Shown: piece by piece, positions 1 to 64,000 of the stretch
Position numbering within the stretch: position 1 is the stretch's first letter
How the letters are laid out: the number at the start of each line of letters is the position of its first letter
Assembly: GCF_900104925.1 (NCBI RefSeq)
Contig: NZ_LT629735.1
Span: 1,334,291 to 1,398,290, forward strand
Direction of reading: 5' to 3'
Length of the DNA stretch: 64,000 bases
Source: Opitutus sp. GAS368
GTDB lineage: Bacteria; Verrucomicrobiota; Verrucomicrobiia; Opitutales; Opitutaceae
Position numbers and translations under genes: made by a program
Notes under the pieces: generated by a model
Told to the model about the DNA's origin: nothing
Database searches by the model: none
Seen by the model: the letters and a program-made list of their open reading frames with translations, nothing else

Positions 1-276
1 GAAGTGCTGCATTTCGATTACGCCGCGATCACGCGCGGCCCGCTGGTTTATGCCACCGGCCTGATCGATGGTTTCAAGAGCGAGGAGACCATCCGCCTGC
101 CGTCCAAGCCCGAGGCGGCGCTCGAGCTGCTCGACCCACCCGCGGGCAGCGAGGCCCGGGCCGTGCGGCTCAACCTCGGCTATCGGCCCCCTCTGACCTT
201 CAGTCCGTATTTCGAGGCGGGGGGGCGGGCCGATGGCGCCTGGCGCCTCACCTGGCTGCAAATCGCCCCCGGGTAA
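1..276 (+). CDS. C-terminal end of a GH127-like (DUF1680) glycoside hydrolase, partial
   Basis: The reading frame is open at the left edge, so only the last 91 codons are present. The stretch ITRGPLVYATGLIDGF resembles the RGPLVYA segment near the C-terminus of GH127/DUF1680 proteins (beta-L-arabinofuranosidase type), which precedes the terminal beta-sandwich. No catalytic residue lies in this part. It reads toward the ribokinase-like gene, which is on the other strand. The next genes also concern sugars, which fits a carbohydrate locus extending left of the window. The family call rests on one short motif, so another glycosidase with a similar tail remains possible. Confidence 0.5.
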   Translation, partial: EVLHFDYAAITRGPLVYATGLIDGFKSEETIRLPSKPEAALELLDPPAGSEARAVRLNLGYRPPLTFSPYFEAGGRADGAWRLTWLQIAPG

Positions 277-294
277 GCTGGCCGCGGGCGGTCT

Positions 295-1260
295 TCAGGC
301 CGCCCCGGTCTTCCGTAGGAAACGCTGCAGCTCGGACCGGGTCGGCATCGCAAAAGCGGCACCGGGCTTGGTGATCGACAGCGCCGCCACCGCCGTGCCA
401 AGGCGGGCCGCCGCGACGACCTCCCCCTTGTGGCGGACCAACCCCGCCGCGAAACCGCCGCAAAACGCGTCGCCCGCGCCGGTCGTGTCCACGACCCGCA
501 TGCCCCGGTGGGCCGGGATGAAATGATGGCCGCTCCGCTCCGAGATGAAGCAGCCCCGGCGGCCGAGGGTCACGATGAGCGTTGGCACGCCAAGCTGGCG
601 GCACAATCCGTGCAGCGCTTCGCGGGGCATGGCCTGCAGCGCCCGTTCATCGAAGCCGCGCCGGCGGATGCCCGGCAAGGCCCGGACCAGCGCCACAAAT
701 TCGCTTTCATTCGGAATCAGGATGTCGACATGCCGCAGCAGCGCGGGGCCAAAATCAGTCCGCATCGGCGCCGGATTCAAAATGGTCGTCACCCCCGCCT
801 GCCGCGCGACCCGGAGCACATGGGCCGTGGTCGCGAGGTTTGATTCCAGCTGGGTCACCACCACCCGGGCCTTGGCCAGCAGCGACCGCGGCACATCGGC
901 CGGGGCCAGCGCGGCGTTGGCGCCCGGCTCGATCACAATCTGGTTCTGGCCCTCGCGGTTGAGCAGGATCACCGCGGTACCCGTGGATTGGCCGGCCTTG
1001 AGGACCAGGTGACAGCCGATTTTTTCCCGCCGGTAGAAGGCCGTCACCTGGCCGGCGAACCCATCCCGGCCCATGGCGCCGATGAAGACGGTTTTCATCC
1101 CCGTCCGGCCGCACGCGATGGCCTGGTTGGATCCCTTGCCGCCCTGCCCGCCGGCCAGCCGGGCCATGATCGTCTCCCCCGCCCGGGGAAATTCCGCGCA
1201 GGCAAAGGTCAGGTCCTGCATGATGCTGCCGACGACGACGACCTGGGGTGAAGGAGGCAT
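295..1260 (-). CDS. rbsK: Ribokinase-like PfkB family sugar kinase
   Basis: An ATP-dependent sugar kinase of about 321 residues, the usual ribokinase length. The N-terminal substrate motif GGQGGKGSNQA and the C-terminal DTTGAGDAF signature, with its catalytic Asp and anion-hole GAGD, are both intact. The start at 1260 is chosen because the family begins at VVVVGSIMQD and an AGGAGG-like purine run (GCCTCCTTC on the plus strand) sits just upstream; a longer frame to 1332 adds a Pro/Arg-rich stretch unlike the family. An 18-bp palindromic LacI-type operator lies about 70 bases upstream, between this gene and the repressor gene. Ribose is the default substrate, but the glycoside-hydrolase neighbourhood leaves another pentose or hexose possible. 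Confidence 0.88.
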   Translation of the reverse strand: MPPSPQVVVVGSIMQDLTFACAEFPRAGETIMARLAGGQGGKGSNQAIACGRTGMKTVFIGAMGRDGFAGQVTAFYRREKIGCHLVLKAGQSTGTAVILLNREGQNQIVIEPGANAALAPADVPRSLLAKARVVVTQLESNLATTAHVLRVARQAGVTTILNPAPMRTDFGPALLRHVDILIPNESEFVALVRALPGIRRRGFDERALQAMPREALHGLCRQLGVPTLIVTLGRRGCFISERSGHHFIPAHRGMRVVDTTGAGDAFCGGFAAGLVRHKGEVVAAARLGTAVAALSITKPGAAFAMPTRSELQRFLRKTGAA

Positions 1261-1329
1261 GGAAAGCGGAAGAGGGGCTGCGCGGGGGCCGGGGGGCTTG
1301 CGCGATTCAGGGCAAAAGGGGTGCAACGT

Positions 1330-1347
1330 CATGCAAACGTTTGCATG
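1330..1347. promoter_or_regulatory. LacI-family operator upstream of the sugar kinase
   Basis: CATGCAAACGTTTGCATG is a perfect 18-bp palindrome with the central CG step typical of LacI/GalR operators. Its core GCAAACGTTTGC recurs at 2491-2502 on the other side of the repressor gene. It lies 70 bases upstream of the kinase start and 33 bases beyond the end of the repressor gene, where it could block kinase transcription. Confidence 0.85.
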
Positions 1348-1379
1348 TGCGTTGCGTCAAGCGAAACCTTTCCGGGCGC

Positions 1380-2384
1380 TCAGCAGGACTTCCGGATGAT
1401 CAGCTCGGGCATGAGCTTGAGGCTTGTGGCCGGACGCTTGGCATCCTCGATGCGCTTCAGCAGCAGTTCGGCCGCATACTTGCCCACCTCGTAGGCCGGC
1501 TGGCGGACGACGGTGAGCGGCGGGTTGAACACGCTCGACAGCGGCAGCTCATCAAAGCCCACGATGCCGACCTGCTTGGGAATCTTCAGGCCGCGCGCGG
1601 CAATGGCCTCGAGCGCCCCGGCCGTCATCAGGCCGTTGCACGCAAACAGCGCCGTGGGCGGATCGGCGAGCGAGAGGAGTTCGTGCGCCAGGGTTTGCCC
1701 GCTCTCCTGCTTGAAGTCGCCGAAGCGGATCAGCTCCGCCTTGATCGGCAGCCCGGCCTGGGTGTGCGCGTCCTTGTAGCCGCGCAGGCGCTCCCGTCCC
1801 GTCGAGGAATCCGCGGGGCCGCCAATCAGGCCGATGCGCTTGTGCCCCTGGGCGATGATGTGCTCGACCGCCTTCAGGGCGCCCGTGTGGTTGTCCACCT
1901 CCACCTTGTCGAGGTTTCCGCTCGAGAGACTGCGGTCGACGCAGACCACCGGGATGCCGTTGCGCACCACCTGCAGCACCGCGGGATCATTCTCATGGAT
2001 CGGCGGCAGGATGATGCCATCCACGGACTCCGACTGCAGCACGTCCAGGTAAAAGCGCTCCTTGGCCTCGTCCTCATCATAATTGCAGAGCAGCAGGGCG
2101 AAGTTGTTCTTGTAGGCCACGTCCTCGACGCCCCGCGCCAGATCGGCAAAAAAACTGTTCTGGATGTTCGGGATGATCAGACCGAGCAGATGGCTGCTGC
2201 CCTCCTGGGTGCGCAGCCGGCGCGCAACCCGGTTGGGCTTGTAGCCCAGCTCCCGCATGGCCTTGAGCACGCGCGCCTGGGTTTCGGAGCCGATCTTGCC
2301 CGTCTGGTTGATCGTGCGCGAGACGGTCGAGATGTTCACCTTCGCCCGGCGGGCCACGTCGATCAGGCTGGCGGGTTTTTTCAT
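1380..2384 (-). CDS. LacI/GalR-family transcriptional repressor
   Basis: A 334-residue regulator of normal family length. The N-terminus holds the LacI helix-turn-helix (SLIDVARRAKVNISTVSRTI) and the hinge helix (YKPNRVARRL), which bind palindromes with a central CG. The rest is a periplasmic-binding-protein-like effector domain (LGLIIPNIQNSFFADLARG, later VGIVGFDELPLSSVF). The start at 2384 (MKKPASLIDVA) is the family-like one; 24 upstream codons in frame are Arg/Pro rich. Matching palindromes lie on both sides of the gene, so it probably represses the kinase, itself and the divergent five-gene run. The inducer is probably a sugar or sugar phosphate released by those enzymes, but the sequence does not say which. 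Confidence 0.93.
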   Translation of the reverse strand: MKKPASLIDVARRAKVNISTVSRTINQTGKIGSETQARVLKAMRELGYKPNRVARRLRTQEGSSHLLGLIIPNIQNSFFADLARGVEDVAYKNNFALLLCNYDEDEAKERFYLDVLQSESVDGIILPPIHENDPAVLQVVRNGIPVVCVDRSLSSGNLDKVEVDNHTGALKAVEHIIAQGHKRIGLIGGPADSSTGRERLRGYKDAHTQAGLPIKAELIRFGDFKQESGQTLAHELLSLADPPTALFACNGLMTAGALEAIAARGLKIPKQVGIVGFDELPLSSVFNPPLTVVRQPAYEVGKYAAELLLKRIEDAKRPATSLKLMPELIIRKSC

Positions 2385-2489
2385 GGGGACGGGAAGGCGG
2401 GCGCGGGTCCGGCGGGGACGAGACGTCACGTTGCGCGCAACGCCCGCCCCAGGCAAGGCACGATTTTGATAGACAGACCGCGCAGTCTA

Positions 2490-2503
2490 CGCAAACGTTT
2501 GCG
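2490..2503. promoter_or_regulatory. LacI-family operator in the divergent promoter region
   Basis: CGCAAACGTTTGCG is a perfect 14-bp palindrome sharing the 12-base core GCAAACGTTTGC with the operator at 1330-1347. It lies 106 bases upstream of the repressor start and 102 bases upstream of the divergent gene at 2605, so one bound repressor could control both directions. Confidence 0.85.
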
Positions 2504-2604
2504 CTAGTTCTCTCGCTCCGCCCCTCGCCCGCGCCCGACCCCACTTTCGTCATGTTCTCCCCCGCAAACTCTGCCAAGGTGTCCGGTGTCACCCCCTTTC
2601 CCGC

Positions 2605-4761
2605 ATGAGCGAACCGCAACGCGCCCCGTCGGCCCAGACCACCGAGTTTCAACTGTCGCACGCCCGCAACGGCCCGCACCTCCCGCTCCCGGGCAGCGTG
2701 CCGGGCTGGCCGTTCCAGAACATCGGCCATTGGCGGATCGACGTGAACCGCCGCGCCGAGACCTGGCGGCGCGATTTCCGCGAGTGGCGCCACGAGCACC
2801 TCACCCGCATGGGCTACAGCGGGGCGAACTACGAGCGGGCGGAGTTCCGCTGGGCGCAGCGCAACTTCGTCCACGCCCAGATGATGGTCGAGGACCGGTA
2901 TTTCTACGACCCGGTGGCCGGGAAATACACCGTGGACAAGTATCTCGACGACCTCGAACGCCGTTTCGGCGGCATCGACAGCGTGCTCATCTGGTATGTT
3001 TACCCCAACATCGGCATCGATGACCGCAACCAGACTGCGCTGGCCTCGGACCTGCCCGGCGGGCTCGCCGGCCTTAAACAGGCTGTCGCTGATTTTCAGC
3101 GCCGCGGCGTCAGGGTCTTCATCCCCACCATGGCCTGGGACAACGGCACGCAACCGGCCGGCCGGTCCGATTGGGAAGCGGTCGTGCGCCTCGCCCAGGC
3201 GATCGGAGCCGACGGCGTCAACGGCGACACCTACAGCGGTGTGCCGCGTGCTTTTCTCGAGACGGCCGACCAGCTCGGTCATCCGCTCGTGTTTCAGCCC
3301 GAGGCCGTGCCGCTGTCGGACGAAGCCCTGATGTGGAATCTCCAGAGCTGGGGCAAGCTCCTCCCGACCGAAGTCATTCTCCCCGTCAGCAAGTTGAAGT
3401 GGCTTGAGCCGCGCCATATGAGCAACACCGAGAACCGGTGGGGCCGCGACCGCACGAACGACTTTCATTACATCTTCTTCAACGGTTCCGGCTACAACGC
3501 CTGGGAGAACATCTGGGGTGTCTGGAACCAGTTCACCCCGCGTGATGGTGCCGCGCTCCAGCGCATCGCGCACCTCTACCGGCAGTTCCCCGACCTGCTC
3601 GTGAGTCTCGAGTGGGAGCCTTACGCGCACACGCTGCAAGCCGGCGTCTTTGCGTCGATGTTCCCCGGCCCGGGCCAGATTCTTTGGACGGTCGTCAACC
3701 GCTACGACTATGACCTGGCGGGGGACCAGCTGCTGGTCGCCCATCAGGCCGGCCGCCGCTACTACGACGTGTGGAACGGAGCCGAACTCACCCCGCGCCT
3801 GACCGACGGCAAGGCCACGCTCGCCTTCCCGCTGGAGAACCGCGGCTTCGGTGCCGTGCTCGGCGTTGAGGCCGGCGTGCATCCCGCCGGCTTGGACGCT
3901 TACCTGGCGCGCCGGCGCGCGCTTACCGCCGCGCCGCTCCAATCCCTTTCCGCCCAATGGCGGGCCGCGCCGCAGCAGATCGTGCCCATCGCCCCGACCA
4001 AGCCGGCCGCCGCCGCACCCGCGGGCATGGTGACGATCCCCGCCGGCGAATTCGATTTCAAGGTCACGGGCATCGAAATCGAGGGTTTCACCTGGGAGGG
4101 CCTCGACTTCCAATATCCGTGGGAACCCTCCGCCCGCCGTGCCCACCGGCACCGGATGGCCGTGAAGTCATTCCACATCGACCGCCACCCGGTCACCAAC
4201 GCCGACTACAAGAAGTTCACCGATGCAACCGGCTACCAGCCGAAGGACGCGCACCACTTTCTCCGCGACTGGAAAAACGGCGCACCGCAGGCGGGATGGG
4301 AAAAGAAGCCGGTCACGTGGGTCTCGCTCGAGGACGCCCGGGCCTATGCGGCATGGGCCGGCAAGCGCCTGCCGCACGAATGGGAATGGCATTACGCCGC
4401 GCAGGGCACCGACGGCCGCCTCTATCCGTGGGGCAACGACTGGAATACCGCGAACCTGCCCCAGCCCAATCGCGGCCGCACCCTGCTGCCGCCCGCTGAC
4501 GTCGACGCGCACCCCGGCGGCGCCAGCCCGTTTGGCGTGATGGATTTGGTCGGCAACGTCTGGCAGTGGACCGATGAGTTCATGGACGAGCACACCCGCG
4601 CGGCGGCGCTCCGCGGCGGCAGCGCTTACCAACCGCAGACCTCGCACTGGTATTTCCCGCAGGCCTACCAGCTCGACCAGCACGGCAAATACCTGCTGAT
4701 GTCCCCCGGCAAGGACCGCAGCGGCATGCTCGGCTTCCGCTGCGTGGTCGACGCCGGTTGA
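2605..4761 (+). CDS. TIM-barrel-like glycosidase domain fused to a SUMF1/FGE-like domain
   Basis: A 718-residue protein without a signal peptide. Residues about 25-450 look like a hydrolase barrel followed by a small beta domain, with strand-end motifs DSVLIWYVYPNIG, GVRVFIPTMAWDNG and IGADGVNGDTY. Residues about 470-718 are a formylglycine-generating-enzyme-type (SUMF1) domain: MVTIPAGEF, FHIDRHPVTNADYKKF, VTWVSLEDARAYAAWAGKRL, LYPWGN, GNVWQWT and the closing GFRC. True FGE enzymes use two cysteines. This protein has only one in its whole length, the Cys of GFRC, and its usual upstream partner is missing. Sulfatase activation is therefore unlikely, and a carbohydrate-binding or other catalytic role is as plausible. 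It is the first gene of the run under the operator at 2490. Confidence 0.8.
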   Translation: MSEPQRAPSAQTTEFQLSHARNGPHLPLPGSVPGWPFQNIGHWRIDVNRRAETWRRDFREWRHEHLTRMGYSGANYERAEFRWAQRNFVHAQMMVEDRYFYDPVAGKYTVDKYLDDLERRFGGIDSVLIWYVYPNIGIDDRNQTALASDLPGGLAGLKQAVADFQRRGVRVFIPTMAWDNGTQPAGRSDWEAVVRLAQAIGADGVNGDTYSGVPRAFLETADQLGHPLVFQPEAVPLSDEALMWNLQSWGKLLPTEVILPVSKLKWLEPRHMSNTENRWGRDRTNDFHYIFFNGSGYNAWENIWGVWNQFTPRDGAALQRIAHLYRQFPDLLVSLEWEPYAHTLQAGVFASMFPGPGQILWTVVNRYDYDLAGDQLLVAHQAGRRYYDVWNGAELTPRLTDGKATLAFPLENRGFGAVLGVEAGVHPAGLDAYLARRRALTAAPLQSLSAQWRAAPQQIVPIAPTKPAAAAPAGMVTIPAGEFDFKVTGIEIEGFTWEGLDFQYPWEPSARRAHRHRMAVKSFHIDRHPVTNADYKKFTDATGYQPKDAHHFLRDWKNGAPQAGWEKKPVTWVSLEDARAYAAWAGKRLPHEWEWHYAAQGTDGRLYPWGNDWNTANLPQPNRGRTLLPPADVDAHPGGASPFGVMDLVGNVWQWTDEFMDEHTRAAALRGGSAYQPQTSHWYFPQAYQLDQHGKYLLMSPGKDRSGMLGFRCVVDAG

Positions 4762-4793
4762 ATCCCGCCCGTTCCTGCCCACAACCCCACCCC

Positions 4794-6317
4794 ATGAAAG
4801 CCAACCGCGGTTTGCCGGTCCCTGCCGTCCTTGCCTTGCTGAGCGCCGTCACCGGCCTCGCGCAACCCGCCCCCCACCCGAGCCCGGCCGATACCGGCCG
4901 CGGCAATTTGCCGGCCCGCTGGTGGGAAAAGGCCTCGGCCAGCCGGTATTTCGTCCTCAGCCCGAGTCAGAAGGATCGCGAGCTGCTTCCGATCCAGGAT
5001 GTGGCCCGCACGACCGCCCTGCTCGAGCAAGTGCACGCCCAGGGATTTTCCGCCATCCACATCGTCTCGCCCGCGGACGGCGGTGTCAGCTTCGGCGGAC
5101 TCGACACCAAGAATCACTACGCCATCCGCGCCGATGCGGGTAACATGGATGATTTCCGCCGGCTGGTGCAGATCGCTCATGCGAATGGCCTGGCCGTGGC
5201 CATCTCCTACAACCTCGGTTACATCAGCACGGACGCCCCCGCGTGGCTGAAGGCCTGCGATGACGTCCGCGAGGGGCGCAGCAGCCCCGAGGCCCACTGG
5301 TTCGTCTGGGGTGAAAGCGGCGACGCCCCTCCGCCTCCCCAGAACATCTTCTTCAACCCGCCCGGCCGTGGCTTCTGGGAATACAGCGCCCGGGCCAAGA
5401 AACACTACTGGACCCGCTGGGGCGGGGCGGACGGTCATGATGTCGACGTCCGGTTTCCCCAATATGACTGGTCGAGTCCGGAATTTCTGCAGGAAGCGGA
5501 GCGTATCGTCCGCTTCTGGATGAACACCGGCATCGACGGCATCATGATGGACGCGGTCAACTGGAACAGCAACAGCGACTGGCAGAAGAACCGCCGGCAG
5601 ATCACCAACGTCATGGCCTCCTACGGCAACGTCTGGATCCAAGGCGAGGGCGCGGGCGGATTTGGCGAGGACCCGGTGCCCTGGATCGAGGAAGGCGGCT
5701 GGAACAGCGTCGAGGATTACGGCCTTGGCACGTGGTGGGTGGCCGGCAGCCATGTGATCGTGAAGGGATTCCAGGCCGGCGATCCACACCCGATCGAGAC
5801 GGCGCTCCGCAACTCCCACGACCGCGTGGTACAGGCCGGCGGCATCCTCTTTGCCTCGGCGCTCCTGTTCCAGGACCCGGCCGCCCCCACGCGACGCGAG
5901 GCGCCGCACCTCGCCTTCGCCACACAAATCGGCCTCGGCGACCTGATCGGCTACGACCGGCGCGACATGAAGGTCGAGCCCGACGGCGAACTGCAGTGGC
6001 TGCTGCGCCTGAAGCGCGACCACCCGGCCTTGCAGCAGACCGGCAGCCGTCGCCCGGTGCCGACCAATGCCGACGACAAATACTACGCCTTTCTCCGCAC
6101 GGCTCCGGGAGGCGGCGAACGGGTGCTCGTCGTGCTCAATTTCCAGCGCGGTTTCCAAAAAATCGAGGTGAATCTCAGCGGCCTTGATACGGGCGGGCTG
6201 GTCGAGCTGAAGACCGGCGAGGCATTGCCCCCCGCCGGCATCCTGCGGATGGGACTCTACAGCTACGGATATCGCTTCTACTTGGTGAAGCCGCCGGTTA
6301 AACCCGCGGGCAAGTAA
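4794..6317 (+). CDS. Secreted GH13-like (alpha-amylase superfamily) protein
   Basis: A 507-residue exported protein. A hydrophobic signal segment (VPAVLALLSAVTGLAQ) follows the start at 4794; the frame opens 12 codons earlier but that part is not signal-like. The centre resembles the alpha-amylase barrel: GIDGIMMDAVNW puts an Asp at about residue 253 at the nucleophile position, and WIQGEGAGG puts a Glu at about 285 at the acid position. The C-terminal part (ERVLVVLNFQ onward) looks like the amylase beta domain. The usual region I His (NH) is not obvious, so substrate and activity are uncertain. It begins 32 bases after the SUMF1 fusion gene and probably shares its transcript, acting in the periplasm on an oligosaccharide. 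Confidence 0.8.
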   Translation: MKANRGLPVPAVLALLSAVTGLAQPAPHPSPADTGRGNLPARWWEKASASRYFVLSPSQKDRELLPIQDVARTTALLEQVHAQGFSAIHIVSPADGGVSFGGLDTKNHYAIRADAGNMDDFRRLVQIAHANGLAVAISYNLGYISTDAPAWLKACDDVREGRSSPEAHWFVWGESGDAPPPPQNIFFNPPGRGFWEYSARAKKHYWTRWGGADGHDVDVRFPQYDWSSPEFLQEAERIVRFWMNTGIDGIMMDAVNWNSNSDWQKNRRQITNVMASYGNVWIQGEGAGGFGEDPVPWIEEGGWNSVEDYGLGTWWVAGSHVIVKGFQAGDPHPIETALRNSHDRVVQAGGILFASALLFQDPAAPTRREAPHLAFATQIGLGDLIGYDRRDMKVEPDGELQWLLRLKRDHPALQQTGSRRPVPTNADDKYYAFLRTAPGGGERVLVVLNFQRGFQKIEVNLSGLDTGGLVELKTGEALPPAGILRMGLYSYGYRFYLVKPPVKPAGK

Positions 6318-6330
6318 TCCCACTCCCGTC

Positions 6331-7179
6331 ATGCGCAGCAAGCTCTTCGTCCCCGGCTCCCGCCCAGAACTTTTTCCGAAGGCCCTCGCGAGCCAGGCGG
6401 ACAGCCTGGCGTTCGACCTGGAGGACGCCGTGCTGGAGGCGGCCAAACCCGAGGCGCGCCGTCTCATCGGCCAAGCCCTGCAGTCGGCCGAGTTCATTGC
6501 GTCCAAGAAAATCCTGATGGTGCGCGTCAACGGCCTCACGACGCCGCATTTCGCGGCGGATCTCGCCGCCGTGGTCGGGCCGAGGCTCGACCTGGTCAAT
6601 CTGCCCAAGGTGGAATCAGCCGACGACATCCGCGTGGCGGCCCAAACCCTCGCCCGCCTCGAGGCGGCGCGCGGCCTGACCCGCCCCATCGGCATCCTCG
6701 CCAATGTCGAATCACCCCGCGGGCTCCGCCTGGCCGCCGAGATCGCGGGCGCCGATCCGCGCGTCACCGGCCTGCAGGTCGGTTTTGCCGACCTGCTGGA
6801 ACCGCTCGGCATCGACCGCACCGACACGGCGGCCATCCACCACCTTCAGCTGGCGGTGCGCCTGGCCGCCGGCGAGGCCGGCATCTGGGCCTGCGATGCC
6901 GCCTATGCGAACATCAAGGACACCGAGGGTTTCCGGGCCGAAGCCCTCGCGGCCAAACGCCTCGGCTATATTGGCAAGTCCTGCATCCACCCGAGCCAGA
7001 TTGCCCCGGCCAATGAAATCTTCCGGCCCACGGCGGAGGAAATCGCCTTCGCGCACCGTGTGGTCGAGGCTGCGGGAAAAGCGACCGCCGGCGCCTTCAC
7101 CGTCGACGGACGGATGATCGATGCGCCTTTCCTCAAGCGCGCCCACGCCGTCCTCGCCATCGCGCGCCAGCTCGCCTGA
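6331..7179 (+). CDS. CitE-like HpcH/HpaI family lyase (citramalyl-/malyl-CoA lyase type)
   Basis: A 282-residue cytoplasmic enzyme of the CitE family, metal-dependent aldol lyases that split 3-hydroxyacyl-CoAs such as malyl-CoA or citramalyl-CoA. Recognisable elements are SKLFVPGSRPELFPKA, the early acidic motif AFDLEDAV, ILMVRVNGL, the metal-site region ANVESPRGL and GKSCIHPSQI near the end. No citD or citF lies near, so it is not the beta subunit of citrate lyase itself. The gene after it encodes a CoA-transferase, so the pair could activate an organic acid and cleave it. It sits 13 bases after the GH13-like gene, an unusual partner for such a lyase. Confidence 0.88.
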   Translation: MRSKLFVPGSRPELFPKALASQADSLAFDLEDAVLEAAKPEARRLIGQALQSAEFIASKKILMVRVNGLTTPHFAADLAAVVGPRLDLVNLPKVESADDIRVAAQTLARLEAARGLTRPIGILANVESPRGLRLAAEIAGADPRVTGLQVGFADLLEPLGIDRTDTAAIHHLQLAVRLAAGEAGIWACDAAYANIKDTEGFRAEALAAKRLGYIGKSCIHPSQIAPANEIFRPTAEEIAFAHRVVEAAGKATAGAFTVDGRMIDAPFLKRAHAVLAIARQLA

Positions 7180-7188
7180 TTTCCTCGT

Positions 7189-8430
7189 ATGCCCCTGAAA
7201 AAGCGCGACTATGATCCCGGCGCCCGCGGCCCGCTGCAGGGCATCCGCGTGCTCGACCTGTCGCGCCTGTTCGCCGGCAACGTGTTGACCCAGATCCTCG
7301 GCGACTATGGCGCCGAGATTATCAAGGTCGAACCACCCGAGGGCGATTCCCTCCGGGCCTGGCAGACCAACGGCGTGTCGACGCACTGGAAGATCTATTC
7401 CCGCAACAAAAAGAGCCTCGCCCTCGACCTGCGCAAACCCGAGGCCATCGACCTGATCCGCCGGCTGGTTTCCTCCGCCACGCTCTTCATCGAGAGCTTC
7501 CGCCCCGGCGTCCTCGAAAAGATGGGACTCGCGCCCGCCGACCTCCTCCAGCTCAACCCGCGGCTGGTGATCGTCCGCATCTCGGGCTGGGGCCAGGACG
7601 GGCCTTACAGCCAACGCCCCGGTTTTGGCACCATCATCGAGGGTATGTCGGGCTTCGCCTCCTTCAACGGCTTCGCCGATCGCGAACCCGTGCTGCCCCC
7701 CATGTATCTCGCCGATGGCGTCGCGGGCCTCTACGGCGCCTCGGCCGTCATGATCGCCTTGCGCGAGGTGGAGAAAAACGGCGGCCGCGGCCAGGTCATC
7801 GACCTGCCTCTGCTCGATCCGCTGTTTGCCATCCTCAGCCCTCAGGCCGCCAACTACCGTCTGACCGGCCAGATCAAGCTCCGGACCGGCAGCCGCTCGA
7901 CCAACTCCGCCCCGCGCAACGTCTACCGCTGCGCGGACGGCAAGCATGTCGCCGTGTCGGGCTCCACGCAGGGCATGGCCGAGCGCCTGTTCCGCGCCAT
8001 TGGCTGCGCCGACCTCAACGACGATCCGCGCTTCCGCACCAACGCCGATCGCCTGAAACACGTCGATGAGCTCGACGCCATCATCGGCGCCTTCATCGCC
8101 CGGCATACGCAGGCGGAGAACGTCGCCTTCTTCGAGAAGGCGGAGGTCACCGTCGGGCCGATCTACGACGTCACGCAGATCCTCGCGGACCCCCACTTCA
8201 TCCAGCGCGAGATTGTCGCCGACTACCCCGACCCGGAAACGACGACGCTGCCGATGCACCATGTCGTGCCCCGGTTGCTGGGCACGCCCGGTTCGATCCG
8301 CTCCCGCGCCCCGGACCTGGGCGAGCACAACCGCCCCATTTTGCGGGAAATCGGCGTCGATGACCCGGACTACGCCCGCTTGATTGCCGCCGGGGTGGTC
8401 ATCGAACCCGCCGGAAAAAATGAGCGGTAA
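7189..8430 (+). CDS. Family III CoA-transferase (CaiB/BaiF)
   Basis: A 413-residue CoA-transferase that moves CoA between carboxylic acids. The N-terminal fold signature (GIRVLDLSRLFAGNVLTQIL, GAEIIKVEPPEGD) and RISGWGQDGPYS are typical. The catalytic Asp is probably Asp176 in MYLADGVAGLYGA, aligned with the LAD/LGD Asp of the family. The gene begins 9 bases after the CitE-like lyase gene, and its 3' end overlaps the carrier gene by 11 bases, so the three are likely co-translated. By analogy with itaconate or malate CoA pathways it may form the acyl-CoA that the lyase cleaves; the acid is unknown, and no enoyl-CoA hydratase is nearby. Confidence 0.92.
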   Translation: MPLKKRDYDPGARGPLQGIRVLDLSRLFAGNVLTQILGDYGAEIIKVEPPEGDSLRAWQTNGVSTHWKIYSRNKKSLALDLRKPEAIDLIRRLVSSATLFIESFRPGVLEKMGLAPADLLQLNPRLVIVRISGWGQDGPYSQRPGFGTIIEGMSGFASFNGFADREPVLPPMYLADGVAGLYGASAVMIALREVEKNGGRGQVIDLPLLDPLFAILSPQAANYRLTGQIKLRTGSRSTNSAPRNVYRCADGKHVAVSGSTQGMAERLFRAIGCADLNDDPRFRTNADRLKHVDELDAIIGAFIARHTQAENVAFFEKAEVTVGPIYDVTQILADPHFIQREIVADYPDPETTTLPMHHVVPRLLGTPGSIRSRAPDLGEHNRPILREIGVDDPDYARLIAAGVVIEPAGKNER

Positions 8431-9751
8431 AGCCGGCCCCGGGGAACCGCCGGCCGGTGCGATCAACGGTCTTTCCTTTGGCCGCGAAGACCAGCCGGCG
8501 GCCGCCCGGTTGCGGTCGGCCATGATGCTCGTGGGGGCCGGGTATCTGTTCCTGACCTTGTGCGACTATCGGGAGGGGATCGCCAACCTAGCCCTGCGGT
8601 TCCTGCTGAAGGACCACCTGTACCTGACGGCGACCCAGCTGGCCGGCTTCTTTGCGATCACCAAGCTTGCGTGGTATTGCAAGCCCTTCGCCGGCTTGCT
8701 CGCCGACAACGTGCGGTTGTTCGGCACCCGCCGGAAGGGATACCTGGTCGTCTTTTCCACGGGGGCCGGTGTGCTCTGGCTGGTCCTGCCCCTGGCGCAC
8801 GACTCCTACGGCTTCATGCTGTGGCTGGTCGTGGCCATCAACTTTGCGCTGATGATGGTGCACACGACGCTGGGCGGCATGCTGGTCGAGGTGGGCCAGA
8901 CGCTGGGCGCCACCGGCCGCATCAGTGCGGTGCGCAGCGGCGTCGAGAGCCTGGGCTGGCTTCTCACGGGACTCGTCAGCGGCTGGATCGCCACGCATCT
9001 GTTCCATTACGGCTTCCTGATCAATGCCGCCCTCATGCTCGTTTTGGCCGGGCTTTTTGCGAAGACGCTTCGGGAAAACAAAGCCCCTCCGGCCGGGCCG
9101 GACAAACCCAAGCGGACCCGGGCGCACTTCAAGGAACTGTTCCGACACCGCACGCTCTGGACGGCCGCCGGCTTCTGGATGCTCATCAAGTTTTCGCCCG
9201 GGTTCGGGACGCCGTTGTTTTATTACCAGAGCGAGACCCTCGGATTCACGCCGCAGTATATCGGGTATCTCGGTTTCGTGTCGGCTGCCGCCGGGCTGGG
9301 CGGCAGCCTCGTCTACATGCGGATTTGCCGCCACATCGCCCTCCGCCGGCTGCTTTGGTTGGGGGTAAGCCTGCATACGGCCGCGGCGCTGGCTTATTTC
9401 GGCTACCGGTCGGTCGGCCCGGCCATCGTGATCGAAGCCTTGTACGGGCTCTGCACCGCCCTGGCCTTCATGCCGATCTTCGACCTGCTGGCCCGGGCCA
9501 CGCCCAGGAATTTCGCCGCGCTCGGCTATGCCCTCATCTTCAGCCTGGGCAGCCTCTCGGTCTCGGGCTCGGATCTGATGGGCTCCTGGATCTTCGAGCA
9601 GTTTCACCACAGCTTCGCGGGCATGATCCTGCTGAACTCCGGCAGCTCCGCCGTCGTGCTGCTGGTCATCCCCTTTCTGCCCCGCCTGCTGACCGCCCAC
9701 CGGGATGGCGAAGGTCCCGCGCCTGAAACTGCGGCCACTCCAGCCCCCTAG
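8420..9751 (+). CDS. MFS-type transporter (BT1/folate-biopterin-like)
   Basis: A 443-residue inner-membrane carrier with about 12 hydrophobic segments. The segment KPFAGLLADNVRLFGTRRKGYL resembles the conserved loop after helix 2 in major-facilitator proteins, particularly the BT1 (folate-biopterin) branch. The start at 8420 overlaps the CoA-transferase gene by 11 bases; a frame-open start at 8384 is less likely. As last gene of the LacI-controlled run it probably imports the organic acid or sugar derivative used by the preceding enzymes. The branch name does not fix the substrate. Confidence 0.8.
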   Translation: MSGKAGPGEPPAGAINGLSFGREDQPAAARLRSAMMLVGAGYLFLTLCDYREGIANLALRFLLKDHLYLTATQLAGFFAITKLAWYCKPFAGLLADNVRLFGTRRKGYLVVFSTGAGVLWLVLPLAHDSYGFMLWLVVAINFALMMVHTTLGGMLVEVGQTLGATGRISAVRSGVESLGWLLTGLVSGWIATHLFHYGFLINAALMLVLAGLFAKTLRENKAPPAGPDKPKRTRAHFKELFRHRTLWTAAGFWMLIKFSPGFGTPLFYYQSETLGFTPQYIGYLGFVSAAAGLGGSLVYMRICRHIALRRLLWLGVSLHTAAALAYFGYRSVGPAIVIEALYGLCTALAFMPIFDLLARATPRNFAALGYALIFSLGSLSVSGSDLMGSWIFEQFHHSFAGMILLNSGSSAVVLLVIPFLPRLLTAHRDGEGPAPETAATPAP

Positions 9752-9788
9752 TGGCCGGGCTGCGGCCCGCCGATCGATTGCGACCGGA

Positions 9789-10829
9789 TTACTTTTTCGC
9801 GAACGGTGCCGCGGTCTCGCGCTTGAGTTCGCGGGTCATCAGGGCGTGCAGCGCGTCCGTGGGCTTCTTGTCCTGGTAGAGAATGGCATAGACCTCGGTG
9901 AGGATCGGCGCGGTGATGCCGCGTTCCTGGCACAGGCCGTGGAGCGCCTCGGTGGTGCGGTGCCCCTCCACGACCGTTTTGCGGCCGGCGAGCAGTTCCG
10001 CCACGGACTTGCCGGCGCCGATCTTTTCGCCGAACTCGCGGTTGCGGCTCCACGCGCCGTGGCTGGTGGCGACGAGGTCGCCGAAGCCGCTGAGGCCGTA
10101 GAAGGTCTCGGGTTTGGCGCCGAGCGCGGCGCCGACGCGGACCATCTCGGTCACCGCGCGGGTCAGCAGCGCGGCCTTGGCGTTGTCGCCCAGCCGCTGG
10201 CCGTCGCAGAGGCCGGCCGCGATTGCGTAGATGTTCTTCAGGCTGGCGCCGTATTCCGCTCCGGCCAGGTCGTCGCTGATGTAGATGCGCAGCGTCGAGC
10301 CGCTCATGGCCGCCTGGACCTTGGGCACGAATTCGTCGGTGCGCTGCGCCGCCATGACCATGGCCGCCGGCAGGCCGCGCGCGACCTCGGCCGCGTTGGT
10401 CGGGCCGGTCAGGGTGCCGCAATTCAGCCCCGGCAACACCTGGGCCATCATCTCGCTGGGCCGGAGATGGGTGCCGATCTCGAGGCCCTTGACCAGGCTG
10501 AGGAAAAGCTGGAGCCGGGAGGTGTCGTGGAGCACGGTGCGCATCTGCTCGCACCAGGCGCGCAGCGACTGGGACGGGCAGGCGATGAGCGCCACGTCGG
10601 CCTCGAGGAGCGCCGGCCGCAGGTCCTGGGTTACGACGAGGGACTCGGGCAGCCTGATGCCCGGCAGGTAGTCGCGGTTCTCGTGGGTGGCGCGGAGCTG
10701 GGCGGCATGCTCCGCGCGGCGGGTGACCAGGGTGGTCTGCTGGCCGCGGCGCGCCAGGTGCACGGCCATCGCGGTGCCCCACGCCCCCGCGCCGATGATC
10801 GTGAAATTGAGGGGGCGCGGGTCGGACAT
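9789..10829 (-). CDS. gpsA: NAD(P)-dependent glycerol-3-phosphate dehydrogenase
   Basis: Reduces dihydroxyacetone phosphate to sn-glycerol 3-phosphate for phospholipid synthesis. The 346-residue length fits the family. The N-terminal Rossmann motif is IIGAGAWGTAMAVHLARRG, the substrate region carries LVKGLEIGT and LTGPTNAAEVARG, and the catalytic Lys region is AGAEYGASLKNIYAIAAG; GLSGFGDLVAT follows. It starts 11 bases after lysA on the same strand, so the two are probably co-transcribed. It converges with the MFS carrier gene. Confidence 0.97.
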   Translation of the reverse strand: MSDPRPLNFTIIGAGAWGTAMAVHLARRGQQTTLVTRRAEHAAQLRATHENRDYLPGIRLPESLVVTQDLRPALLEADVALIACPSQSLRAWCEQMRTVLHDTSRLQLFLSLVKGLEIGTHLRPSEMMAQVLPGLNCGTLTGPTNAAEVARGLPAAMVMAAQRTDEFVPKVQAAMSGSTLRIYISDDLAGAEYGASLKNIYAIAAGLCDGQRLGDNAKAALLTRAVTEMVRVGAALGAKPETFYGLSGFGDLVATSHGAWSRNREFGEKIGAGKSVAELLAGRKTVVEGHRTTEALHGLCQERGITAPILTEVYAILYQDKKPTDALHALMTRELKRETAAPFAKK

Positions 10830-10840
10830 GGGGCGGGCCG

Positions 10841-12148
10841 TCAGGTTTTGAGAAAGCCGGGGATTTTCTCGCCGGCGAGCATAGCATCGAAATTTTCGCG
10901 GGCGTTGACCAGCTCGAACCGGCTGCCGGACACGAGCACTTCGGCCGCCATGGCGCGGGTGTTGTAGCGGCTGGCCATGGTGTAGCCGTAGGCGCCGGCG
11001 CTCATGAAGGCGACGAACTCGCCCTCGCCCACCGTTTGCAGCGTGCGGTCCTTGGCGAAGCAGTCTCCCGACTCGCAGATGGGGCCGACGATGTCGGCCT
11101 TCAGCGCGGGCCGCGCGCTGTCGCGCAGCAGCGGCACGAGCTCATGGTAGGCCTCATACATCGCGGGGCGCACGAGGTCGTTCATCGCGGCGTCCACCAC
11201 GAGGAAGTTTTTGTTCGAGCCGCGCTTGAGGTATTCGACGCGGGTCAGCAGCACCCCGGCGTTGCCGACGAGGAAGCGGCCGGGCTCGAGCAGAATCTTG
11301 AGCCCGAGCGGGGCGAGCAGCGGCTTGAGCGCGGCGCCGTAGGCCTCGGGCGTAAGCGGGCGCTCGCCCTCGGGCCTGGCGCTCCACCAGGCGGCGTCGC
11401 CGCTGGCCAGGGCGTCCTGATAGACGATGCCGATGCCGCCGCCGACGCTGAAATAGCTGATGCCGTAGGCCTGCTTCAGCTGCTCGACGAAGGGGATGAC
11501 CTTCTGCACGGCCTCGACGAAGGGTTCGGCGGAGGTGAGCTGCGAGCCGATGTGCATCTGCACGCCCTTGATCTCGAGGTGCGGATATTTCGCGGCGGCC
11601 TCGTAGGCGGCGGCGGCCACCTTGAGGGGAATGCCGAACTTGTTGTCGCTCTTGCCGGTCGTGATCTTGGCGTGGGTCTTGGCGTCGACGTCGGGGTTGA
11701 CGCGGATGGCGATGGGCGCCTTGCGACCCAGCTGGCCGGCCACGTGGTTGATGCGCGCCAGCTCGGGCTCGCTTTCAACGTGGAAGCCGAACACGCCGGT
11801 CTCGAGCGCGAGCCGGATCTCGGCCTCGGTCTTGCCGACCCCGGCGAAAACGCTGCGGGCCGTGCTGCCGCCGGCGGCCGTCACGCGCTTGAGCTCTCCG
11901 CCGCTCACGAGGTCGAAGGCGGCGCCGAGGTTGGCAAAGAGGCGGAGCACGGCGAGGTTGGAGTTCGCCTTCATCGCGTAGCAGATCTGGAGGTCGAGCC
12001 CGGTCAGGCTGGCGGCCAGACGGCGGTAGTTGTCCTCAATCGTCCGGGCGCTGTAAACGTAGGTGGGCGTGCCGTGGAGCCGGGCCACCGCCGCCAGGTC
12101 GACGGACTCGCAGTGCAGTTTCTGGCCGGTGTAATGGAAGTGGTGCAT
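10841..12148 (-). CDS. lysA: Diaminopimelate decarboxylase
   Basis: PLP-dependent enzyme making L-lysine from meso-diaminopimelate, 435 residues from the start at 12148 (MHHFHYTGQKLHCESVDL). The PLP lysine lies in ICYAMKANSNLAVLRL, the glycine-rich phosphate site in FSVGGGIGIVYQ, and the substrate site in LLEPGRFLVGNAG and CESGDCFAKDR. A longer frame to 12322 has no family similarity and overlaps the divergent small gene. It is followed by gpsA after 11 bases. The 81 bases upstream form the divergent promoter region shared with the small gene at 12230; no lysine riboswitch could be made out there. Confidence 0.96.
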   Translation of the reverse strand: MHHFHYTGQKLHCESVDLAAVARLHGTPTYVYSARTIEDNYRRLAASLTGLDLQICYAMKANSNLAVLRLFANLGAAFDLVSGGELKRVTAAGGSTARSVFAGVGKTEAEIRLALETGVFGFHVESEPELARINHVAGQLGRKAPIAIRVNPDVDAKTHAKITTGKSDNKFGIPLKVAAAAYEAAAKYPHLEIKGVQMHIGSQLTSAEPFVEAVQKVIPFVEQLKQAYGISYFSVGGGIGIVYQDALASGDAAWWSARPEGERPLTPEAYGAALKPLLAPLGLKILLEPGRFLVGNAGVLLTRVEYLKRGSNKNFLVVDAAMNDLVRPAMYEAYHELVPLLRDSARPALKADIVGPICESGDCFAKDRTLQTVGEGEFVAFMSAGAYGYTMASRYNTRAMAAEVLVSGSRFELVNARENFDAMLAGEKIPGFLKT

Positions 12149-12229
12149 CGAGGTAAAGTGAGCGTGAAAGGTGTCCAGATAGCCAGATTCCCCTTGAGTG
12201 GAAGCGCTATTTTCCAATGGATGGTGCCC

Positions 12230-12493
12230 ATGTCCTACACGTTCCGCCGCCTGTTGAACCACCTGCCGATCGCCCTCGGCATGCGGAGCGACAAGCGCCT
12301 GCGGACGACCCGGGTCAAACACGCCCAGTTTGCGAGTTTCCTGGGGGAAAGCGGCTTCCGCTCCTTCAACGTGGACCGCTACGAGCGCGGCCTGCGCCGC
12401 CGCCGCGTCGCCAAGGGGCTGTTCCTGTGGGCCAGCGCGTTTGCCGCGGCTTGGATCGTGCTCGAGAGCGCCCGGGCCGTGATGCTGTTCTGA
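12230..12493 (+). CDS. Small basic protein with one C-terminal membrane helix, unknown function
   Basis: An 87-residue protein. The first 60 residues are rich in Arg and Lys (MRSDKRLRTTRVKHAQF, DRYERGLRRRRVAKG), and a single hydrophobic segment follows at the end (LFLWASAFAAAWIVLESA), predicting a tail-anchored membrane protein with a positive cytoplasmic part. An ATG three codons earlier (12221) is also possible. It is divergent from lysA and followed by a strong hairpin at 12518. No family is recognised. Confidence 0.65.
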   Translation: MSYTFRRLLNHLPIALGMRSDKRLRTTRVKHAQFASFLGESGFRSFNVDRYERGLRRRRVAKGLFLWASAFAAAWIVLESARAVMLF

Positions 12494-12517
12494 ACGGCGT
12501 GTCCCGTTGCCGTTCGT

Positions 12518-12551
12518 GGGCGGCCCGGGATTTTATCCGGGCCGACCGCCC
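12518..12551 (+). terminator. GC-rich hairpin, possible terminator
   Basis: GGGCGG-CCCGG pairs with CCGGG-CCGA-CCGCCC around an ATTTTAT loop, leaving a four-base bulge. It begins 24 bases after the small gene ends. There is no T-tract, so termination is not certain. Its position argues that the next gene starts downstream of it. Confidence 0.4.
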
Positions 12552-12605
12552 GGCCAACAAAGCAGATTGACCGGCTGGCCCGCGCCATGGCTTAGTGCCG
12601 GCGCT

Positions 12606-13229
12606 GTGCAACCCAGCGCTGAACTTTATCCCTGGATTTCCGTCGCCGCGATCGCATGGGGCGTGCTGGACTGCTTTTTCGGCTACCGGGTTTTCAAGAT
12701 CACCCTCGCGCTCGTCGGCGGCCTCCTCGGCGCCGTGGCGGGCCAGATGGCGGCCACCGCCCTGGGGTTCGGACCGGGCGGCATCACGGCCAGCCTGATT
12801 GTCGGCGGCCTGCTCGGCGCGGGCCTGGCGTTCCTGCTTTATATCGCGGCGGTGTTTGTGGCCGGATTCGGTTTTGGCGCCACCCTCGGCATTTTGCTGC
12901 TGGCCAATTTCCACCACATGGTCGCCCTGCTGAGCGGCTGCGTGCTGGGCGTCGTGGGCGGCTTCCTGGCCGTGAAGCTCCAGCGGGTGCTGATCATGCT
13001 GTCCACGGCGCTGCTGGGATCGTTCCGCGCGATGCTGGCCCTGGCCTATTTCACCAACCAGATCGACTGGGTGTATTACTTCCGCCAGCCGGACCAGTTG
13101 CCGGCGCTCATCGACAACCACCCCTGGATGTTCCCGGCCATCCTTGCCCTGGCCTGCGTCGGGGTCATCGCCCAGTTTGAACTGGGCGGCAGCGGCGGGA
13201 AAAAGAAAGCCAAGGACAAGGACGACTAA
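12606..13229 (+). CDS. Multi-pass membrane protein, DUF4203/TMEM198-like
   Basis: About 207 residues from the GTG at 12606 (QPSAELYPWISVAAIAWG). Six or so hydrophobic segments carry Gly-rich turns (ALVGGLLGAVAGQMAATALG, GFGFGATLGILLL), and a Lys/Asp-rich tail ends the protein (GGKKKAKDKDD). This pattern is typical of DUF4203-type proteins of unknown role. The frame is open back to 12507, but those 33 codons are Pro/Gly-rich and contain the hairpin at 12518, so the shorter form is preferred. A lipoprotein gene follows after 38 bases. Confidence 0.7.
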   Translation: MQPSAELYPWISVAAIAWGVLDCFFGYRVFKITLALVGGLLGAVAGQMAATALGFGPGGITASLIVGGLLGAGLAFLLYIAAVFVAGFGFGATLGILLLANFHHMVALLSGCVLGVVGGFLAVKLQRVLIMLSTALLGSFRAMLALAYFTNQIDWVYYFRQPDQLPALIDNHPWMFPAILALACVGVIAQFELGGSGGKKKAKDKDD

Positions 13230-13267
13230 CCTTGCCGCACGTGCCGGGCCCCGCAATATGCGGGACG

Positions 13268-13723
13268 ATGAAAAAGTTCCTTGCCCCGTTTTTCCTGGTC
13301 GCCTCGCTCGCCCTGCTCGCCGGCTGCAGCAGCTCCAACAACATCACGGCCGGCGTGAAAATCGGGCTCACCGGTCTGGCCCGCGCCAGTGACGGCAGCA
13401 CCCGGGTGTCCTGGCGCGTGATCAACCCCAATGTCATTTCCTACCTCGTGTCCCAGACCACCCACCGGATCTATCTCAATGGCGTGCTGATCGGCACCGT
13501 GATTGACCGGGAGCCCTTGGCGGTCTTGCCGCAAGCCCACTCAGAACGGACCAGCCCGCTGGCCTCCGCCGGCCCGGCGGCTGACAGCGCCCTCGCGGCG
13601 GCCGCGACCGCCGGATCCGGCGCCTATCGCGTGGAATCGACCATCGTGGTCCAGCTTTACGGCGAGACGACCGACAAGAGCAACCTGACGGCAACCGGCA
13701 CGGTCCCCGTCACGGCTAAATAA
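13268..13723 (+). CDS. Lipoprotein with a possible LEA14-like domain
   Basis: A 151-residue protein starting at 13268 (MKKFLAPFFLVASLALLAGC). The lipobox LAGC at about residue 19 marks a lipoprotein anchored after cleavage. The mature part (GLTGLARASDGSTRVSWRVI, VSQTTHRIYLNGVLIGTVID, then VVQLYGETTDKSNLTATG) reads like a single LEA14/water-stress-type beta-sandwich, which is a weak assignment. It follows the membrane protein gene on the same strand and ends at the hairpin at 13727. Confidence 0.75.
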   Translation: MKKFLAPFFLVASLALLAGCSSSNNITAGVKIGLTGLARASDGSTRVSWRVINPNVISYLVSQTTHRIYLNGVLIGTVIDREPLAVLPQAHSERTSPLASAGPAADSALAAAATAGSGAYRVESTIVVQLYGETTDKSNLTATGTVPVTAK

Positions 13724-13754
13724 AAAGGCGGCGCCGGAATCATCCGGAGCCGCC
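13718..13754 (-). terminator. Rho-independent terminator, possibly bidirectional
   Basis: GGCGGCGCCGG pairs with CCGGAGCCGCC (one mismatch) around a six-base loop. On the minus strand the stem is followed by TTTTTATTT, a good terminator for the small gene ending at 13776. The lipoprotein gene ends just at its other side. Confidence 0.75.
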
Positions 13755-13775
13755 GAGCGGGAGAAACGGGGCCGT

Positions 13776-14009
13776 TCAGGCGGCCAGCCGGATGACCGGG
13801 GCCTTGGCGTTCACGCGGGCCGGAAACCGGATGATCGGGGTCAGCGTCAGTGCCCGGGGGGCGCGGCTGTATTGATCAATCGTCCAAGCTACCAGGCCGG
13901 TGGTGAACATGATGGCGGTGAAGTCGGCGGCGTCGAAGGGACGACCGCTCGCGAAGGACGCGAAGCCCAGAAGGGTCGCGGTGAGAACGGAGATGAGAGC
14001 GGTTTTCAT
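13776..14009 (-). CDS. Small exported or membrane protein, unknown function
   Basis: 77 residues: an N-terminal signal-like segment (MKTALISVLTATLLGFASFA) and a second moderately hydrophobic stretch (FTAIMFTTGLVAWTI) before a basic tail. It stands alone on the minus strand with a terminator right behind it. No family is recognised. The clean signal peptide and the terminator are the main reasons to believe it is real. Confidence 0.6.
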   Translation of the reverse strand: MKTALISVLTATLLGFASFASGRPFDAADFTAIMFTTGLVAWTIDQYSRAPRALTLTPIIRFPARVNAKAPVIRLAA

Positions 14010-14100
14010 GGATCAGTTGGTTGATGCCTGAAGAACACCCCCGCTCCCGGGAAAGTTGCAGAATCGTGCAAAGGCTTGCGCCGAGGGCAAAAAGCCACGG

Positions 14101-14697
14101 CTACCCCGGGACGACCAACACACACAGGTGGTTCATCCGCCGCCACCATTTCTCAAAGACCGCCGACTCGATCTGTAACGGACCCGCCGCCGGATCGTGC
14201 ACGATCACCTGGTGATCGGCGGTGACACCGATCACCACCACCCAGTGCGACGGATGAGGCACATGCTCGCTCACGGACAAGGCGAGGGCGCCAATCAGCC
14301 CGGCCTGACGCAAGGCTGGATTCGGTGGCTGCGGAATCATGACGATCATCGGCCGTCCTTGGCTCAGGTTGTCCTGCAGGTCAGACATGGAGCCCTGGTA
14401 AACCAGGCCCCGGAGGCCGAGCGATTCAGCGATGGCCCGCAGGTCCGGCCCCGTGGTGTCCTGCGGAGCCGCGGGGCACTTGGCCTTGAATTCCGCCAGC
14501 CCGACGCCCCAGTGGGCGGCCACGGCCGCCACGCAGGCCGGCCCGCAGGCGTAATCCTGGTTCTGCCGGAGCGGCGGCAGCCCGCTGACGTAGAGACTGT
14601 CGCCCGTGAGCGAAAGCCCCCGGAACGACTTCACCGAAGTGCAGCCCCCCATCAGCAGGGCCGCGAGAACCGCCGCCAACCGGATGGAGATGCTCAC
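14101..14697 (-). CDS. C39-like cysteine peptidase, lipoprotein
   Basis: About 198 residues from the GTG at 14697. The lipobox LLMGGCTS predicts a lipid-anchored envelope protein. The peptidase C39-like core is complete: Gln and Cys in QNQDYACGPACVAAVAAHWG, His in HPSHWVVVIGV and Asp in IVHDPAAG. The frame is open further upstream but runs through the Gly-rich gene in another frame, so the GTG before the signal peptide is chosen. It lies 64 bases after the small Gly-rich protein gene. The pair recalls the arrangement of Pseudomonas PA2779-PA2778, a small one-helix exported protein followed by a C39-like lipoprotein peptidase; homology of the small partner is not established. Confidence 0.82.
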   Translation of the reverse strand: MSISIRLAAVLAALLMGGCTSVKSFRGLSLTGDSLYVSGLPPLRQNQDYACGPACVAAVAAHWGVGLAEFKAKCPAAPQDTTGPDLRAIAESLGLRGLVYQGSMSDLQDNLSQGRPMIVMIPQPPNPALRQAGLIGALALSVSEHVPHPSHWVVVIGVTADHQVIVHDPAAGPLQIESAVFEKWWRRMNHLCVLVVPG

Positions 14698-14761
14698 AAG
14701 AAAGGAACCTGCCGATCGGAAACCGACCGGCAGGGTGTTGCCAGTTTGGGTTCGCGGGAAA

Positions 14762-15103
14762 TCAATATCCGCCACCACCACTACCGCCGCCGCCGCCACC
14801 GCCGGCCGCGACTGCGACAACGACCACCACGGCGATAACCCCGATGATAATCCACGTGGATTTATCCAAGCCTTCGCCGGCGGCCTGTTTTTCGGTCTCG
14901 GCCTTGGCGGCCTGCTCCAGTTGCTGATATTTCGCCAGTTCGGCGGCGGACAAGGCCGTGTGCTGCGACACGATCGTCGGCGCCGACGCCAGCTTGGTTT
15001 GCGACACCGCGAGCGGCGCCGGGACAGTATTCGCCAGGGCGAACACCGGCGTAACGGAGATGAGCAAGGCGCTCATCACGAGGGAACGGAGGACAGTTTT
15101 CAT
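14762..15103 (-). CDS. Small exported protein with a TM helix and poly-Gly tail
   Basis: 113 residues beginning MKTVLRSLVMSALLISVTPV with an Ala-X-Ala-type cleavage region (FALANT). A short helical part follows (LSAAELAKYQQLEQAAKAET), then one membrane helix (TWIIIGVIAVVVVVAVAA) and a tail of almost only Gly with Ser and Tyr. The gene lies just upstream of the C39-like peptidase on the same strand. The size and layout resemble PA2779-type partners of such peptidases. The function is unknown. Confidence 0.72.
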   Translation of the reverse strand: MKTVLRSLVMSALLISVTPVFALANTVPAPLAVSQTKLASAPTIVSQHTALSAAELAKYQQLEQAAKAETEKQAAGEGLDKSTWIIIGVIAVVVVVAVAAGGGGGGGSGGGGY

Positions 15104-15189
15104 ATGGGCCGTAGTTAGGGGATGTGAGTGGTAACAACACCCCCGTGCCCGTCCGTCCAACCCTGTAACCGTAACAGCTTGGAAAGGAA

Positions 15190-16002
15190 TCAGCCCGCCC
15201 CGCCGCCCGCCGCATTGGAAGCCGGCTTGAACCTGGCCTTGAACAGCGCCGCCACGTAGTCGCGGTTCAGGCGGGCGATGAAATCGTGCGAGATGAGCTT
15301 GGGGCACACGGCGCTGCACTCGTATTGGTTGGTGCAGTTGCCGAAGCCGGCCTCGTCCATCGTCTGCACCATGGCGAGCACGCGCTTGTCGCGCTCGGGC
15401 TGGCCCTGCGGCATGAGGCCGAGGTGGGAAACTTTCGCGGCCACGAAGAGCATCGCGCTGGCGTTCTTGCACGCCGCCACGCACGCCCCGCAACCGATGC
15501 AGGCCGCCGCGTCCATCGCGAGGTCGGCGTCCTCCTTCGGCACCGGCAGGGAGTTGGCGTCCGGCGCGGCGCCGGTGCGGACCGAGATGAAACCACCGGC
15601 CTGCTGGATCTTGTCGAAGGCCGCGCGATCGGTGACGAGATCCTTCTGGATTGGGAAGGCTTTCGCGCGGAAGGGCTCGACGATGATCGTGTCGCCCTCC
15701 TGGAAGCTGCGCATGTAGAGCTGGCAGGTGGCGATGCCCTTGCCCGGACCGTGCGGCTTGCCGTTGATGGTGCAGGAGCAGGTGCCGCAGATGCCCTCGC
15801 GGCAGTCGTGCGCAAACGCGATCGGCTCCTCGCCCTTGAGCGTGATCCCGTCGTTCACGACGTCGAGCAGCTCGAGGAACGACATGTCGGGATTCACGCC
15901 CTTCGCCGGATAGTCGACGAACTTGCCCGGCGCGGCGGGGCCGGCCTGGCGCCAGACCCTTAGGGTGACGGAGAAAAGTTTCTTGCTGGTGGGAGCGACC
16001 AT
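15190..16002 (-). CDS. sdhB: Succinate dehydrogenase/fumarate reductase iron-sulfur subunit
   Basis: Electron-transfer subunit of complex II, 270 residues. The [2Fe-2S] cysteines are in [11 protein letters not shown] with a fourth further on (ATCQLY); [15 protein letters not shown] and the later [12 protein letters not shown] carry the ligands of the other two clusters. The longer insert between the cluster domains fits the cytochrome b558-type enzymes of Bacteroidota and Verrucomicrobiota. It is last in sdhCAB, 15 bases after sdhA. Confidence 0.96.
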
Positions 16003-16017
16003 GGGAGGGGCCTCGGC

Positions 16018-17940
<1,923 letters not shown>

Positions 17941-17951
17941 GGCGGAGAAGA

Positions 17952-18644
17952 TCAGGCGTGGACGAAGCCGCCGAGCACGGCGAGCGGGATGGCTGCGTTG
18001 AGGAGGAAATAGAGCCAGCAGTAGGCCGTGGCGAAACGCTGGAGCTGGCCGGTCCATTTCTCGTTCTTCAGGCCGATCGTCTGGATCGAGCTGACGATGC
18101 CATGGCTGAGGTGGTAGGCCAGGATGCCGACGGCGAGGATATAAAAGCCCGAGACGAGCTGGTTGCCGAAGCCCTGCAGCATCATGCTGTAGACGTCGCG
18201 CACCATCGTGCCGTCGGCGAGCTTGAAGGTGTGTTCGCCCCAGCCCGGATGGCCGAGGCGCAGTGTGTAATGCGCGAGGTGGAACGGGATGAACGCCAGC
18301 ACGACAAGGCCGGTGCGGGCCATGATGCGGGAAGCCAGCGTGGCGCGGTTGACGTGCTCGACCCCGTAGGCCTGCGGACGGGCCGCGCGATTCTCGAGCG
18401 TGAGCTGGATCGCCAGCCATACATGGATCACAAGGCAGAGCAGCAGGAAGGCTCGGATGAGCCACAGCGCGGCGCCCAGCGACTCAAGCATGTGCGCGTA
18501 GGCATTGATCTTGGCCGGCGGCAGGAAAATCTGCAGGTTGCCGACGAGGTGCCCGGTGACGAACCCGAACAGCACCAACCCGGTGAAGGCCATCAGGAAT
18601 TTCTTTCCGATGGACGACTGAAAGAGTGAACCAAGAAGATTCAT
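17952..18644 (-). CDS. sdhC: Succinate dehydrogenase cytochrome b558 subunit
   Basis: The membrane anchor of complex II, 230 residues with five hydrophobic helices and His residues placed for two haems ([43 protein letters not shown]). This is the single-subunit b558 type, so no sdhD is expected. The start at 18644 ([19 protein letters not shown]) fits the family. It is first in the operon; the 179 bases upstream, up to the ligase gene, hold its promoter, including an AT-rich patch (AATAATGTAAAGG) near 18713-18725. Confidence 0.95.
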
Positions 18645-18823
18645 CGCGGGGAGGCTGGGATACGTGGCGGGTGTGCGGGCGGCCTGACCCGCTAAATAGA
18701 CCAACGCACCCAAATAATGTAAAGGCCTCGCCGGGCCCGGCCCCCGATTAATTAGGGGGTCTAAATCACCTGAGAAGCCCGGCCCGGGGCGCCCACCGGC
18801 TGGCGGCGCGGCCCGCCGCGCCC

Positions 18824-20095
18824 TCAGCGCGCCAGCGGCTTGAGCAGCGCGAATTTCCCGCTCGACGCGGGCTGGATGAATTTCCGGCGAAACAGGTTCA
18901 CGCGCATCCCCTCGCCCAGCGCCCCGGCGATCGCCTGATCCAGCCCGGCCGGCGCCGCCTCATCGGCCACGTATTGGAAATCCCAGCGGTTGTCGGAGCC
19001 CTGCACCAGGCTCCAGTGCCAGCAGGCGAAGTTCTCCGGCATCGCCGCGTCGATCTCGAACGCCGACACCACGCGCCCATCCGCGCTGAAGAACAGGTCC
19101 CGCTCCCGCCCGAGGATCCGGTAGCCCGCGGGCGTGCGCCGCACGATATCCCCGGTGAAATAGCGCAGCAGCGGCATCGCCTCGCGGTCGCGTGTCGTCA
19201 CGTTGATCTGGAAAACCTCCGGCAGCTCCGGGCGCCAGGCCACGAGCTCGACGAAGGCGTTGCCGTCGATCGCCCGCAGGTTGTCGGCAAACGCGTCGCC
19301 CACGAAAATGTAGCCGGCCTCGGTCGAGCCGTAGAGATCCACCTGCACGGCGCCGGGAAAAACCTCCGCGAGGCGGCGGCTGTGCTGCCGGCTGGCCTTG
19401 CCGTAGGTCAGGATGATCGTGCGCACGCTCGGCACGCTGACGCGGCGTTTCTTCACGGCCCGCGCCAGCAGCGAGAGATAGACGGGCTCGCCCTCGATGA
19501 CCTCGGGCTTGAGCGCCTGCAGCTCCAGCACAATGCGGTCCCACTCGGCCTCGGCGAAGACGAACGGATCGCTCGAGAGGTTCAGGTAGACGGTGCCGTC
19601 GAAATAGCGGTGCGGGAACGGATGGTCCTCGTAGGGGCAAAGGTTGCTGGAGCAGCCGATCGGCGCGAGCACGGCCTTGCGGTAGGGCCGCTCCGCATAC
19701 TGCGCCAGCTGCGGGTGCGCGAGGTAGGCGCGCTTGAGCTGGGCGTTCCACCAGCCGTCCTCCATCACCACGGTCATCGGCCGCGCCGTGGAGCCCGAGG
19801 TGTGCTCGTATTCGTATTTCTTCTGCGCGAACCCGCGCTCGATCTCCGCGTAATCGGCGAAGAACGCCGTGTGCCCGCGGTCCAGGATCTCCTGCTTGGT
19901 CAGCACCGGGATTTCGCGGTAGCAGGACCACTGCAGCGGCTCGGTGTGCAGCGGGAAGCGCTGGCCGTAAAGCGGGCTGCGCCGGTAGATGGCACGGACC
20001 TCCTGCTCCAACGGCGCCGGCAGGCCGCCCGGACCGGCCGCACCCAACGCCGCGGGGGCGTTGGCAAAGACGGAAGCGGGCGCGGTGGATTCCAT
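18824..20095 (-). CDS. Phenylacetate-CoA ligase-like adenylate-forming enzyme (PaaK-like)
   Basis: A 423-residue member of the ANL superfamily in its PaaK-like branch. The phosphate-binding loop is HTSGSTARPMTV, the A5-type motif is DLYGSTEAGYIF, and the hinge Asp region is YFTGDIVRRTPAGYRILGR. A CoA ligase or acyl-AMP synthetase reaction is expected, but the substrate is unknown. The start at 20095 removes a 38-codon Pro/Arg-rich extension. It stands alone, with the NUDIX gene 138 bases upstream on the same strand. Confidence 0.82.
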   Translation of the reverse strand: MESTAPASVFANAPAALGAAGPGGLPAPLEQEVRAIYRRSPLYGQRFPLHTEPLQWSCYREIPVLTKQEILDRGHTAFFADYAEIERGFAQKKYEYEHTSGSTARPMTVVMEDGWWNAQLKRAYLAHPQLAQYAERPYRKAVLAPIGCSSNLCPYEDHPFPHRYFDGTVYLNLSSDPFVFAEAEWDRIVLELQALKPEVIEGEPVYLSLLARAVKKRRVSVPSVRTIILTYGKASRQHSRRLAEVFPGAVQVDLYGSTEAGYIFVGDAFADNLRAIDGNAFVELVAWRPELPEVFQINVTTRDREAMPLLRYFTGDIVRRTPAGYRILGRERDLFFSADGRVVSAFEIDAAMPENFACWHWSLVQGSDNRWDFQYVADEAAPAGLDQAIAGALGEGMRVNLFRRKFIQPASSGKFALLKPLAR

Positions 20096-20233
20096 TGGGT
20101 CCGGGGAGTTAACGCTGGCCGCCGGCAAAGTCAAACGGGGGCCTTGGCCCGTGAATCCGCGGGAGGACGGAGTTCTCGGGACAAACCCCGGGCCACGAGC
20201 ACGTGGCAACGGAACAGGAGCCTGCAGGGTGCT

Positions 20234-20806
20234 TCATGCTTTTTTCAGCCCGGCCCACACGGGCGTGAAAAGCAGCAGCGCATCCAGGACCATCGCATGG
20301 GTGATGCCGCCGGCGTAGGCCAGCTGGTAGACCTCGTCCACCGGACGGGTCATGATCTCGAATTCCTCGTCGGGGTCCCAGTCGAGTTTCGCCACCGGCC
20401 GGGCGTTCTCCACCAGCACAAGGTGGCAGCGGTTGTTCTGCATGGCCGGATTCGGGTGGACGCTGCCGAGCAGCCGCGCGGACGTGCCGACGTAGCCCGT
20501 TTCCTCCCGCAGTTCGCGCACGCCGGCCGCGATGGCGTCCTCGCCCGGATCCATCACGCCGCCGGGAATCTCCACCGAGAAATCATCGATGCCGTAGCGG
20601 AACTGCCGCACGAGCACGAGGTGCCGCGCGGGGGTCAGCGCCACGACGTTCACCCAGTCGGGCGGCTGGATGACAAAAAAATCCTGTGGCTTCGGCCGGG
20701 CGGGATGGTGGAAGTCGACGCTCAGCACGTCGAAGATGCGCGTGTGTGCGACCGTGCGGGCGCCCAGTTTTTTCCAACGTTTCGGCGGCGGCGGTTGTTC
20801 AGCCAT
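20234..20806 (-). CDS. NUDIX hydrolase, ADP-ribose pyrophosphatase-like
   Basis: 190 residues with a complete Nudix box, GGVMDPGEDAIAAGVRELREETGYVG, shown here by its ends GGVMDPGED and RELREETGY. The preceding VRQFRYGIDDFSVEIPGG is typical of ADP-ribose or nucleoside-diphosphate-sugar pyrophosphatases. It probably acts in cytoplasmic housekeeping of nucleotide sugars. The upstream side is the repeat region at 20824. Confidence 0.9.
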   Translation of the reverse strand: MAEQPPPPKRWKKLGARTVAHTRIFDVLSVDFHHPARPKPQDFFVIQPPDWVNVVALTPARHLVLVRQFRYGIDDFSVEIPGGVMDPGEDAIAAGVRELREETGYVGTSARLLGSVHPNPAMQNNRCHLVLVENARPVAKLDWDPDEEFEIMTRPVDEVYQLAYAGGITHAMVLDALLLFTPVWAGLKKA

Positions 20807-20823
20807 GGGATTGGTCGGGGATG

Positions 20824-20996
20824 TTTTTAACCACGGATTCCACTGATTATCACGGATATTAAACGCCGGTCAGTTGTAGGAGTCTGCTTGCCGGCGATTC
20901 CGTGCATCGCATTTCGCAGGGCGGCCCGAATCGCCGACAAGCAGGCTCCTACAAATAAAACCCATCCGTGCCATCCGTGGCATCCGTGGCCAAAGA
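20824..20996. repeat. Composite inverted-repeat element (REP-like, two nested families)
   Basis: The inner pair, TTGTAGGAGTCTGCTTGCCG... at 20874-20900 and its complement at 20928-20954, matches at 25 of 27 positions. The outer arms are AACCACGGATTCCACTGATT at about 20829 and the complement of GCCACGGATGCCACGGAT at about 20965-20992. The inner family recurs at 59821-59880. No gene is visible in this stretch. Confidence 0.85.
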
Positions 20997-21012
20997 CCTT
21001 GCTCGTCCCGCC

Positions 21013-21052
21013 AAAATAAAAATGCCTCCGCGACGCAAGGTCTGGGAGGCAT
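21013..21052 (-). terminator. Rho-independent terminator of the LysM gene
   Basis: On the minus strand ATGCCTCC pairs with GGAGGCAT across a 15-base loop, followed by TTTTATTTT. It lies 20 bases after the LysM protein stop. Confidence 0.85.
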
Positions 21053-21072
21053 CGAATTTATTTCCCGAGGAA

Positions 21073-21603
21073 TTACTTCTTCGGGATGTGAATCTTCTGG
21101 CCGACCTTAAGCTTGGTCGGGTCGAGGCCGGGGTTCTCGGCTTCGATGGCATCGACCTTGACGGCGAATTTCTTCGCGATCTTCGAGATCGTGTCACCGG
21201 GGGCGACGGAATAGGTGCCGTCGGCGTTCAGCACGCCGGTCGGGGCGGCGGCGGCACCACCCTTGCCCGGAGCGGGGGCGGGCTTCTTCATGGCCTCCTC
21301 CATCTTGGTGAGCTTGGCGTTGATTGTGCCGATCTCGTTACCGACCTGGTCGAGGGCGGTCTGGATACCGGTGCGCAGGCCCTTGATGTCGGTCTCGGCC
21401 TTGGCCGAGGCGGCGCTCACGGAAGCCTCGAGGGCGGGGATCTTGCTGGAGATCGCCTCCGTGTGCTCACCCACGGTCTTTTGGAGCGTGGAAAGTTTGA
21501 CGAGAGCCACGATCGAGAGGACCAAGGCGAGACCGCCGGCGATCACGCCAACGAGAGGCAAGACGCTGCCGGAGCTGTTACTATCGCGAGAAAGAGTATC
21601 CAT
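21073..21603 (-). CDS. LysM-domain membrane protein
   Basis: 176 residues from the start at 21603. An N-terminal membrane helix (LPLVGVIAGGLALVLSIVAL, about residues 14-36) is followed by an alpha-helical, probably coiled-coil stalk (about 40-110), an Ala/Pro/Gly linker, and a C-terminal LysM domain (YSVAPGDTISKIAKKFAVKV to KLKVGQKIHIPKK). LysM binds N-acetylglucosamine polymers, so the protein probably reaches peptidoglycan from the inner membrane. It has no enzymatic domain. Confidence 0.85.
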   Translation of the reverse strand: MDTLSRDSNSSGSVLPLVGVIAGGLALVLSIVALVKLSTLQKTVGEHTEAISSKIPALEASVSAASAKAETDIKGLRTGIQTALDQVGNEIGTINAKLTKMEEAMKKPAPAPGKGGAAAAPTGVLNADGTYSVAPGDTISKIAKKFAVKVDAIEAENPGLDPTKLKVGQKIHIPKK

Positions 21604-21793
21604 TTGTTTAAGAGATTGAGGGGGCGTATATACGGGCGGTTCCTGTAACGACGCAAGAAGCATTTATAGGCACTTTTCACCCCGGTTGACCTCCCTAACC
21701 TCTTGCCCGGGCGGGTCGGCCCGCGGTTTTACGAGGCAGGTAACCTGGCCATTGACACCTGGCTCCGCAGCGCGTCCCATGCCTCGCACTTAA

Positions 21794-21870
21794 CGGGGTG
21801 TAGCTTAGCCTGGTAGAGCGCCTGGTTTGGGACCAGGAGGTCGCAGGTTCGAATCCTGTCGCCCCGACCA
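21794..21870 (+). tRNA. tRNA-Pro (anticodon TGG)
   Basis: A 77-base cloverleaf. The acceptor CGGGGTG pairs with CGCCCCG, the D-arm is GTAGCTTAGCCTGGTAGAGC, the anticodon stem-loop CCTGG-TTTGGGA-CCAGG reads TGG, the T-arm holds GGTTCGAATCC, and a genomic CCA ends it. A tyrosine recombinase fragment lies directly downstream on the opposite strand, the usual place for an integrated element. Confidence 0.97.
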
Positions 21871-22533
21871 TTCTCTTCCGTCTGATGAATGGACTTTAAC
21901 AGCTTCGACAAGCTGGAGGACCAACTGCCGAATATTGGGCATTTCAGGTGAAACGAGTGAGTGTAGTTGTGCGTTATCCCCTCCCCTGCCCAACCAGGGC
22001 AGTTTCAGCCAGTCGCTCAGGGGAACACCGCGCATATCAGTGTATCGAGTGCCCATCCGGTGTTCGCTTTCGTGCCCAAGTATCGCGTCACACACGCGCT
22101 CGCTCACCCCATGCGCAATGGCGAGTGTCCGCGCCGTTTTCCGGAAGGCATGAAAGTGAACGACACAACCAAGAGCGTCTTTGCGTTCTATTGCCGCCGA
22201 GAACAGATCACGAAGCAGTTGTTTGCGCGTCGGAATGCACTGAAAAACAACGGAGTCGTTGCGGTATTGTTCTCCTCGGAGAATCCACAGTTTTTGAGCC
22301 AGAGGTAGAATAAGAGGGACGACGCGTTCCCGTTTTGTTTTTGTGACATTCGCGCGGAACGTAACTGATGCCGCTTCAAGATTGTTCAGTGTGAAGTCTC
22401 CCCAGACCAAGGATGCTACCTCTCCTTTGCGGCCTGCCGTATAGAACAGCATTTGATAAAACAGGACTCGGTCGGATGAGATGGAAAACAGCGCACTCAG
22501 TTCTTGCTCGGTATAGTGACGAGACGGACGGCG
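21805..22533 (-). pseudogene. Truncated tyrosine recombinase (phage/ICE-type integrase), catalytic domain only
   Basis: Only the catalytic half is recognisable. YTAGRKGEVASLVWGDF supplies the first Arg, HFHAFRKTARTLAIAHG the HxxR pair, LGHESEHRMGTRYTDM the second His and the Tyr nucleophile. The N-terminal core-binding domain is missing: the frame continues to 22833, but that part overlaps a membrane-protein gene and shows no integrase features. The last 22 codons are the antisense of tRNA-Pro, so the true end may have been lost. It does not look like an integron IntI. It is probably a remnant of an element that integrated at tRNA-Pro. Confidence 0.7.
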
Positions 22534-22847
22534 TCCTTCTGCAATAAGCCTACGACTATGAAGTAAGAGCCAGAGGCCAGAATCAAGGCTACGCCGAGAA
22601 GCCAAATCCGAATGATCAACTGCCACCAAGTCTTGGCTCGCATCTTCTTCTTCAACCAATCGAGTGGGAGTATTAGTCCCTGATACTTGTCTAGCTCGAT
22701 GCGGTCGCCACCCCTGAAGACACGAGCATAGCTGCCAATAAAAATATCCGCGATACACAGAATCCAAACAATGAGGACCACGAAGGTGCTGCCCGCCAGA
22801 AGCAGACCTGGTATCGCAGCCAAAAGCAGCCATGGACTTTCTTTCAT
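22497..22847 (-). CDS. Small membrane protein in the tRNA-Pro island, unknown function
   Basis: 116 residues with two hydrophobic hairpins (WLLLAAIPGLLLAGSTFVVL with IVWILCIADIFIG, and IIRIWLLGVALILASGSYFI) flanking a charged central part. It overlaps the remaining recombinase fragment by 37 bases, as if it had replaced the recombinase 5' half. Its upstream flank is related to that of the next membrane gene (see 22856 and 23334). Its base composition is lower in GC than the flanking chromosome. No family is recognised. Confidence 0.6.
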   Translation of the reverse strand: MKESPWLLLAAIPGLLLAGSTFVVLIVWILCIADIFIGSYARVFRGGDRIELDKYQGLILPLDWLKKKMRAKTWWQLIIRIWLLGVALILASGSYFIVVGLLQKDAVRLVTIPSKN

Positions 22848-22855
22848 CTATATTC

Positions 22856-22880
22856 CGCCGATCATTAACGATGAGACACG
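22856..22880. repeat. Conserved 25-base element upstream of island membrane genes, copy 1
   Basis: CGCCGATCATTAACGATGAG followed by ACACG matches the copy at 23334-23358 at 20 of 25 positions. Both copies lie about 9 bases upstream of the start codon of a small membrane-protein gene. They may be old recombination or expression sites of the same cassette type. Confidence 0.5.
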
Positions 22881-22950
22881 CGCGGGCGAGCGCGCTCTGA
22901 ACCTGAAATTAGGGGAGAGGTGGAGCGGAGCTGGGCCATGCGAACCACGG

Positions 22951-23325
22951 TCACTTCCCGCGCGTTGTCTCTGGCAACTGGATCGGCTCTTTCTTCGTCT
23001 GCTCAATGAGCCTCCGTGCTATTGCTGCTGCTTCCTCTAGTGTGACCGAATAGGCGCAAAACAAACCGGCAGCCATGGCAACGAGAACTGTCCAGAATAC
23101 TAGGAACCACTTCGCGATGGAGTCGTGCACATCCGCCCACAATGGGCCGAGCCAAACGAATAATAGGAATACGCCGAGCGCGCTGATGAACCCGAGAGCG
23201 AGCGCCGTGCCCGACTTTCTGGTAATCCGAGACCACTCCCTGATGACTTCTTTTCGGGCAAGGGAAGAAAGCCCGCGCAATTCGGGTAACATGTCCTCGG
23301 GAATCTTAAATCCTCTGCCTGGCAT
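22951..23325 (-). CDS. Small two-helix membrane protein, unknown function
   Basis: 124 residues: a charged N-terminal part (LSSLARKEVIREWSRITRKSG), two membrane helices (TALALGFISALGVFLLFVWL, WFLVFWTVLVAMAAGLFCAY) and a helical tail rich in Ala, Glu and Lys. It is one of a row of minus-strand orphan genes in the tRNA-Pro island. Its 5' flank carries the same short element as the membrane gene downstream. No family is recognised. Confidence 0.62.
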   Translation of the reverse strand: MPGRGFKIPEDMLPELRGLSSLARKEVIREWSRITRKSGTALALGFISALGVFLLFVWLGPLWADVHDSIAKWFLVFWTVLVAMAAGLFCAYSVTLEEAAAIARRLIEQTKKEPIQLPETTRGK

Positions 23326-23333
23326 GTTCTGTT

Positions 23334-23358
23334 CGCCGATTGTTAAAGGTGAGCCACG
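23334..23358. repeat. Conserved 25-base element upstream of island membrane genes, copy 2
   Basis: CGCCGATTGTTAAAGGTGAG followed by CCACG is related to the copy at 22856. It contains a small hairpin-forming unit, GTGAGC-CAC-GCTCAC, at about 23349-23363. Confidence 0.5.
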
Positions 23359-23441
23359 CTCACCCGAAAAGAGAACGGAGTCGAGAGCGGGGATGGCATG
23401 GGCGAATCAGGCGGGACGGGGAACGTTGGCTCTAGTGGCTG

Positions 23442-23448
23442 GTTAGGC
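23442..23448 (-). other. Integron core site (half attC) at a cassette stop codon
   Basis: GTTAGGC on the plus strand is GCCTAAC on the coding strand and includes the TAA stop of the zinc-ribbon gene. No matching GTTRRRY partner is recognisable within 120 bases, so this attC appears decayed or rearranged. Confidence 0.5.
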
Positions 23449-23715
23449 ATCTTCTTCGCAGTCGCAATAGATCACTTGTCCTCCGCATACCGGGCATCTC
23501 TCTACATCGCATCCTGGGACATGAAGCTGCCCCTTTGAAACGCCGCAATCGTGACACGGCTTACGATCTGCGCCCCAATCTTCCTTCTCTGCTCCGTAAC
23601 GAACACGCGGCTGATCGACGCCAATAAGACGGACAACGGTGACATTTTGGGCTGCAGCGATTTCTTCAGGAGAACGCACGGAGAGGATGTTCTGCCTAAC
23701 GTTGAGTTCAGCCAC
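23443..23715 (-). CDS. Cassette-borne small zinc-ribbon-like protein
   Basis: Up to 90 residues. The C-terminal half carries paired cysteines, CHDCG, HVPGC and CPVCGG followed by CDC, which suggests a zinc-binding ribbon. The frame opens at a GTG at 23715 inside the attC site; a GTG at 23679 ([19 protein letters not shown]) is the more likely start for a self-contained cassette. The stop codon lies inside GCCTAAC, an attC R''-type core, as in many integron cassettes. The role is unknown. Confidence 0.65.
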
Positions 23716-23750
23716 CCTCCGGTGGGGTTGGCTGCGAGGATTGGTTAGGC
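23694..23750 (-). other. Integron attC site (57 bp)
   Basis: GCCTAAC at 23694 and GTTAGGC at 23744 are perfect complementary core sites (consensus RYYYAAC and GTTRRRY) 57 bases apart. Between them CAGCCACCC and CCGGTGGGGTTGGCTG form an imperfect inner stem around TCCGG. Core matches, spacing and inner symmetry all fit attC. The stop codon of the gene at 23745 lies inside the core, as is common for cassettes. Confidence 0.85.
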
Positions 23751-23972
23751 TTTCTTGGAAATGACTTCACGGATGGTCGCTTGAATGCGGGGAATATCGT
23801 CAGTCGGAAAGAACCAGAAAATGTCCTCTCCCGACTCGTCGGCTTGTGGCTCAGGATTATTAGAAACGCTAAACCTCACTCTCTTCTTCCGCAGCGCTTC
23901 CATAACGCGTGGCGTGTCAGCCGGGGCGACTGTGGCGAAAACAGAATTGGGGTCGTGAATGGGAGTTTGCAT
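23745..23972 (-). CDS. Cassette-borne 75-residue protein, unknown function
   Basis: A small acidic cytoplasmic protein ([20 protein letters not shown], then a Pro/Glu/Asp-rich linker and [20 protein letters not shown]). It is flanked by attC-type cores on both sides: its stop codon is inside the site at 23694-23750, and a GTTAGGC core lies 16 bases upstream of its ATG (coding strand). It therefore has the outline of a complete integron cassette of about 250 bases. No family is recognised. Confidence 0.68.
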
Positions 23973-23988
23973 CGCGTCGTTTTTCTAC

Positions 23989-24046
23989 GCCTAACTATGT
24001 ATATGCCAACCGCCGTTTCACGCAGGAAAAGTGCAGGGCGTTACGG
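23989..24046 (-). other. Probable integron attC site (one core degenerate)
   Basis: GCCTAAC at 23989 is a perfect core; GTTACGG at 24040, 58 bases away, is a two-mismatch partner. The inner arms pair poorly. It marks the 5' boundary of the cassette at 23745-23972. Confidence 0.55.
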
Positions 24047-24123
24047 GTTATCATGTTGAAGAAAACCAAGGGTGAATTCCTGACTCCGCGATTATGGCCC
24101 GTAAAAGCGTTTCAGCTTAGGAT

Positions 24124-24357
24124 TCAATTAACGCCTCCGAACGTTCGCTCAAGGGTGAATTGTCCGCCAGCAAGGAGGGCTAGCAGTTCTTGCCAATCCT
24201 CCTCGCTGCTGAGTGTGATGCTCTCTCTAAGTCGATAGGCCCACTTTGAGCCTAGTTTGCGACGAATACCGTCCATATCGACGACGCCGAGCGCACGACC
24301 AAGCTGACCCACACGAGCCCGCCATACGATTGCTCCGGCCGAATGCCACGCAAACAC
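24124..24357 (-). CDS. Small orphan protein in the island
   Basis: Up to 77 residues from a GTG at 24357. The stretch VGQLGRALGVVDMDGIRRKLGS and the helical SSEEDWQELLALLAG look protein-like. The start is uncertain; an internal ATG at codon 28 would give a 50-residue form. It lies in the row of minus-strand genes. No family is recognised. Confidence 0.42.
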   Translation of the reverse strand: MFAWHSAGAIVWRARVGQLGRALGVVDMDGIRRKLGSKWAYRLRESITLSSEEDWQELLALLAGGQFTLERTFGGVN

Positions 24358-24427
24358 ACGGGTGCAGGCTAGGAAGCACGTCTTTCTTCGGAATCAGTGA
24401 CGAGCTACCATAGGCACGAAATGAATC

Positions 24428-24811
24428 TTAGTGCCAGACCCCCTTGTAAGCCATATTGGGCACGATCTTCCATTCGCGTTGGCGGAAGAACTGGAGCGGC
24501 GAAGAGGTCGGAAGATCGGTCGGATAATACAGGTTCAGGACGGTCTCCACGGCGAAGGCGAGCGTTTCCACTGGGTGCGCGTGTGGGAAAATCTCGTTCA
24601 TGACTTTGCCCCTTGCAGCGAGCAGATCCTTGTCCGGTGATTCGCCGAGTTTCCATAGCTTGAACAGCGCCTCGTAGGCCGCGGTTAGATGACGCAAAAC
24701 CTGGTCGCCAGCATCGTGGAGCAATTCGCCGCCCTTATGTGGATTTAGGATGCAGGCCGCGGGGTTTTCTGTCCACGGAGTTTGCTTAATAAGGGTGCCC
24801 TGGCGCTGAAG
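24428..24811 (-). pseudogene. Probable 5'-truncated gene of unknown family
   Basis: The frame is open from a TAG at 24812 to the stop at 24428 (about 127 codons), but no ATG lies near its upstream end; the best start is a TTG at 24724 (98 residues). The whole stretch reads like protein (GGELLHDAGDQVLRHLTAAY, FRQREWKIVPNMAYKGVW). A gene that lost its 5' end on entering the island explains this best. An intact gene with a TTG start is the alternative. Confidence 0.42.
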
Positions 24812-25084
24812 CTAATCAACCTGTTCCAATCCGGTGGTCCTCACTCTAGGAAAAACTGACGCTAACGAATATCTTCCAATCCTGAGTTGGAGCTAATTTG
24901 CGGCTTCCTAGGCAAGCGGCGGGATCGTAAAAAACAGGGCCATGGAGTTAAGGTATCGGTAAACTGCCCCGCTGTGAATAGCTACCGGGCGACAGACGGT
25001 CGGAACGTGGCCGCAAAATCACCGCCTTAAAAGGGGTCGTTTGGCCTTTCGGCGTCAGCTCACGATTGCGGCATAAATCAGTGC
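24812..25084. other. Intergenic region between the island and the PEP-CTERM gene
   Basis: No credible gene in either direction. It is AT-richer up to about 24900, with a small hairpin TTCCAA-TCCTGAG-TTGGAG near 24870-24890. The promoter and ribosome-binding site of the PEP-CTERM gene must lie in its last 150 bases. A nine-base match to the tRNA-Pro 3' end (GGGCGACAG near 24987) is in inverted orientation and is not an attachment-site repeat. Confidence 0.5.
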
Positions 25085-25858
25085 ATGAAAACACCGCTCC
25101 ATCGATGGCTGAGCCTGGCGCTGCTGGGCCTGGGCTGCACAGCGCAAGCGCAGATCGCAATCACCACCGGCTACACGCAGGATTTCAACTCCCTCGGAAC
25201 CGCCTTGCCCGCCGGCTGGGGCGTCTGGACAAATTCGACCGCCACTAGCAATGGGTCTGCTTTCACCTGGAACACCACCCCGGTGGCCAACAACGCCGCG
25301 GCCTCGACCGCCAATTATTTCCGCAACCTGCCCGGGGCCGGGCAGATTTGGTCCGCGGGCCTGTCCTCCGGCAGCGATCGCGCGCTCGCTTGGCGCGCTG
25401 GCGACGCGTCCAGTCGGGACGGTTCCATCACATTCTCTCTGACCAATACTGCGGGCTATAATTTCAACGGCTTGAGTTTTCAACTTTTCACTCCGAACAG
25501 CGCAGGAACCGCAGGCACTTTTCAATTGCAATACCAGATCGGAACCAGCGGGACCTTCACTCAATTGGCTTCGACCTCCTACACAAACAACCCGGCGCAA
25601 AATCCCCTTACTCTCACGACCATCACCCTCACGGGAGCCCAGCTGAGCGTTCTCAACAACCAGTCCGGCCAAGTCACCTTCCGGTTGGATAATACCGCCA
25701 CTACGGGCACCAGCTGGAACACGCTCGCAATAGACAATTTCTCTTACACCGCTTCAGCCACCGCCATCCCGGAGCCGTCCACCTACGCGGCCATTCTCGG
25801 CGTGGTGTCGCTCGCCGGCGTGTTGATCCGCCGGCGCCGGCTACAACGGGTCGCCTGA
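25085..25858 (+). CDS. PEP-CTERM exported protein
   Basis: 257 residues with an N-terminal signal peptide (WLSLALLGLGCTAQA) and a typical C-terminal sorting tail: IPEPSTY, a hydrophobic helix AAILGVVSLAGVLI and RRRR. Such proteins are cut by an exosortase (not in this window) and released or displayed with exopolysaccharide. The Thr/Ser/Asn-rich middle (ITTGYTQDFNSLGTALPAGW, later TLAIDNFSYTAS) reads like one beta-sandwich of the lectin/carbohydrate-binding type. It stands alone, with its own terminator. Confidence 0.9.
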   Translation: MKTPLHRWLSLALLGLGCTAQAQIAITTGYTQDFNSLGTALPAGWGVWTNSTATSNGSAFTWNTTPVANNAAASTANYFRNLPGAGQIWSAGLSSGSDRALAWRAGDASSRDGSITFSLTNTAGYNFNGLSFQLFTPNSAGTAGTFQLQYQIGTSGTFTQLASTSYTNNPAQNPLTLTTITLTGAQLSVLNNQSGQVTFRLDNTATTGTSWNTLAIDNFSYTASATAIPEPSTYAAILGVVSLAGVLIRRRRLQRVA

Positions 25859-25880
25859 ACGGAATCGATTCCAAAAACAG

Positions 25881-25912
25881 AAAAACCCGCCGGATTGGCG
25901 GGCTTTCGTTTT
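25881..25912 (+). terminator. Bidirectional rho-independent terminator
   Basis: CCCGCC-GGATT-GGCGGG is followed by CTTTCGTTTT on the plus strand and by TTTTTCTGTTTTT on the minus strand. It serves the PEP-CTERM gene and the convergent gene ending at 25927. Confidence 0.9.
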
Positions 25913-25926
25913 GAGTATGGCGCCGG

Positions 25927-26640
25927 TTACTTACCGGGCGTCTTGAAGCTGAGGCCGGTATCCGCGGGCTTCGCGTCGCCGGGCTTGGCCGCGATGGCCG
26001 GGCTGATGACCAGCAGGGTGGCGCGCTGCGCCCAGCTGCTGGTGGCGTCGATCTTCGAGACTTCCTCGGCGAGCTTCTTCACCTCGTCCGTCTTGCCGGC
26101 ATCCGCCGCAAGCGAGACGAGCTGGTAGGCCGCCTCCGCGCGCGCGCCCTTGCCGAGCGTGGTGTCGGCGCTGACGGCCTTAAGCGCGGCCGAACCGCCG
26201 GCCACGTCGCCGCCATTGAGCTGGCTCACCGCGGCGCCGAGCTTGGCGCGGCCGAGGAGGGCCTCGTTTTTCAGGCTGCCGGCCGCCTTCTGGTAATCGG
26301 CGGCGGCCGTCTTGAAGTCACCGGCGGAAAATTTCTCATCGGCCAGGCGCAGCCAGGCGACGCCGGCGAGCGGGTGGCCGGCATTCGCGCCGGCAAAGCC
26401 CTCGAGCTTGGCGGGCTGGTCGGCGATTTTCGCGTATTCGGCCTGCACGTCCGACTCGCGACCGGCGGCGACGGCCTGCCACGCATAGGTGCCGATGATG
26501 GCCAGCAGCGCCGTGACGCACATCACCAGGATGCCCTGGCGGTTCTTGACCCAGAACGTCTGGACGGCGGTTTCAAAGGCAGGCTCGTAGACCGGGGTGG
26601 TGGCCTGGGGCGACTGGTCGGCGGGGGGAAGTTGACTCAT
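25927..26640 (-). CDS. TPR-like membrane-anchored protein (YfgM-type layout)
   Basis: 237 residues from the start at 26640. A cytoplasmic N-terminus is followed by one membrane helix (GILVMCVTALLAIIGTYAW) and a long Ala-rich helical domain with TPR-like pairs (HPLAGVAWLRLADEKFSAGD, FKTAAADYQKAAGSLKNEAL). This is the layout of YfgM/tetratricopeptide proteins that work beside periplasmic chaperones. No bamB or der gene lies nearby, so that role is only a guess. Confidence 0.72.
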   Translation of the reverse strand: MSQLPPADQSPQATTPVYEPAFETAVQTFWVKNRQGILVMCVTALLAIIGTYAWQAVAAGRESDVQAEYAKIADQPAKLEGFAGANAGHPLAGVAWLRLADEKFSAGDFKTAAADYQKAAGSLKNEALLGRAKLGAAVSQLNGGDVAGGSAALKAVSADTTLGKGARAEAAYQLVSLAADAGKTDEVKKLAEEVSKIDATSSWAQRATLLVISPAIAAKPGDAKPADTGLSFKTPGK

Positions 26641-26697
26641 GGAACCGCGCAGGTTGAGCGGCGTGCCGGAGCGTCTCAAGGCAAAAGACCAAAACCC

Positions 26698-26770
26698 TTT
26701 TAACCACTCATGGTCACTCAGGCCTCACCAATCCGGATTAGTGATATATCAGTGTGGATTAGTGGTTAAA
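26698..26770. repeat. Inverted repeat, TTTAACCACT family
   Basis: TTTAACCACT at the left and AGTGGTTAAA at the right close an imperfect palindrome centred on AATCCGGATT, with CACT/AGTG pairs between. It fills the gap between the TPR-like gene and purU. Confidence 0.75.
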
Positions 26771-26781
26771 GCCTCCGGGCC

Positions 26782-27636
26782 TTAATCAAAAACCACGGTC
26801 TTGTTGCCGTAGACCAGCACCCGGTTGTCCAGATGCCAGCGCAGGGCCTGAGCCAGCACAAGTTTCTCCAAATCACGCCCTTTGCGCACCAGGTCCTCCA
26901 CGCTGTGCCGGTGGGTCACGCGCACGACGTCCTGCTGGATGATGGGACCGTCATCGAGCACGGCGGTGACGTAGTGCGCCGTGGCGCCGATGAGCTTCAC
27001 CCCGCGCTCGTGGGCCTGGTGGTAGGGTTTGCCCCCCGCAAACGCCGGCAGGAACGAGTGGTGAATGTTGATGACCGGCTGGCCGGCTTTTTTCAGGAAA
27101 TCCTCCGACAGTACCTGCATGTAGCGGGCGAGCACCACGAACTCCGTGCCGGTCGCGCGCAGGATATCCAACTGTTGCGCCTCGGCCGCCGCCTTGGTCG
27201 CCAAGGTCACCGGCACGTGGTGGAACGCCAGCCCATAGTGCCGCGCCACGTCCCCCAGGTCCGGGTGGTTGGAAATCACGCACGCAAAATCCCCGGCAAA
27301 CTCCCCTGCTTTCCAGCGGAGCGCGAGGTCGTGGAAACAGTGGTCCTCCTTCGAGACGAAGATCACGCCCTTGGCGCGGTGGGGCGACACCGCCACGCGC
27401 GCCGCCATGCCGAGCGTCGCGGCAAAGGTGTGAAGGTCGGCGGCCTCCTGTGCCGCGTCGGCGCCGGCGGGGACCCACTCGATGCGCTGGAAAAATTCGC
27501 CTGCTTCCATGTCGCGGTGCTGGTCGGCGTGCAGGATGTTCCCGTGCCGCGCAAAGATCCAACCGGCGGTCTTCGCCACGATGCCCGGCTGGTCGGGGCC
27601 GTGCAGCAGGGCGACAAGCGTGGCAGGCGGCTTCAT
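26782..27636 (-). CDS. purU: Formyltetrahydrofolate deformylase
   Basis: Hydrolyses 10-formyltetrahydrofolate to formate and tetrahydrofolate, balancing one-carbon units. 284 residues: an N-terminal ACT domain (LLHGPDQPGIVAKTAGWIFA) and a formyltransferase domain with the Asn-His-Asp set in NIHHSFLPAFAGGKPYHQA and GATAHYVTAVLDDGPIIQQD. It is downstream of carB on the same strand, 156 bases after it, and no shared promoter evidence is visible. Confidence 0.96.
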   Translation of the reverse strand: MKPPATLVALLHGPDQPGIVAKTAGWIFARHGNILHADQHRDMEAGEFFQRIEWVPAGADAAQEAADLHTFAATLGMAARVAVSPHRAKGVIFVSKEDHCFHDLALRWKAGEFAGDFACVISNHPDLGDVARHYGLAFHHVPVTLATKAAAEAQQLDILRATGTEFVVLARYMQVLSEDFLKKAGQPVINIHHSFLPAFAGGKPYHQAHERGVKLIGATAHYVTAVLDDGPIIQQDVVRVTHRHSVEDLVRKGRDLEKLVLAQALRWHLDNRVLVYGNKTVVFD

Positions 27637-27792
27637 GAGCAGGAACTAACCACGGGTTGCCCGATGGGCACGGGCAAAGTGTGTCATCACGGCGAAACAT
27701 CGCCGGGTTTTTGAGCGGGTGCCGGTTTTCCTATTGAGGTCTGTCGCCGATATGGAACCCGGCGACCACCAGCCCGCCCCTTGCCCCCTCCG

Positions 27793-31029
<3,237 letters not shown>

Positions 31030-31172
31030 GCGCGTAGATTTCAACGAGGTTTGAGTCGCCCCTAGGGTGGCGCAAGCGGGAATTGAGCAAATCCGACGGC
31101 GTTCCGGTGACATAAACGCCGGGCCGGCGCTGAACGATGCAACCATCTGATGCCTTGCCGGCACGGAGAACC

Positions 31173-31266
31173 GAGGACAGAAGACGGAGGATAGAGAACC
31201 GGAGACCGAAGACCGCTCCAGCCACCCCTTTCCAGATCTGTCCTCCGTCTTCTTTCCTCTGTCCTC
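31173..31266. repeat. Inverted repeat, GAGGACAGAAGACGGAGGA family
   Basis: GAGGACAGAAGACGGAGGA at 31173 faces TCCTCCGTCTTC...CTCTGTCCTC ending at 31266, with a 6-base insertion in the right arm. It lies between the carB promoter region and the lyase-like gene, whose ATG follows seven bases later. Confidence 0.75.
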
Positions 31267-31273
31267 CGATCAA

Positions 31274-32437
31274 ATGCCCCTCGATTTCAACCTCCAGGCC
31301 TTCGAACGCCCCCGCATTGTCCAGGTCGCCGAGGCGGCCCTGGCCAGCGAACCGCGCAGCATCACCACGGCCGTCAACCCCCGCAGCGCCGGCGGCCCGC
31401 ACGACTTTTCCTCCGAGGGCGACTACTGGTGGCCCGACCCGGCCAATCCCGCCGGTCCCTACCTCCAGCGCGACGGGCTGACCAATCCCGACAACTTCGT
31501 CGCCCACCGCCAGCTGCTGCTCGGCTTTGCCCGGGACTTCGGCGCGCTGGCGGCGGCCTGGCGCGTCAGCGGCGACGAACGCTTCGCCGCCGCCGCCGTG
31601 CGCCATGCGCACAAGTGGTTTGTCGACCCGGCCACGCGGATGAACCCCAGCCTGCTCTACTCGCAGGCCATCAAGGGTCGCAGCACCGGCCGCAGCATCG
31701 GGGTGATCGACACCCTGCACCTCGCCGAGGTGGCGCTCGGGGTCGAGGCCCTGCGCGGCTCGAAGGCGCTGACCCCGGCCGAGGACGCCGCGCTCACCGG
31801 CTGGTTCCGCGACTACCTGCACTGGCTGCGCACGCATCCCTACGGCGTCGAGGAGAGCAACGCGAAGAACAACCACGGCACCTGCGCCTGGCTGCAGATC
31901 GCCTGTTTCGCCCGGCTCACCGGCGACCAGGCCGCGCTGGCCGAGAGCCGGGCGCGCCTGAAGGGAGTCCTGCTCCCGGGCCAGCTCGCCGCCGACGGCA
32001 GTTTCCCCGAGGAGCTGCGCCGCACCAAGCCCTACGGCTATTCCATTTTCAACCTCGACGTGATGACGGCGCTTGCCGTCGTGTGCTCCACGCCCGGCGA
32101 CAACCTGATGACGTGGTCACTGCCCGACGGCCGCAACCTGGCGCAAGGCGTGACCTGGCTCGCGCCGTTTCTCGCCGACAAGAATCTCTGGCTGAAAACC
32201 GTCCACCGGGCCGCGCCCGGGCCCGATGGCGCCGCCAAGCCGACGAACGAACTCGTGAAACCCGACGTGATGTATTGGGACAACTGGCCGGTGCGGCAGC
32301 CCAGCCTGATTTTCGGCGCGCTCGCCACCGGCCGGCGCGACTGGCTGGAACTCTGGCAAAAGCTCGACCCGGACCCGACGGTCGGGGAAATCCGCCGGAA
32401 CTTTCCGATCCGCAATCCCGTGTTGTGGGTGCGGTGA
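31274..32437 (+). CDS. Alginate lyase-family (PL5/PL38-like) protein
   Basis: A 387-residue alpha-helical protein resembling the alginate_lyase family: the segment DYWWPDPANPAGPYLQRDGL, the active-site motif ESNAKNNHGTCAWLQ with its Asn-His pair, and the late motif YGYSIFNLDVMTAL. These enzymes cleave uronic acid polymers by beta-elimination. No signal peptide is seen, since the frame begins MPLDFNLQAFERPRIV, so it would act in the cytoplasm on short oligosaccharides unless the start lies elsewhere. It stands alone between carB and a divergently arranged regulator gene. Confidence 0.8.
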   Translation: MPLDFNLQAFERPRIVQVAEAALASEPRSITTAVNPRSAGGPHDFSSEGDYWWPDPANPAGPYLQRDGLTNPDNFVAHRQLLLGFARDFGALAAAWRVSGDERFAAAAVRHAHKWFVDPATRMNPSLLYSQAIKGRSTGRSIGVIDTLHLAEVALGVEALRGSKALTPAEDAALTGWFRDYLHWLRTHPYGVEESNAKNNHGTCAWLQIACFARLTGDQAALAESRARLKGVLLPGQLAADGSFPEELRRTKPYGYSIFNLDVMTALAVVCSTPGDNLMTWSLPDGRNLAQGVTWLAPFLADKNLWLKTVHRAAPGPDGAAKPTNELVKPDVMYWDNWPVRQPSLIFGALATGRRDWLELWQKLDPDPTVGEIRRNFPIRNPVLWVR

Positions 32438-32449
32438 GCCGCGCCGGCC

Positions 32450-33706
32450 TCAACCGAAGCGGCTGACGTCAATCCCGAGCGCCCTGGCCGCGCGGGCCTT
32501 GTCCCCCCGGCAAGCCTGCAGGGCGCGGGCGAGATAGTCCTTTTCCTGGGCGGCGAGGTAGTCGGCCAGGGGCGGCCAGTCCTTCAATTCGCGGAGAGAG
32601 ACCGGCAGCTGGGCCGCGGTGATGACCCGCGTCTCGGTGGAGGCGACCAGCCGCGAAACGACCTGGGTAAACTCGAACAAATTGCCCGGCCAGAAATAGG
32701 CGCGGAACGCCGCCAGCGCGTCCTCCGCAAACTCCACCATCTTGGCATCAAACTGCGGGTTCGTGACTTTCGCGGCCGCCTCCTTGAGCAGGACCGGGAT
32801 ATCCTCGGGACGTTCGCGCAGCGGCGGCAGGTGCACCGGCAGCGCGGCGACCCGGTAGAACAGTTCCTCGTTGAACCCGCCCTCCTCCGCCAGCTTCTCC
32901 AGGTCCTCCTCGCTGGAACACACGAGGCGGAAAGTATGGGCGTTGTTGCGGAGCACGGAAATCATCTCCACCTGCGCATCCTTGTGCAGGCTTTGCAGGT
33001 GCTGCAGAAAAAGCGTGCCGCCCTGGGCCTCCTGCACCCAGGCGCCGCCCGCGCCATTCTGCCCGAGCAGGCCGGCCCGCAGCGTCTCCAGGGAGCTCTG
33101 CCGGCAATCGATCGTGATGAAGGGGCTGCCCGCGGGCGAGCCGGCGGCATGCAGCAGTTCCGCGGCCACCAGGTGGCCGCTGCCGATTTCGCCCGAGATG
33201 AGGACGGGGGTGCGCGCCGTGGCGAGCTTCTTGAGCTGGGCGATGAGCCGCTTGATCTTCGCGCTGGGCCCCGGGAGCCGGGCCTCGAAATCCCCGGCCT
33301 GGACCGCCGGAGCGGTGCCCAAGGTCTCGCGTTCGAGGACGGAGCGGCGGAACTCCAGGCCGCGCTTTAGCGCCTGCATGAGCTCATCGACCTTGAAGGG
33401 TTTTTGCAGGTAGTCGAACGCACCGAACTTCAAGGCCTGGATCGCGCTCTCGGTGCTGGCGTAGGCCGTCATAATGATGACCACCACGGTGGGATCATAG
33501 GCCTTGAGCTGCTTGAGCAGCGTGATGCCGTCCATCGGCTTCATGTCGATGTCGGCGAGCACGAGGTCGTATTTCTCCGCCTTGTAGCGGGCCAGCCCTT
33601 TCTCCCCGTCGGTCGCGAACGCGGTCTTGTAACCGGTCGGCTGGATCACAGCCTCGAGCATCTCGTGGATCGAGATGAGGTCATCGACAATGAGGAGGGA
33701 AGGCAT
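32450..33706 (-). CDS. NtrC-like response regulator with a degenerate AAA+ domain
   Basis: 418 residues: a receiver domain (DLVLADIDM, Asp52 the probable phosphorylation site; conserved Lys in YLQKPFK), a sigma-54-activator-type AAA+ domain and a Fis-like end. The ATPase is probably dead. The Walker A region at 172-178 reads GEIGSGH where the Lys should be, Walker B at 229-237 is GGTLFLQHL without its acidic pair, and the GAFTGA sigma-54 loop is missing. FNEELFYRVAALPVHLPPLR and RERPEDIP are retained. The protein ends in the first half of the recognition helix (AARALGIDVSRFG). It lies 68 bases after the GspF/PilC gene and may control surface filament genes without sigma-54. Confidence 0.88.
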   Translation of the reverse strand: MPSLLIVDDLISIHEMLEAVIQPTGYKTAFATDGEKGLARYKAEKYDLVLADIDMKPMDGITLLKQLKAYDPTVVVIIMTAYASTESAIQALKFGAFDYLQKPFKVDELMQALKRGLEFRRSVLERETLGTAPAVQAGDFEARLPGPSAKIKRLIAQLKKLATARTPVLISGEIGSGHLVAAELLHAAGSPAGSPFITIDCRQSSLETLRAGLLGQNGAGGAWVQEAQGGTLFLQHLQSLHKDAQVEMISVLRNNAHTFRLVCSSEEDLEKLAEEGGFNEELFYRVAALPVHLPPLRERPEDIPVLLKEAAAKVTNPQFDAKMVEFAEDALAAFRAYFWPGNLFEFTQVVSRLVASTETRVITAAQLPVSLRELKDWPPLADYLAAQEKDYLARALQACRGDKARAARALGIDVSRFG

Positions 33707-33774
33707 GGGAAATAGGCGGGCAAGTTGCCCGCGTCACCGCGGGCCGGCAAGGAGCTTTCAGCGCCGGGCGGAGG

Positions 33775-34932
33775 TTACTGCAGGCCGCCGGCCACCGCAC
33801 CGAGTTGGAAGATCGGCAGGAACATGGCCATGACGATGCCGCCGACCACCACGCCGAGGAACACGATGAGCAAGGGCTCGATCAGGGAGGTGAGCGCGCC
33901 CACGGTGGCATCGATCTCGGTATCGTAGAAGTCCGCGATCTTGTTCATCATGCCGTCCACGTTGCCGGTGGTTTCACCGGCCTTGACCATGTGCTTCATC
34001 ATGGGCGGGAAGAAGGGATTGACCGCCATGATGTCGGAGACCTGGCCGCCCTGGCTGACGTGCTTGGCGATCTCGGCGCAGGCGTCCTCGACCTGGCACT
34101 TGCCGCTGGCGGACGAGACGATTTCCAGCGTGCGCAGGATGGGCACGCCCGAACGCATGAGCGTGGCGTAGGTGCGGCAGAATCGGGAGAGGGCGATCTT
34201 GTGCACGAGGTTGCCGAAGATGGGCGCCTTCACGAGGAAGTTGTCCTTCTGGCGGCGGCCGTTGGGGGTCGCGATGTATTTGCTGCCGAAGAAATAGATG
34301 CCATAAGCGGCCAAGACGAGCGTCCACCCGCCAAGATGTGGCGGCATCGCCTTCATGAAATCGCTCAGGTCGATGAGCATCTGCGTGGGCTTGGGCAGCT
34401 TGGCGCCGAAGTCCGCGAACATCGCCGCGAACACCGGGATGACGAAGATCAGCAGCACGTTGACCAGCGCGATCGCCAGGCCGATGACCGCGACCGGATA
34501 GGTCATGGCGGACTTGACCTTCTTGGTCAGCTTGACCGTGGACTCGAAGTAGCCGGCCACCTTGCCGAGAATCTCGGCGAGGCCGCCGGACGCTTCACCG
34601 GCCTCGACCATGGAGATGAAGAGATTGGGGAAGGATTTGGGAAACTTCTTCACCGAGGCGGAGAACGACGTGCCGGTCGAGATGTCGTTGCGCACATCGC
34701 GGATGACGATGCGGAAAATCTGGTCCTCCGTCTGGTCCTGCAGGGCCTCCAGGCAGGACACGAGTGGCAGACCGGCTTGCAGCAGGGAAGCGAGCTGGCT
34801 GGTAAAAATGGAGAGCTCGGCGAGGCCGAGTCCGTAAGTCTTGGCCTTCTTCTCGAGGGATTTCTGTTTGGCCAGTGCTTGGGCCGCCCTGACGCTGGAT
34901 TGCTGAGATTTTGCCGCCGCTGGAGTCGCCAT
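33775..34932 (-). CDS. Type II secretion/type IV pilus inner-membrane protein (GspF/PilC)
   Basis: 385 residues with the two repeated T2SSF domains: FTSQLASLLQAGLPLVSCLE and FCRTYATLMRSGVPILRTLE open the halves, each with GxxxS..MVxxGExxG-type segments (FISMVEAGEASGGLAEIL, MKHMVKAGETTGNVDGMM), and three membrane helices. It is the platform protein of a pilus or type II secretion assembly. The ATPase and other assembly genes are not adjacent; a pilin-like gene lies at 48982. Confidence 0.95.
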   Translation of the reverse strand: MATPAAAKSQQSSVRAAQALAKQKSLEKKAKTYGLGLAELSIFTSQLASLLQAGLPLVSCLEALQDQTEDQIFRIVIRDVRNDISTGTSFSASVKKFPKSFPNLFISMVEAGEASGGLAEILGKVAGYFESTVKLTKKVKSAMTYPVAVIGLAIALVNVLLIFVIPVFAAMFADFGAKLPKPTQMLIDLSDFMKAMPPHLGGWTLVLAAYGIYFFGSKYIATPNGRRQKDNFLVKAPIFGNLVHKIALSRFCRTYATLMRSGVPILRTLEIVSSASGKCQVEDACAEIAKHVSQGGQVSDIMAVNPFFPPMMKHMVKAGETTGNVDGMMNKIADFYDTEIDATVGALTSLIEPLLIVFLGVVVGGIVMAMFLPIFQLGAVAGGLQ

Positions 34933-35061
34933 AGTGTGCGCAAGCTAGGCCTATTCGCTCAACGGCGGCAATCCCTTTCCACCCAATCCCCCGGGGCCTG
35001 AAGAGAAACGAACAAAAGCTTGAAGGCCGGGGGGCCGGGGGCACTCTTTCCCAGCGAAAAT

Positions 35062-35135
<74 letters not shown>

Positions 35136-35315
35136 GCCTTCGCCGAGCGAAGCGATGGCGAAGGCTGTCCTCCGAAGCCTTGGCGGAGGAGGACATTTCA
35201 CTTGCGATTGGAGTGTGGTGGCTACGGCTGGCAGGCCAGCTCAGACGATCCTTTGTCCTGTCCGCCATAGCTTCATGGAGCGACAGCGGAGGCTTTGGCG
35301 CAGGAGGGTGTCGGG
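35136..35315. repeat. Cluster of hairpin repeats downstream of tRNA-Gly
   Basis: Successive hairpins are GCCTTCGCC/GGCGAAGGC at 35136-35165, GTCCTCCG/CGGAGGAGGAC at 35167-35193 and TCCGCC...GGCGGA-like arms around ATAGCTTCATGGAGCGACA at about 35261-35293. Such units are typical of dispersed REP-like families. No gene is seen up to 35351. Confidence 0.7.
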
Positions 35316-35351
35316 CCGGCGGTTTTTACCAAAATTTTCCAGCCAACATTC

Positions 35352-36251
35352 TCAGAGGAAAAAATAATCCTCTTCCATGCCCAGGAAGCGGCGGCTGGGT
35401 GGAACGTAGAGCACCCGCCAGACATCCGCATACCGGCTCCAAGGACCGGGGATCAGTCCGTCAAAAACCAAACGCGGCTCCGCGGCCTTGCCAGTCGGGA
35501 TGGCATGCAGCCTTTGCAGGAAAAGCTCGTGCCCCTGATCGGTCGCAAAAAACAGGCTGCGCCGCTCAATGGGATGGGCGTCCGACGGCAGCTGACCGTG
35601 GAGCTGCCCGCCGTGATTGCGCGCGAAGATCTCCACCACGCTCGCATGCCGCTCCATTTCCCCGGCGGCCTTGCGGCAGGCGGTGACGTAGTCCGCCGCC
35701 GCGGCGTGCCCATAGGAGACGAAGCCGGCCTTGGTCCGCCGAAACAGGATCACCGTCACCCCTGGCGCCCGTGAGTGGATCGTGGCGGCCGATACGTCCG
35801 GCCAGTAGCTCGGCGACTCGGTCGCCCGTAGGTGGCCTTCCCACCAATGCAGGATGTTGAAGCGCTCCGCGGCCTCCAATAGGGCGCCGCCGCGGGCCTG
35901 CCGCCGCCACAGGCCGGGAAAGGCGGACATGCCATTGGTCGATGAATCGACCTCAAATCCGTAGCCACCTTGGGCGCCATCCGCCTGGAGCTGCCAATGA
36001 GCCCAGCGCTCCATGGCCTCCGAGATGGCCATGAACCGGGCCACCATCGGCGAGGTCGATGCCCCGCTACCATTGGCGCCGCTGTAAAGCTGGCGCCCGG
36101 CTTGATTGGGGCCCAAGCCTTCTTTCAAATAGGCGTTGGCGAGAAACCGCCGCTCGCCCAGCACCTCGGTCTCGATGAATTCCAGCCGCTCGATCGGCCC
36201 CCCCGCGGACGCGAGGACGTTGCGGTAACGATACGCGGCGAGGCTAAACAT
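35352..36251 (-). CDS. YcaO-family enzyme next to a multi-core peptide gene
   Basis: 299 residues. Three YcaO segments are recognisable in order: GANGSGASTSPMVARFMAIS leading into SEAMERW (residues 58-83, the ATP/Mg region), ALLEAAERFNILHWWEG (123-139, matching the ALLEAIERD..WW block) and ACRKAAGEMERHASVVEIF (191-209). YcaO enzymes use ATP to activate peptide amides, forming azolines, thioamides or macroamidines in RiPPs. The PxPxP end typical of azoline-forming cyclodehydratases is absent; the protein ends GMEEDYFFL, and at 299 residues it is short. No E1-like partner, TfuA, dehydrogenase or transporter is adjacent. It begins 33 bases after the repeat peptide gene on the same strand. Confidence 0.86.
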   Translation of the reverse strand: MFSLAAYRYRNVLASAGGPIERLEFIETEVLGERRFLANAYLKEGLGPNQAGRQLYSGANGSGASTSPMVARFMAISEAMERWAHWQLQADGAQGGYGFEVDSSTNGMSAFPGLWRRQARGGALLEAAERFNILHWWEGHLRATESPSYWPDVSAATIHSRAPGVTVILFRRTKAGFVSYGHAAAADYVTACRKAAGEMERHASVVEIFARNHGGQLHGQLPSDAHPIERRSLFFATDQGHELFLQRLHAIPTGKAAEPRLVFDGLIPGPWSRYADVWRVLYVPPSRRFLGMEEDYFFL

Positions 36252-36284
36252 AAGCGCACCCGGCCGCCGGGCGCGCCGGATTCA

Positions 36285-36578
36285 TCACGAGCCCTGCGGC
36301 GTGAAATTGCACACCGTGTCGCAGAAGGCCACGGTCCGGAAATTGCATACGGTATCGCAGAAAGCTGCGGTCCGGAAATTGCACACGGTATCGCAGAAAG
36401 CTACGGTCTGGAAATTGCACACCGTGTCACAAAACGCGGCGGAGCGAATGTTCAAGACATTCTTGATGGCGCCGCCGTCGCGCTGCATGGGGTCGAGCTT
36501 CTCCGCGAGGGAGGTCAGGCCGACATTAAGGAGGAGGCTCGAGGCGAGCCCGTTAAAAGAATAGAGGAAGGAGGACAT
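36285..36578 (-). CDS. Multi-core RiPP precursor-like peptide with four FCDTVCNF units
   Basis: 97 residues. Residues 1-45 look like a leader (MSSFLYSFNGLASSLLLNVG, then LTSLAEKLDPMQRDGG with a Gly-Gly at 35-36). Residues 46-92 are four units with an exact 12-residue period, each holding AFCDTVCNF (Cys at 50/54, 62/66, 74/78, 86/90), linked by QTV, RTA and RTV; TPQGS ends the protein. Eight Cys plus Asp and Thr are natural substrates for YcaO chemistry, and a YcaO gene follows after 33 bases. The Ala codons before Phe vary (GCC, GCT, GCG) without changing the residue, which supports this strand rather than the opposite frame. No Shine-Dalgarno is evident. A metal-binding or structural repeat protein is the main alternative. 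Confidence 0.82.
   Translation of the reverse strand: MSSFLYSFNGLASSLLLNVGLTSLAEKLDPMQRDGGAIKNVLNIRSAAFCDTVCNFQTVAFCDTVCNFRTAAFCDTVCNFRTVAFCDTVCNFTPQGS
36303..36446 (-). repeat. Four tandem 36-bp repeats encoding the peptide cores
   Basis: Four directly adjacent 36-base units with about 80-95% mutual identity, in frame with the peptide gene. There are no spacers, so it is not a CRISPR array. Confidence 0.95.
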
Positions 36579-36683
36579 GGATGCATTCTGGCCGAGAACC
36601 CCGAAAAACCCGACCGATGAATTCGCCTGTATTGAGGGACCCTCAACCTGCTGCCACTCGCGACGTGCGACCTAAGTCAAGGT

Positions 36684-39600
36684 GTGGACAAGAGGTTGCA
36701 GCCGGCCGATAATTTACTTTCCTATTCCCAAGTGCATCACCGGTTTTCAAAAGCAGCGACCCTCCTTCTTTGCCTGCTGCTTGGCGATGACCCGGCCATT
36801 TTGCACGCCGCTTGGACCGACCGAACCGCCGGTCTGCCGCCGGTGGAAATCACCCCGGCCAGGGCCATGGGCGGGGATGCCCGCAAATCCATGATCCAGC
36901 AGGACCGGCTTGGCCGGATTCTCATCGGATCGGATTCGCTGCAGGTTTTCGACGGCCAATCGTGGAGCTCCCATGCCAAACCCAGCCCCTACTCCCTGCG
37001 TTCCCTGATCCCGGATAAAGTGGGCCGGCTGTGGACTGCCATGTTCACCGACATCGGTTACTTCACGGAGGAGCCGCTCGGGACCTTCAAGTATCACTCG
37101 CTTGTCCCGCAGCTGCCGCCGTCACTTCGTGAAATCGGCGCCGTCTGGGGCTGCGCATCTGTCGGCTCCGACATCTATTTCTTTGGCAAGGACCAGTTGT
37201 TGCGCTGGGACGGACAGGCTTTCCAGGCAACGCCTTTCCCTACCAGCTTGCGCCTGTCGCCCTTGAAAATCGGGGACGAGTTTTGGTTTCATCACCTCGA
37301 AACTGGTCTTTATCGACTGACCGAGGCCGGCCCGCAGCTGAGTGTGCCCGCGAGCCAGCTAGGGACCAAGCTGATCATCGGCCTGATCCGGGATGAATCA
37401 GGGCTGATTACCATCAGCAATGAGGGCTTGATCCGCCCTGGTGAGCCGGCCCCGTTTTCGTCGGAACGTCTGAACCAATACCTGACCCAGCACCGCGTAA
37501 GTGCCTTTACCGAGTTGCCCAACGGCAATCTTGCGATCGGCACCGTCTCGGGTGGGCTGGTCCTGGCCAACCACTCCGGCGGGGTGATTCGCATCTGGGC
37601 CGACACGGGCAGCGGTCTGCCCGGCCGCGAAATAACCAGCCTGACGACTGACACCTCCGGAGAGATCCTCGGCACGACGCCCACCGATTTCTTTCACCTG
37701 CCGGCGACGGGGGAAAGCACGGTGTTCAACGCTCTGAACGGCCTGAAGGGGCAGGCCGTCAACGATCTTGTGTTCTGGCGGTCCACCCTGCACGCCGCCA
37801 CAGACGATGGCATCTATCGACTGGACACTTCGGCCGAGGGAGTCGCCCAATTCCAAGCCGTGCCTTCCTTGGCCGTGAGTTCCGGCCACATGTTGCCTTG
37901 TGATGACGGCCTACTGCTTTCGCGCTTTGGCGGGGTCGACTGGTTCGACGGCACGACCACTCGCACGGTCTATCCGCTTCAAGCCAACTCTGCCATTTTT
38001 GTCCAACCGGCCAGAACGAATCCTCGATTGTTCTATGTAGCGGAAGTAAACAGGCTGGTCCGGTTGGACCGACAGGCTGATGGCTCTTTTGCGAGCAGCC
38101 GTTTCTTGGAGCTGCCCGATACATGCATCAGCCTGCACGAAGACTCTTCGGGCCGTCTCTGGCTCGGCACTGTCGCCAAGGGTGCTTTCTGCTATGATCC
38201 CGCCACCAGGCGACTCACCCCGCTGATCGACCCGGTTACCGCCCAGCCAACCCAAGGGCTGACTTGGGTTGTCGGAAACGAAGCTCGCCTCCTTTTCTTT
38301 CTCAAAGACCACGTGCTCCAGGCCGGTCCGCAAGGCCGGGACCTGCGCGAACTACCGAACCTGCCGGTCATCACCCCGTCCATCGTGCGCGCCATCCCCG
38401 GAAGCGAGGATGTTCTGGTTGTTTATCGGCTGCCGGCGGGCACTCAAGGTCCGCTGCACGGCGCGGGAGTCCTTTCCTTCGACCGGGACGGCTTGGCCCG
38501 CTGGCGCGAACTCGACCTTGGCTCCCTGGATGCCATCGGGTCGATTCGCACCGCCACCTTTGCGGAGGAGAACCACCGGCCCATTCTGTGGTTGGGCGGC
38601 ATGCAGGGCATCCTGCGCCTCGACTACGACAAGATCCCGACCCTGCTGCCACCCGCACCGCCTATCATCAAGGTCCCGGACCTGCCCGGCGGTCCGGTTC
38701 CCTCCTACCCACACAAGAACCACCGGGTGCAGTTCAGGGTTTTCACCGGGGATTATGTCCGCAGCAAGGACTTGGTTTTCCAAACGCGTCTCGGCGAGGG
38801 TGGCGGAGAGTGGTCCTCCGCTTCCGCGCGCCGCTCCTTCGAATACACCAATCTGTCCGAAGGCGACTATCGCTTCGAGGTCCGTGCGGTCAACCGTGCG
38901 GGCCAGACCAGCGCACCGGCCGTTTTCACCTTCCGCATCCTGCCGCCGTGGTATCGCTCGGGCTGGGCCTTCGCCGGCTACGTTGCCGCCCTCGGCCTGG
39001 CGGTGTTCGGCTTCATCCGTGTCCGCGAGCGCCGGATCCGGGCCCGTAACCAGGAGCTCGAGACCCTGGTCGAGGTCCGCACCGCCGAGCTCGTCAAGGC
39101 CAGCGCCGCCAAGGACGAATTCCTCGCCGGCGTCAGCCATGAGATCCGCAACCCGATGAACGGCGTCATCGGCATTGCCGAGAATTTCCGGACCGAGGGC
39201 CTCGACGCCGAGAGCCGCCGCAAGTTCAGCCTGCTCCGGCAGTGCGCCAGCCACCTCTCGTCGCTGCTGGAAGACATCCTTGATTTCTCGAAGGTGCAGG
39301 CGGGCGCGATCGAGCTGGACCCGAAGCCCTTCGACCTGCCCGAGCTGGTCGAATCCGTCGCCGCCATCACCCGCGCCGACAGCGAGAAATACGGCGTCCC
39401 GGTGGAACTCGCCGTTTCACCCGCCGTGCCCCGCGAGCTGGTGGGCGACGCGCGCCGCATCCGCCAGATTCTGATCAACTTTGTCAGCAACGCCCTGAAG
39501 TTTTCCGGACGCGGCCAGGTCAGCGTCACCGTCTGGTGCAAGAGCCTGGGGATCGCGCGAACCGAGGTGATCTTCGCCGTGTCCGACGAGGGACCGGGCA

Positions 39601-40628
39601 TTTCCGCCGAGGAACAGGCGCGGCTCTTCACGCGTTTCGAGCGCGGCGCGGCCGCGCAAAAGGGCCGGGTGCCCGGCACCGGCCTCGGCCTCGCCCTGTG
39701 CAAGGGTCTCGCCGAGAAAATGGGCGGCCGGATCTGGCTGGAAAGCGAACTGGGCCAGGGTTCGTGCCTTTATTTCAGCGCCCCCTTTGCCGTCGCCGCG
39801 GCGGCCGCCGAGCCGGCCGCCGGCGCCACCCCCGCGGCCGCCCCGGCGGGCCGCACCGCGCTCGTGGTCGACGACCAGGAATACAACCGCATCGTGCTGG
39901 CCGACCTGCTGCAGTCGATGGGCTTCATCGTGCACGCCGCGCAGGAAGGCTCGGCCGCCCTCGCGCTGGCCGGCCGGCAGACCTTCGATGTCGTCTTCCT
40001 CGATTTCAACCTGCCCGGCCTCAGCGGGGTCGATGTCGCCCGCGCCATCCGCACCCTGCCCAACGCCTCCGCCCACGCCCTGATCCTCGCCACCACCGCG
40101 TTCACCACGCCGGAAAAACGGGCGCAGTGCCTGGACGCCGGGATGGACGCCTTCCTCGGCAAGCCCGTTACCAGGGAACGGCTGGCCAAGGCGCTCGCCG
40201 GTCTCCAGCCGGTGGCAACCGCCCCCGCCCCAGTCGCCGCGCCGGTGGCGCAACCGTCTGCCCGGGCCTCCAGCGGCCCGGCCGACCGGCTGGGCAACCT
40301 GCGCCTGCTGGCCCGCAAAAAGGGCGTCCCTTTCGCCGACGAGCTGGCGCTGTATCTTTCCGAGCTCGAGGTCGAGCTCGGGCAACTCGAGGCCGCCGTG
40401 GCGCAAGCGGATGCCGCCGAGGCGGGCCGCTGCGCCCACCTGCTCGTCGGCCGTTGCGGTTTCATCTACGAGCGCGAGATGGAACAGACCCAGCGCACGC
40501 TCGAGGCCGCCGTCGGCAGTGCCCACTGGGATGAGGTGCGCCGCCTCTTGGGCGAGTTCGCCGTCCAGCTGGCCGACCTGCGGGTCAGAGTGGCGGCTTC
40601 TTCTGGCCCAGCTGCTCCGCCCGCGTGA
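36684..40628 (+). CDS. Hybrid two-component sensor (propeller/Y_Y_Y, HisKA, HATPase, REC, Hpt-like)
   Basis: 1314 residues from a GTG. An N-terminal hydrophobic segment (AATLLLCLLLG) exports a periplasmic part of two-component propeller repeats (DSSGRLWLGT, DTSGEILGTT) ending in a Y_Y_Y domain at about 675-758. One membrane helix follows at about 762-782. The kinase core has the H-box SHEIRNPMNGVIG (His819) and N/G boxes (NFVSNALKFS, GTGLGLALCKGL). A receiver follows with VVFLDFNLPG (Asp1107), and an Hpt-like end with CAHLLVGRCGF (His1252). Such sensors usually detect glycan fragments. It diverges from the peptide-YcaO pair with 105 bases between starts and overlaps the LuxR-type regulator gene tail to tail by 44 bases. 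Confidence 0.93.
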   Translation: MDKRLQPADNLLSYSQVHHRFSKAATLLLCLLLGDDPAILHAAWTDRTAGLPPVEITPARAMGGDARKSMIQQDRLGRILIGSDSLQVFDGQSWSSHAKPSPYSLRSLIPDKVGRLWTAMFTDIGYFTEEPLGTFKYHSLVPQLPPSLREIGAVWGCASVGSDIYFFGKDQLLRWDGQAFQATPFPTSLRLSPLKIGDEFWFHHLETGLYRLTEAGPQLSVPASQLGTKLIIGLIRDESGLITISNEGLIRPGEPAPFSSERLNQYLTQHRVSAFTELPNGNLAIGTVSGGLVLANHSGGVIRIWADTGSGLPGREITSLTTDTSGEILGTTPTDFFHLPATGESTVFNALNGLKGQAVNDLVFWRSTLHAATDDGIYRLDTSAEGVAQFQAVPSLAVSSGHMLPCDDGLLLSRFGGVDWFDGTTTRTVYPLQANSAIFVQPARTNPRLFYVAEVNRLVRLDRQADGSFASSRFLELPDTCISLHEDSSGRLWLGTVAKGAFCYDPATRRLTPLIDPVTAQPTQGLTWVVGNEARLLFFLKDHVLQAGPQGRDLRELPNLPVITPSIVRAIPGSEDVLVVYRLPAGTQGPLHGAGVLSFDRDGLARWRELDLGSLDAIGSIRTATFAEENHRPILWLGGMQGILRLDYDKIPTLLPPAPPIIKVPDLPGGPVPSYPHKNHRVQFRVFTGDYVRSKDLVFQTRLGEGGGEWSSASARRSFEYTNLSEGDYRFEVRAVNRAGQTSAPAVFTFRILPPWYRSGWAFAGYVAALGLAVFGFIRVRERRIRARNQELETLVEVRTAELVKASAAKDEFLAGVSHEIRNPMNGVIGIAENFRTEGLDAESRRKFSLLRQCASHLSSLLEDILDFSKVQAGAIELDPKPFDLPELVESVAAITRADSEKYGVPVELAVSPAVPRELVGDARRIRQILINFVSNALKFSGRGQVSVTVWCKSLGIARTEVIFAVSDEGPGISAEEQARLFTRFERGAAAQKGRVPGTGLGLALCKGLAEKMGGRIWLESELGQGSCLYFSAPFAVAAAAAEPAAGATPAAAPAGRTALVVDDQEYNRIVLADLLQSMGFIVHAAQEGSAALALAGRQTFDVVFLDFNLPGLSGVDVARAIRTLPNASAHALILATTAFTTPEKRAQCLDAGMDAFLGKPVTRERLAKALAGLQPVATAPAPVAAPVAQPSARASSGPADRLGNLRLLARKKGVPFADELALYLSELEVELGQLEAAVAQADAAEAGRCAHLLVGRCGFIYEREMEQTQRTLEAAVGSAHWDEVRRLLGEFAVQLADLRVRVAASSGPAAPPA

Positions 40629-41358
40629 GTCCGTTGACGATCGCGTAGTGGATCAGCTTCGGGGTCGTGTGGATGTCGAGCTTCCGCATGATGTCGCGCC
40701 GGCGCGACTGCACGGTGGCGGGGCTGATGGCCAGCACGGTGGCGATCTCGTCGTCGGTCTTGGACTCGCCGATCATCGAGAGGATGCGGGTCTCGTAGTC
40801 GGAGAGCACCCGGATGAAGGCCCGCGGATCGCGCCGGATGCTGGCGCTCGATTCATTCACGATGGGCGTGTAGTAGACCCGCCCGCCCAGGACGGCGTGG
40901 ATGGCCTCGGACAGCACCTCCGGACGCTGCTCGTTCTTGTCCACGAAGCCGTGGAGCCCGATGCGCTGCACCTGCAGCATCGTCCACGGATCGCGGTGCG
41001 ACGAGATCGCGAGAATCTTGACGGACGGCAGCTCGTCGAGGACGACCTTGGACATTTCCAACCCGTCACCGTCCGGCAGCGAGATATCCATCAGGACCAG
41101 ATCGGGCCGGTGCTTGCGGATGGCGGCGAGGCCCTCCTCGCAAGTCCCGCAGGCCTGCAACACCTGCAGGCCCAGATCGCGGCAGTGGTAGGTGAAAAAC
41201 TCCGCCACGATCCGCTGGTCCTCCACAATGACGACACGCCCGCGGGCCACCGGGCCGGCGGGGCTTTTTCCTGGGATTGTGTCCGCTGAGTTCACTGGCT
41301 TGTCTTGAAATAGGGTTGGAGCGAGCCGCCGCCGGGTGGCTGGCGTCACCGGGCGCAT
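40585..41358 (-). CDS. NarL/LuxR-type response regulator
   Basis: Up to 257 residues. The receiver has VVIVEDQ, the phosphorylation Asp in LVLMDISLPDGDG and the Lys in HGFVDKNEQ. The C-terminal LuxR helix-turn-helix is LSDYETRILSMIGESKTDDE to SRRRDIMRKL. A GTG at 41295 is an alternative start that drops an Arg-rich leader. The end overlaps the hybrid kinase gene by 44 bases on the opposite strand. The kinase carries an Hpt-like domain and this protein a receiver plus DNA-binding domain, so a phosphorelay between them is likely. Confidence 0.92.
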   Translation of the reverse strand: MRPVTPATRRRLAPTLFQDKPVNSADTIPGKSPAGPVARGRVVIVEDQRIVAEFFTYHCRDLGLQVLQACGTCEEGLAAIRKHRPDLVLMDISLPDGDGLEMSKVVLDELPSVKILAISSHRDPWTMLQVQRIGLHGFVDKNEQRPEVLSEAIHAVLGGRVYYTPIVNESSASIRRDPRAFIRVLSDYETRILSMIGESKTDDEIATVLAISPATVQSRRRDIMRKLDIHTTPKLIHYAIVNGLTRAEQLGQKKPPL

Positions 41359-41405
41359 TTCGGTCTGCCCGGTGTTACAACCTGTTGCTGCTTCAATCTA
41401 TTCAC

Positions 41406-42125
41406 GTGAACATCATCTTGTTTCGTTCTTCGGAAGTCGAGCTTCCCCTGCCCCGGCGCGATCCGCGCGCGCAGCACATCCTCACCGTGCTGCGCCGGCG
41501 GCCCGGCGACACGTTCGACGCCGGTTTGGTGAACGGACCGCGCGGCAAGGGCACGCTCGTCGCAGTGGAAGAGGAGCGGCTTCGCATCACGTTTTCGTGG
41601 GGCGAATCCCCACCTCCACTCAACCCGCTCACTCTGGTGATCGGATTGCCCCGGCCGCAGACCGCCCGCGACATCCTGCGCGAAGCCACGGCGCTCGGCG
41701 TGGCGGCGCTGCATTTCATCCGCACGGAAAAGGGCGAGGCGAGCTACGCCCGGAGCACGCTGTGGACCTCCGGCGCCTGGGAGGAGTGCGTCATAAGCGG
41801 TGCCGCGCAGGCCTTCTGCACGCGGCTGCCGGAGGTCTCGCACGGCCGCACCCTCGCCGAGGTCATGGCCACGCTGCCGGCCGGGTCGGCCCGGCTGGCG
41901 CTCGACAATTATGAATCGCCCGCGGCGCTCAGCCGGACCCCGGCGGTGGCGGGACAGCCGGTGGCGCTCGCCCTGGGCGCCGAACGCGGCTGGTCGGCGA
42001 ATGAGCGGGCGCAGCTGCGCACCGGCCGTTTTGCCTTTGTCCATCTGGGCGGGCGGGTGTTGCGGACCGAGACGGCCTGCATCGCCGCTGTCGCGCTCCT
42101 CAAGGCGCAGCGCGGCTGGATCTGA
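41406..42125 (+). CDS. rsmE: 16S rRNA (uracil1498-N3)-methyltransferase
   Basis: 239 residues from a GTG at 41406 (NIILFRSSEVELPLPRRDPR). Its SPOUT fold is shown by the N-terminal PUA-like part (HILTVLRRRPGDTFDAGLVN) and the knot motifs LALGAERGWSANE and LGGRVLRTETACIAAVALL. It methylates U1498 in helix 44. The 3' end overlaps rsmD, on the other strand, by 26 bases. Confidence 0.94.
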   Translation: MNIILFRSSEVELPLPRRDPRAQHILTVLRRRPGDTFDAGLVNGPRGKGTLVAVEEERLRITFSWGESPPPLNPLTLVIGLPRPQTARDILREATALGVAALHFIRTEKGEASYARSTLWTSGAWEECVISGAAQAFCTRLPEVSHGRTLAEVMATLPAGSARLALDNYESPAALSRTPAVAGQPVALALGAERGWSANERAQLRTGRFAFVHLGGRVLRTETACIAAVALLKAQRGWI

Positions 42126-42669
42126 AGATTGCCACCGTCGGCTGGCGCGCGCCCTTGCCGAGCCGTTTCACGCAGGTCCAGCCGGCGGGCGAAAGTTCCA
42201 GCCCTCCGGGCATCTCGAACACCACGAGAGCGTCCGCCTTCGGTGCCAGCAATTCCTCGAGCCGCGCGAAAAGCTTCGGCGCCACTTCCGGGATGATCTC
42301 ATACGGCGGATCGATGAACACCAGATCCGGGGCCCCGCCCGGCATCACGTGGGTGGCATCCGCCGTGACCACCTGCAATCCGGTGGTTTCGCGGCCGAGG
42401 CTCTTGCAGACCGCCCCGATGTTCTGGCGGATGAAATCCGCCGTGCGGGCGTTCTGCTCCACAAACACCCCGCCAGCCGCGCCGCGACTGAGCGCCTCAA
42501 GGCCATAGGCCCCGCTGCCCGCAAACAAGTCGAGGAACCGCGCGCCCTCCACCCGGGCCGCCAGACTGGAAAACACCGCCTGCCGCATGGCGTCGGTCGC
42601 CGGGCGCACCGCGTCGCCCTTGGGCAGGAGCAAGGGGATGCCCCGGGCTTTCCCGCCGGTTATCCGCAT
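42100..42669 (-). CDS. rsmD: 16S rRNA (guanine966-N2)-methyltransferase
   Basis: 189 residues starting MRITGGKARG at 42669, the usual family start. The SAM motif is FLDLFAGSGAYGLEALSRGA and the N6/N2-type catalytic motif is VFIDPPYE. It methylates G966 of 16S rRNA. A longer frame to 42816 has no family similarity. Confidence 0.95.
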   Translation of the reverse strand: MRITGGKARGIPLLLPKGDAVRPATDAMRQAVFSSLAARVEGARFLDLFAGSGAYGLEALSRGAAGGVFVEQNARTADFIRQNIGAVCKSLGRETTGLQVVTADATHVMPGGAPDLVFIDPPYEIIPEVAPKLFARLEELLAPKADALVVFEMPGGLELSPAGWTCVKRLGKGARQPTVAIFRSSRAAP

Positions 42670-42869
42670 GGCTCTGCTCCGTTTAGGCCGGTTTCCACCC
42701 GGCAACCCGCCTGGGAAAACAAGGGAACACTTTCTGCTGCCTGTGGTTGTATCAACATAGCATTTGCACGTGGACGGGGGGCGGCTTACCTCTTTCCGGC
42801 CGGCCCAGCCAGCCACCTAACTGGCTTCCGGGTCGCGCAAAGGCAATGCCTTTACCCAATTCACCAAGC

Positions 42870-44279
42870 ATGTTTTCCCGGCTCATCGTAACGTTGTCCT
42901 GTGCTGCCCTCATGACGGGCGCCGTCCTGCGTGCCGAGGAAGTGAATTTCTGGCCCTTTTCCGTCCGGCAGGTGAAAGCTGACGGGGCCACCGAATCCGG
43001 GGAATACCTCGGGCCTTTTCTGTTCCGGAAGACTGGCACAGACGGGGCTGAGGTGGAAGGCTTCCGGCCGTTCTACCTGCACTCCCGGGAGGGCGCAAAG
43101 ACCAGCACCCTGCTGCTGTATCCGTTCTTCACTTGGCAACGGGACGACGGCTACCGTTCATTCAGTTTTTTCCAGTTGATCAACCGGCGGCAGGAAACCG
43201 GCGGAGACCGCCAGACGGTCCGCAGTTTCGACGTCTGGCCGTTTTATTTTTCCCGCGACACCGGCGAGCCGGCCGAAAGCTATCGGGCCCTGTTGCCGGT
43301 CGGCGGCACGATCAAGTCCCGTTTCGGTTACGATCGCATTCATTTCGTGCTCTTCCCTCTTTATGCGGACACGGAGAAAGGCGGGGCGCACACGACGCAT
43401 GCCCCGTGGCCCTTTCTGCGTTTCATTCACGGGGCCGGGCAACACGGCTTCGAGTTCTGGCCGTTGTTCGGCCACCGGGGAAAAGAGGGCGATTTTGACG
43501 ACTGGTTTTATCTCTGGCCGCTGATCTACCATTCCGCGAAAAATCTCTCCGAACCGCAGCCCGACGTGAAACTGGGGGTGCTGCCCTTCTACACGCGCGA
43601 CACCGCGCCCGGTTATGTCAGCGAGAACTATGCCTGGCCCTTCTTCGGCTACACGCACCGCACCGACCCCTATCGCTATGACGAGCGGCGTTACTTCTGG
43701 CCGTTTCTCGTGCAGGGCCGCGGCGATCAGCGCCGGGTGAACCGCTGGGGCCCCTTCTACACGCACTCGGTGATCAAGGGTTACGACAAGACCTGGTTCG
43801 CCTGGCCGCTGTTCCGCCATGCGCGCTGGACCGACAACGGCATCGCCCAGGAGCAAAACCAGGTGCTGTGGTTTCTTTACTGGTCGCTCACCCAGCGCAG
43901 CACGACCAATCCCGCCGCCGCTCCGGCGCACAAGACCCACCTCTGGCCGCTTTTCAGCTCGTGGGACAACGGCGCGGGCCAGCGCCAGTTGCAGGTGCTC
44001 AGCCCCTTCGAGGTCTTCTTTCCCACCAACGAGCCCGTCCGCCAGCTCTGGTCTCCGCTCACGGCCATCTACCGCTACGACCAGCGCGCACCGGGTGACA
44101 CCCGCGGCTCCATCCTGTTCAGTCTGGTCAGTTGGAAAAACTCCCCGACGGGCCGGGAGTTCCATTTGGGCCCGCTCGCCTGGTCGCGCGCGCCAGGCAC
44201 GGGCCCCTGGAAATTTTCCCTGTTCGATTTTTCCCCGAAAGCAGTTAACAACACCTTTGCGGCCCCGCCGTCGCCATGA
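42870..44279 (+). CDS. Exported WPF/WPLF-repeat protein leading an MCE operon
   Basis: 469 residues with a signal peptide (FSRLIVTLSCAALMTGAVLRA). The mature protein carries about fourteen W-P-F/L motifs at 20-45-residue spacing (NFWPFSV, DVWPFYF, APWPFLRF, FEFWPLFG, YLWPLIY, YAWPFFGY, YFWPFLV, FAWPLFR, HLWPLFS), alternating with polar beta-prone stretches, as in a repeat barrel or propeller. The start at 42870 is chosen for the signal peptide; 42846 is also possible. Its stop overlaps the mlaE start by four bases (ATGA), tying it to the lipid transporter. It may be an outer-membrane or periplasmic part of that system, but no known family is recognised. Confidence 0.75.
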   Translation: MFSRLIVTLSCAALMTGAVLRAEEVNFWPFSVRQVKADGATESGEYLGPFLFRKTGTDGAEVEGFRPFYLHSREGAKTSTLLLYPFFTWQRDDGYRSFSFFQLINRRQETGGDRQTVRSFDVWPFYFSRDTGEPAESYRALLPVGGTIKSRFGYDRIHFVLFPLYADTEKGGAHTTHAPWPFLRFIHGAGQHGFEFWPLFGHRGKEGDFDDWFYLWPLIYHSAKNLSEPQPDVKLGVLPFYTRDTAPGYVSENYAWPFFGYTHRTDPYRYDERRYFWPFLVQGRGDQRRVNRWGPFYTHSVIKGYDKTWFAWPLFRHARWTDNGIAQEQNQVLWFLYWSLTQRSTTNPAAAPAHKTHLWPLFSSWDNGAGQRQLQVLSPFEVFFPTNEPVRQLWSPLTAIYRYDQRAPGDTRGSILFSLVSWKNSPTGREFHLGPLAWSRAPGTGPWKFSLFDFSPKAVNNTFAAPPSP

Positions 44280-45034
44280 ATTACCTGACCACCATCATCG
44301 GCCATATCGGGGGCACCCTGCTCCTGCTGGTGCGCTCGCTGAAATACCTGCCCACGCTGCCGCGCCAGTTTGCCCGCTTCATGGAGCAGTGCTACCTCAT
44401 CGGCTACACTTCCCTGCCCATCGTCACCATCCTGAGTTTCTTCATCGGCAGCGTGCTCGCGCTGCAAAGCGGCTACAGCATGGAGAATTTCGGTGCCAAG
44501 CAGTTCATCGGCACGCTGGTCGGCCTCACCATGGCGCGCGAACTCGGCCCGGTCATGGTGGCCATCCTGATCGCCGGCCGGGTCGGGTCGGCCATCACGG
44601 CCGAACTGGCCTCGATGAAGGTCTACCAGGAGATCGACGCCCTCACGACCATGAACATCCCGCCCGAGCGGATGCTGGTGCTGCCGCGGCTGGCGGCGAT
44701 CACGGTCATGATGCCGGTGCTCGCCATCATCGCCAACCTCTGCGGCTGGTATGGCGGTGCGCTCGTCTGCCAATACACCCATTCCATCTCCGTCGACTCC
44801 GAGGCCTACTTCACCGCCCTCAAGGTTTACATGAAGCCGCGGGATATCGTCGACGGCCTGATCAAGGCCGAGGTCTTCGGCTTCGTGATCATCAATGTCT
44901 GCTGCTACATCGGGCTCAACACTCGCGGCGGTCCGCGCGAGATCGGCGCCTCCGTCACCAAGGCCGTCGTCGCCTCGCTCATCCTCATCCTGGTGCTCGA
45001 CTACTTCGTCACCAAAGCCCTCCTCATGTCATGA
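44276..45034 (+). CDS. mlaE: MlaE-type ABC transporter permease
   Basis: 252 residues, the family length. The MlaE motifs ELGPVMVAILIAGRVGSAIT and AELASMKVYQEIDALTTMNI are intact, with five to six membrane helices. It is the membrane part of an MCE transporter moving phospholipids between the two membranes. It is coupled to the upstream WPF-repeat gene and overlaps the ATPase gene by four bases. Confidence 0.95.
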   Translation: MNYLTTIIGHIGGTLLLLVRSLKYLPTLPRQFARFMEQCYLIGYTSLPIVTILSFFIGSVLALQSGYSMENFGAKQFIGTLVGLTMARELGPVMVAILIAGRVGSAITAELASMKVYQEIDALTTMNIPPERMLVLPRLAAITVMMPVLAIIANLCGWYGGALVCQYTHSISVDSEAYFTALKVYMKPRDIVDGLIKAEVFGFVIINVCCYIGLNTRGGPREIGASVTKAVVASLILILVLDYFVTKALLMS

Positions 45035-45834
45035 CCTCTGCCTTCACCGCCTCACCCTTCGTCGGCAAGACGTTCGGCGTCACCGTCAGTCACCTGACCA
45101 AGAAATTCGGCCGAACCACCGTCCTCACGGACATCAACCTCGAGGTGAAGCCCGGGGAGATTTTCTGCATCATGGGGCCCAGCGGCTCCGGCAAGAGCGT
45201 CCTCCTCAAGCACGTTGCCGGCCTTGAGCAGGCCACGAACGGGGAGGTCCGCATCGGCGAGTTCGACGCCGCCGACCCCGAGACCCGCAACAAGGTCCAC
45301 CTCGCCCTCGTCTTCCAAGCCGGGGCGCTCTTCAGCTCTCTGTCGGTCTACGACAATCTCGCCCTCTATCCCCGCGAACACCGCCAGTGCAACGAGGCCG
45401 GCATCCGGGAGCGGGTCATGCACGCCCTCTCGATCCTGTCGCTCGAGAAGGCGGCCAACAAGTTTCCCTCCGATCTTTCGGGCGGCATGAGGAAGCGCGT
45501 CGCCATCGCCCGCGCCCTCGTGATGGAGCCCCAGCTGCTGCTCTATGACGAGCCGACCTCCGAACTCGACCCGGTGATGTCGGCCACGCTGACCGAGATC
45601 ATTGCCACCCTGCGCGAGCAGACCGCCGTCACCAGCCTCGTGGTCACCCACGACCGCGACCTCGCGTTTGCCATCGCCGACCGCCTGGCCTTCGTGATGG
45701 ACGGCAAAATCCGCGGCGTCGGCACCCCCGCCGAATTCAAGCACCCGACCGACCCGGTCATCGCCAACTTTCTCAACCCGGTCATCGACCTCAAGAATCC
45801 CCGCTTCAAACAACTGGAGAACAGCCATGAATAA
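45031..45834 (+). CDS. mlaF: MCE transporter ATP-binding protein (MlaF-type)
   Basis: 267 residues. Walker A GPSGSGKS, Q-loop VFQAGALFSSLSVYDNLALY (typical MlaF), signature LSGGMRKRVAIARAL, Walker B LLLYDEPTSELDPV and switch His in VTHDRD. Its start overlaps the permease stop (ATGA), and its stop overlaps the start of mlaD. Confidence 0.95.
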   Translation: MTSAFTASPFVGKTFGVTVSHLTKKFGRTTVLTDINLEVKPGEIFCIMGPSGSGKSVLLKHVAGLEQATNGEVRIGEFDAADPETRNKVHLALVFQAGALFSSLSVYDNLALYPREHRQCNEAGIRERVMHALSILSLEKAANKFPSDLSGGMRKRVAIARALVMEPQLLLYDEPTSELDPVMSATLTEIIATLREQTAVTSLVVTHDRDLAFAIADRLAFVMDGKIRGVGTPAEFKHPTDPVIANFLNPVIDLKNPRFKQLENSHE

Positions 45835-46819
45835 TACATCCCAAAGCATCCGCGTCGGCCTTTTCTTTCTGCTCGGCCTGGCGCTCGCCTGGATCACCTT
45901 CGAGTCGCTCAACGGCGGGCGGCTCTTCAAGAAACCGGGCTACACCCTCGTGGCCGGCTTCGCCAACCTCAAGGGCCTCAAGACCGGCGACGAGGTGCGC
46001 ATGGCCGGCGTCAAGGTCGGCGCCGTCGGGCTGACCCGCCTCGCCGGCCACCGGGTCGAGGCCGTGATCGACGTCGAGCCCGGCATCCAGATCCCCACGG
46101 ACGCCGTCGCCAGCGTCGAACAGTCCAGCCTTCTCGGCAGCAACTATCTCGGCGTCACCTTCGGGACCCCGGGCGGGCCGTTGCTGAAGGACGGCGACGA
46201 GATCAAGACCAAGCCCACCGTGGACATGAGCGAGGTCATCAGCCAGCTCGGCAACCTCGGTTCCAAGCTCGAACAGGTCGTCGGCGACATCGGCAAGTCC
46301 ATGGGCGGCGGGGGCGACGGCGGCAACATCTTCTCCCGCCTTGATAAGCTCGTCGCCGAAAACGGCCCGAAGCTCACCGCGACCATCAGCAACCTCGAGG
46401 ACATCACCGCCAAGATCAAGGGCAGCGAGGGCACGCTCGGCAAGCTGGTCAACGACCCGAAGCTGCACGACGAACTGCTCGCCTCGGTCGGCGAGATCAA
46501 GCTCGCCGCGGCCGACGCGCGCACCTTCATGAGCGACACCAAGGGCATCGTGGCCGATGTGAAAAGCGGCAAGGGCGCGCTCGGCGTCCTGCTCTACGAC
46601 CAATCGACCGCCGACAACCTCAAGATCAGCGTCGCCAACGTCCGCAGCGTTTCCGACAAGATCGCCAAGGGTGAGGGCACGCTCGGCAAGTTGCTCGCCG
46701 ACGACGGCCTCTACAAGGACGTGCAGGCCACCCTTAAGAAGGCGGATCGCGCCATCGATGGCATGGGTGACTCAGGCCCCATCACCGCCGTCGGCGTCGT
46801 GGCCGGCAAACTCTTCTGA
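45827..46819 (+). CDS. mlaD: MCE-domain substrate-binding protein (MlaD-type)
   Basis: 330 residues. One N-terminal membrane helix (RVGLFFLLGLALAWITFES) anchors a periplasmic MCE domain (GLKTGDEVRMAGVKVGAVGL, SSLLGSNYLGVTFG). A long helical tail follows with repeats of the type G-T-L-G-K-L (SEGTLGKLVNDPKLHDEL, GEGTLGKLLADDGLYKDV), longer than in E. coli MlaD (about 183 residues). No mlaC or mlaB follows. Confidence 0.93.
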   Translation: MNNTSQSIRVGLFFLLGLALAWITFESLNGGRLFKKPGYTLVAGFANLKGLKTGDEVRMAGVKVGAVGLTRLAGHRVEAVIDVEPGIQIPTDAVASVEQSSLLGSNYLGVTFGTPGGPLLKDGDEIKTKPTVDMSEVISQLGNLGSKLEQVVGDIGKSMGGGGDGGNIFSRLDKLVAENGPKLTATISNLEDITAKIKGSEGTLGKLVNDPKLHDELLASVGEIKLAAADARTFMSDTKGIVADVKSGKGALGVLLYDQSTADNLKISVANVRSVSDKIAKGEGTLGKLLADDGLYKDVQATLKKADRAIDGMGDSGPITAVGVVAGKLF

Positions 46820-46900
46820 TGCCGGCTGCTCGATCAGGCGGATCGCCCCGATGAGCTGTCCCTCCCCGGCCCGTCCGGAGACTCCGCCCACCCGGTCGCA

Positions 46901-47284
46901 ATGCCCCTCAGCCTCCAGCTCATTCCTGGCGAATTCGCCGTGTGCCGGCTGCCCGCCGCGGCGCCCTTTCCCGCCTGGGCCGGCTCCGCGGTCTTCAGCT
47001 CCACCACGCGAACGGCGGACGAGCTGTCCATCATGTGCCCGGCCGCGCAGGTGCCGGCGGGCGTGAAGCATGAGGCTGGCTGGCGGTTGTTGAAATTTGC
47101 CGGCCCTTTCGACTTCGGGGCGGTCGGCATCCTTGCGTCGGTCGCCGCGCCGCTGGCGGCCGCCGCGATCAGCTCACTGGCCGTCGCGACGTTCGATACC
47201 GACTATCTGCTGGTGAAGGCCGACCGCCTTGACGCCGTGGAGCAGGTGCTCACCGCCGCGGGCCACACCGTCCGGCGGCCCTGA
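46901..47284 (+). CDS. ACT-domain protein (ACT_7/CASTOR-like)
   Basis: 127 residues. FSSTTRTADELSIMCP and GPFDFGAVGILASVAAPLAA, with TFDTDYLLVKADRLDAVEQV at the end, match the small bacterial ACT_7-type proteins thought to bind amino acids. It follows mlaD with 81 bases between and may not be part of that operon. The ligand is unknown. Confidence 0.82.
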   Translation: MPLSLQLIPGEFAVCRLPAAAPFPAWAGSAVFSSTTRTADELSIMCPAAQVPAGVKHEAGWRLLKFAGPFDFGAVGILASVAAPLAAAAISSLAVATFDTDYLLVKADRLDAVEQVLTAAGHTVRRP

Positions 47285-47290
47285 ACAGCT

Positions 47291-47448
47291 AGCCCTACTC
47301 CGTTAGGTTCCGACCCACCCCGTCGCTACGCGCCACCCCTCTCCAGAGGGGATTATCGCCGGCGTTGGTTTGGGTCCCCTCTGGAGAGGGGTGCCCGGCA
47401 GGGCGGGGTGTGTCGCTCGATGCATCATATACCTGACGGAGTAGTGCT
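47291..47448. repeat. 158-bp inverted-repeat (MITE-like) element
   Basis: The outer arms AGCCCTACTCCGTTAGGT and ACCTGACGGAGTAGTGCT match at 16 of 18 positions. Inside are a second pair (CGACCCACCCCG / CGGGGTGTGTCG) and a 17-base perfect pair (CCCCTCTCCAGAGGGGA / TCCCCTCTGGAGAGGGG). There is no ORF of its own. It abuts a gene relic. Confidence 0.8.
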
Positions 47449-47524
47449 GGTCCTTCTTGCGGTAGCGGACGTCGAAGACGGTCGTCCACGTCTTGCCGCC
47501 GTCGGCCGACTGCTCCCAGTGCCA
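47449..47524 (-). pseudogene. Relic of the 3' end of a DUF1579-like gene
   Basis: On the minus strand the words WHWEQSADGGKTWTTVFDV and RYRKK can be read, matching the usual C-terminus of DUF1579-type proteins (WEQSxDGGKTW.VVFDG.Y). Upstream it cannot be followed beyond about 47530, and downstream the frame runs into the inverted-repeat element without its own stop. A gene fragment left by deletion or element insertion is the simplest explanation. Confidence 0.55.
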
Positions 47525-47579
47525 GCCTGCCGACGGGCGCGACGAGCCGGCATAATTTCGCGCCGGACCGCACGGACCC

Positions 47580-47606
47580 GAAAAAGGCGGCCCGGGAAGA
47601 CCGCCT
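47580..47606 (-). terminator. Rho-independent terminator of argG
   Basis: On the minus strand AGGCGG-TCTTCCCGGG-CCGCCT is followed by TTTTC. It starts 26 bases after the argG stop. Confidence 0.85.
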
Positions 47607-47632
47607 GGTTTCCGGGGAAAGTTCCCTATGCC

Positions 47633-48859
<1,227 letters not shown>

Positions 48860-48981
48860 GATAGGATTTGCAGTGTTGGTAATCATCCCGCCTGCGCAAA
48901 GTAAAAATCAGGTATTTGGCGCTCCCCGCCGCCTCCAAGATTGCGTTTCCCCCCGGCCGGGAGGATCCTCTCTCCCGCGGT

Positions 48982-49479
48982 ATGAACACCACGCCACCCC
49001 GGTTCAGCACTGGCCCAACCCGCGGCTTCACCCTCGTGGAGATCATGATCGTAGTCGTGATCATCGGCCTGCTGGCCGCACTCGCGATTCCGGCCATCCG
49101 GCGCAGCCAGCGCTCCTCCCAAAACACCCGCGTGATCAATGATTTTCGCGTCTTCACCCAGGCTTTTGAAATATTCAACACCAACAACGGTGGCTGGCCG
49201 GTCACGGCCGCCCCGGGGGTCGTGCCCAACCTCCCGACCTCCATCACCGACACCCTGAAGGCCGCGAGTTGGCAGAGTGCCACCACCATCGGCGGCCTGT
49301 GGCAGTGGGACAATTCCCTCACCTCCACCGGCACCGCGGGCATTTGTATCATCGGTTTCACCTGCACGGACGAACAGCTGCAGCAAATCGACGCCAAGCT
49401 GGACGATGGCAATCTCAGCACGGGCAACTTCCAAAAGACGGCTGCCAACCGCGTGATTCTCGTCCTCGAGAAGAACTGA
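48982..49479 (+). CDS. Type II secretion/pilin-like protein with class III signal
   Basis: 165 residues with the prepilin motif RGFTLVEIMIVVVIIGLLAA after a 15-residue leader (start at 48982). The body has no second helix; Cys residues near the end (GICIIGFTCTDEQLQQ) may form a disulfide. It is a minor pilin or pseudopilin type protein, widespread in Verrucomicrobiota in many copies. It sits alone between argG and argF, divergent from argG and convergent with argF. The GspF/PilC protein at 33775 could assemble it. Confidence 0.88.
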   Translation: MNTTPPRFSTGPTRGFTLVEIMIVVVIIGLLAALAIPAIRRSQRSSQNTRVINDFRVFTQAFEIFNTNNGGWPVTAAPGVVPNLPTSITDTLKAASWQSATTIGGLWQWDNSLTSTGTAGICIIGFTCTDEQLQQIDAKLDDGNLSTGNFQKTAANRVILVLEKN

Positions 49480-49494
49480 CCCGCTGCGCGGACC

Positions 49495-50430
49495 TTAGCC
49501 CCGGCTGCGTGCCAGCATCGCCAGGATGGCCTTCTGGACATGCAGGCGGTTCTCCGCCTCGTCGAAGATCACGCAACGCGGGTGGTCGAGCACCTCCTGG
49601 GTCACTTCTTCGCCGGCGTGCGCCGGCAGGCAGTGCATGAAGAGCGCATCGGGTTTGGCCGCCTCGAAAAGCTTTTTGTTCACCTGGAACGGCATCATCC
49701 GCTTCTGCCGTTCGGCCGATTCGCCCTCCTGCCCCATGCTGGCCCAAACATCGGTGTAGACGATGTCGGCGTCGGCCACCGCCTCGTGGGGATCGGAGGT
49801 AAAATGGAAGGAACCGCCCATCTTCTCGGCCATCATCCTGATCAGCTTGCCCGGGCCGTCGCTGGCCGGGCCGCCCAGAGAGACCTTCATGCCGAACAGA
49901 TTCGCCCCCAAGATCCAGGAATTGGCCATGTTGAAGCCGGTGTCGCCAAGGAACGCCACCTTGCGGCCCTGCAGCGAGGCGAACAGGTCGCCGGCCGGCC
50001 CGGCCCAGCGCTCCGCCGCGGTGAATGCGTCGGTGTAGATCTGGCAGGGATGCAGGAAATCCGTCAGGGCGTTGACCACCGGCACGCCGCTGTCCTGCGC
50101 CAATCCCATGATGTCGCCATGGGCGTAGGTGCGCACCACCAATCCGTGCACGAAACGGCCCAGCACCTTGGCGGTATCGCTGATCGGCTCGCCCCGGCCG
50201 ATCTGGATATCGTTGGTGTTGAGGAAAAGCGGATTGCCGCCGAGCTCGTGGATGCCGACCTCGAAGGACACGCGGGTGCGCGTGCTCGACTTGGCGAAGA
50301 TCATCGCCCAGGTCTGGCCGGCCAGCGGCTTCTCGTGATGGCCGCGCTCCTGCTTGAACCGGCGGGCCAGGGCAAAGATCTGCGCGACCTCGTCGCGGGA
50401 AAAGTCGGTTTCCTGAAGGAAGTGTTTCAT
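49495..50430 (-). CDS. argF: Ornithine carbamoyltransferase
   Basis: 311 residues. The carbamoyl phosphate motif is SSTRTRVSFE and the ornithine-binding motifs are FMHCLPAHAGEEV and MANSWILGANLFGM. It makes citrulline from ornithine and carbamoyl phosphate. It is last in the run argC-argJ-argB-argD-argF and lies 7 bases after argD. Confidence 0.96.
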   Translation of the reverse strand: MKHFLQETDFSRDEVAQIFALARRFKQERGHHEKPLAGQTWAMIFAKSSTRTRVSFEVGIHELGGNPLFLNTNDIQIGRGEPISDTAKVLGRFVHGLVVRTYAHGDIMGLAQDSGVPVVNALTDFLHPCQIYTDAFTAAERWAGPAGDLFASLQGRKVAFLGDTGFNMANSWILGANLFGMKVSLGGPASDGPGKLIRMMAEKMGGSFHFTSDPHEAVADADIVYTDVWASMGQEGESAERQKRMMPFQVNKKLFEAAKPDALFMHCLPAHAGEEVTQEVLDHPRCVIFDEAENRLHVQKAILAMLARSRG

Positions 50431-50437
50431 GGCGGGG

Positions 50438-51655
50438 TCAGTTTTTCTGGGTGAACACCGCGTGGATGATCGCCGTCGCGCGGTCGAGATGTTCCTTGGT
50501 GGCGATCAACGGCGGCAGCAGCCGCACGGTGTTGGTGCCGGCCTGGGGGGCCAGCAGCCCGGCGTCGCGCAGGGCGGCAACGCAGGGGCCGGGTTCGCCG
50601 TGTAGCAAAAGGCCGAGCATGTAGCCACGACCCGTGACCGCCTTCAATTGTTTCGGAAATTCCGTGATGAGTTTCTCGAGCTGCGCCTTCCAGACCGTGC
50701 CGTTCGTCTGCACCTTCTGCAGGAGATTGTCCCGCTCGATGACGTCGAGCACCGCCAGCGCCGCCGCACACGCCAGGGGCGTGCCGCCAAAAGTCGAGCC
50801 GTGCGAACCAGGGGTAAACAGCTCGGCATGCTTCTCCGCCGCCCAGATGGCCCCCATCGGGTAACCGCCACCGAGGCCCTTGGCCATGCCGATGGCGTCG
50901 GCACGCACGCCGGAGTGCTGGAACGCGTAGAACGTTCCCGTGCGACCGAGTCCGCACTGCACCTCGTCGAGCATCAGCAGCAGGTTGTGCTGGTCGCACA
51001 GCTGGCGCACGCCCCAGAGGAACTCGTCCGTGCAGGGCGTGACGCCGCCCTCGCCCTGGATGGTCTCGAGGAAGATGGCCGCGGTGTTTCCATCAATGAG
51101 ATCGGCGAAGCTTTGCAGGTTGTTCAGCTCGCCGAAGGCAAAGCCGGTCAGCATCGGCCGGAATCCCTTCTGGATTTTTTCCTGCGGGGTGGCGCTCATG
51201 CCGCCGAAGGTACGGCCGTGAAATGCGTTCTTGGCGCCGATGATCTTGATGCACTTCCCTTCCTCGCCCGACTTCCGCAGGCCGTGCAGGCGCGCGAGCT
51301 TGATCAGGCCCTCGTTGGCCTCGGTGCCGCTGTTGCAAAAGAAGACCCGGCCGGGACCGGCCTGCTGCACCAAACGCCGCGCCAGCTCGCCCTGGTTGGG
51401 GTGGCGGAACAGATTGCTGCAATGGATGAGCTCGCCGGCCTGGCGCCGGATGGCCTCCACCCAGACCGGGTGGCAATGCCCGAGCGCGGCCACGGCGACG
51501 CCCGAGGTGAAGTCGAGATACTCGCGGCCGGTGTCGTCCCACACGTTGACCCCCGCCCCGCGCACAATCGTCAGGGGCGCGCGCCCGTAGTTCTTCATGA
51601 CGTAGGCGTCGTAAAGCTCGGCGGTGTTCGTGCGGACAATGGTCGGCAGGCTCAT
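50438..51655 (-). CDS. argD: Acetylornithine aminotransferase
   Basis: 405 residues from MSLPTIVRTN at 51655. A class III PLP aminotransferase: YLDFTSGVAVAALGHCHP, NSGTEANEGLIKLAR, LMLDEVQCGLGRTG, and the PLP lysine in DAIGMAKGLGGGYPMGAI. It converts N-acetylglutamate semialdehyde to N-acetylornithine. It lies between argB (73 bases upstream) and argF (7 bases downstream). Confidence 0.96.
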   Translation of the reverse strand: MSLPTIVRTNTAELYDAYVMKNYGRAPLTIVRGAGVNVWDDTGREYLDFTSGVAVAALGHCHPVWVEAIRRQAGELIHCSNLFRHPNQGELARRLVQQAGPGRVFFCNSGTEANEGLIKLARLHGLRKSGEEGKCIKIIGAKNAFHGRTFGGMSATPQEKIQKGFRPMLTGFAFGELNNLQSFADLIDGNTAAIFLETIQGEGGVTPCTDEFLWGVRQLCDQHNLLLMLDEVQCGLGRTGTFYAFQHSGVRADAIGMAKGLGGGYPMGAIWAAEKHAELFTPGSHGSTFGGTPLACAAALAVLDVIERDNLLQKVQTNGTVWKAQLEKLITEFPKQLKAVTGRGYMLGLLLHGEPGPCVAALRDAGLLAPQAGTNTVRLLPPLIATKEHLDRATAIIHAVFTQKN

Positions 51656-51728
51656 GGAAAAGAAGGAGGGCGGCAGTTTACGGATCCAGGGGGCAAATGC
51701 ACGCGCGCAATGCGCCGCGTGCCGGCGC

Positions 51729-52610
51729 TCAGCCGTGCACGATTTCGGTGCCCACGCCCTTGTCGGTGAAGATCTCGAGCAGCAGGCTGTGCGGCATGCG
51801 GCCGTCCACGAAGTGGACGCGCTGGACGCCCTCCTGCAGGGCGCGCACCGCGCTCTGCACCTTCGGGCGCATGCCCTTGTCGATGATGCCCTTCTTTTTG
51901 AGGCCCTCCACCTCGCCGACCTTGACCGTGGAGATGAGCGTCGCGGGATTCTTGGGATCGGCCAGCAAGCCGGGCACATCGCTCATGTAGACCAGGCGGC
52001 GGGCCCGCAGGGCGCTGGCCACGCGGCCGGCCACGGTGTCGGCGTTCACGTTGTAAGGCTTGCCGTCATAGCCCTCGGCCACGGGCGAGATCACCGGCAT
52101 GAAGCCATCGGCGATCTCCTTCTTGATGAGCTTCACCTTCACCTCGGTGACGTCGCCCACGAAGCCCAGGTCGACCTTGTTGCCGTCGTCGTCGGTCTCG
52201 AGCTTCTGGCAGACCAGCACGCTGTCGCCGGCCAGGCCCTTCGGCTTGGCCTTGACCGCGGCGAGCGTGTCGCAGACTTCCTTGTTCACGATCTCGTCGA
52301 GCGTCTTCTTGACGATGGCGATGGTGGCCTCGTCGGTGATGCGGAGGCCGTTGACGAAACTGGCCTTCAGGCCGGAGGCGTCCATCGCCTTGGAGATGGC
52401 CTTGCCACCGCCGTGCACGACGACGACGTTGATGCCGACCGCGGAGAGGAACGCGATGTCCGTGGCCACGCTCTTGCGCACGGTCGAATCGGGGTCGTCC
52501 ATGAAGCTGCCGCCGTATTTGACGACGAACGTGGAGCCGTGGAAGTCCTGGATGTAAGGCAGGGCCTCAAGAAGCACGCGCGCTTTGGCAATGACCTCGG
52601 AAACGTCCAT
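51729..52610 (-). CDS. argB: Acetylglutamate kinase
   Basis: 293 residues. The phosphate-binding motifs [12 protein letters not shown] and [16 protein letters not shown] and the late [16 protein letters not shown] fit the family. It phosphorylates N-acetylglutamate. The 235 bases between it and argJ hold no gene but carry hairpins (AAGGA-ACCG-TCCTT near 52816 and GGGC-TTTAT-GCCC near 52764) that may end an argCJ transcript, so argB may have its own promoter. Confidence 0.96.
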
Positions 52611-52845
52611 CAGGCGTTCAGGAGTGGGCGGAGAAATGCGGCGCGGCGTTCATCAGTTGTTGGGTGGATGAATCTGTTAAGGCAATGCGCGCAGATTTCA
52701 CTAAAAAAATGCAACCGGTCGCAAATGTCACGCGGCCGGCCATGGACCAAATTGGTGCAGGCCGGGCTTTATGCCCGATGTAACCGGCGCGGTCAGGAAT
52801 AAACCCCGACCTGCAAAGGAACCGTCCTTGCAAGGATCCCCAGGC

Positions 52846-54078
52846 TCACTCGCTCTTGTTGTAGTGCACGTAGCCCTCGGTCAGGTCGGTCGCGAGCAGC
52901 CGGAACGACGCTTTCCCGAGGTGCAGGTTGAGCGTGATGGTGAAGCGGCGGGCCTTCACGATCTCCTTCCATTTGGGCTTCAGGTCGGCGTGCGGCGTGC
53001 CCGCGGTCATGGCCGGCGTGTCGTTGTAGAGGATGTCCAGCTTGGCCTCGACGAGCTTGGCGCCCGCGTAGCCGGCCGCGTCGGCCAGCCGGCCCCAGTT
53101 GGGGTCCTCGCCATACCAGGAGGACTTCACGAGGAGGGAGTTGCCGATGGCCCGCGCCACTTTCTCGGCGTCCTCCGCCGAGGCGGCGCCGGTGATCTTC
53201 ACTTCAATGACCTTGGTGATCTTCTCGCCGTCGGAGACGATCTTGTCGGCCAGGACCTCGCAGGCCTTCCAGACCGCCTCGGCGAACAGGACCCGCAGCT
53301 CGCGCGGGCTCTTGTCGCCGACGCTGACGCCGGAGTGGCCGTTGGCCAGCATCAGCACGGTGTCGTTGGTGCTCATGTCACCGTCCACGGTGATGCAGTT
53401 GAAGGTGCCGGCGACGGCCTCGGAGAGGGTTTTCTGGAGGAAGCTGCGCGGCACGGAAAAATCCGTCGCGAGGAACGCGAGCATCGTCGCCATGTTCGGC
53501 TGGATCATGCCGGCGCCCTTGGCGATGCCGGCGACGAAGTGTTTCTTGCCGTCGTAGGTGAAGCTCACCGTGACGGTCTTGGGCTTCGTGTCGGAAGTGA
53601 GGATGGCGCTGGCGGCCTTGTGGCCGTGGTCGGCCGTGCGGCCCTTCTCGCTGACGGCGCGCTCGAGGCCCTTCAGCAGCTTCGGCATGGGCAGCGGCTG
53701 GCCGATGCGGCCGGTCGAACAGACGAAGAATGAGGTCGGCTTCAGGTTGAGCGAGGCCGCGATGCGTTGCGCCGTGGTATGCGCGTCCGCCAGGCCGTCC
53801 GGACCCGTGCAGGCGTTGGCGTTGCCCGAATTGGCGACGATGCCGTGGAAGGGTCCGCCGTGCGCGAGATGCCTCGTGCACAGCAGCACGGGCGCGGCCT
53901 TGACGGCGTTCTTGGTGAACGTGCCGGCCGCGGTGCAGGGGCGCAGGGAAAAGAGCAACGCGAGGTCCAGGCGCTTGAGATCGTGCTTCTCGCGAATGTC
54001 ACAGGCCACGCCGGCCGCCTCGAAGCCGGGCACCTCCGTGATGCCGGCGCTGTCTGGAGTGACGATCAATTGGGTCAT
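52846..54078 (-). CDS. argJ: Bifunctional ornithine acetyltransferase/N-acetylglutamate synthase
   Basis: 410 residues from the ATG at 54078. It recycles the acetyl group from N-acetylornithine to glutamate. The self-cleaving Thr is in GMIQPNMATMLAFLATDF, and NSGNANACTG and EIKVTGAASAED-like segments fit the family. An upstream TTG at 54084 is unlikely to be the start. It lies 10 bases after argC. With ArgJ present the acetylated pathway is cyclic, so no separate argA is required. Confidence 0.96.
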   Translation of the reverse strand: MTQLIVTPDSAGITEVPGFEAAGVACDIREKHDLKRLDLALLFSLRPCTAAGTFTKNAVKAAPVLLCTRHLAHGGPFHGIVANSGNANACTGPDGLADAHTTAQRIAASLNLKPTSFFVCSTGRIGQPLPMPKLLKGLERAVSEKGRTADHGHKAASAILTSDTKPKTVTVSFTYDGKKHFVAGIAKGAGMIQPNMATMLAFLATDFSVPRSFLQKTLSEAVAGTFNCITVDGDMSTNDTVLMLANGHSGVSVGDKSPRELRVLFAEAVWKACEVLADKIVSDGEKITKVIEVKITGAASAEDAEKVARAIGNSLLVKSSWYGEDPNWGRLADAAGYAGAKLVEAKLDILYNDTPAMTAGTPHADLKPKWKEIVKARRFTITLNLHLGKASFRLLATDLTEGYVHYNKSE

Positions 54079-54088
54079 GGGCAAAAAA

Positions 54089-55120
54089 TCAGGCGAGCCC
54101 GGCGGCCTCGGGCAGCCCGAGCCACAGGTTCATGATCTGGACGGCCTGGCCGCTCGCGCCCTTGACGAGATTGTCGAGGGCGGAGGTGATCACGAAGTTG
54201 CCGGTCCGCGCATCGTGCACGGCGGAGATGTCGACGCGATTGGTGCCGAGCGTATGCGCGGTGTCCGGGGTTTCGCCCGCCGGCAGGATGGCCACAAAGG
54301 GCCGGCCGGCATAGGCGGTCTGCCACGCGGCGTAGACCGCCTCGATCGTCGCGCCCTTCGCGGCGGGGACCGTGATGGTCGTGGCGATGCCGCGCCGCAT
54401 CGGCGCCAGGTGCGGGTTGAACTGAAGCACGATTTTCGCGCCGGTCGCGGCGGAGAGCTGCTCCTCGATCTCGGCCAGGTGCCGGTGCTTGGTCAGACCG
54501 TAGGCCTTGGCGCTCTCGGAGCGCTCGACGTAGAGATACTGTTCCTCGACCTTCTTGCCGGCGCCGCTCACGCCGCTGAAGGAATTGACGACGATGTGCT
54601 CGCGCGAAACGAGGCCGGCCTTGAGCAACGGCGCGAGGGGCACGAGCGTGCTGGTCGGGTAGCAACCCGGGGCGGCGGCCAGTTTGAGCTCGGACTTCCA
54701 CTTCGGGTCGGTCAGCTCGGGCAGGACGAACTTCGCCGCCGGCAGCAGCTCCGGGGCGTGGTGCCGGCCATAATACTTCTCATAGGTGGCCAGGTCGGCG
54801 ACGCGGAAGTCGGCGCTCAGATCGACGACCTTGCGGCCGGCCGGCAGCAAAGCCTTGGCGAAGTCGGCCGCGGCGCCGTGCGGCAGGGCCAGGAACCAGA
54901 GGGCGATGTCATCCCGCGCCGCGAGGGCCTGGGCGTCGGAATCGATGAATTTGAGCTGGTCGGCGGCGGTGCCGCGCAGGGCCGGGATGACGGCCGAGAC
55001 CGGTTTGCCCGCGTGCTGACGCGACGTGACCGCCGTCAGTTTGACCTGCGGGTGACCGAGGAGGAATTTGACCAGAACTTCGCCGGAGTAACCCGACGCG
55101 CCGACAATGCCGACATTCAT
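54089..55120 (-). CDS. argC: N-acetyl-gamma-glutamyl-phosphate reductase
   Basis: 343 residues. The Rossmann start is VGIVGASGYSGEVLVKFLLG, the catalytic Cys is in AAAPGCYPTSTLVPLAPLL and the substrate region includes SFSGVSGAGKKVEEQY. It makes N-acetylglutamate semialdehyde. It is the first arg gene after rplM-rpsI, and a terminator hairpin at 55178-55215 separates it from rpsI. Confidence 0.97.
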   Translation of the reverse strand: MNVGIVGASGYSGEVLVKFLLGHPQVKLTAVTSRQHAGKPVSAVIPALRGTAADQLKFIDSDAQALAARDDIALWFLALPHGAAADFAKALLPAGRKVVDLSADFRVADLATYEKYYGRHHAPELLPAAKFVLPELTDPKWKSELKLAAAPGCYPTSTLVPLAPLLKAGLVSREHIVVNSFSGVSGAGKKVEEQYLYVERSESAKAYGLTKHRHLAEIEEQLSAATGAKIVLQFNPHLAPMRRGIATTITVPAAKGATIEAVYAAWQTAYAGRPFVAILPAGETPDTAHTLGTNRVDISAVHDARTGNFVITSALDNLVKGASGQAVQIMNLWLGLPEAAGLA

Positions 55121-55143
55121 TTAAGGAAGTGGTAGAATTATGA

Positions 55144-55159
55144 ATTCCCCCGGGGGAAT
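55144..55159. promoter_or_regulatory. Perfect 16-bp palindrome upstream of argC
   Basis: ATTCCCCCGGGGGAAT lies 23 bases upstream of the argC start. It is too GC-rich for a classical ARG box. It could be an operator or a hairpin in the leader; no regulator can be assigned. Confidence 0.4.
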
Positions 55160-55177
55160 CGAGAAGTTTCGTGACCG

Positions 55178-55215
55178 CCAAAGAAAGAAGCGGAGGCCGT
55201 GAGGCGCTCCGCTTC
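55178..55215 (-). terminator. Rho-independent terminator after rpsI
   Basis: On the minus strand GAAGCGGAG pairs with CTCCGCTTC across a ten-base loop, followed by TTTCTTTGG. It lies 29 bases after the rpsI stop. Confidence 0.8.
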
Positions 55216-55240
55216 GGGGGAAAACGTGTTCCAGTTTCGG

Positions 55241-55643
<403 letters not shown>

Positions 55644-55646
55644 GGA

Positions 55647-56072
55647 TTACTTAAGGACGACGGGGTTCTGGGCCGCATGGTCATGCGTCGCGCCGGGGAA
55701 CACCCGGAGCTTGGTCAGCATCTTGGCCGCGAGGCGGTTCCGCGGGAGCATGCCCTTGACGGCCTGCGAGACGATGAACTCGGGCTTGTCGCGCCGGACA
55801 TCGGTGAGCTTGCGATACTTCTCGCCGCCGACGTAGCCGGAGAACGACATGTATTCGGTGTGCTCTTCCTTCTTACCAGTGAGGACGACCTTGTTCGCGT
55901 TGATGACGACAACGAAGTCACCGGTATCGACGTGGGGCGTGTAAGTGGGCTTGTGACGGCCGCGCAGGATGTTGGCGGCTTTAACGGCGAGACGGCCCAG
56001 CACCTTGCCTTCGGCATCGATCAGATACCACTTGGGCTGCACTGTCTCTTTCTTGGCCAGATAGGTTTTCAT
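55647..56072 (-). CDS. rplM: 50S ribosomal protein L13
   Basis: 141 residues from MKTYLAKKETV at 56072. WYLIDAEGKVLGRLAVKAAN, VVVINANKVVLTGKK and AVKGMLPRNRLAAKML are L13 signatures. It forms the usual rplM-rpsI pair. Confidence 0.98.
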   Translation of the reverse strand: MKTYLAKKETVQPKWYLIDAEGKVLGRLAVKAANILRGRHKPTYTPHVDTGDFVVVINANKVVLTGKKEEHTEYMSFSGYVGGEKYRKLTDVRRDKPEFIVSQAVKGMLPRNRLAAKMLTKLRVFPGATHDHAAQNPVVLK

Positions 56073-56167
56073 TTGCGGAAAGGGGCCAAAGGGAAGGATT
56101 TCGCCTACCCCTGTCAACCCCGAACCTTTCACATTCCTGAAAACCGCTCCGCGAACGCCTTAACCCC

Positions 56168-56884
56168 TCAAAAGTCGAGGTTTACACCGAGTGTGACCCC
56201 CAACTTCCCGTGTCCGGTCCGACCAAACGGGCCATTCGTTATCGAGCGCCCAAAGCTGTCTGCATAATGCAGCCCGGCCACCACAGTCGAATGCGGTCCG
56301 ACCCGGTAAGGCACGTGCGCCTCCCCGCCCCAATAACCATAGCTGTCAGCTCGCCGTGGCCCCGGTGCGTCCGGCCGCCAGTCGTCGCCGCTCACCCACC
56401 CCGTGAAGAAGTTCAATTCGAGGAACGCGCCCAGCTTCGTCAGCGCGATGCTGCGCGCCAGCGAGGCCTGCACCGTGTCCGCGCGCAAACGGAAGTCGTG
56501 ATAATACGCCAGGCCCGGCGTGAAGCCTTGGATCGGCGCGAGGGTCGCGTTCAGACCCGCCTCGAGCGAACGTTTCACACCTCCGCCCGGCACATCATCG
56601 AACCAGGCGTGCGCCACGGAGGCTTCCAGCGTGACCGCATCCGCCGGCCGCCATGCATAGGCGGCGTTCAGGTTCACCTCGCGGGTATCGCCTTGGCTGA
56701 AGGGTTGGTTGATCCACAGCCCGCCGCGAAGGTTGTCGCGGTTGAACTCCACCGCCGCCTGCGCGGAATCACCCGCCCGTTCGACACCCCGAAACACGTA
56801 GCTTGAGGCATAGGCGACATCGATGCGCACCGGTGGGGCTTCGTCGATCTGCGCACGGATCGCACCCGCCAGCAGGAGAAACAC
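56168..56884 (-). CDS. TorF/Gcw_chp-like outer-membrane porin
   Basis: About 238 residues from the GTG at 56884. VAYASSYVFRGVERAGDSAQ resembles the opening of TorF (Gcw_chp) putative porins, and alternating beta-strands run to the aromatic C-terminus (GVTLGVNLDF), the usual outer-membrane insertion signal. The start is a problem: the GTG leaves only a short signal segment (FLLLAGAIRA), whereas an ATG at 56965 gives a fuller one but reads through a dispersed inverted repeat. The repeat may have inserted into the 5' end and been partly absorbed. Confidence 0.7.
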   Translation of the reverse strand: MFLLLAGAIRAQIDEAPPVRIDVAYASSYVFRGVERAGDSAQAAVEFNRDNLRGGLWINQPFSQGDTREVNLNAAYAWRPADAVTLEASVAHAWFDDVPGGGVKRSLEAGLNATLAPIQGFTPGLAYYHDFRLRADTVQASLARSIALTKLGAFLELNFFTGWVSGDDWRPDAPGPRRADSYGYWGGEAHVPYRVGPHSTVVAGLHYADSFGRSITNGPFGRTGHGKLGVTLGVNLDF

Positions 56885-56913
56885 CCCTATTCCCCAAACG
56901 ACTCCACTTCTCC

Positions 56914-57001
56914 TGTCATTCTGAGCGCAGCGAAGAATCCAGCCTTTCGGCGCGGGCACAACCATCGCCCAACTGGATTCTTCACTGCGCTCAGAATGAC
57001 A
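56914..57001. repeat. Inverted repeat (CATTCTGAGCGCAG family) at the porin gene start
   Basis: TGTCATTCTGAGCGCAGCGA with GAATCCAG at 56914-56942 faces its complement at 56973-57001 with 28 of 29 bases matching. In the porin frame it translates as the well-known CHSERSEESS / LRCAQND pattern of this element type. Confidence 0.85.
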
Positions 57002-57062
57002 AACCATACTGGCCATGGATGTGTTTGTTTTTGCCTCCGTTGTCCACACACTCGTTCTGCCC

Positions 57063-57425
57063 ATGAAGTCTCCCACCCGCTTTAACCTTCTTGCCGCCGG
57101 CCTGCTCGGTTTCACCGGCGTCGCGCTGGGAGCCTTTGGGGCGCATGTCCTCAAGGACACCCTCGCGGCCGCGGGCACCCTCGATACCTGGCGCACGGCC
57201 GTCCTCTACCACCTGATCCACGCCGTGGCGCTGGTGGCCCTCCCGGGCTGGCCTTGGGTCGGCCGCTGCTGGACGGCCGGCGTGGTCCTGTTTTCCGGCT
57301 CGCTCTACTGGCTCGCCCTCGGCGGGCCGAAAGTCCTCGGTCCGGTCACGCCGCTCGGCGGCGCGGCTCTCCTGCTTGGCTGGACGCTGCTCGCCTGGCA
57401 CGCCTTCAAGTCGCCCCGGGAATGA
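57063..57425 (+). CDS. DUF423 family small membrane protein
   Basis: 120 residues with four hydrophobic helices and the family signature LLGFTGVALGAFGAHVLKD and AVLYHLIHAVALVAL (YgdD/TMEM256-type). The function is unknown. The start at 57063 follows from the family N-terminus. Its stop overlaps the next gene start (ATGA). Confidence 0.92.
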   Translation: MKSPTRFNLLAAGLLGFTGVALGAFGAHVLKDTLAAAGTLDTWRTAVLYHLIHAVALVALPGWPWVGRCWTAGVVLFSGSLYWLALGGPKVLGPVTPLGGAALLLGWTLLAWHAFKSPRE

Positions 57426-58849
57426 AGCTGCCACCGCCCCTGCTCGCCGCCCTTGCCGCCCTGCGCTCCGCCGGCGGCCGGCCGCGCCTGGTCGGCGGCT
57501 GCGTGCGCGACTGGCTGCTCGGGCTCGAGCCCAAGGATTTCGACATCGAGGTCTATGGCCTCGACTACGAGGCGCTGGGGCGCGCCTTGGCGCCGTTCGG
57601 ACCGACGGATCTGGTCGGTCGTAGTTTTGGCGTGATTAAAGTCCGACTCGACGGCGCCGAATACGACTTCAGCCTGCCGCGGCGCGAGTCCAAGACCGGG
57701 GCCGGGCATCGCGGCTTCAAGGTCGCGCCGGATTCAACGCTGACCGAGGCCGAGGCCGCCGCCCGGCGCGACTTTACGATCAACGCCATCGCCTACGATC
57801 CGCTGGACAACCGGATTCTCGATTTCCACGGCGGGGCCGAGGACCTGAAGAAGAAAATCCTGCGCCACACGGGCCCGGCGTTCGTCGAGGATCCGTTGCG
57901 GGTGTTGCGGGCCTTCCAATTCGCCGCGCGCTTCGGGCTTACGCTCGCGCCCGAGACCGCGGCGCTGTGCCGGTCAATCTCCGACAGCTACCAGGAGCTG
58001 GCGATCGAACGCGTCTGGGGCGAGTGGGACAAGTGGGCGACCAAGGCTGTAAAGCCCTCGCTCGGCATCATGGCCCTCAAACAGGCCGGCTGGCTGAAAC
58101 ATTTCCCGGAGATCGCCGCGCTCGATGGCGTCCCGCAGGAACCCGAGTGGCACCCCGAGGGCGACGTGCTGATCCACACCAATCACTGTCTCGATGCCCT
58201 GGTCGGCCTGTCTTCCTGGCGCGAGGGTCCGCCCCAGGTCCGCCGGATTCTGTCCCTCAGCGTGCTGGCGCATGATTTCGGCAAGGCCACCACGACCAGG
58301 CAGGCCGAGCGCCGCGGCATGCTGCGTTGGACGAGCCCCGAGCATGAGGCGGCGGGCGGGCCGCTGGCCGAGAGTTTCCTCCAGCGCATCGGCTCGCCGC
58401 TCGACCTGATTCCCCACGTGCGCCAATTGGTCGTCAACCATCTCCTGCACCACCAGGGCGCCGAGGAATACCGGGACACCACGGTGCGGCGCCTTGCCCG
58501 CAAGATCGAGCCGGCGACCCTCGACGAACTCATCGCCGTGATGCAGGCCGACCACCTCGGCCGCCCTCCGCTGGTTTCCGCCGAAACGGTGCGGCGCCTG
58601 GATCACCTGCGCACCGCCGCCCGGCGCCTGATGCTGGAACACGCGGCGCCCAAGCCCATTGTGCTGGGCCGCCACCTCATCGCCTTGGGCCTGCCGCCGG
58701 GACCGCAGTTCAAACCCGCCCTCGATGCCGCCTTCGAATCGCAGCTCGACGGCGCCTTTGCCGACGAGGCCGGCGGCCTCGAGTGGATGCGAAACTATTT
58801 GCGGGCCCATCCGCCGGTTTTATCCTCCTCTTCCACTCCTTCACCATGA
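57422..58849 (+). CDS. CCA-adding/poly(A) polymerase-type nucleotidyltransferase with HD domain
   Basis: 475 residues. The class II head has [20 protein letters not shown] (metal-binding Asp pair), [12 protein letters not shown] and [16 protein letters not shown]; a C-terminal HD-type part has [17 protein letters not shown] and [10 protein letters not shown]. It probably adds or repairs CCA ends of tRNA; the two tRNAs here carry CCA in the DNA, so repair is its likely job. It is coupled to the DUF423 gene and overlaps transaldolase by four bases. Confidence 0.9.
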
Positions 58850-59796
58850 GCACTCCCACCCAACTCGATCAACTCAAGCAATTCACCAAGGTCGTGGCCG
58901 ACACCGGCGACTTCGCCAGCATGAAGGAATACGCGCCGCAGGACGCGACGACCAATCCCAGCCTGATCCTCAAGGCCGCGGCCCTGCCGGCTTACGCCCA
59001 CCTGCTCGACCAGGCGGTCAAGGACGCCGGCGTCGCCGCGCGCACGGATCAGATCATTGACCGGCTGCTCGTGCTCTTCGGTCAGGAAATCCTCAAGATC
59101 GTGCCGGGCCGCGTCTCGACCGAGGTGGATGCGCGCCTCTCGTTCGACCGCGACGGTTCGATGGCCAAGGCCCGCGAGATCATCGGCCTCTATGAGAAGG
59201 CCGGCATCCCGCGCGAACGCATCCTCATCAAACTCGCTTCGACCTGGGAGGGCATCAAGGCCGCCGAGTTGCTGCAGCAGGAAAAGATCAACTGCAACCT
59301 GACGCTGCTCTTCTCCTTCGCCCAGGCGGTCGCCTGTGCCGAGGCCAAGGTCCAGCTCATCTCGCCGTTCGTCGGCCGCATCCTCGACTGGTATAAGAAG
59401 AGCACCGGGAAGGATTACGCCCCGGCCGAGGACCCGGGCGTGAAGTCCGTCACGGAAATCTACACCTACTACAAGAAGTTCGGCCACGCGACCGAGGTCA
59501 TGGGTGCGTCCTTTCGCAACAAGGGCGAGATCACCGAGCTCGCCGGCTGCGACCTGCTGACCATCAGCCCGCAATTGCTCGGCGAACTCAAAGCCAGCAC
59601 CGAGCCGCTCGGGCGCAAGCTCGACCCCGCCAAGGCCAGGACCGCGGACATCAAGAAGGTGGGCTTTGACGAGAAGGGCTTCCGCTTTGCCTTCAACGAA
59701 GACGCCATGGCCACGGAGAAGACCGCCGAGGGCATCCGCGTATTCGCCGCCGACATCGTCAAACTCGAGCAGCTCATCAAGCAGAAGCGCGGCTGA
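58846..59796 (+). CDS. tal: Transaldolase
   Basis: 316 residues, type 1 (TalB) length. The Schiff-base Lys is in [18 protein letters not shown], and [27 protein letters not shown] and [16 protein letters not shown] are family signatures. It moves a dihydroxyacetone unit in the non-oxidative pentose phosphate pathway. The start overlaps the stop of the preceding gene (ATGA). Confidence 0.98.
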
Positions 59797-59820
59797 GTTT
59801 CTGACTGTCCCGGCGCTTGT

Positions 59821-59880
59821 CGTAGGAGCTTGCTTGCAAGCGATTCGGCGCGCGAAATCGCCTGCCAGCAGGCTCCTACA
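59821..59880. repeat. REP-like inverted repeat, same family as 20874-20954
   Basis: CGTAGGAGCTTGCTTGCAAG with CGATT faces AATCGCCTGCCAGCAGGCTC with CTACA, about 21 of 25 bases pairing. It ends at the base before the ATG of the GH20-like gene. Confidence 0.85.
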
Positions 59881-61806
59881 ATGCAATCCACGCCGATTAA
59901 AGCCTTCCAGTGGGATCTCGCGCGGCAGGTCGAGCAGCTGGATTTCCTGCGGGCCCTCCTGCCGCGCTACGCGGCGTGGGGCTACCAGGAACTTTACCTG
60001 CACCTCGAGGACGCGGTGCACTACCCCAGCCTGCCCGGCATCGGCCGCGATGACGCCTACACCTATGAACAGCTGGGTGAACTGGTGCTGGCCGCGGCGC
60101 AGCATGGCATCCGCGTCGTGCCCATCGTCAATCTGCTGGGCCACACGCAATACCTCATCAAGCACCCCGAGTGGCGCGACTTGAACGAGCTGCGCGACGA
60201 CCGCGATCGTCCGCTGCCGCACGGCCAGATCTGTCCGCTGCACCCGCGCACCCGCGAGGTCGCCGAGCGGCTTTTGCGGGACCTGGCGCCGTATTGCACC
60301 GCGGGCAAGGTGCACGTCGGGCTCGACGAGTCGTTTCACCTCGGCAAATGCCCGCGCTGCCGCGCGGAGGTCGCGCGCCTCGGCCTCGGCGGGCATTTTG
60401 CCGGGCACATCAACCGGCTGCACGGCGTCGCCGCGACGCAAGGCCTGCAGCTGGGGATCTGGGCCGACATGCTCTACTTCACCCCCGAGGCCATTCCGCT
60501 GCTGCCCCGGGGCATCACGGCTTACGACTGGTATTATTATCCCTTCGCGAAGAAGCCACGCGTCGAGTTCTTCAATTTTGCGGAACGCGACCTGCAACCG
60601 GCACTGCAGAAACACGGCATCGCCTACTACGGCTGCCCAATGAACGGTGCATTCCGCCACGAACCGCTGCCCGTGTTCGGCGACCGGCTGGCGAACATCC
60701 GTTCGTGGTGGGAACGCTGCACCGCGGTCAAGGCCGAGGGATTCCTCGTGACTTCCTGGGAGGCCTACCGGCTCGCCCTGGAAACGACCACGCTGGTGGA
60801 TGCGGCCGCGGCGAATCTCTGGCTGGAACCCGCACAGGACGACGCCACGGCGATGCTGGCCCGGGGCTTGGAACGGACCTTTAAGATGACGGCGGCGCGG
60901 CCTTCCGCCCGCGCGCTGCTGGCCGCCGACGAGCACGCGTTCGCCGGTTATGCCCGCTGGCAGATCAACGACCGCTGGGACGTATTTGCCGGCAGCGAAA
61001 GCCTCAAACCGTATCAAAACGAGGAGCGCTTCTTCGCCCGCCTGCTCGCATCGGGTTTGGCGTGGCCGAAGGCTTTGGCCGCCAGCCTCGCTTTCCGGCA
61101 TTATCTGGCCCGTCGCGATGTCTTCGTGCGCCAGGCGGCCCGCGAAGTCTTCAAGTTGCGCCGGCTGGGACCAGCCCGTCCGGAGGCCGGGCTCCATCTC
61201 AAGGCCATGCAGGCCGCCGCGGTGGAGTTTGCCCGGGATCTGAAGACCGGCCGGCTGGCCGCCCAGGCGATGTGGGCGCGGACCCGCGACCCACAGGTGC
61301 GCGGCCAGAACGAGGCTGTGATCGAAGCGGACGAAACCCGGTTGACCGACTGGAGAGACTGGTTGAAGCGCGTGATTAGAAACCCCGAGCTGGTCTGGCA
61401 GGCCACCCCGGTATGCGGGGTCTGGCAACTGCAGTTCATGGTGCACAACTTCGCTCCGGCCGTGCAGAAAGTGATCGTCGAACAACAGGATGCGGACGGC
61501 ACGTGGCGACCGCTAGCTGCGCGTTACACGATCGAATTCCGCGCCCAGGCCGCCCGCCCGCACTGCCGGCTCAAGCGCGAGTTTACAGTGCCAGTCCCGA
61601 CCCCGGATACGCCCCTCCGCCTTGCCGTGCACGGCGTCGGTCAGGTTGCAATCAGCCACGCGGTGCTGACCGACGGAGTTCGCCGCCTTACCCCGAGGAA
61701 TTACCGGGCCAAGCGAATCCTCGGTCAGCCGGCACCGCAGCGTGGATTGCCCAAGATCGAGTCCGGGCCAAGCAGCCCCCTGCTGCCACTCAATTTCCTG
61801 GCCTAG
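59881..61806 (+). CDS. GH20-like beta-N-acetylhexosaminidase domain protein
   Basis: 641 residues with no signal peptide. The barrel (YLHLEDAVHYPSLPGIGRDD, VVPIVNLLGHTQYLIKHPEW) leads to HVGLDESFHLGKCPRC, which holds the Asp-Glu pair of GH20 hexosaminidases (H-x-G-x-D-E). Such cytoplasmic forms act on short chitin- or glycan-derived oligosaccharides. The C-terminal third is helical and then beta-rich (WQLQFMVHNFAPAVQKVIVE) and not recognised. It starts directly after a REP-like repeat, so its ribosome-binding site would lie within the repeat. Confidence 0.85.
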   Translation: MQSTPIKAFQWDLARQVEQLDFLRALLPRYAAWGYQELYLHLEDAVHYPSLPGIGRDDAYTYEQLGELVLAAAQHGIRVVPIVNLLGHTQYLIKHPEWRDLNELRDDRDRPLPHGQICPLHPRTREVAERLLRDLAPYCTAGKVHVGLDESFHLGKCPRCRAEVARLGLGGHFAGHINRLHGVAATQGLQLGIWADMLYFTPEAIPLLPRGITAYDWYYYPFAKKPRVEFFNFAERDLQPALQKHGIAYYGCPMNGAFRHEPLPVFGDRLANIRSWWERCTAVKAEGFLVTSWEAYRLALETTTLVDAAAANLWLEPAQDDATAMLARGLERTFKMTAARPSARALLAADEHAFAGYARWQINDRWDVFAGSESLKPYQNEERFFARLLASGLAWPKALAASLAFRHYLARRDVFVRQAAREVFKLRRLGPARPEAGLHLKAMQAAAVEFARDLKTGRLAAQAMWARTRDPQVRGQNEAVIEADETRLTDWRDWLKRVIRNPELVWQATPVCGVWQLQFMVHNFAPAVQKVIVEQQDADGTWRPLAARYTIEFRAQAARPHCRLKREFTVPVPTPDTPLRLAVHGVGQVAISHAVLTDGVRRLTPRNYRAKRILGQPAPQRGLPKIESGPSSPLLPLNFLA

Positions 61807-62180
61807 GCTGACACACGCTGACTGGCCTGCGGCTCTTTTCTCGCCGCGCTGGCCGGGATCCGCTTCTTCAAAAACTCACCATCCTTGGTGAAAATCAGCC
61901 GGTCATTGCCCGCCCAGCGCAGCGAGCCGACGTCGTTGTCAGTAAAATTTGTCAGCAGGTTTTTCTGCCGGTTCTCAAGGTCGATAACCGCCAGGTTCAT
62001 GCGGTGCTCATACGGGACCAGACAAGCGATGCGCTTGCCGTCCGGAGAAAAGGCGAGCTGCGCCAGTGAAGCTTGCTTGAAAAACGTCGCGACCGGCAAC
62101 TCGGGCGGCGGTGCCGCAAAAGAAACAGTCAAAAGGGCGGGCAGGGCCAAGAGATATGAAAAAGAACTCAGGACGTGCAT
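61803..62180 (-). pseudogene. Truncated S9-type (prolyl oligopeptidase family) peptidase, N-terminal fragment
   Basis: 125 residues: a signal peptide (YLLALPALLTVSFAAPPP), ELPVATFFKQASLAQLAFSP with DGKRIACLV, and SLRWAGNDRLIFTKDG, as at the start of the beta-propeller of S9 peptidases. The full enzymes exceed 600 residues, so more than 80% including the catalytic domain is missing. The last 18 codons (PASAARKEPQASQRVSA) do not fit the family and overlap the end of the GH20-like gene by four bases. Confidence 0.75.
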
Positions 62181-62294
62181 ATAGGAAAATGAAGGATGGT
62201 CTTAAAGAGAAAGCCCTTGCCCCAAACGATAGGAAGGGCAAGGGCCGCAAGTTGTCAGGTCGGCTTAAAACCCCCGACAAAATTATCGGTTCGG

Positions 62295-62588
62295 TTAGTT
62301 AGCGTCTCTAACATCGCCACCAACACGGACCAACTCGCTGCTGTATGTAAACGTAAAGGTGCCATCACCCCACATTTCGATAGTGATGCTTGTCTTCCAC
62401 AGGAGCCCATTTGGTCCTGCAGTGAAGTATTCCATGTATTCGCTAGTGGCGCTCGGTATATTAGCTGTGACATAATCGAGGACTTCTTCATAGCTAGGAG
62501 GGAGCGCACGAGCACTCGCGGTCGCTGATAGAATGGCGACCACACAGAGAAGGATCTTCCAAATGTAGGTTGGTCGAATGATGTTCAT
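62295..62588 (-). CDS. Small secreted protein, unknown function
   Basis: 97 residues with a signal peptide (WKILLCVVAILSATASARA) and a mature part of about 70 residues rich in Tyr, Thr and Ser (PPSYEEVLDYVTANIPSATS, MWGDGTFTFTYSSELVRVGG). Its codon use is less GC-rich than that of its neighbours. It lies between the TonB-dependent receptor and the S9 fragment. No family is recognised. Confidence 0.6.
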   Translation of the reverse strand: MNIIRPTYIWKILLCVVAILSATASARALPPSYEEVLDYVTANIPSATSEYMEYFTAGPNGLLWKTSITIEMWGDGTFTFTYSSELVRVGGDVRDAN

Positions 62589-62653
62589 AAATAAGGGTCC
62601 CTTTTAGAATAGGTTTGATTTGGGTAAATGCCTTTACGAACTAAGGTGGTTTA

Positions 62654-64000
62654 TCAGAATTGTTTACTAACTCTGATATACAGAACCCGACCGGCGGAGA
62701 GATTGCCGTAGGTGTTCCCGTCGAAGTTGAGAGTCTCGTAACCGTTGCGAGGCGGCTCTTGGTTCATCACGTTGTTGGCGCCGATGGTGATGTCCGTATT
62801 CCACAGGCCGCGATACGTGATCGACGGATTGATCGTGGTGGTGGGATTCTCACCCCAGCCGGCCGCGGTGTAGCCGTCGTTGAAGTATTGGCCGGAGTAG
62901 CGGGCCGTCACGGCGGCTCTCCAGTGGTCGCGGTAGCTCCAGTCGGCGCCGAAGGTGCCGATGAAACGGGGATTGTTATAGAGGCCTACGTTATTGATGG
63001 CCCCGGCGCCGGTGCCGGCATCCGAGCCGATGTAGGAGATGTAGGTCGCGGCGGCCTTGAACCGGAACGAGCCGATGCGGGTATCGTTGATCCCGTAATC
63101 GAGCTCGAAGTCGTAGCCCTTGTAGAACTGCTTGGCCAGGTTGACCGGAACGGTCGACAGACGCAGGATCGGGCCCGGATTCTCCGTCGAGTTGTCGCGG
63201 ATGATCGCGTTCGGGTAGAGCTGCTGGCCGCGTGTGCTGAGGATGAAGTTTGCGTTCGGCGTGCTGATGACGTCATCGATCAGGAAGTCGAAATAGTCGA
63301 CCGAGAGGCTGAGGTTCTTCAGCCATGGATTCTTCACCTTCTTGGACAGCTCGAAGACGGCGCCGACGTATTGCACGCGGGCGTTCTCGGGCTTCAGGTT
63401 GGGATTGCCGCCCGTCACGATACGCATCTGGGTCGGCGGATCCTGCGGCCTGAGGGGATCCTGCAGCAGGTTGCTGGAGAAGGCCACGGTCTGGGAGGCG
63501 TAGAGACGGCCGAGATCCGGCGCCTTGAACGACTTGGAATAGGAGCCGCGGAGCAGGACGGACACATAGTCATTCTCCGGCAGGCGCAGCAGGGCGCTGG
63601 CCTTGGGCTTGTTCGTCTTGCCGAAGTCGCTGTATTCCTCATGGCGGCCGGCGAGCTGGACCTCCAGCATCTTGACGATCGGCAAGGAGAACTCGACGTA
63701 GGCCGACTTGACGATGCGCGCGCCGGTCAGCGGCAGGCCGCCGCCACTCCCGACGTAGGACTGGGTGTCCGGCCGGCTGTCCTGCTTCTCATGGCGCCAC
63801 TCGGCGCCCGCCGCCACCCCAACATCCCCGCCAGGCAGGGACAGCTGAGAAATGTTGCCCGAGACCGTGAAGTCCCACGCGTAAGCCTCGACCCGGGAGC
63901 TGCTGTTGGAGATGGTGAAGAGGCTGTTCACCAAGGCTTGGTTATCCGACGGGCCAAAAGGATTCAGCGCCGTGGCGCGGGTCGTGCCGTTGAGCGCCGC
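62654..64000 (-). CDS. TonB-dependent receptor, C-terminal part (5' end outside window)
   Basis: The frame is open to the right edge, giving about 448 C-terminal residues of an outer-membrane barrel. Recognisable pieces are PENARVQYVGAVFELSKKV, the strand pairs typical of TonB receptors (GSFRFKAAATYISYIG, WRAAVTARYSGQYFND), and the end GRVLYIRVSKQF with the terminal Phe of barrel proteins. It takes up large ligands with TonB energy. The plug domain and TonB box are not in view. The row of glycosidases elsewhere suggests a saccharide ligand, without proof. Confidence 0.9.
   Translation of the reverse strand, partial: AALNGTTRATALNPFGPSDNQALVNSLFTISNSSSRVEAYAWDFTVSGNISQLSLPGGDVGVAAGAEWRHEKQDSRPDTQSYVGSGGGLPLTGARIVKSAYVEFSLPIVKMLEVQLAGRHEEYSDFGKTNKPKASALLRLPENDYVSVLLRGSYSKSFKAPDLGRLYASQTVAFSSNLLQDPLRPQDPPTQMRIVTGGNPNLKPENARVQYVGAVFELSKKVKNPWLKNLSLSVDYFDFLIDDVISTPNANFILSTRGQQLYPNAIIRDNSTENPGPILRLSTVPVNLAKQFYKGYDFELDYGINDTRIGSFRFKAAATYISYIGSDAGTGAGAINNVGLYNNPRFIGTFGADWSYRDHWRAAVTARYSGQYFNDGYTAAGWGENPTTTINPSITYRGLWNTDITIGANNVMNQEPPRNGYETLNFDGNTYGNLSAGRVLYIRVSKQF

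Follow-up and report, generated by a model that had tools for sequence, protein, structure and literature searches.

A conserved module of a YcaO-family enzyme, a short variable precursor peptide, a hybrid sensor kinase and a response regulator in Opitutales, with a possible role in peptide signaling

The precursor gene is located on the minus strand of the analyzed window (64,000 nucleotides of the Opitutus sp. GAS368 genome) at positions 36285–36578, and it encodes a peptide of 97 amino acid residues with a leader and four core units; a profile that included this peptide recovered it at E 2.2e-17. Based on the alignment of 23 precursors, the leader (residues 1–30; 36489–36578, minus strand) is conserved, hydrophobic and signal-peptide-like. 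The core units, found from the open reading frame and by pattern search, occupy residues 48–92 (36303–36437, minus strand) with a period of 12 residues: AFCDTVCNF stands at residues 48–56, 60–68, 72–80 and 84–92, and the units are joined by the linkers QTV, RTA and RTV. The stop codon of the precursor is separated by 33 bases from the start of a YcaO-family gene on the same strand. This arrangement, from which the original prediction had proposed a new RiPP system, was confirmed from the open reading frames. When the back-translated pattern of the unit was searched in the whole genome (G000), four matches were observed, every one at the locus, and the reversed control gave 0. The copies share the same nine residues, yet five third positions differ among the seven codons compared, and the differences were found at third codon positions only, a pattern that would be compatible with selection on the peptide. 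No confident match to the precursor was found in Pfam, NCBIfam or PADLOC. A weak NCBIfam match to methanobactin (15.4 bits, cut-off 24, 10 residues) was taken as chance.

The YcaO-family enzyme (35352–36251, minus strand, 299 amino acid residues), the putative modifier of the cores, was assigned from its open reading frame, Pfam, a match of its AlphaFold model to the PDB, and a 47-member alignment. The window protein scored 22.9 bits against PF02624, under the cut-off of 25.7; 46 of the 47 aligned members, including that of the window, matched this family at E ≤ 0.1 (best 9e-10). The NCBIfam SagD model matched 38 of the 47 members at E ≤ 0.1, with a window score of 14.2 bits against a cut-off of 219. 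The AlphaFold model (pLDDT 83.6, 8-sequence alignment) had one PDB match at E ≤ 0.001, namely McbD of the microcin B17 synthetase (7.3e-5, TM 0.51/0.40); this structural score is moderate, and other solved YcaOs were absent among the best 50 matches listed. When the 8-member sequence profile was compared with the PDB, no solved YcaO was found, and a match to an iron-dependent repressor (E 0.077) was attributed to chance. Residues E78, E81, E129 and E198 were invariant in all 47 members, E126 and R82 were present in 46, R201 in 44 and R130 in 43; we take these conserved Glu and Arg positions to be the ATP-site motifs. The name YcaO superfamily is based on the predicted fold and the motifs, the PF02624 score of the window protein being sub-threshold. 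The C-terminal PxPxP motif, whose absence had been remarked on for the window enzyme, was found in none of the 47 members; their C-terminus is mostly an aromatic run, exactly YFFW in 18 of them. The enzyme is distant from known families, and the profile and fold comparisons give no sign that it belongs to a branch acting on something other than peptides.

When the GTDB contigs were scanned with a single window protein, the sole search reaching other phyla, 7 loci were obtained, close relatives only. The YcaO search of 372 genomes of the order matched 40 genomes with 43 matches, and an alignment search of 387 genomes of the phylum picked out 14, all from the window's own order. The resulting 47 distinct loci are the window, six loci of the GTDB scan and 40 fetched regions; L008, which duplicates L044, is not counted, and the YcaO matches in G184 and G147 (second) were left out. 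The precursor profile (23 sequences) matched at E ≤ 0.01 in 30 of the 372 genomes, with at most 16 candidates scored per genome. All 27 matches at E ≤ 5.4e-4 adjoined a YcaO match, 19 of them being in the profile by construction and 8 independent, and the remaining four (E 0.005–0.01) lay away from YcaO in open frames of 140–473 amino acid residues. Among the 40 genomes having a YcaO match, 13 gave no strong precursor-profile match. The conserved co-occurrence that the original prediction had proposed to look for was therefore observed, and precursor homologues lacking a YcaO gene, which it had named as counter-evidence, were not found in the 372 genomes at up to 16 scored candidates each. On these sequence comparisons, the precursor and the YcaO are supported as a conserved pair. 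Two YcaO matches were seen in each of the genomes G033 (L070, L071), G084 (L062, L080) and G147; the peptide pair of G033 is similar at the ends (PTCLPTV), and that of G084 differs. A defense system was considered and set aside, with no PADLOC match at E ≤ 0.01, as was a plasmid location, with no match of P0001 in PLSDB.

In each of the 47 loci, a short open reading frame was found upstream of the YcaO gene; its leader resembles a signal peptide, and its tail is variable and in most cases contains Cys. The assigned precursors span 39–123 amino acid residues; 14 of the assignments (L063, L066, L067, L071–L081) were made from position and an N-terminal hydrophobic stretch only, without a strong profile match, and that of L074, which has no Cys, Ser or Thr near its end, may be mis-called. 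In the 23 aligned precursors, M1, G20 and A25 of the leader are invariant and L15 nearly so, and a variable tail follows. Lys or Arg occurs within residues 2–8 in 44 of the 47 precursors, the window precursor being an exception without an N-terminal basic residue. Core repeats were present in only 6 of the 47 (four in the window, three in L005, five in L011, three each in L064 and L065, and three in L068), falling into three groups by sequence, so the multi-core precursor, noted in the original prediction, does not define the system. Cys beyond residue 30 was found in 43 of the 47 precursors. Beyond residue 28, P-C occurred in 23 precursors (shuffled tails: mean 6.8, maximum 14) and P-[CST] in 35 (mean 23.1, maximum 35), an enrichment that is suggestive only of modified Cys, Ser or Thr residues. 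Cys, Thr and Ser are exchanged at equivalent core positions, as in AFCDTVCNF (window), AFTETVCNF (L005) and AFSELPCQF (L011), and the precursor ends read P-C-E-V in L067/L077 and P-T-E-V in L072/L075; such exchange would fit cyclodehydration, without proving it. The precursors of L066, L067, L072, L075 and L077 have 39–40 amino acid residues and similar ends (KA-x-P-x-x-P-C/T-E-V in four of them), and are not hypervariable.

Divergent from the precursor gene, a hybrid sensor histidine kinase is encoded at 36684–40628 (plus strand; alternative start, GTG at 36732), in which the domain search found Reg_prop/Y_Y_Y, HisKA, HATPase_c, Response_reg and a sub-threshold Hpt domain. Its variable part is an extracytoplasmic β-propeller plus Y_Y_Y sensor domain (36798–38954, plus strand). 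When the AlphaFold model of this domain (pLDDT 84.8) was compared by Foldseek, it matched best the periplasmic domain of BT4663 (4a2m/4a2l), with E down to 1.7e-26 and TM up to 0.71. A NarL/LuxR-type response regulator (40585–41358, minus strand; Response_reg 66.6 bits, GerE 38.2 bits) lies tail to tail with the kinase. As shown by tblastn, a relative of the hybrid kinase is divergent from the YcaO operon in all 47 loci, across several families of the order Opitutales, with a match covering the kinase half only in 13 of them. A regulator relative was found in 41 loci, 36 beside the kinase and five downstream of YcaO; of the six without one, L010 and L063 retain too little contig. These presences were counted by tblastn because the longest-frame ORF caller hid some YcaO genes and the window regulator. 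When the flanking open reading frames were clustered, the only families in at least 30 loci were the kinase (46), the YcaO (33) and a regulator of 215–270 residues (30), and the next family (11 loci) was an open reading frame antisense to the YcaO gene. No family downstream of YcaO was common to more than 9 of the 47 loci (40 of which have at least 2 kb there), so a dedicated exporter or protease is not apparent. E1-like/RRE, dehydrogenase and TfuA families were likewise not seen among the neighbors conserved across loci, which is the range that this clustering covers. The one Y_Y_Y match at E ≤ 0.001 in G000 was the module kinase; the search is not a complete one, since the corresponding kinase of G353 escapes it. 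There is good support for a conserved module that comprises precursor, YcaO, hybrid kinase and regulator.

Motif search between the divergent kinase and precursor genes revealed an operator-like dyad, ACCTTGACTTAGGT, at 36670–36683. NarL-type regulators bind 7-2-7 dyads of such form. In the 4.15 Mb genome, ACCTTGNNTTAGGT had a single exact match, the window site, and three occurrences with one mismatch versus two for the control; a wider regulon is therefore not visible and is not claimed. Within 160 bp upstream, ACC-N8-GGT was found in 24 of the 47 loci (500 shuffles: mean 1.53, maximum 6) and dyads of other spacings (3–7 and 9–14) in 0–6 loci; the strict dyad was missing in the other 23. Most sites (22 of 27) are placed no more than 3 bases from −63, −85 or −107 relative to the precursor start. 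Inspection of the sequences preceded the choice of the pattern, a choice that does not bear on the spacing and position controls; a count over spacers 3–8 (31 of 47 loci versus 11.6 expected) was superseded by the fixed-spacer test. In L054, three copies of the dyad follow one another at intervals of exactly 22 bases, or roughly two turns of the helix, 64–108 bases upstream of the precursor.

The components of the module differ in variability. Among six near relatives, mean identity was 82% for the regulator, 81% for the kinase, 68% for YcaO, 60% for the leader, 42% for the sensor and 29% for the core tail; across the 33 loci with a usable regulator, the corresponding values were 38, 39, 41, 35, 20 and 25%, so that at long range only the sensor and the core tail remain conspicuous. 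For the nearest pairs whose cores differ, the identities of regulator, kinase, YcaO and sensor were 98/98/65/47% (window–L011), 92/92/76/45% (L043–L006) and 97/95/83/38% (L045–L047), and pairs with similar cores have closer sensors (window–L005, 68%; L064–L065, 74%). At the DNA level, identity falls near the transmembrane boundary of the kinase in window/L011, L005/L011 and L045/L047, and recovers beyond YcaO in L005/L011 and window/L011 and inside the YcaO gene in L045/L047; because the recovery point differs between pairs, the edges of the cassette vary. In L064/L065, no recovery was seen beyond YcaO, and identity is low over just a short part of the sensor. L005 and L011, which come from one MAG, match at 91.7% along 1893 bp on the side of the kinase and at 95.4% along 196 bp past the YcaO gene. 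Different cassettes between such matching flanks may be alternative alleles of one locus and coexisting signal types, or may stem from two strains placed in one bin. On its outer side, the variable cassette is bordered by a tRNA-Gly gene (35062–35135, plus strand; ARAGORN), and the 167–196 bp beyond YcaO that reach into it are 91–95% identical among the window, L005 and L011; no tRNA is found by ARAGORN in L005 and L011 because both end within tRNA-Gly. By eye and self-comparison, short GC-rich inverted repeats were seen next to the tRNA-Gly gene (35140–35300 of the window), similar in L005 and L011. It is possible that such repeats at the outer edge serve as a recombination substrate.

The relation between core and sensor was analyzed in the 41 loci whose kinase is one ORF longer than 1100 amino acid residues (L010, L046, L048, L051, L054 and L073 left out). 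In partial Mantel analysis, the core tail was correlated with the sensor given the kinase (0.31, a value reached by 0 of 999 permutations), and gave 0.06 with YcaO given the kinase (175 of 999) and −0.21 with the kinase given the sensor (997 of 999). By ranks or after thinning, the core–sensor correlation was 0.16–0.29 (0–8 of 499 permutations as high). These values are modest, and phylogeny is not taken into account in the permutations. The leader distance tracks both YcaO and sensor. For comparison, seven same-genus control pairs of kinases without YcaO had sensor/kinase identities of 86/90, 78/76, 61/74, 51/79, 51/77, 28/93 and 27/77%, and four module pairs had 39/95, 38/74, 45/81 and 40/72%. 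The controls are few, being only those kinases whose phospho-acceptor site was located by a simple motif, and their count omits reciprocal between-genera pairs and pairs without usable kinase columns. Module sensors vary more than most controls, yet within the control range. Since some control kinases without YcaO also have swapped sensors, the argument from variability is weakened, and since neither a YcaO match nor a precursor-like ORF was found in the stretches inspected near the two low-sensor pairs, the strongest form of a pheromone reading is disfavored. One low-sensor pair is a second Reg_prop/Y_Y_Y hybrid kinase of G188 and G196 (L144/L145; about 7827–11711 in L144; sensor 28%, kinase part 93%), and a relative of it in L147 adjoins an M13 peptidase gene. 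Sensors are thus swapped among such kinases even where no peptide partner is present, and a pheromone reading is drawn from linkage, operator, secretion-type leader, variability order and core–sensor correlation together.

The kinase, the regulator, the operator and the conserved leader, none of which was part of the original prediction, shift the likely function from a new RiPP system in general to a peptide signal with a receptor; what stands of that proposal is the conserved pair of precursor and YcaO. The conserved gene set, the leader, the operator, the enzyme and sensor folds, the order of variability, and the different cassettes between matching flanks were all computed. They are best explained, with slightly better than even confidence on our part, by a YcaO-modified peptide autoinducer that has its own periplasmic receptor. 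A scheme can be proposed for the inferred steps, from the chemistry of the modification through export, processing and binding of the ligand to the direction in which regulation runs and the exchange between cells. The precursor would be synthesized with a signal-peptide-like leader, and the YcaO would modify its C-terminal core in the cytoplasm using ATP, most likely to azolines by cyclization of Cys, Ser or Thr. The modified peptide would leave by the general secretory route, general proteases would trim the leader and the linkers, and the mature peptide would build up outside the inner membrane, where it may bind the periplasmic β-propeller of the divergent hybrid kinase. The signal would then pass through the receiver and Hpt domains to the NarL-type regulator, which, once phosphorylated, would bind the dyad between the kinase and precursor genes so that more signal is made. 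Sensor, precursor and YcaO would form an allelic cassette whose variants correspond to distinct types of signal. A bolder formulation, to which we give a little less than even credence, is that this is the first YcaO-modified pheromone: a four-gene quorum-sensing module of Verrucomicrobiota in which a β-propeller hybrid kinase of glycan-sensor fold is the receptor, signal-type cassettes are exchanged whole at a single chromosomal locus, and the dose is set by the number of core repeats in some lineages.

Other explanations were weighed against the autoinducer. Structurally, the sensor is best matched by the glycan sensor BT4663, which counts against a pheromone, and the kinase may instead read an outside cue and control a RiPP product, an antibiotic or a metal binder, that acts elsewhere; the Cys present beyond residue 30 in most precursors would fit a metal binder. 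We consider such a product unlikely, given that core divergence follows the sensor and not YcaO, which is unexpected for a plain cue sensor, and that no exporter or immunity gene is apparent in the flanks, though the ORF caller can miss genes. Alternatively, the exported peptide could be read by the kinase of the same cell as a report on periplasmic secretion, redox state or metals. The signal-peptide-like leader, the sensor of periplasmic fold, the Cys in most cores and the lack of an apparent outer-membrane export gene all suit an envelope monitor of this kind, but hypervariable cores and cassettes swapped between matching flanks suit private signals better than a housekeeping task, and we regard it as very unlikely.

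The control kinases raise the further point that cassette exchange may be generic among Reg_prop kinases, with precursor and YcaO merely hitchhiking and the core correlation reflecting linkage; two of the seven control pairs indeed combine sensors of 27–28% identity with kinases of 77–93%, with no YcaO or precursor-like ORF seen nearby. Yet sensor and kinase part share one gene and the core distance tracks the sensor only, and kinase and YcaO operon are unseparated in all 47 loci, which span several families of the order, so hitchhiking appears quite unlikely. YcaO enzymes that act on a ribosomal protein and on McrA are described in the available text of two reports (PMC13063428, PMC5589413), and the short ORF might accordingly not be the substrate at all, the YcaO acting on a larger protein; with 27 of 27 strong precursor-profile matches adjoining YcaO and a conserved leader, this is highly improbable.

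The proposed autoinducer module resembles ComQXPA of Bacillus, which also comprises a modifying enzyme, a short precursor, a membrane kinase and a response regulator (PMC4008528, PMC4408185, available text). According to the accessible part of Dogsa et al. (PMC4008528), the variability order of comQXPA is ComA>ComP>ComQ>ComX with a variable ComP sensor; the order found here is similar, with the regulator and kinase less variable than the modifier, the modifier less than the signal, and a variable sensor. Alternative alleles (pherotypes) are a further likeness (PMC4008528, PMC4408185, same text). In contrast, a YcaO stands here in place of the isoprenyl transferase ComQ and a β-propeller hybrid kinase in place of the multi-helix ComP, the layout in Opitutales is divergent, and some precursors are multi-core. 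ComX has a conserved Trp (PMC10352776, as far as its available text goes), whereas the window precursor has none, and the ComQXPA census, in the portion available, reports none outside Firmicutes (PMC4008528). With the azoline RiPPs (microcin B17, McbD), the module shares the YcaO fold, the conserved Glu-rich motifs and the exchange of Cys, Ser and Thr in the core; it differs in its YcaO of about 300 amino acid residues with an aromatic C-terminus (such as YFFW) and no PxPxP, in having no E1-like/RRE or dehydrogenase gene among the conserved neighbors, and in its link with a sensor kinase. The BT4663-type hybrid sensors have the same propeller plus Y_Y_Y fold and hybrid kinase, but BT4663 is titled a heparin/heparan sulphate sensor, and the partners here are a peptide-modifying operon and a separate NarL-type regulator. 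To our knowledge, the tandem-pheromone systems of the RRNPPA family include no YcaO. Their propeptides likewise carry several signal units, and their receptors are Rap proteins of the RRNPPA family in Bacillota (PMC11343458, available text). The MNIO-modified bufferins are also Cys-bearing RiPP precursors, with Sec signal peptides replacing the usual leader, but are modified by an enzyme of another family and have a copper function (PMC12452194, available text). Among the literature matches listed, which come mostly from outside subscription journals, no system such as this one was described.

The natural allele pairs window/L011 and L045/L047 make specificity directly testable by swaps. If the pheromone reading is true, Opitutales would own a peptide language of the Gram-positive type, one branch of the YcaO enzymes would have a signaling role, and a receptor fold known from polysaccharide sensing would read modified peptides. 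In these soil and water bacteria, a small enzyme and its probable peptide substrate are accompanied by a dedicated sensor in all relatives analyzed, and the peptide may be a signal from cell to cell.
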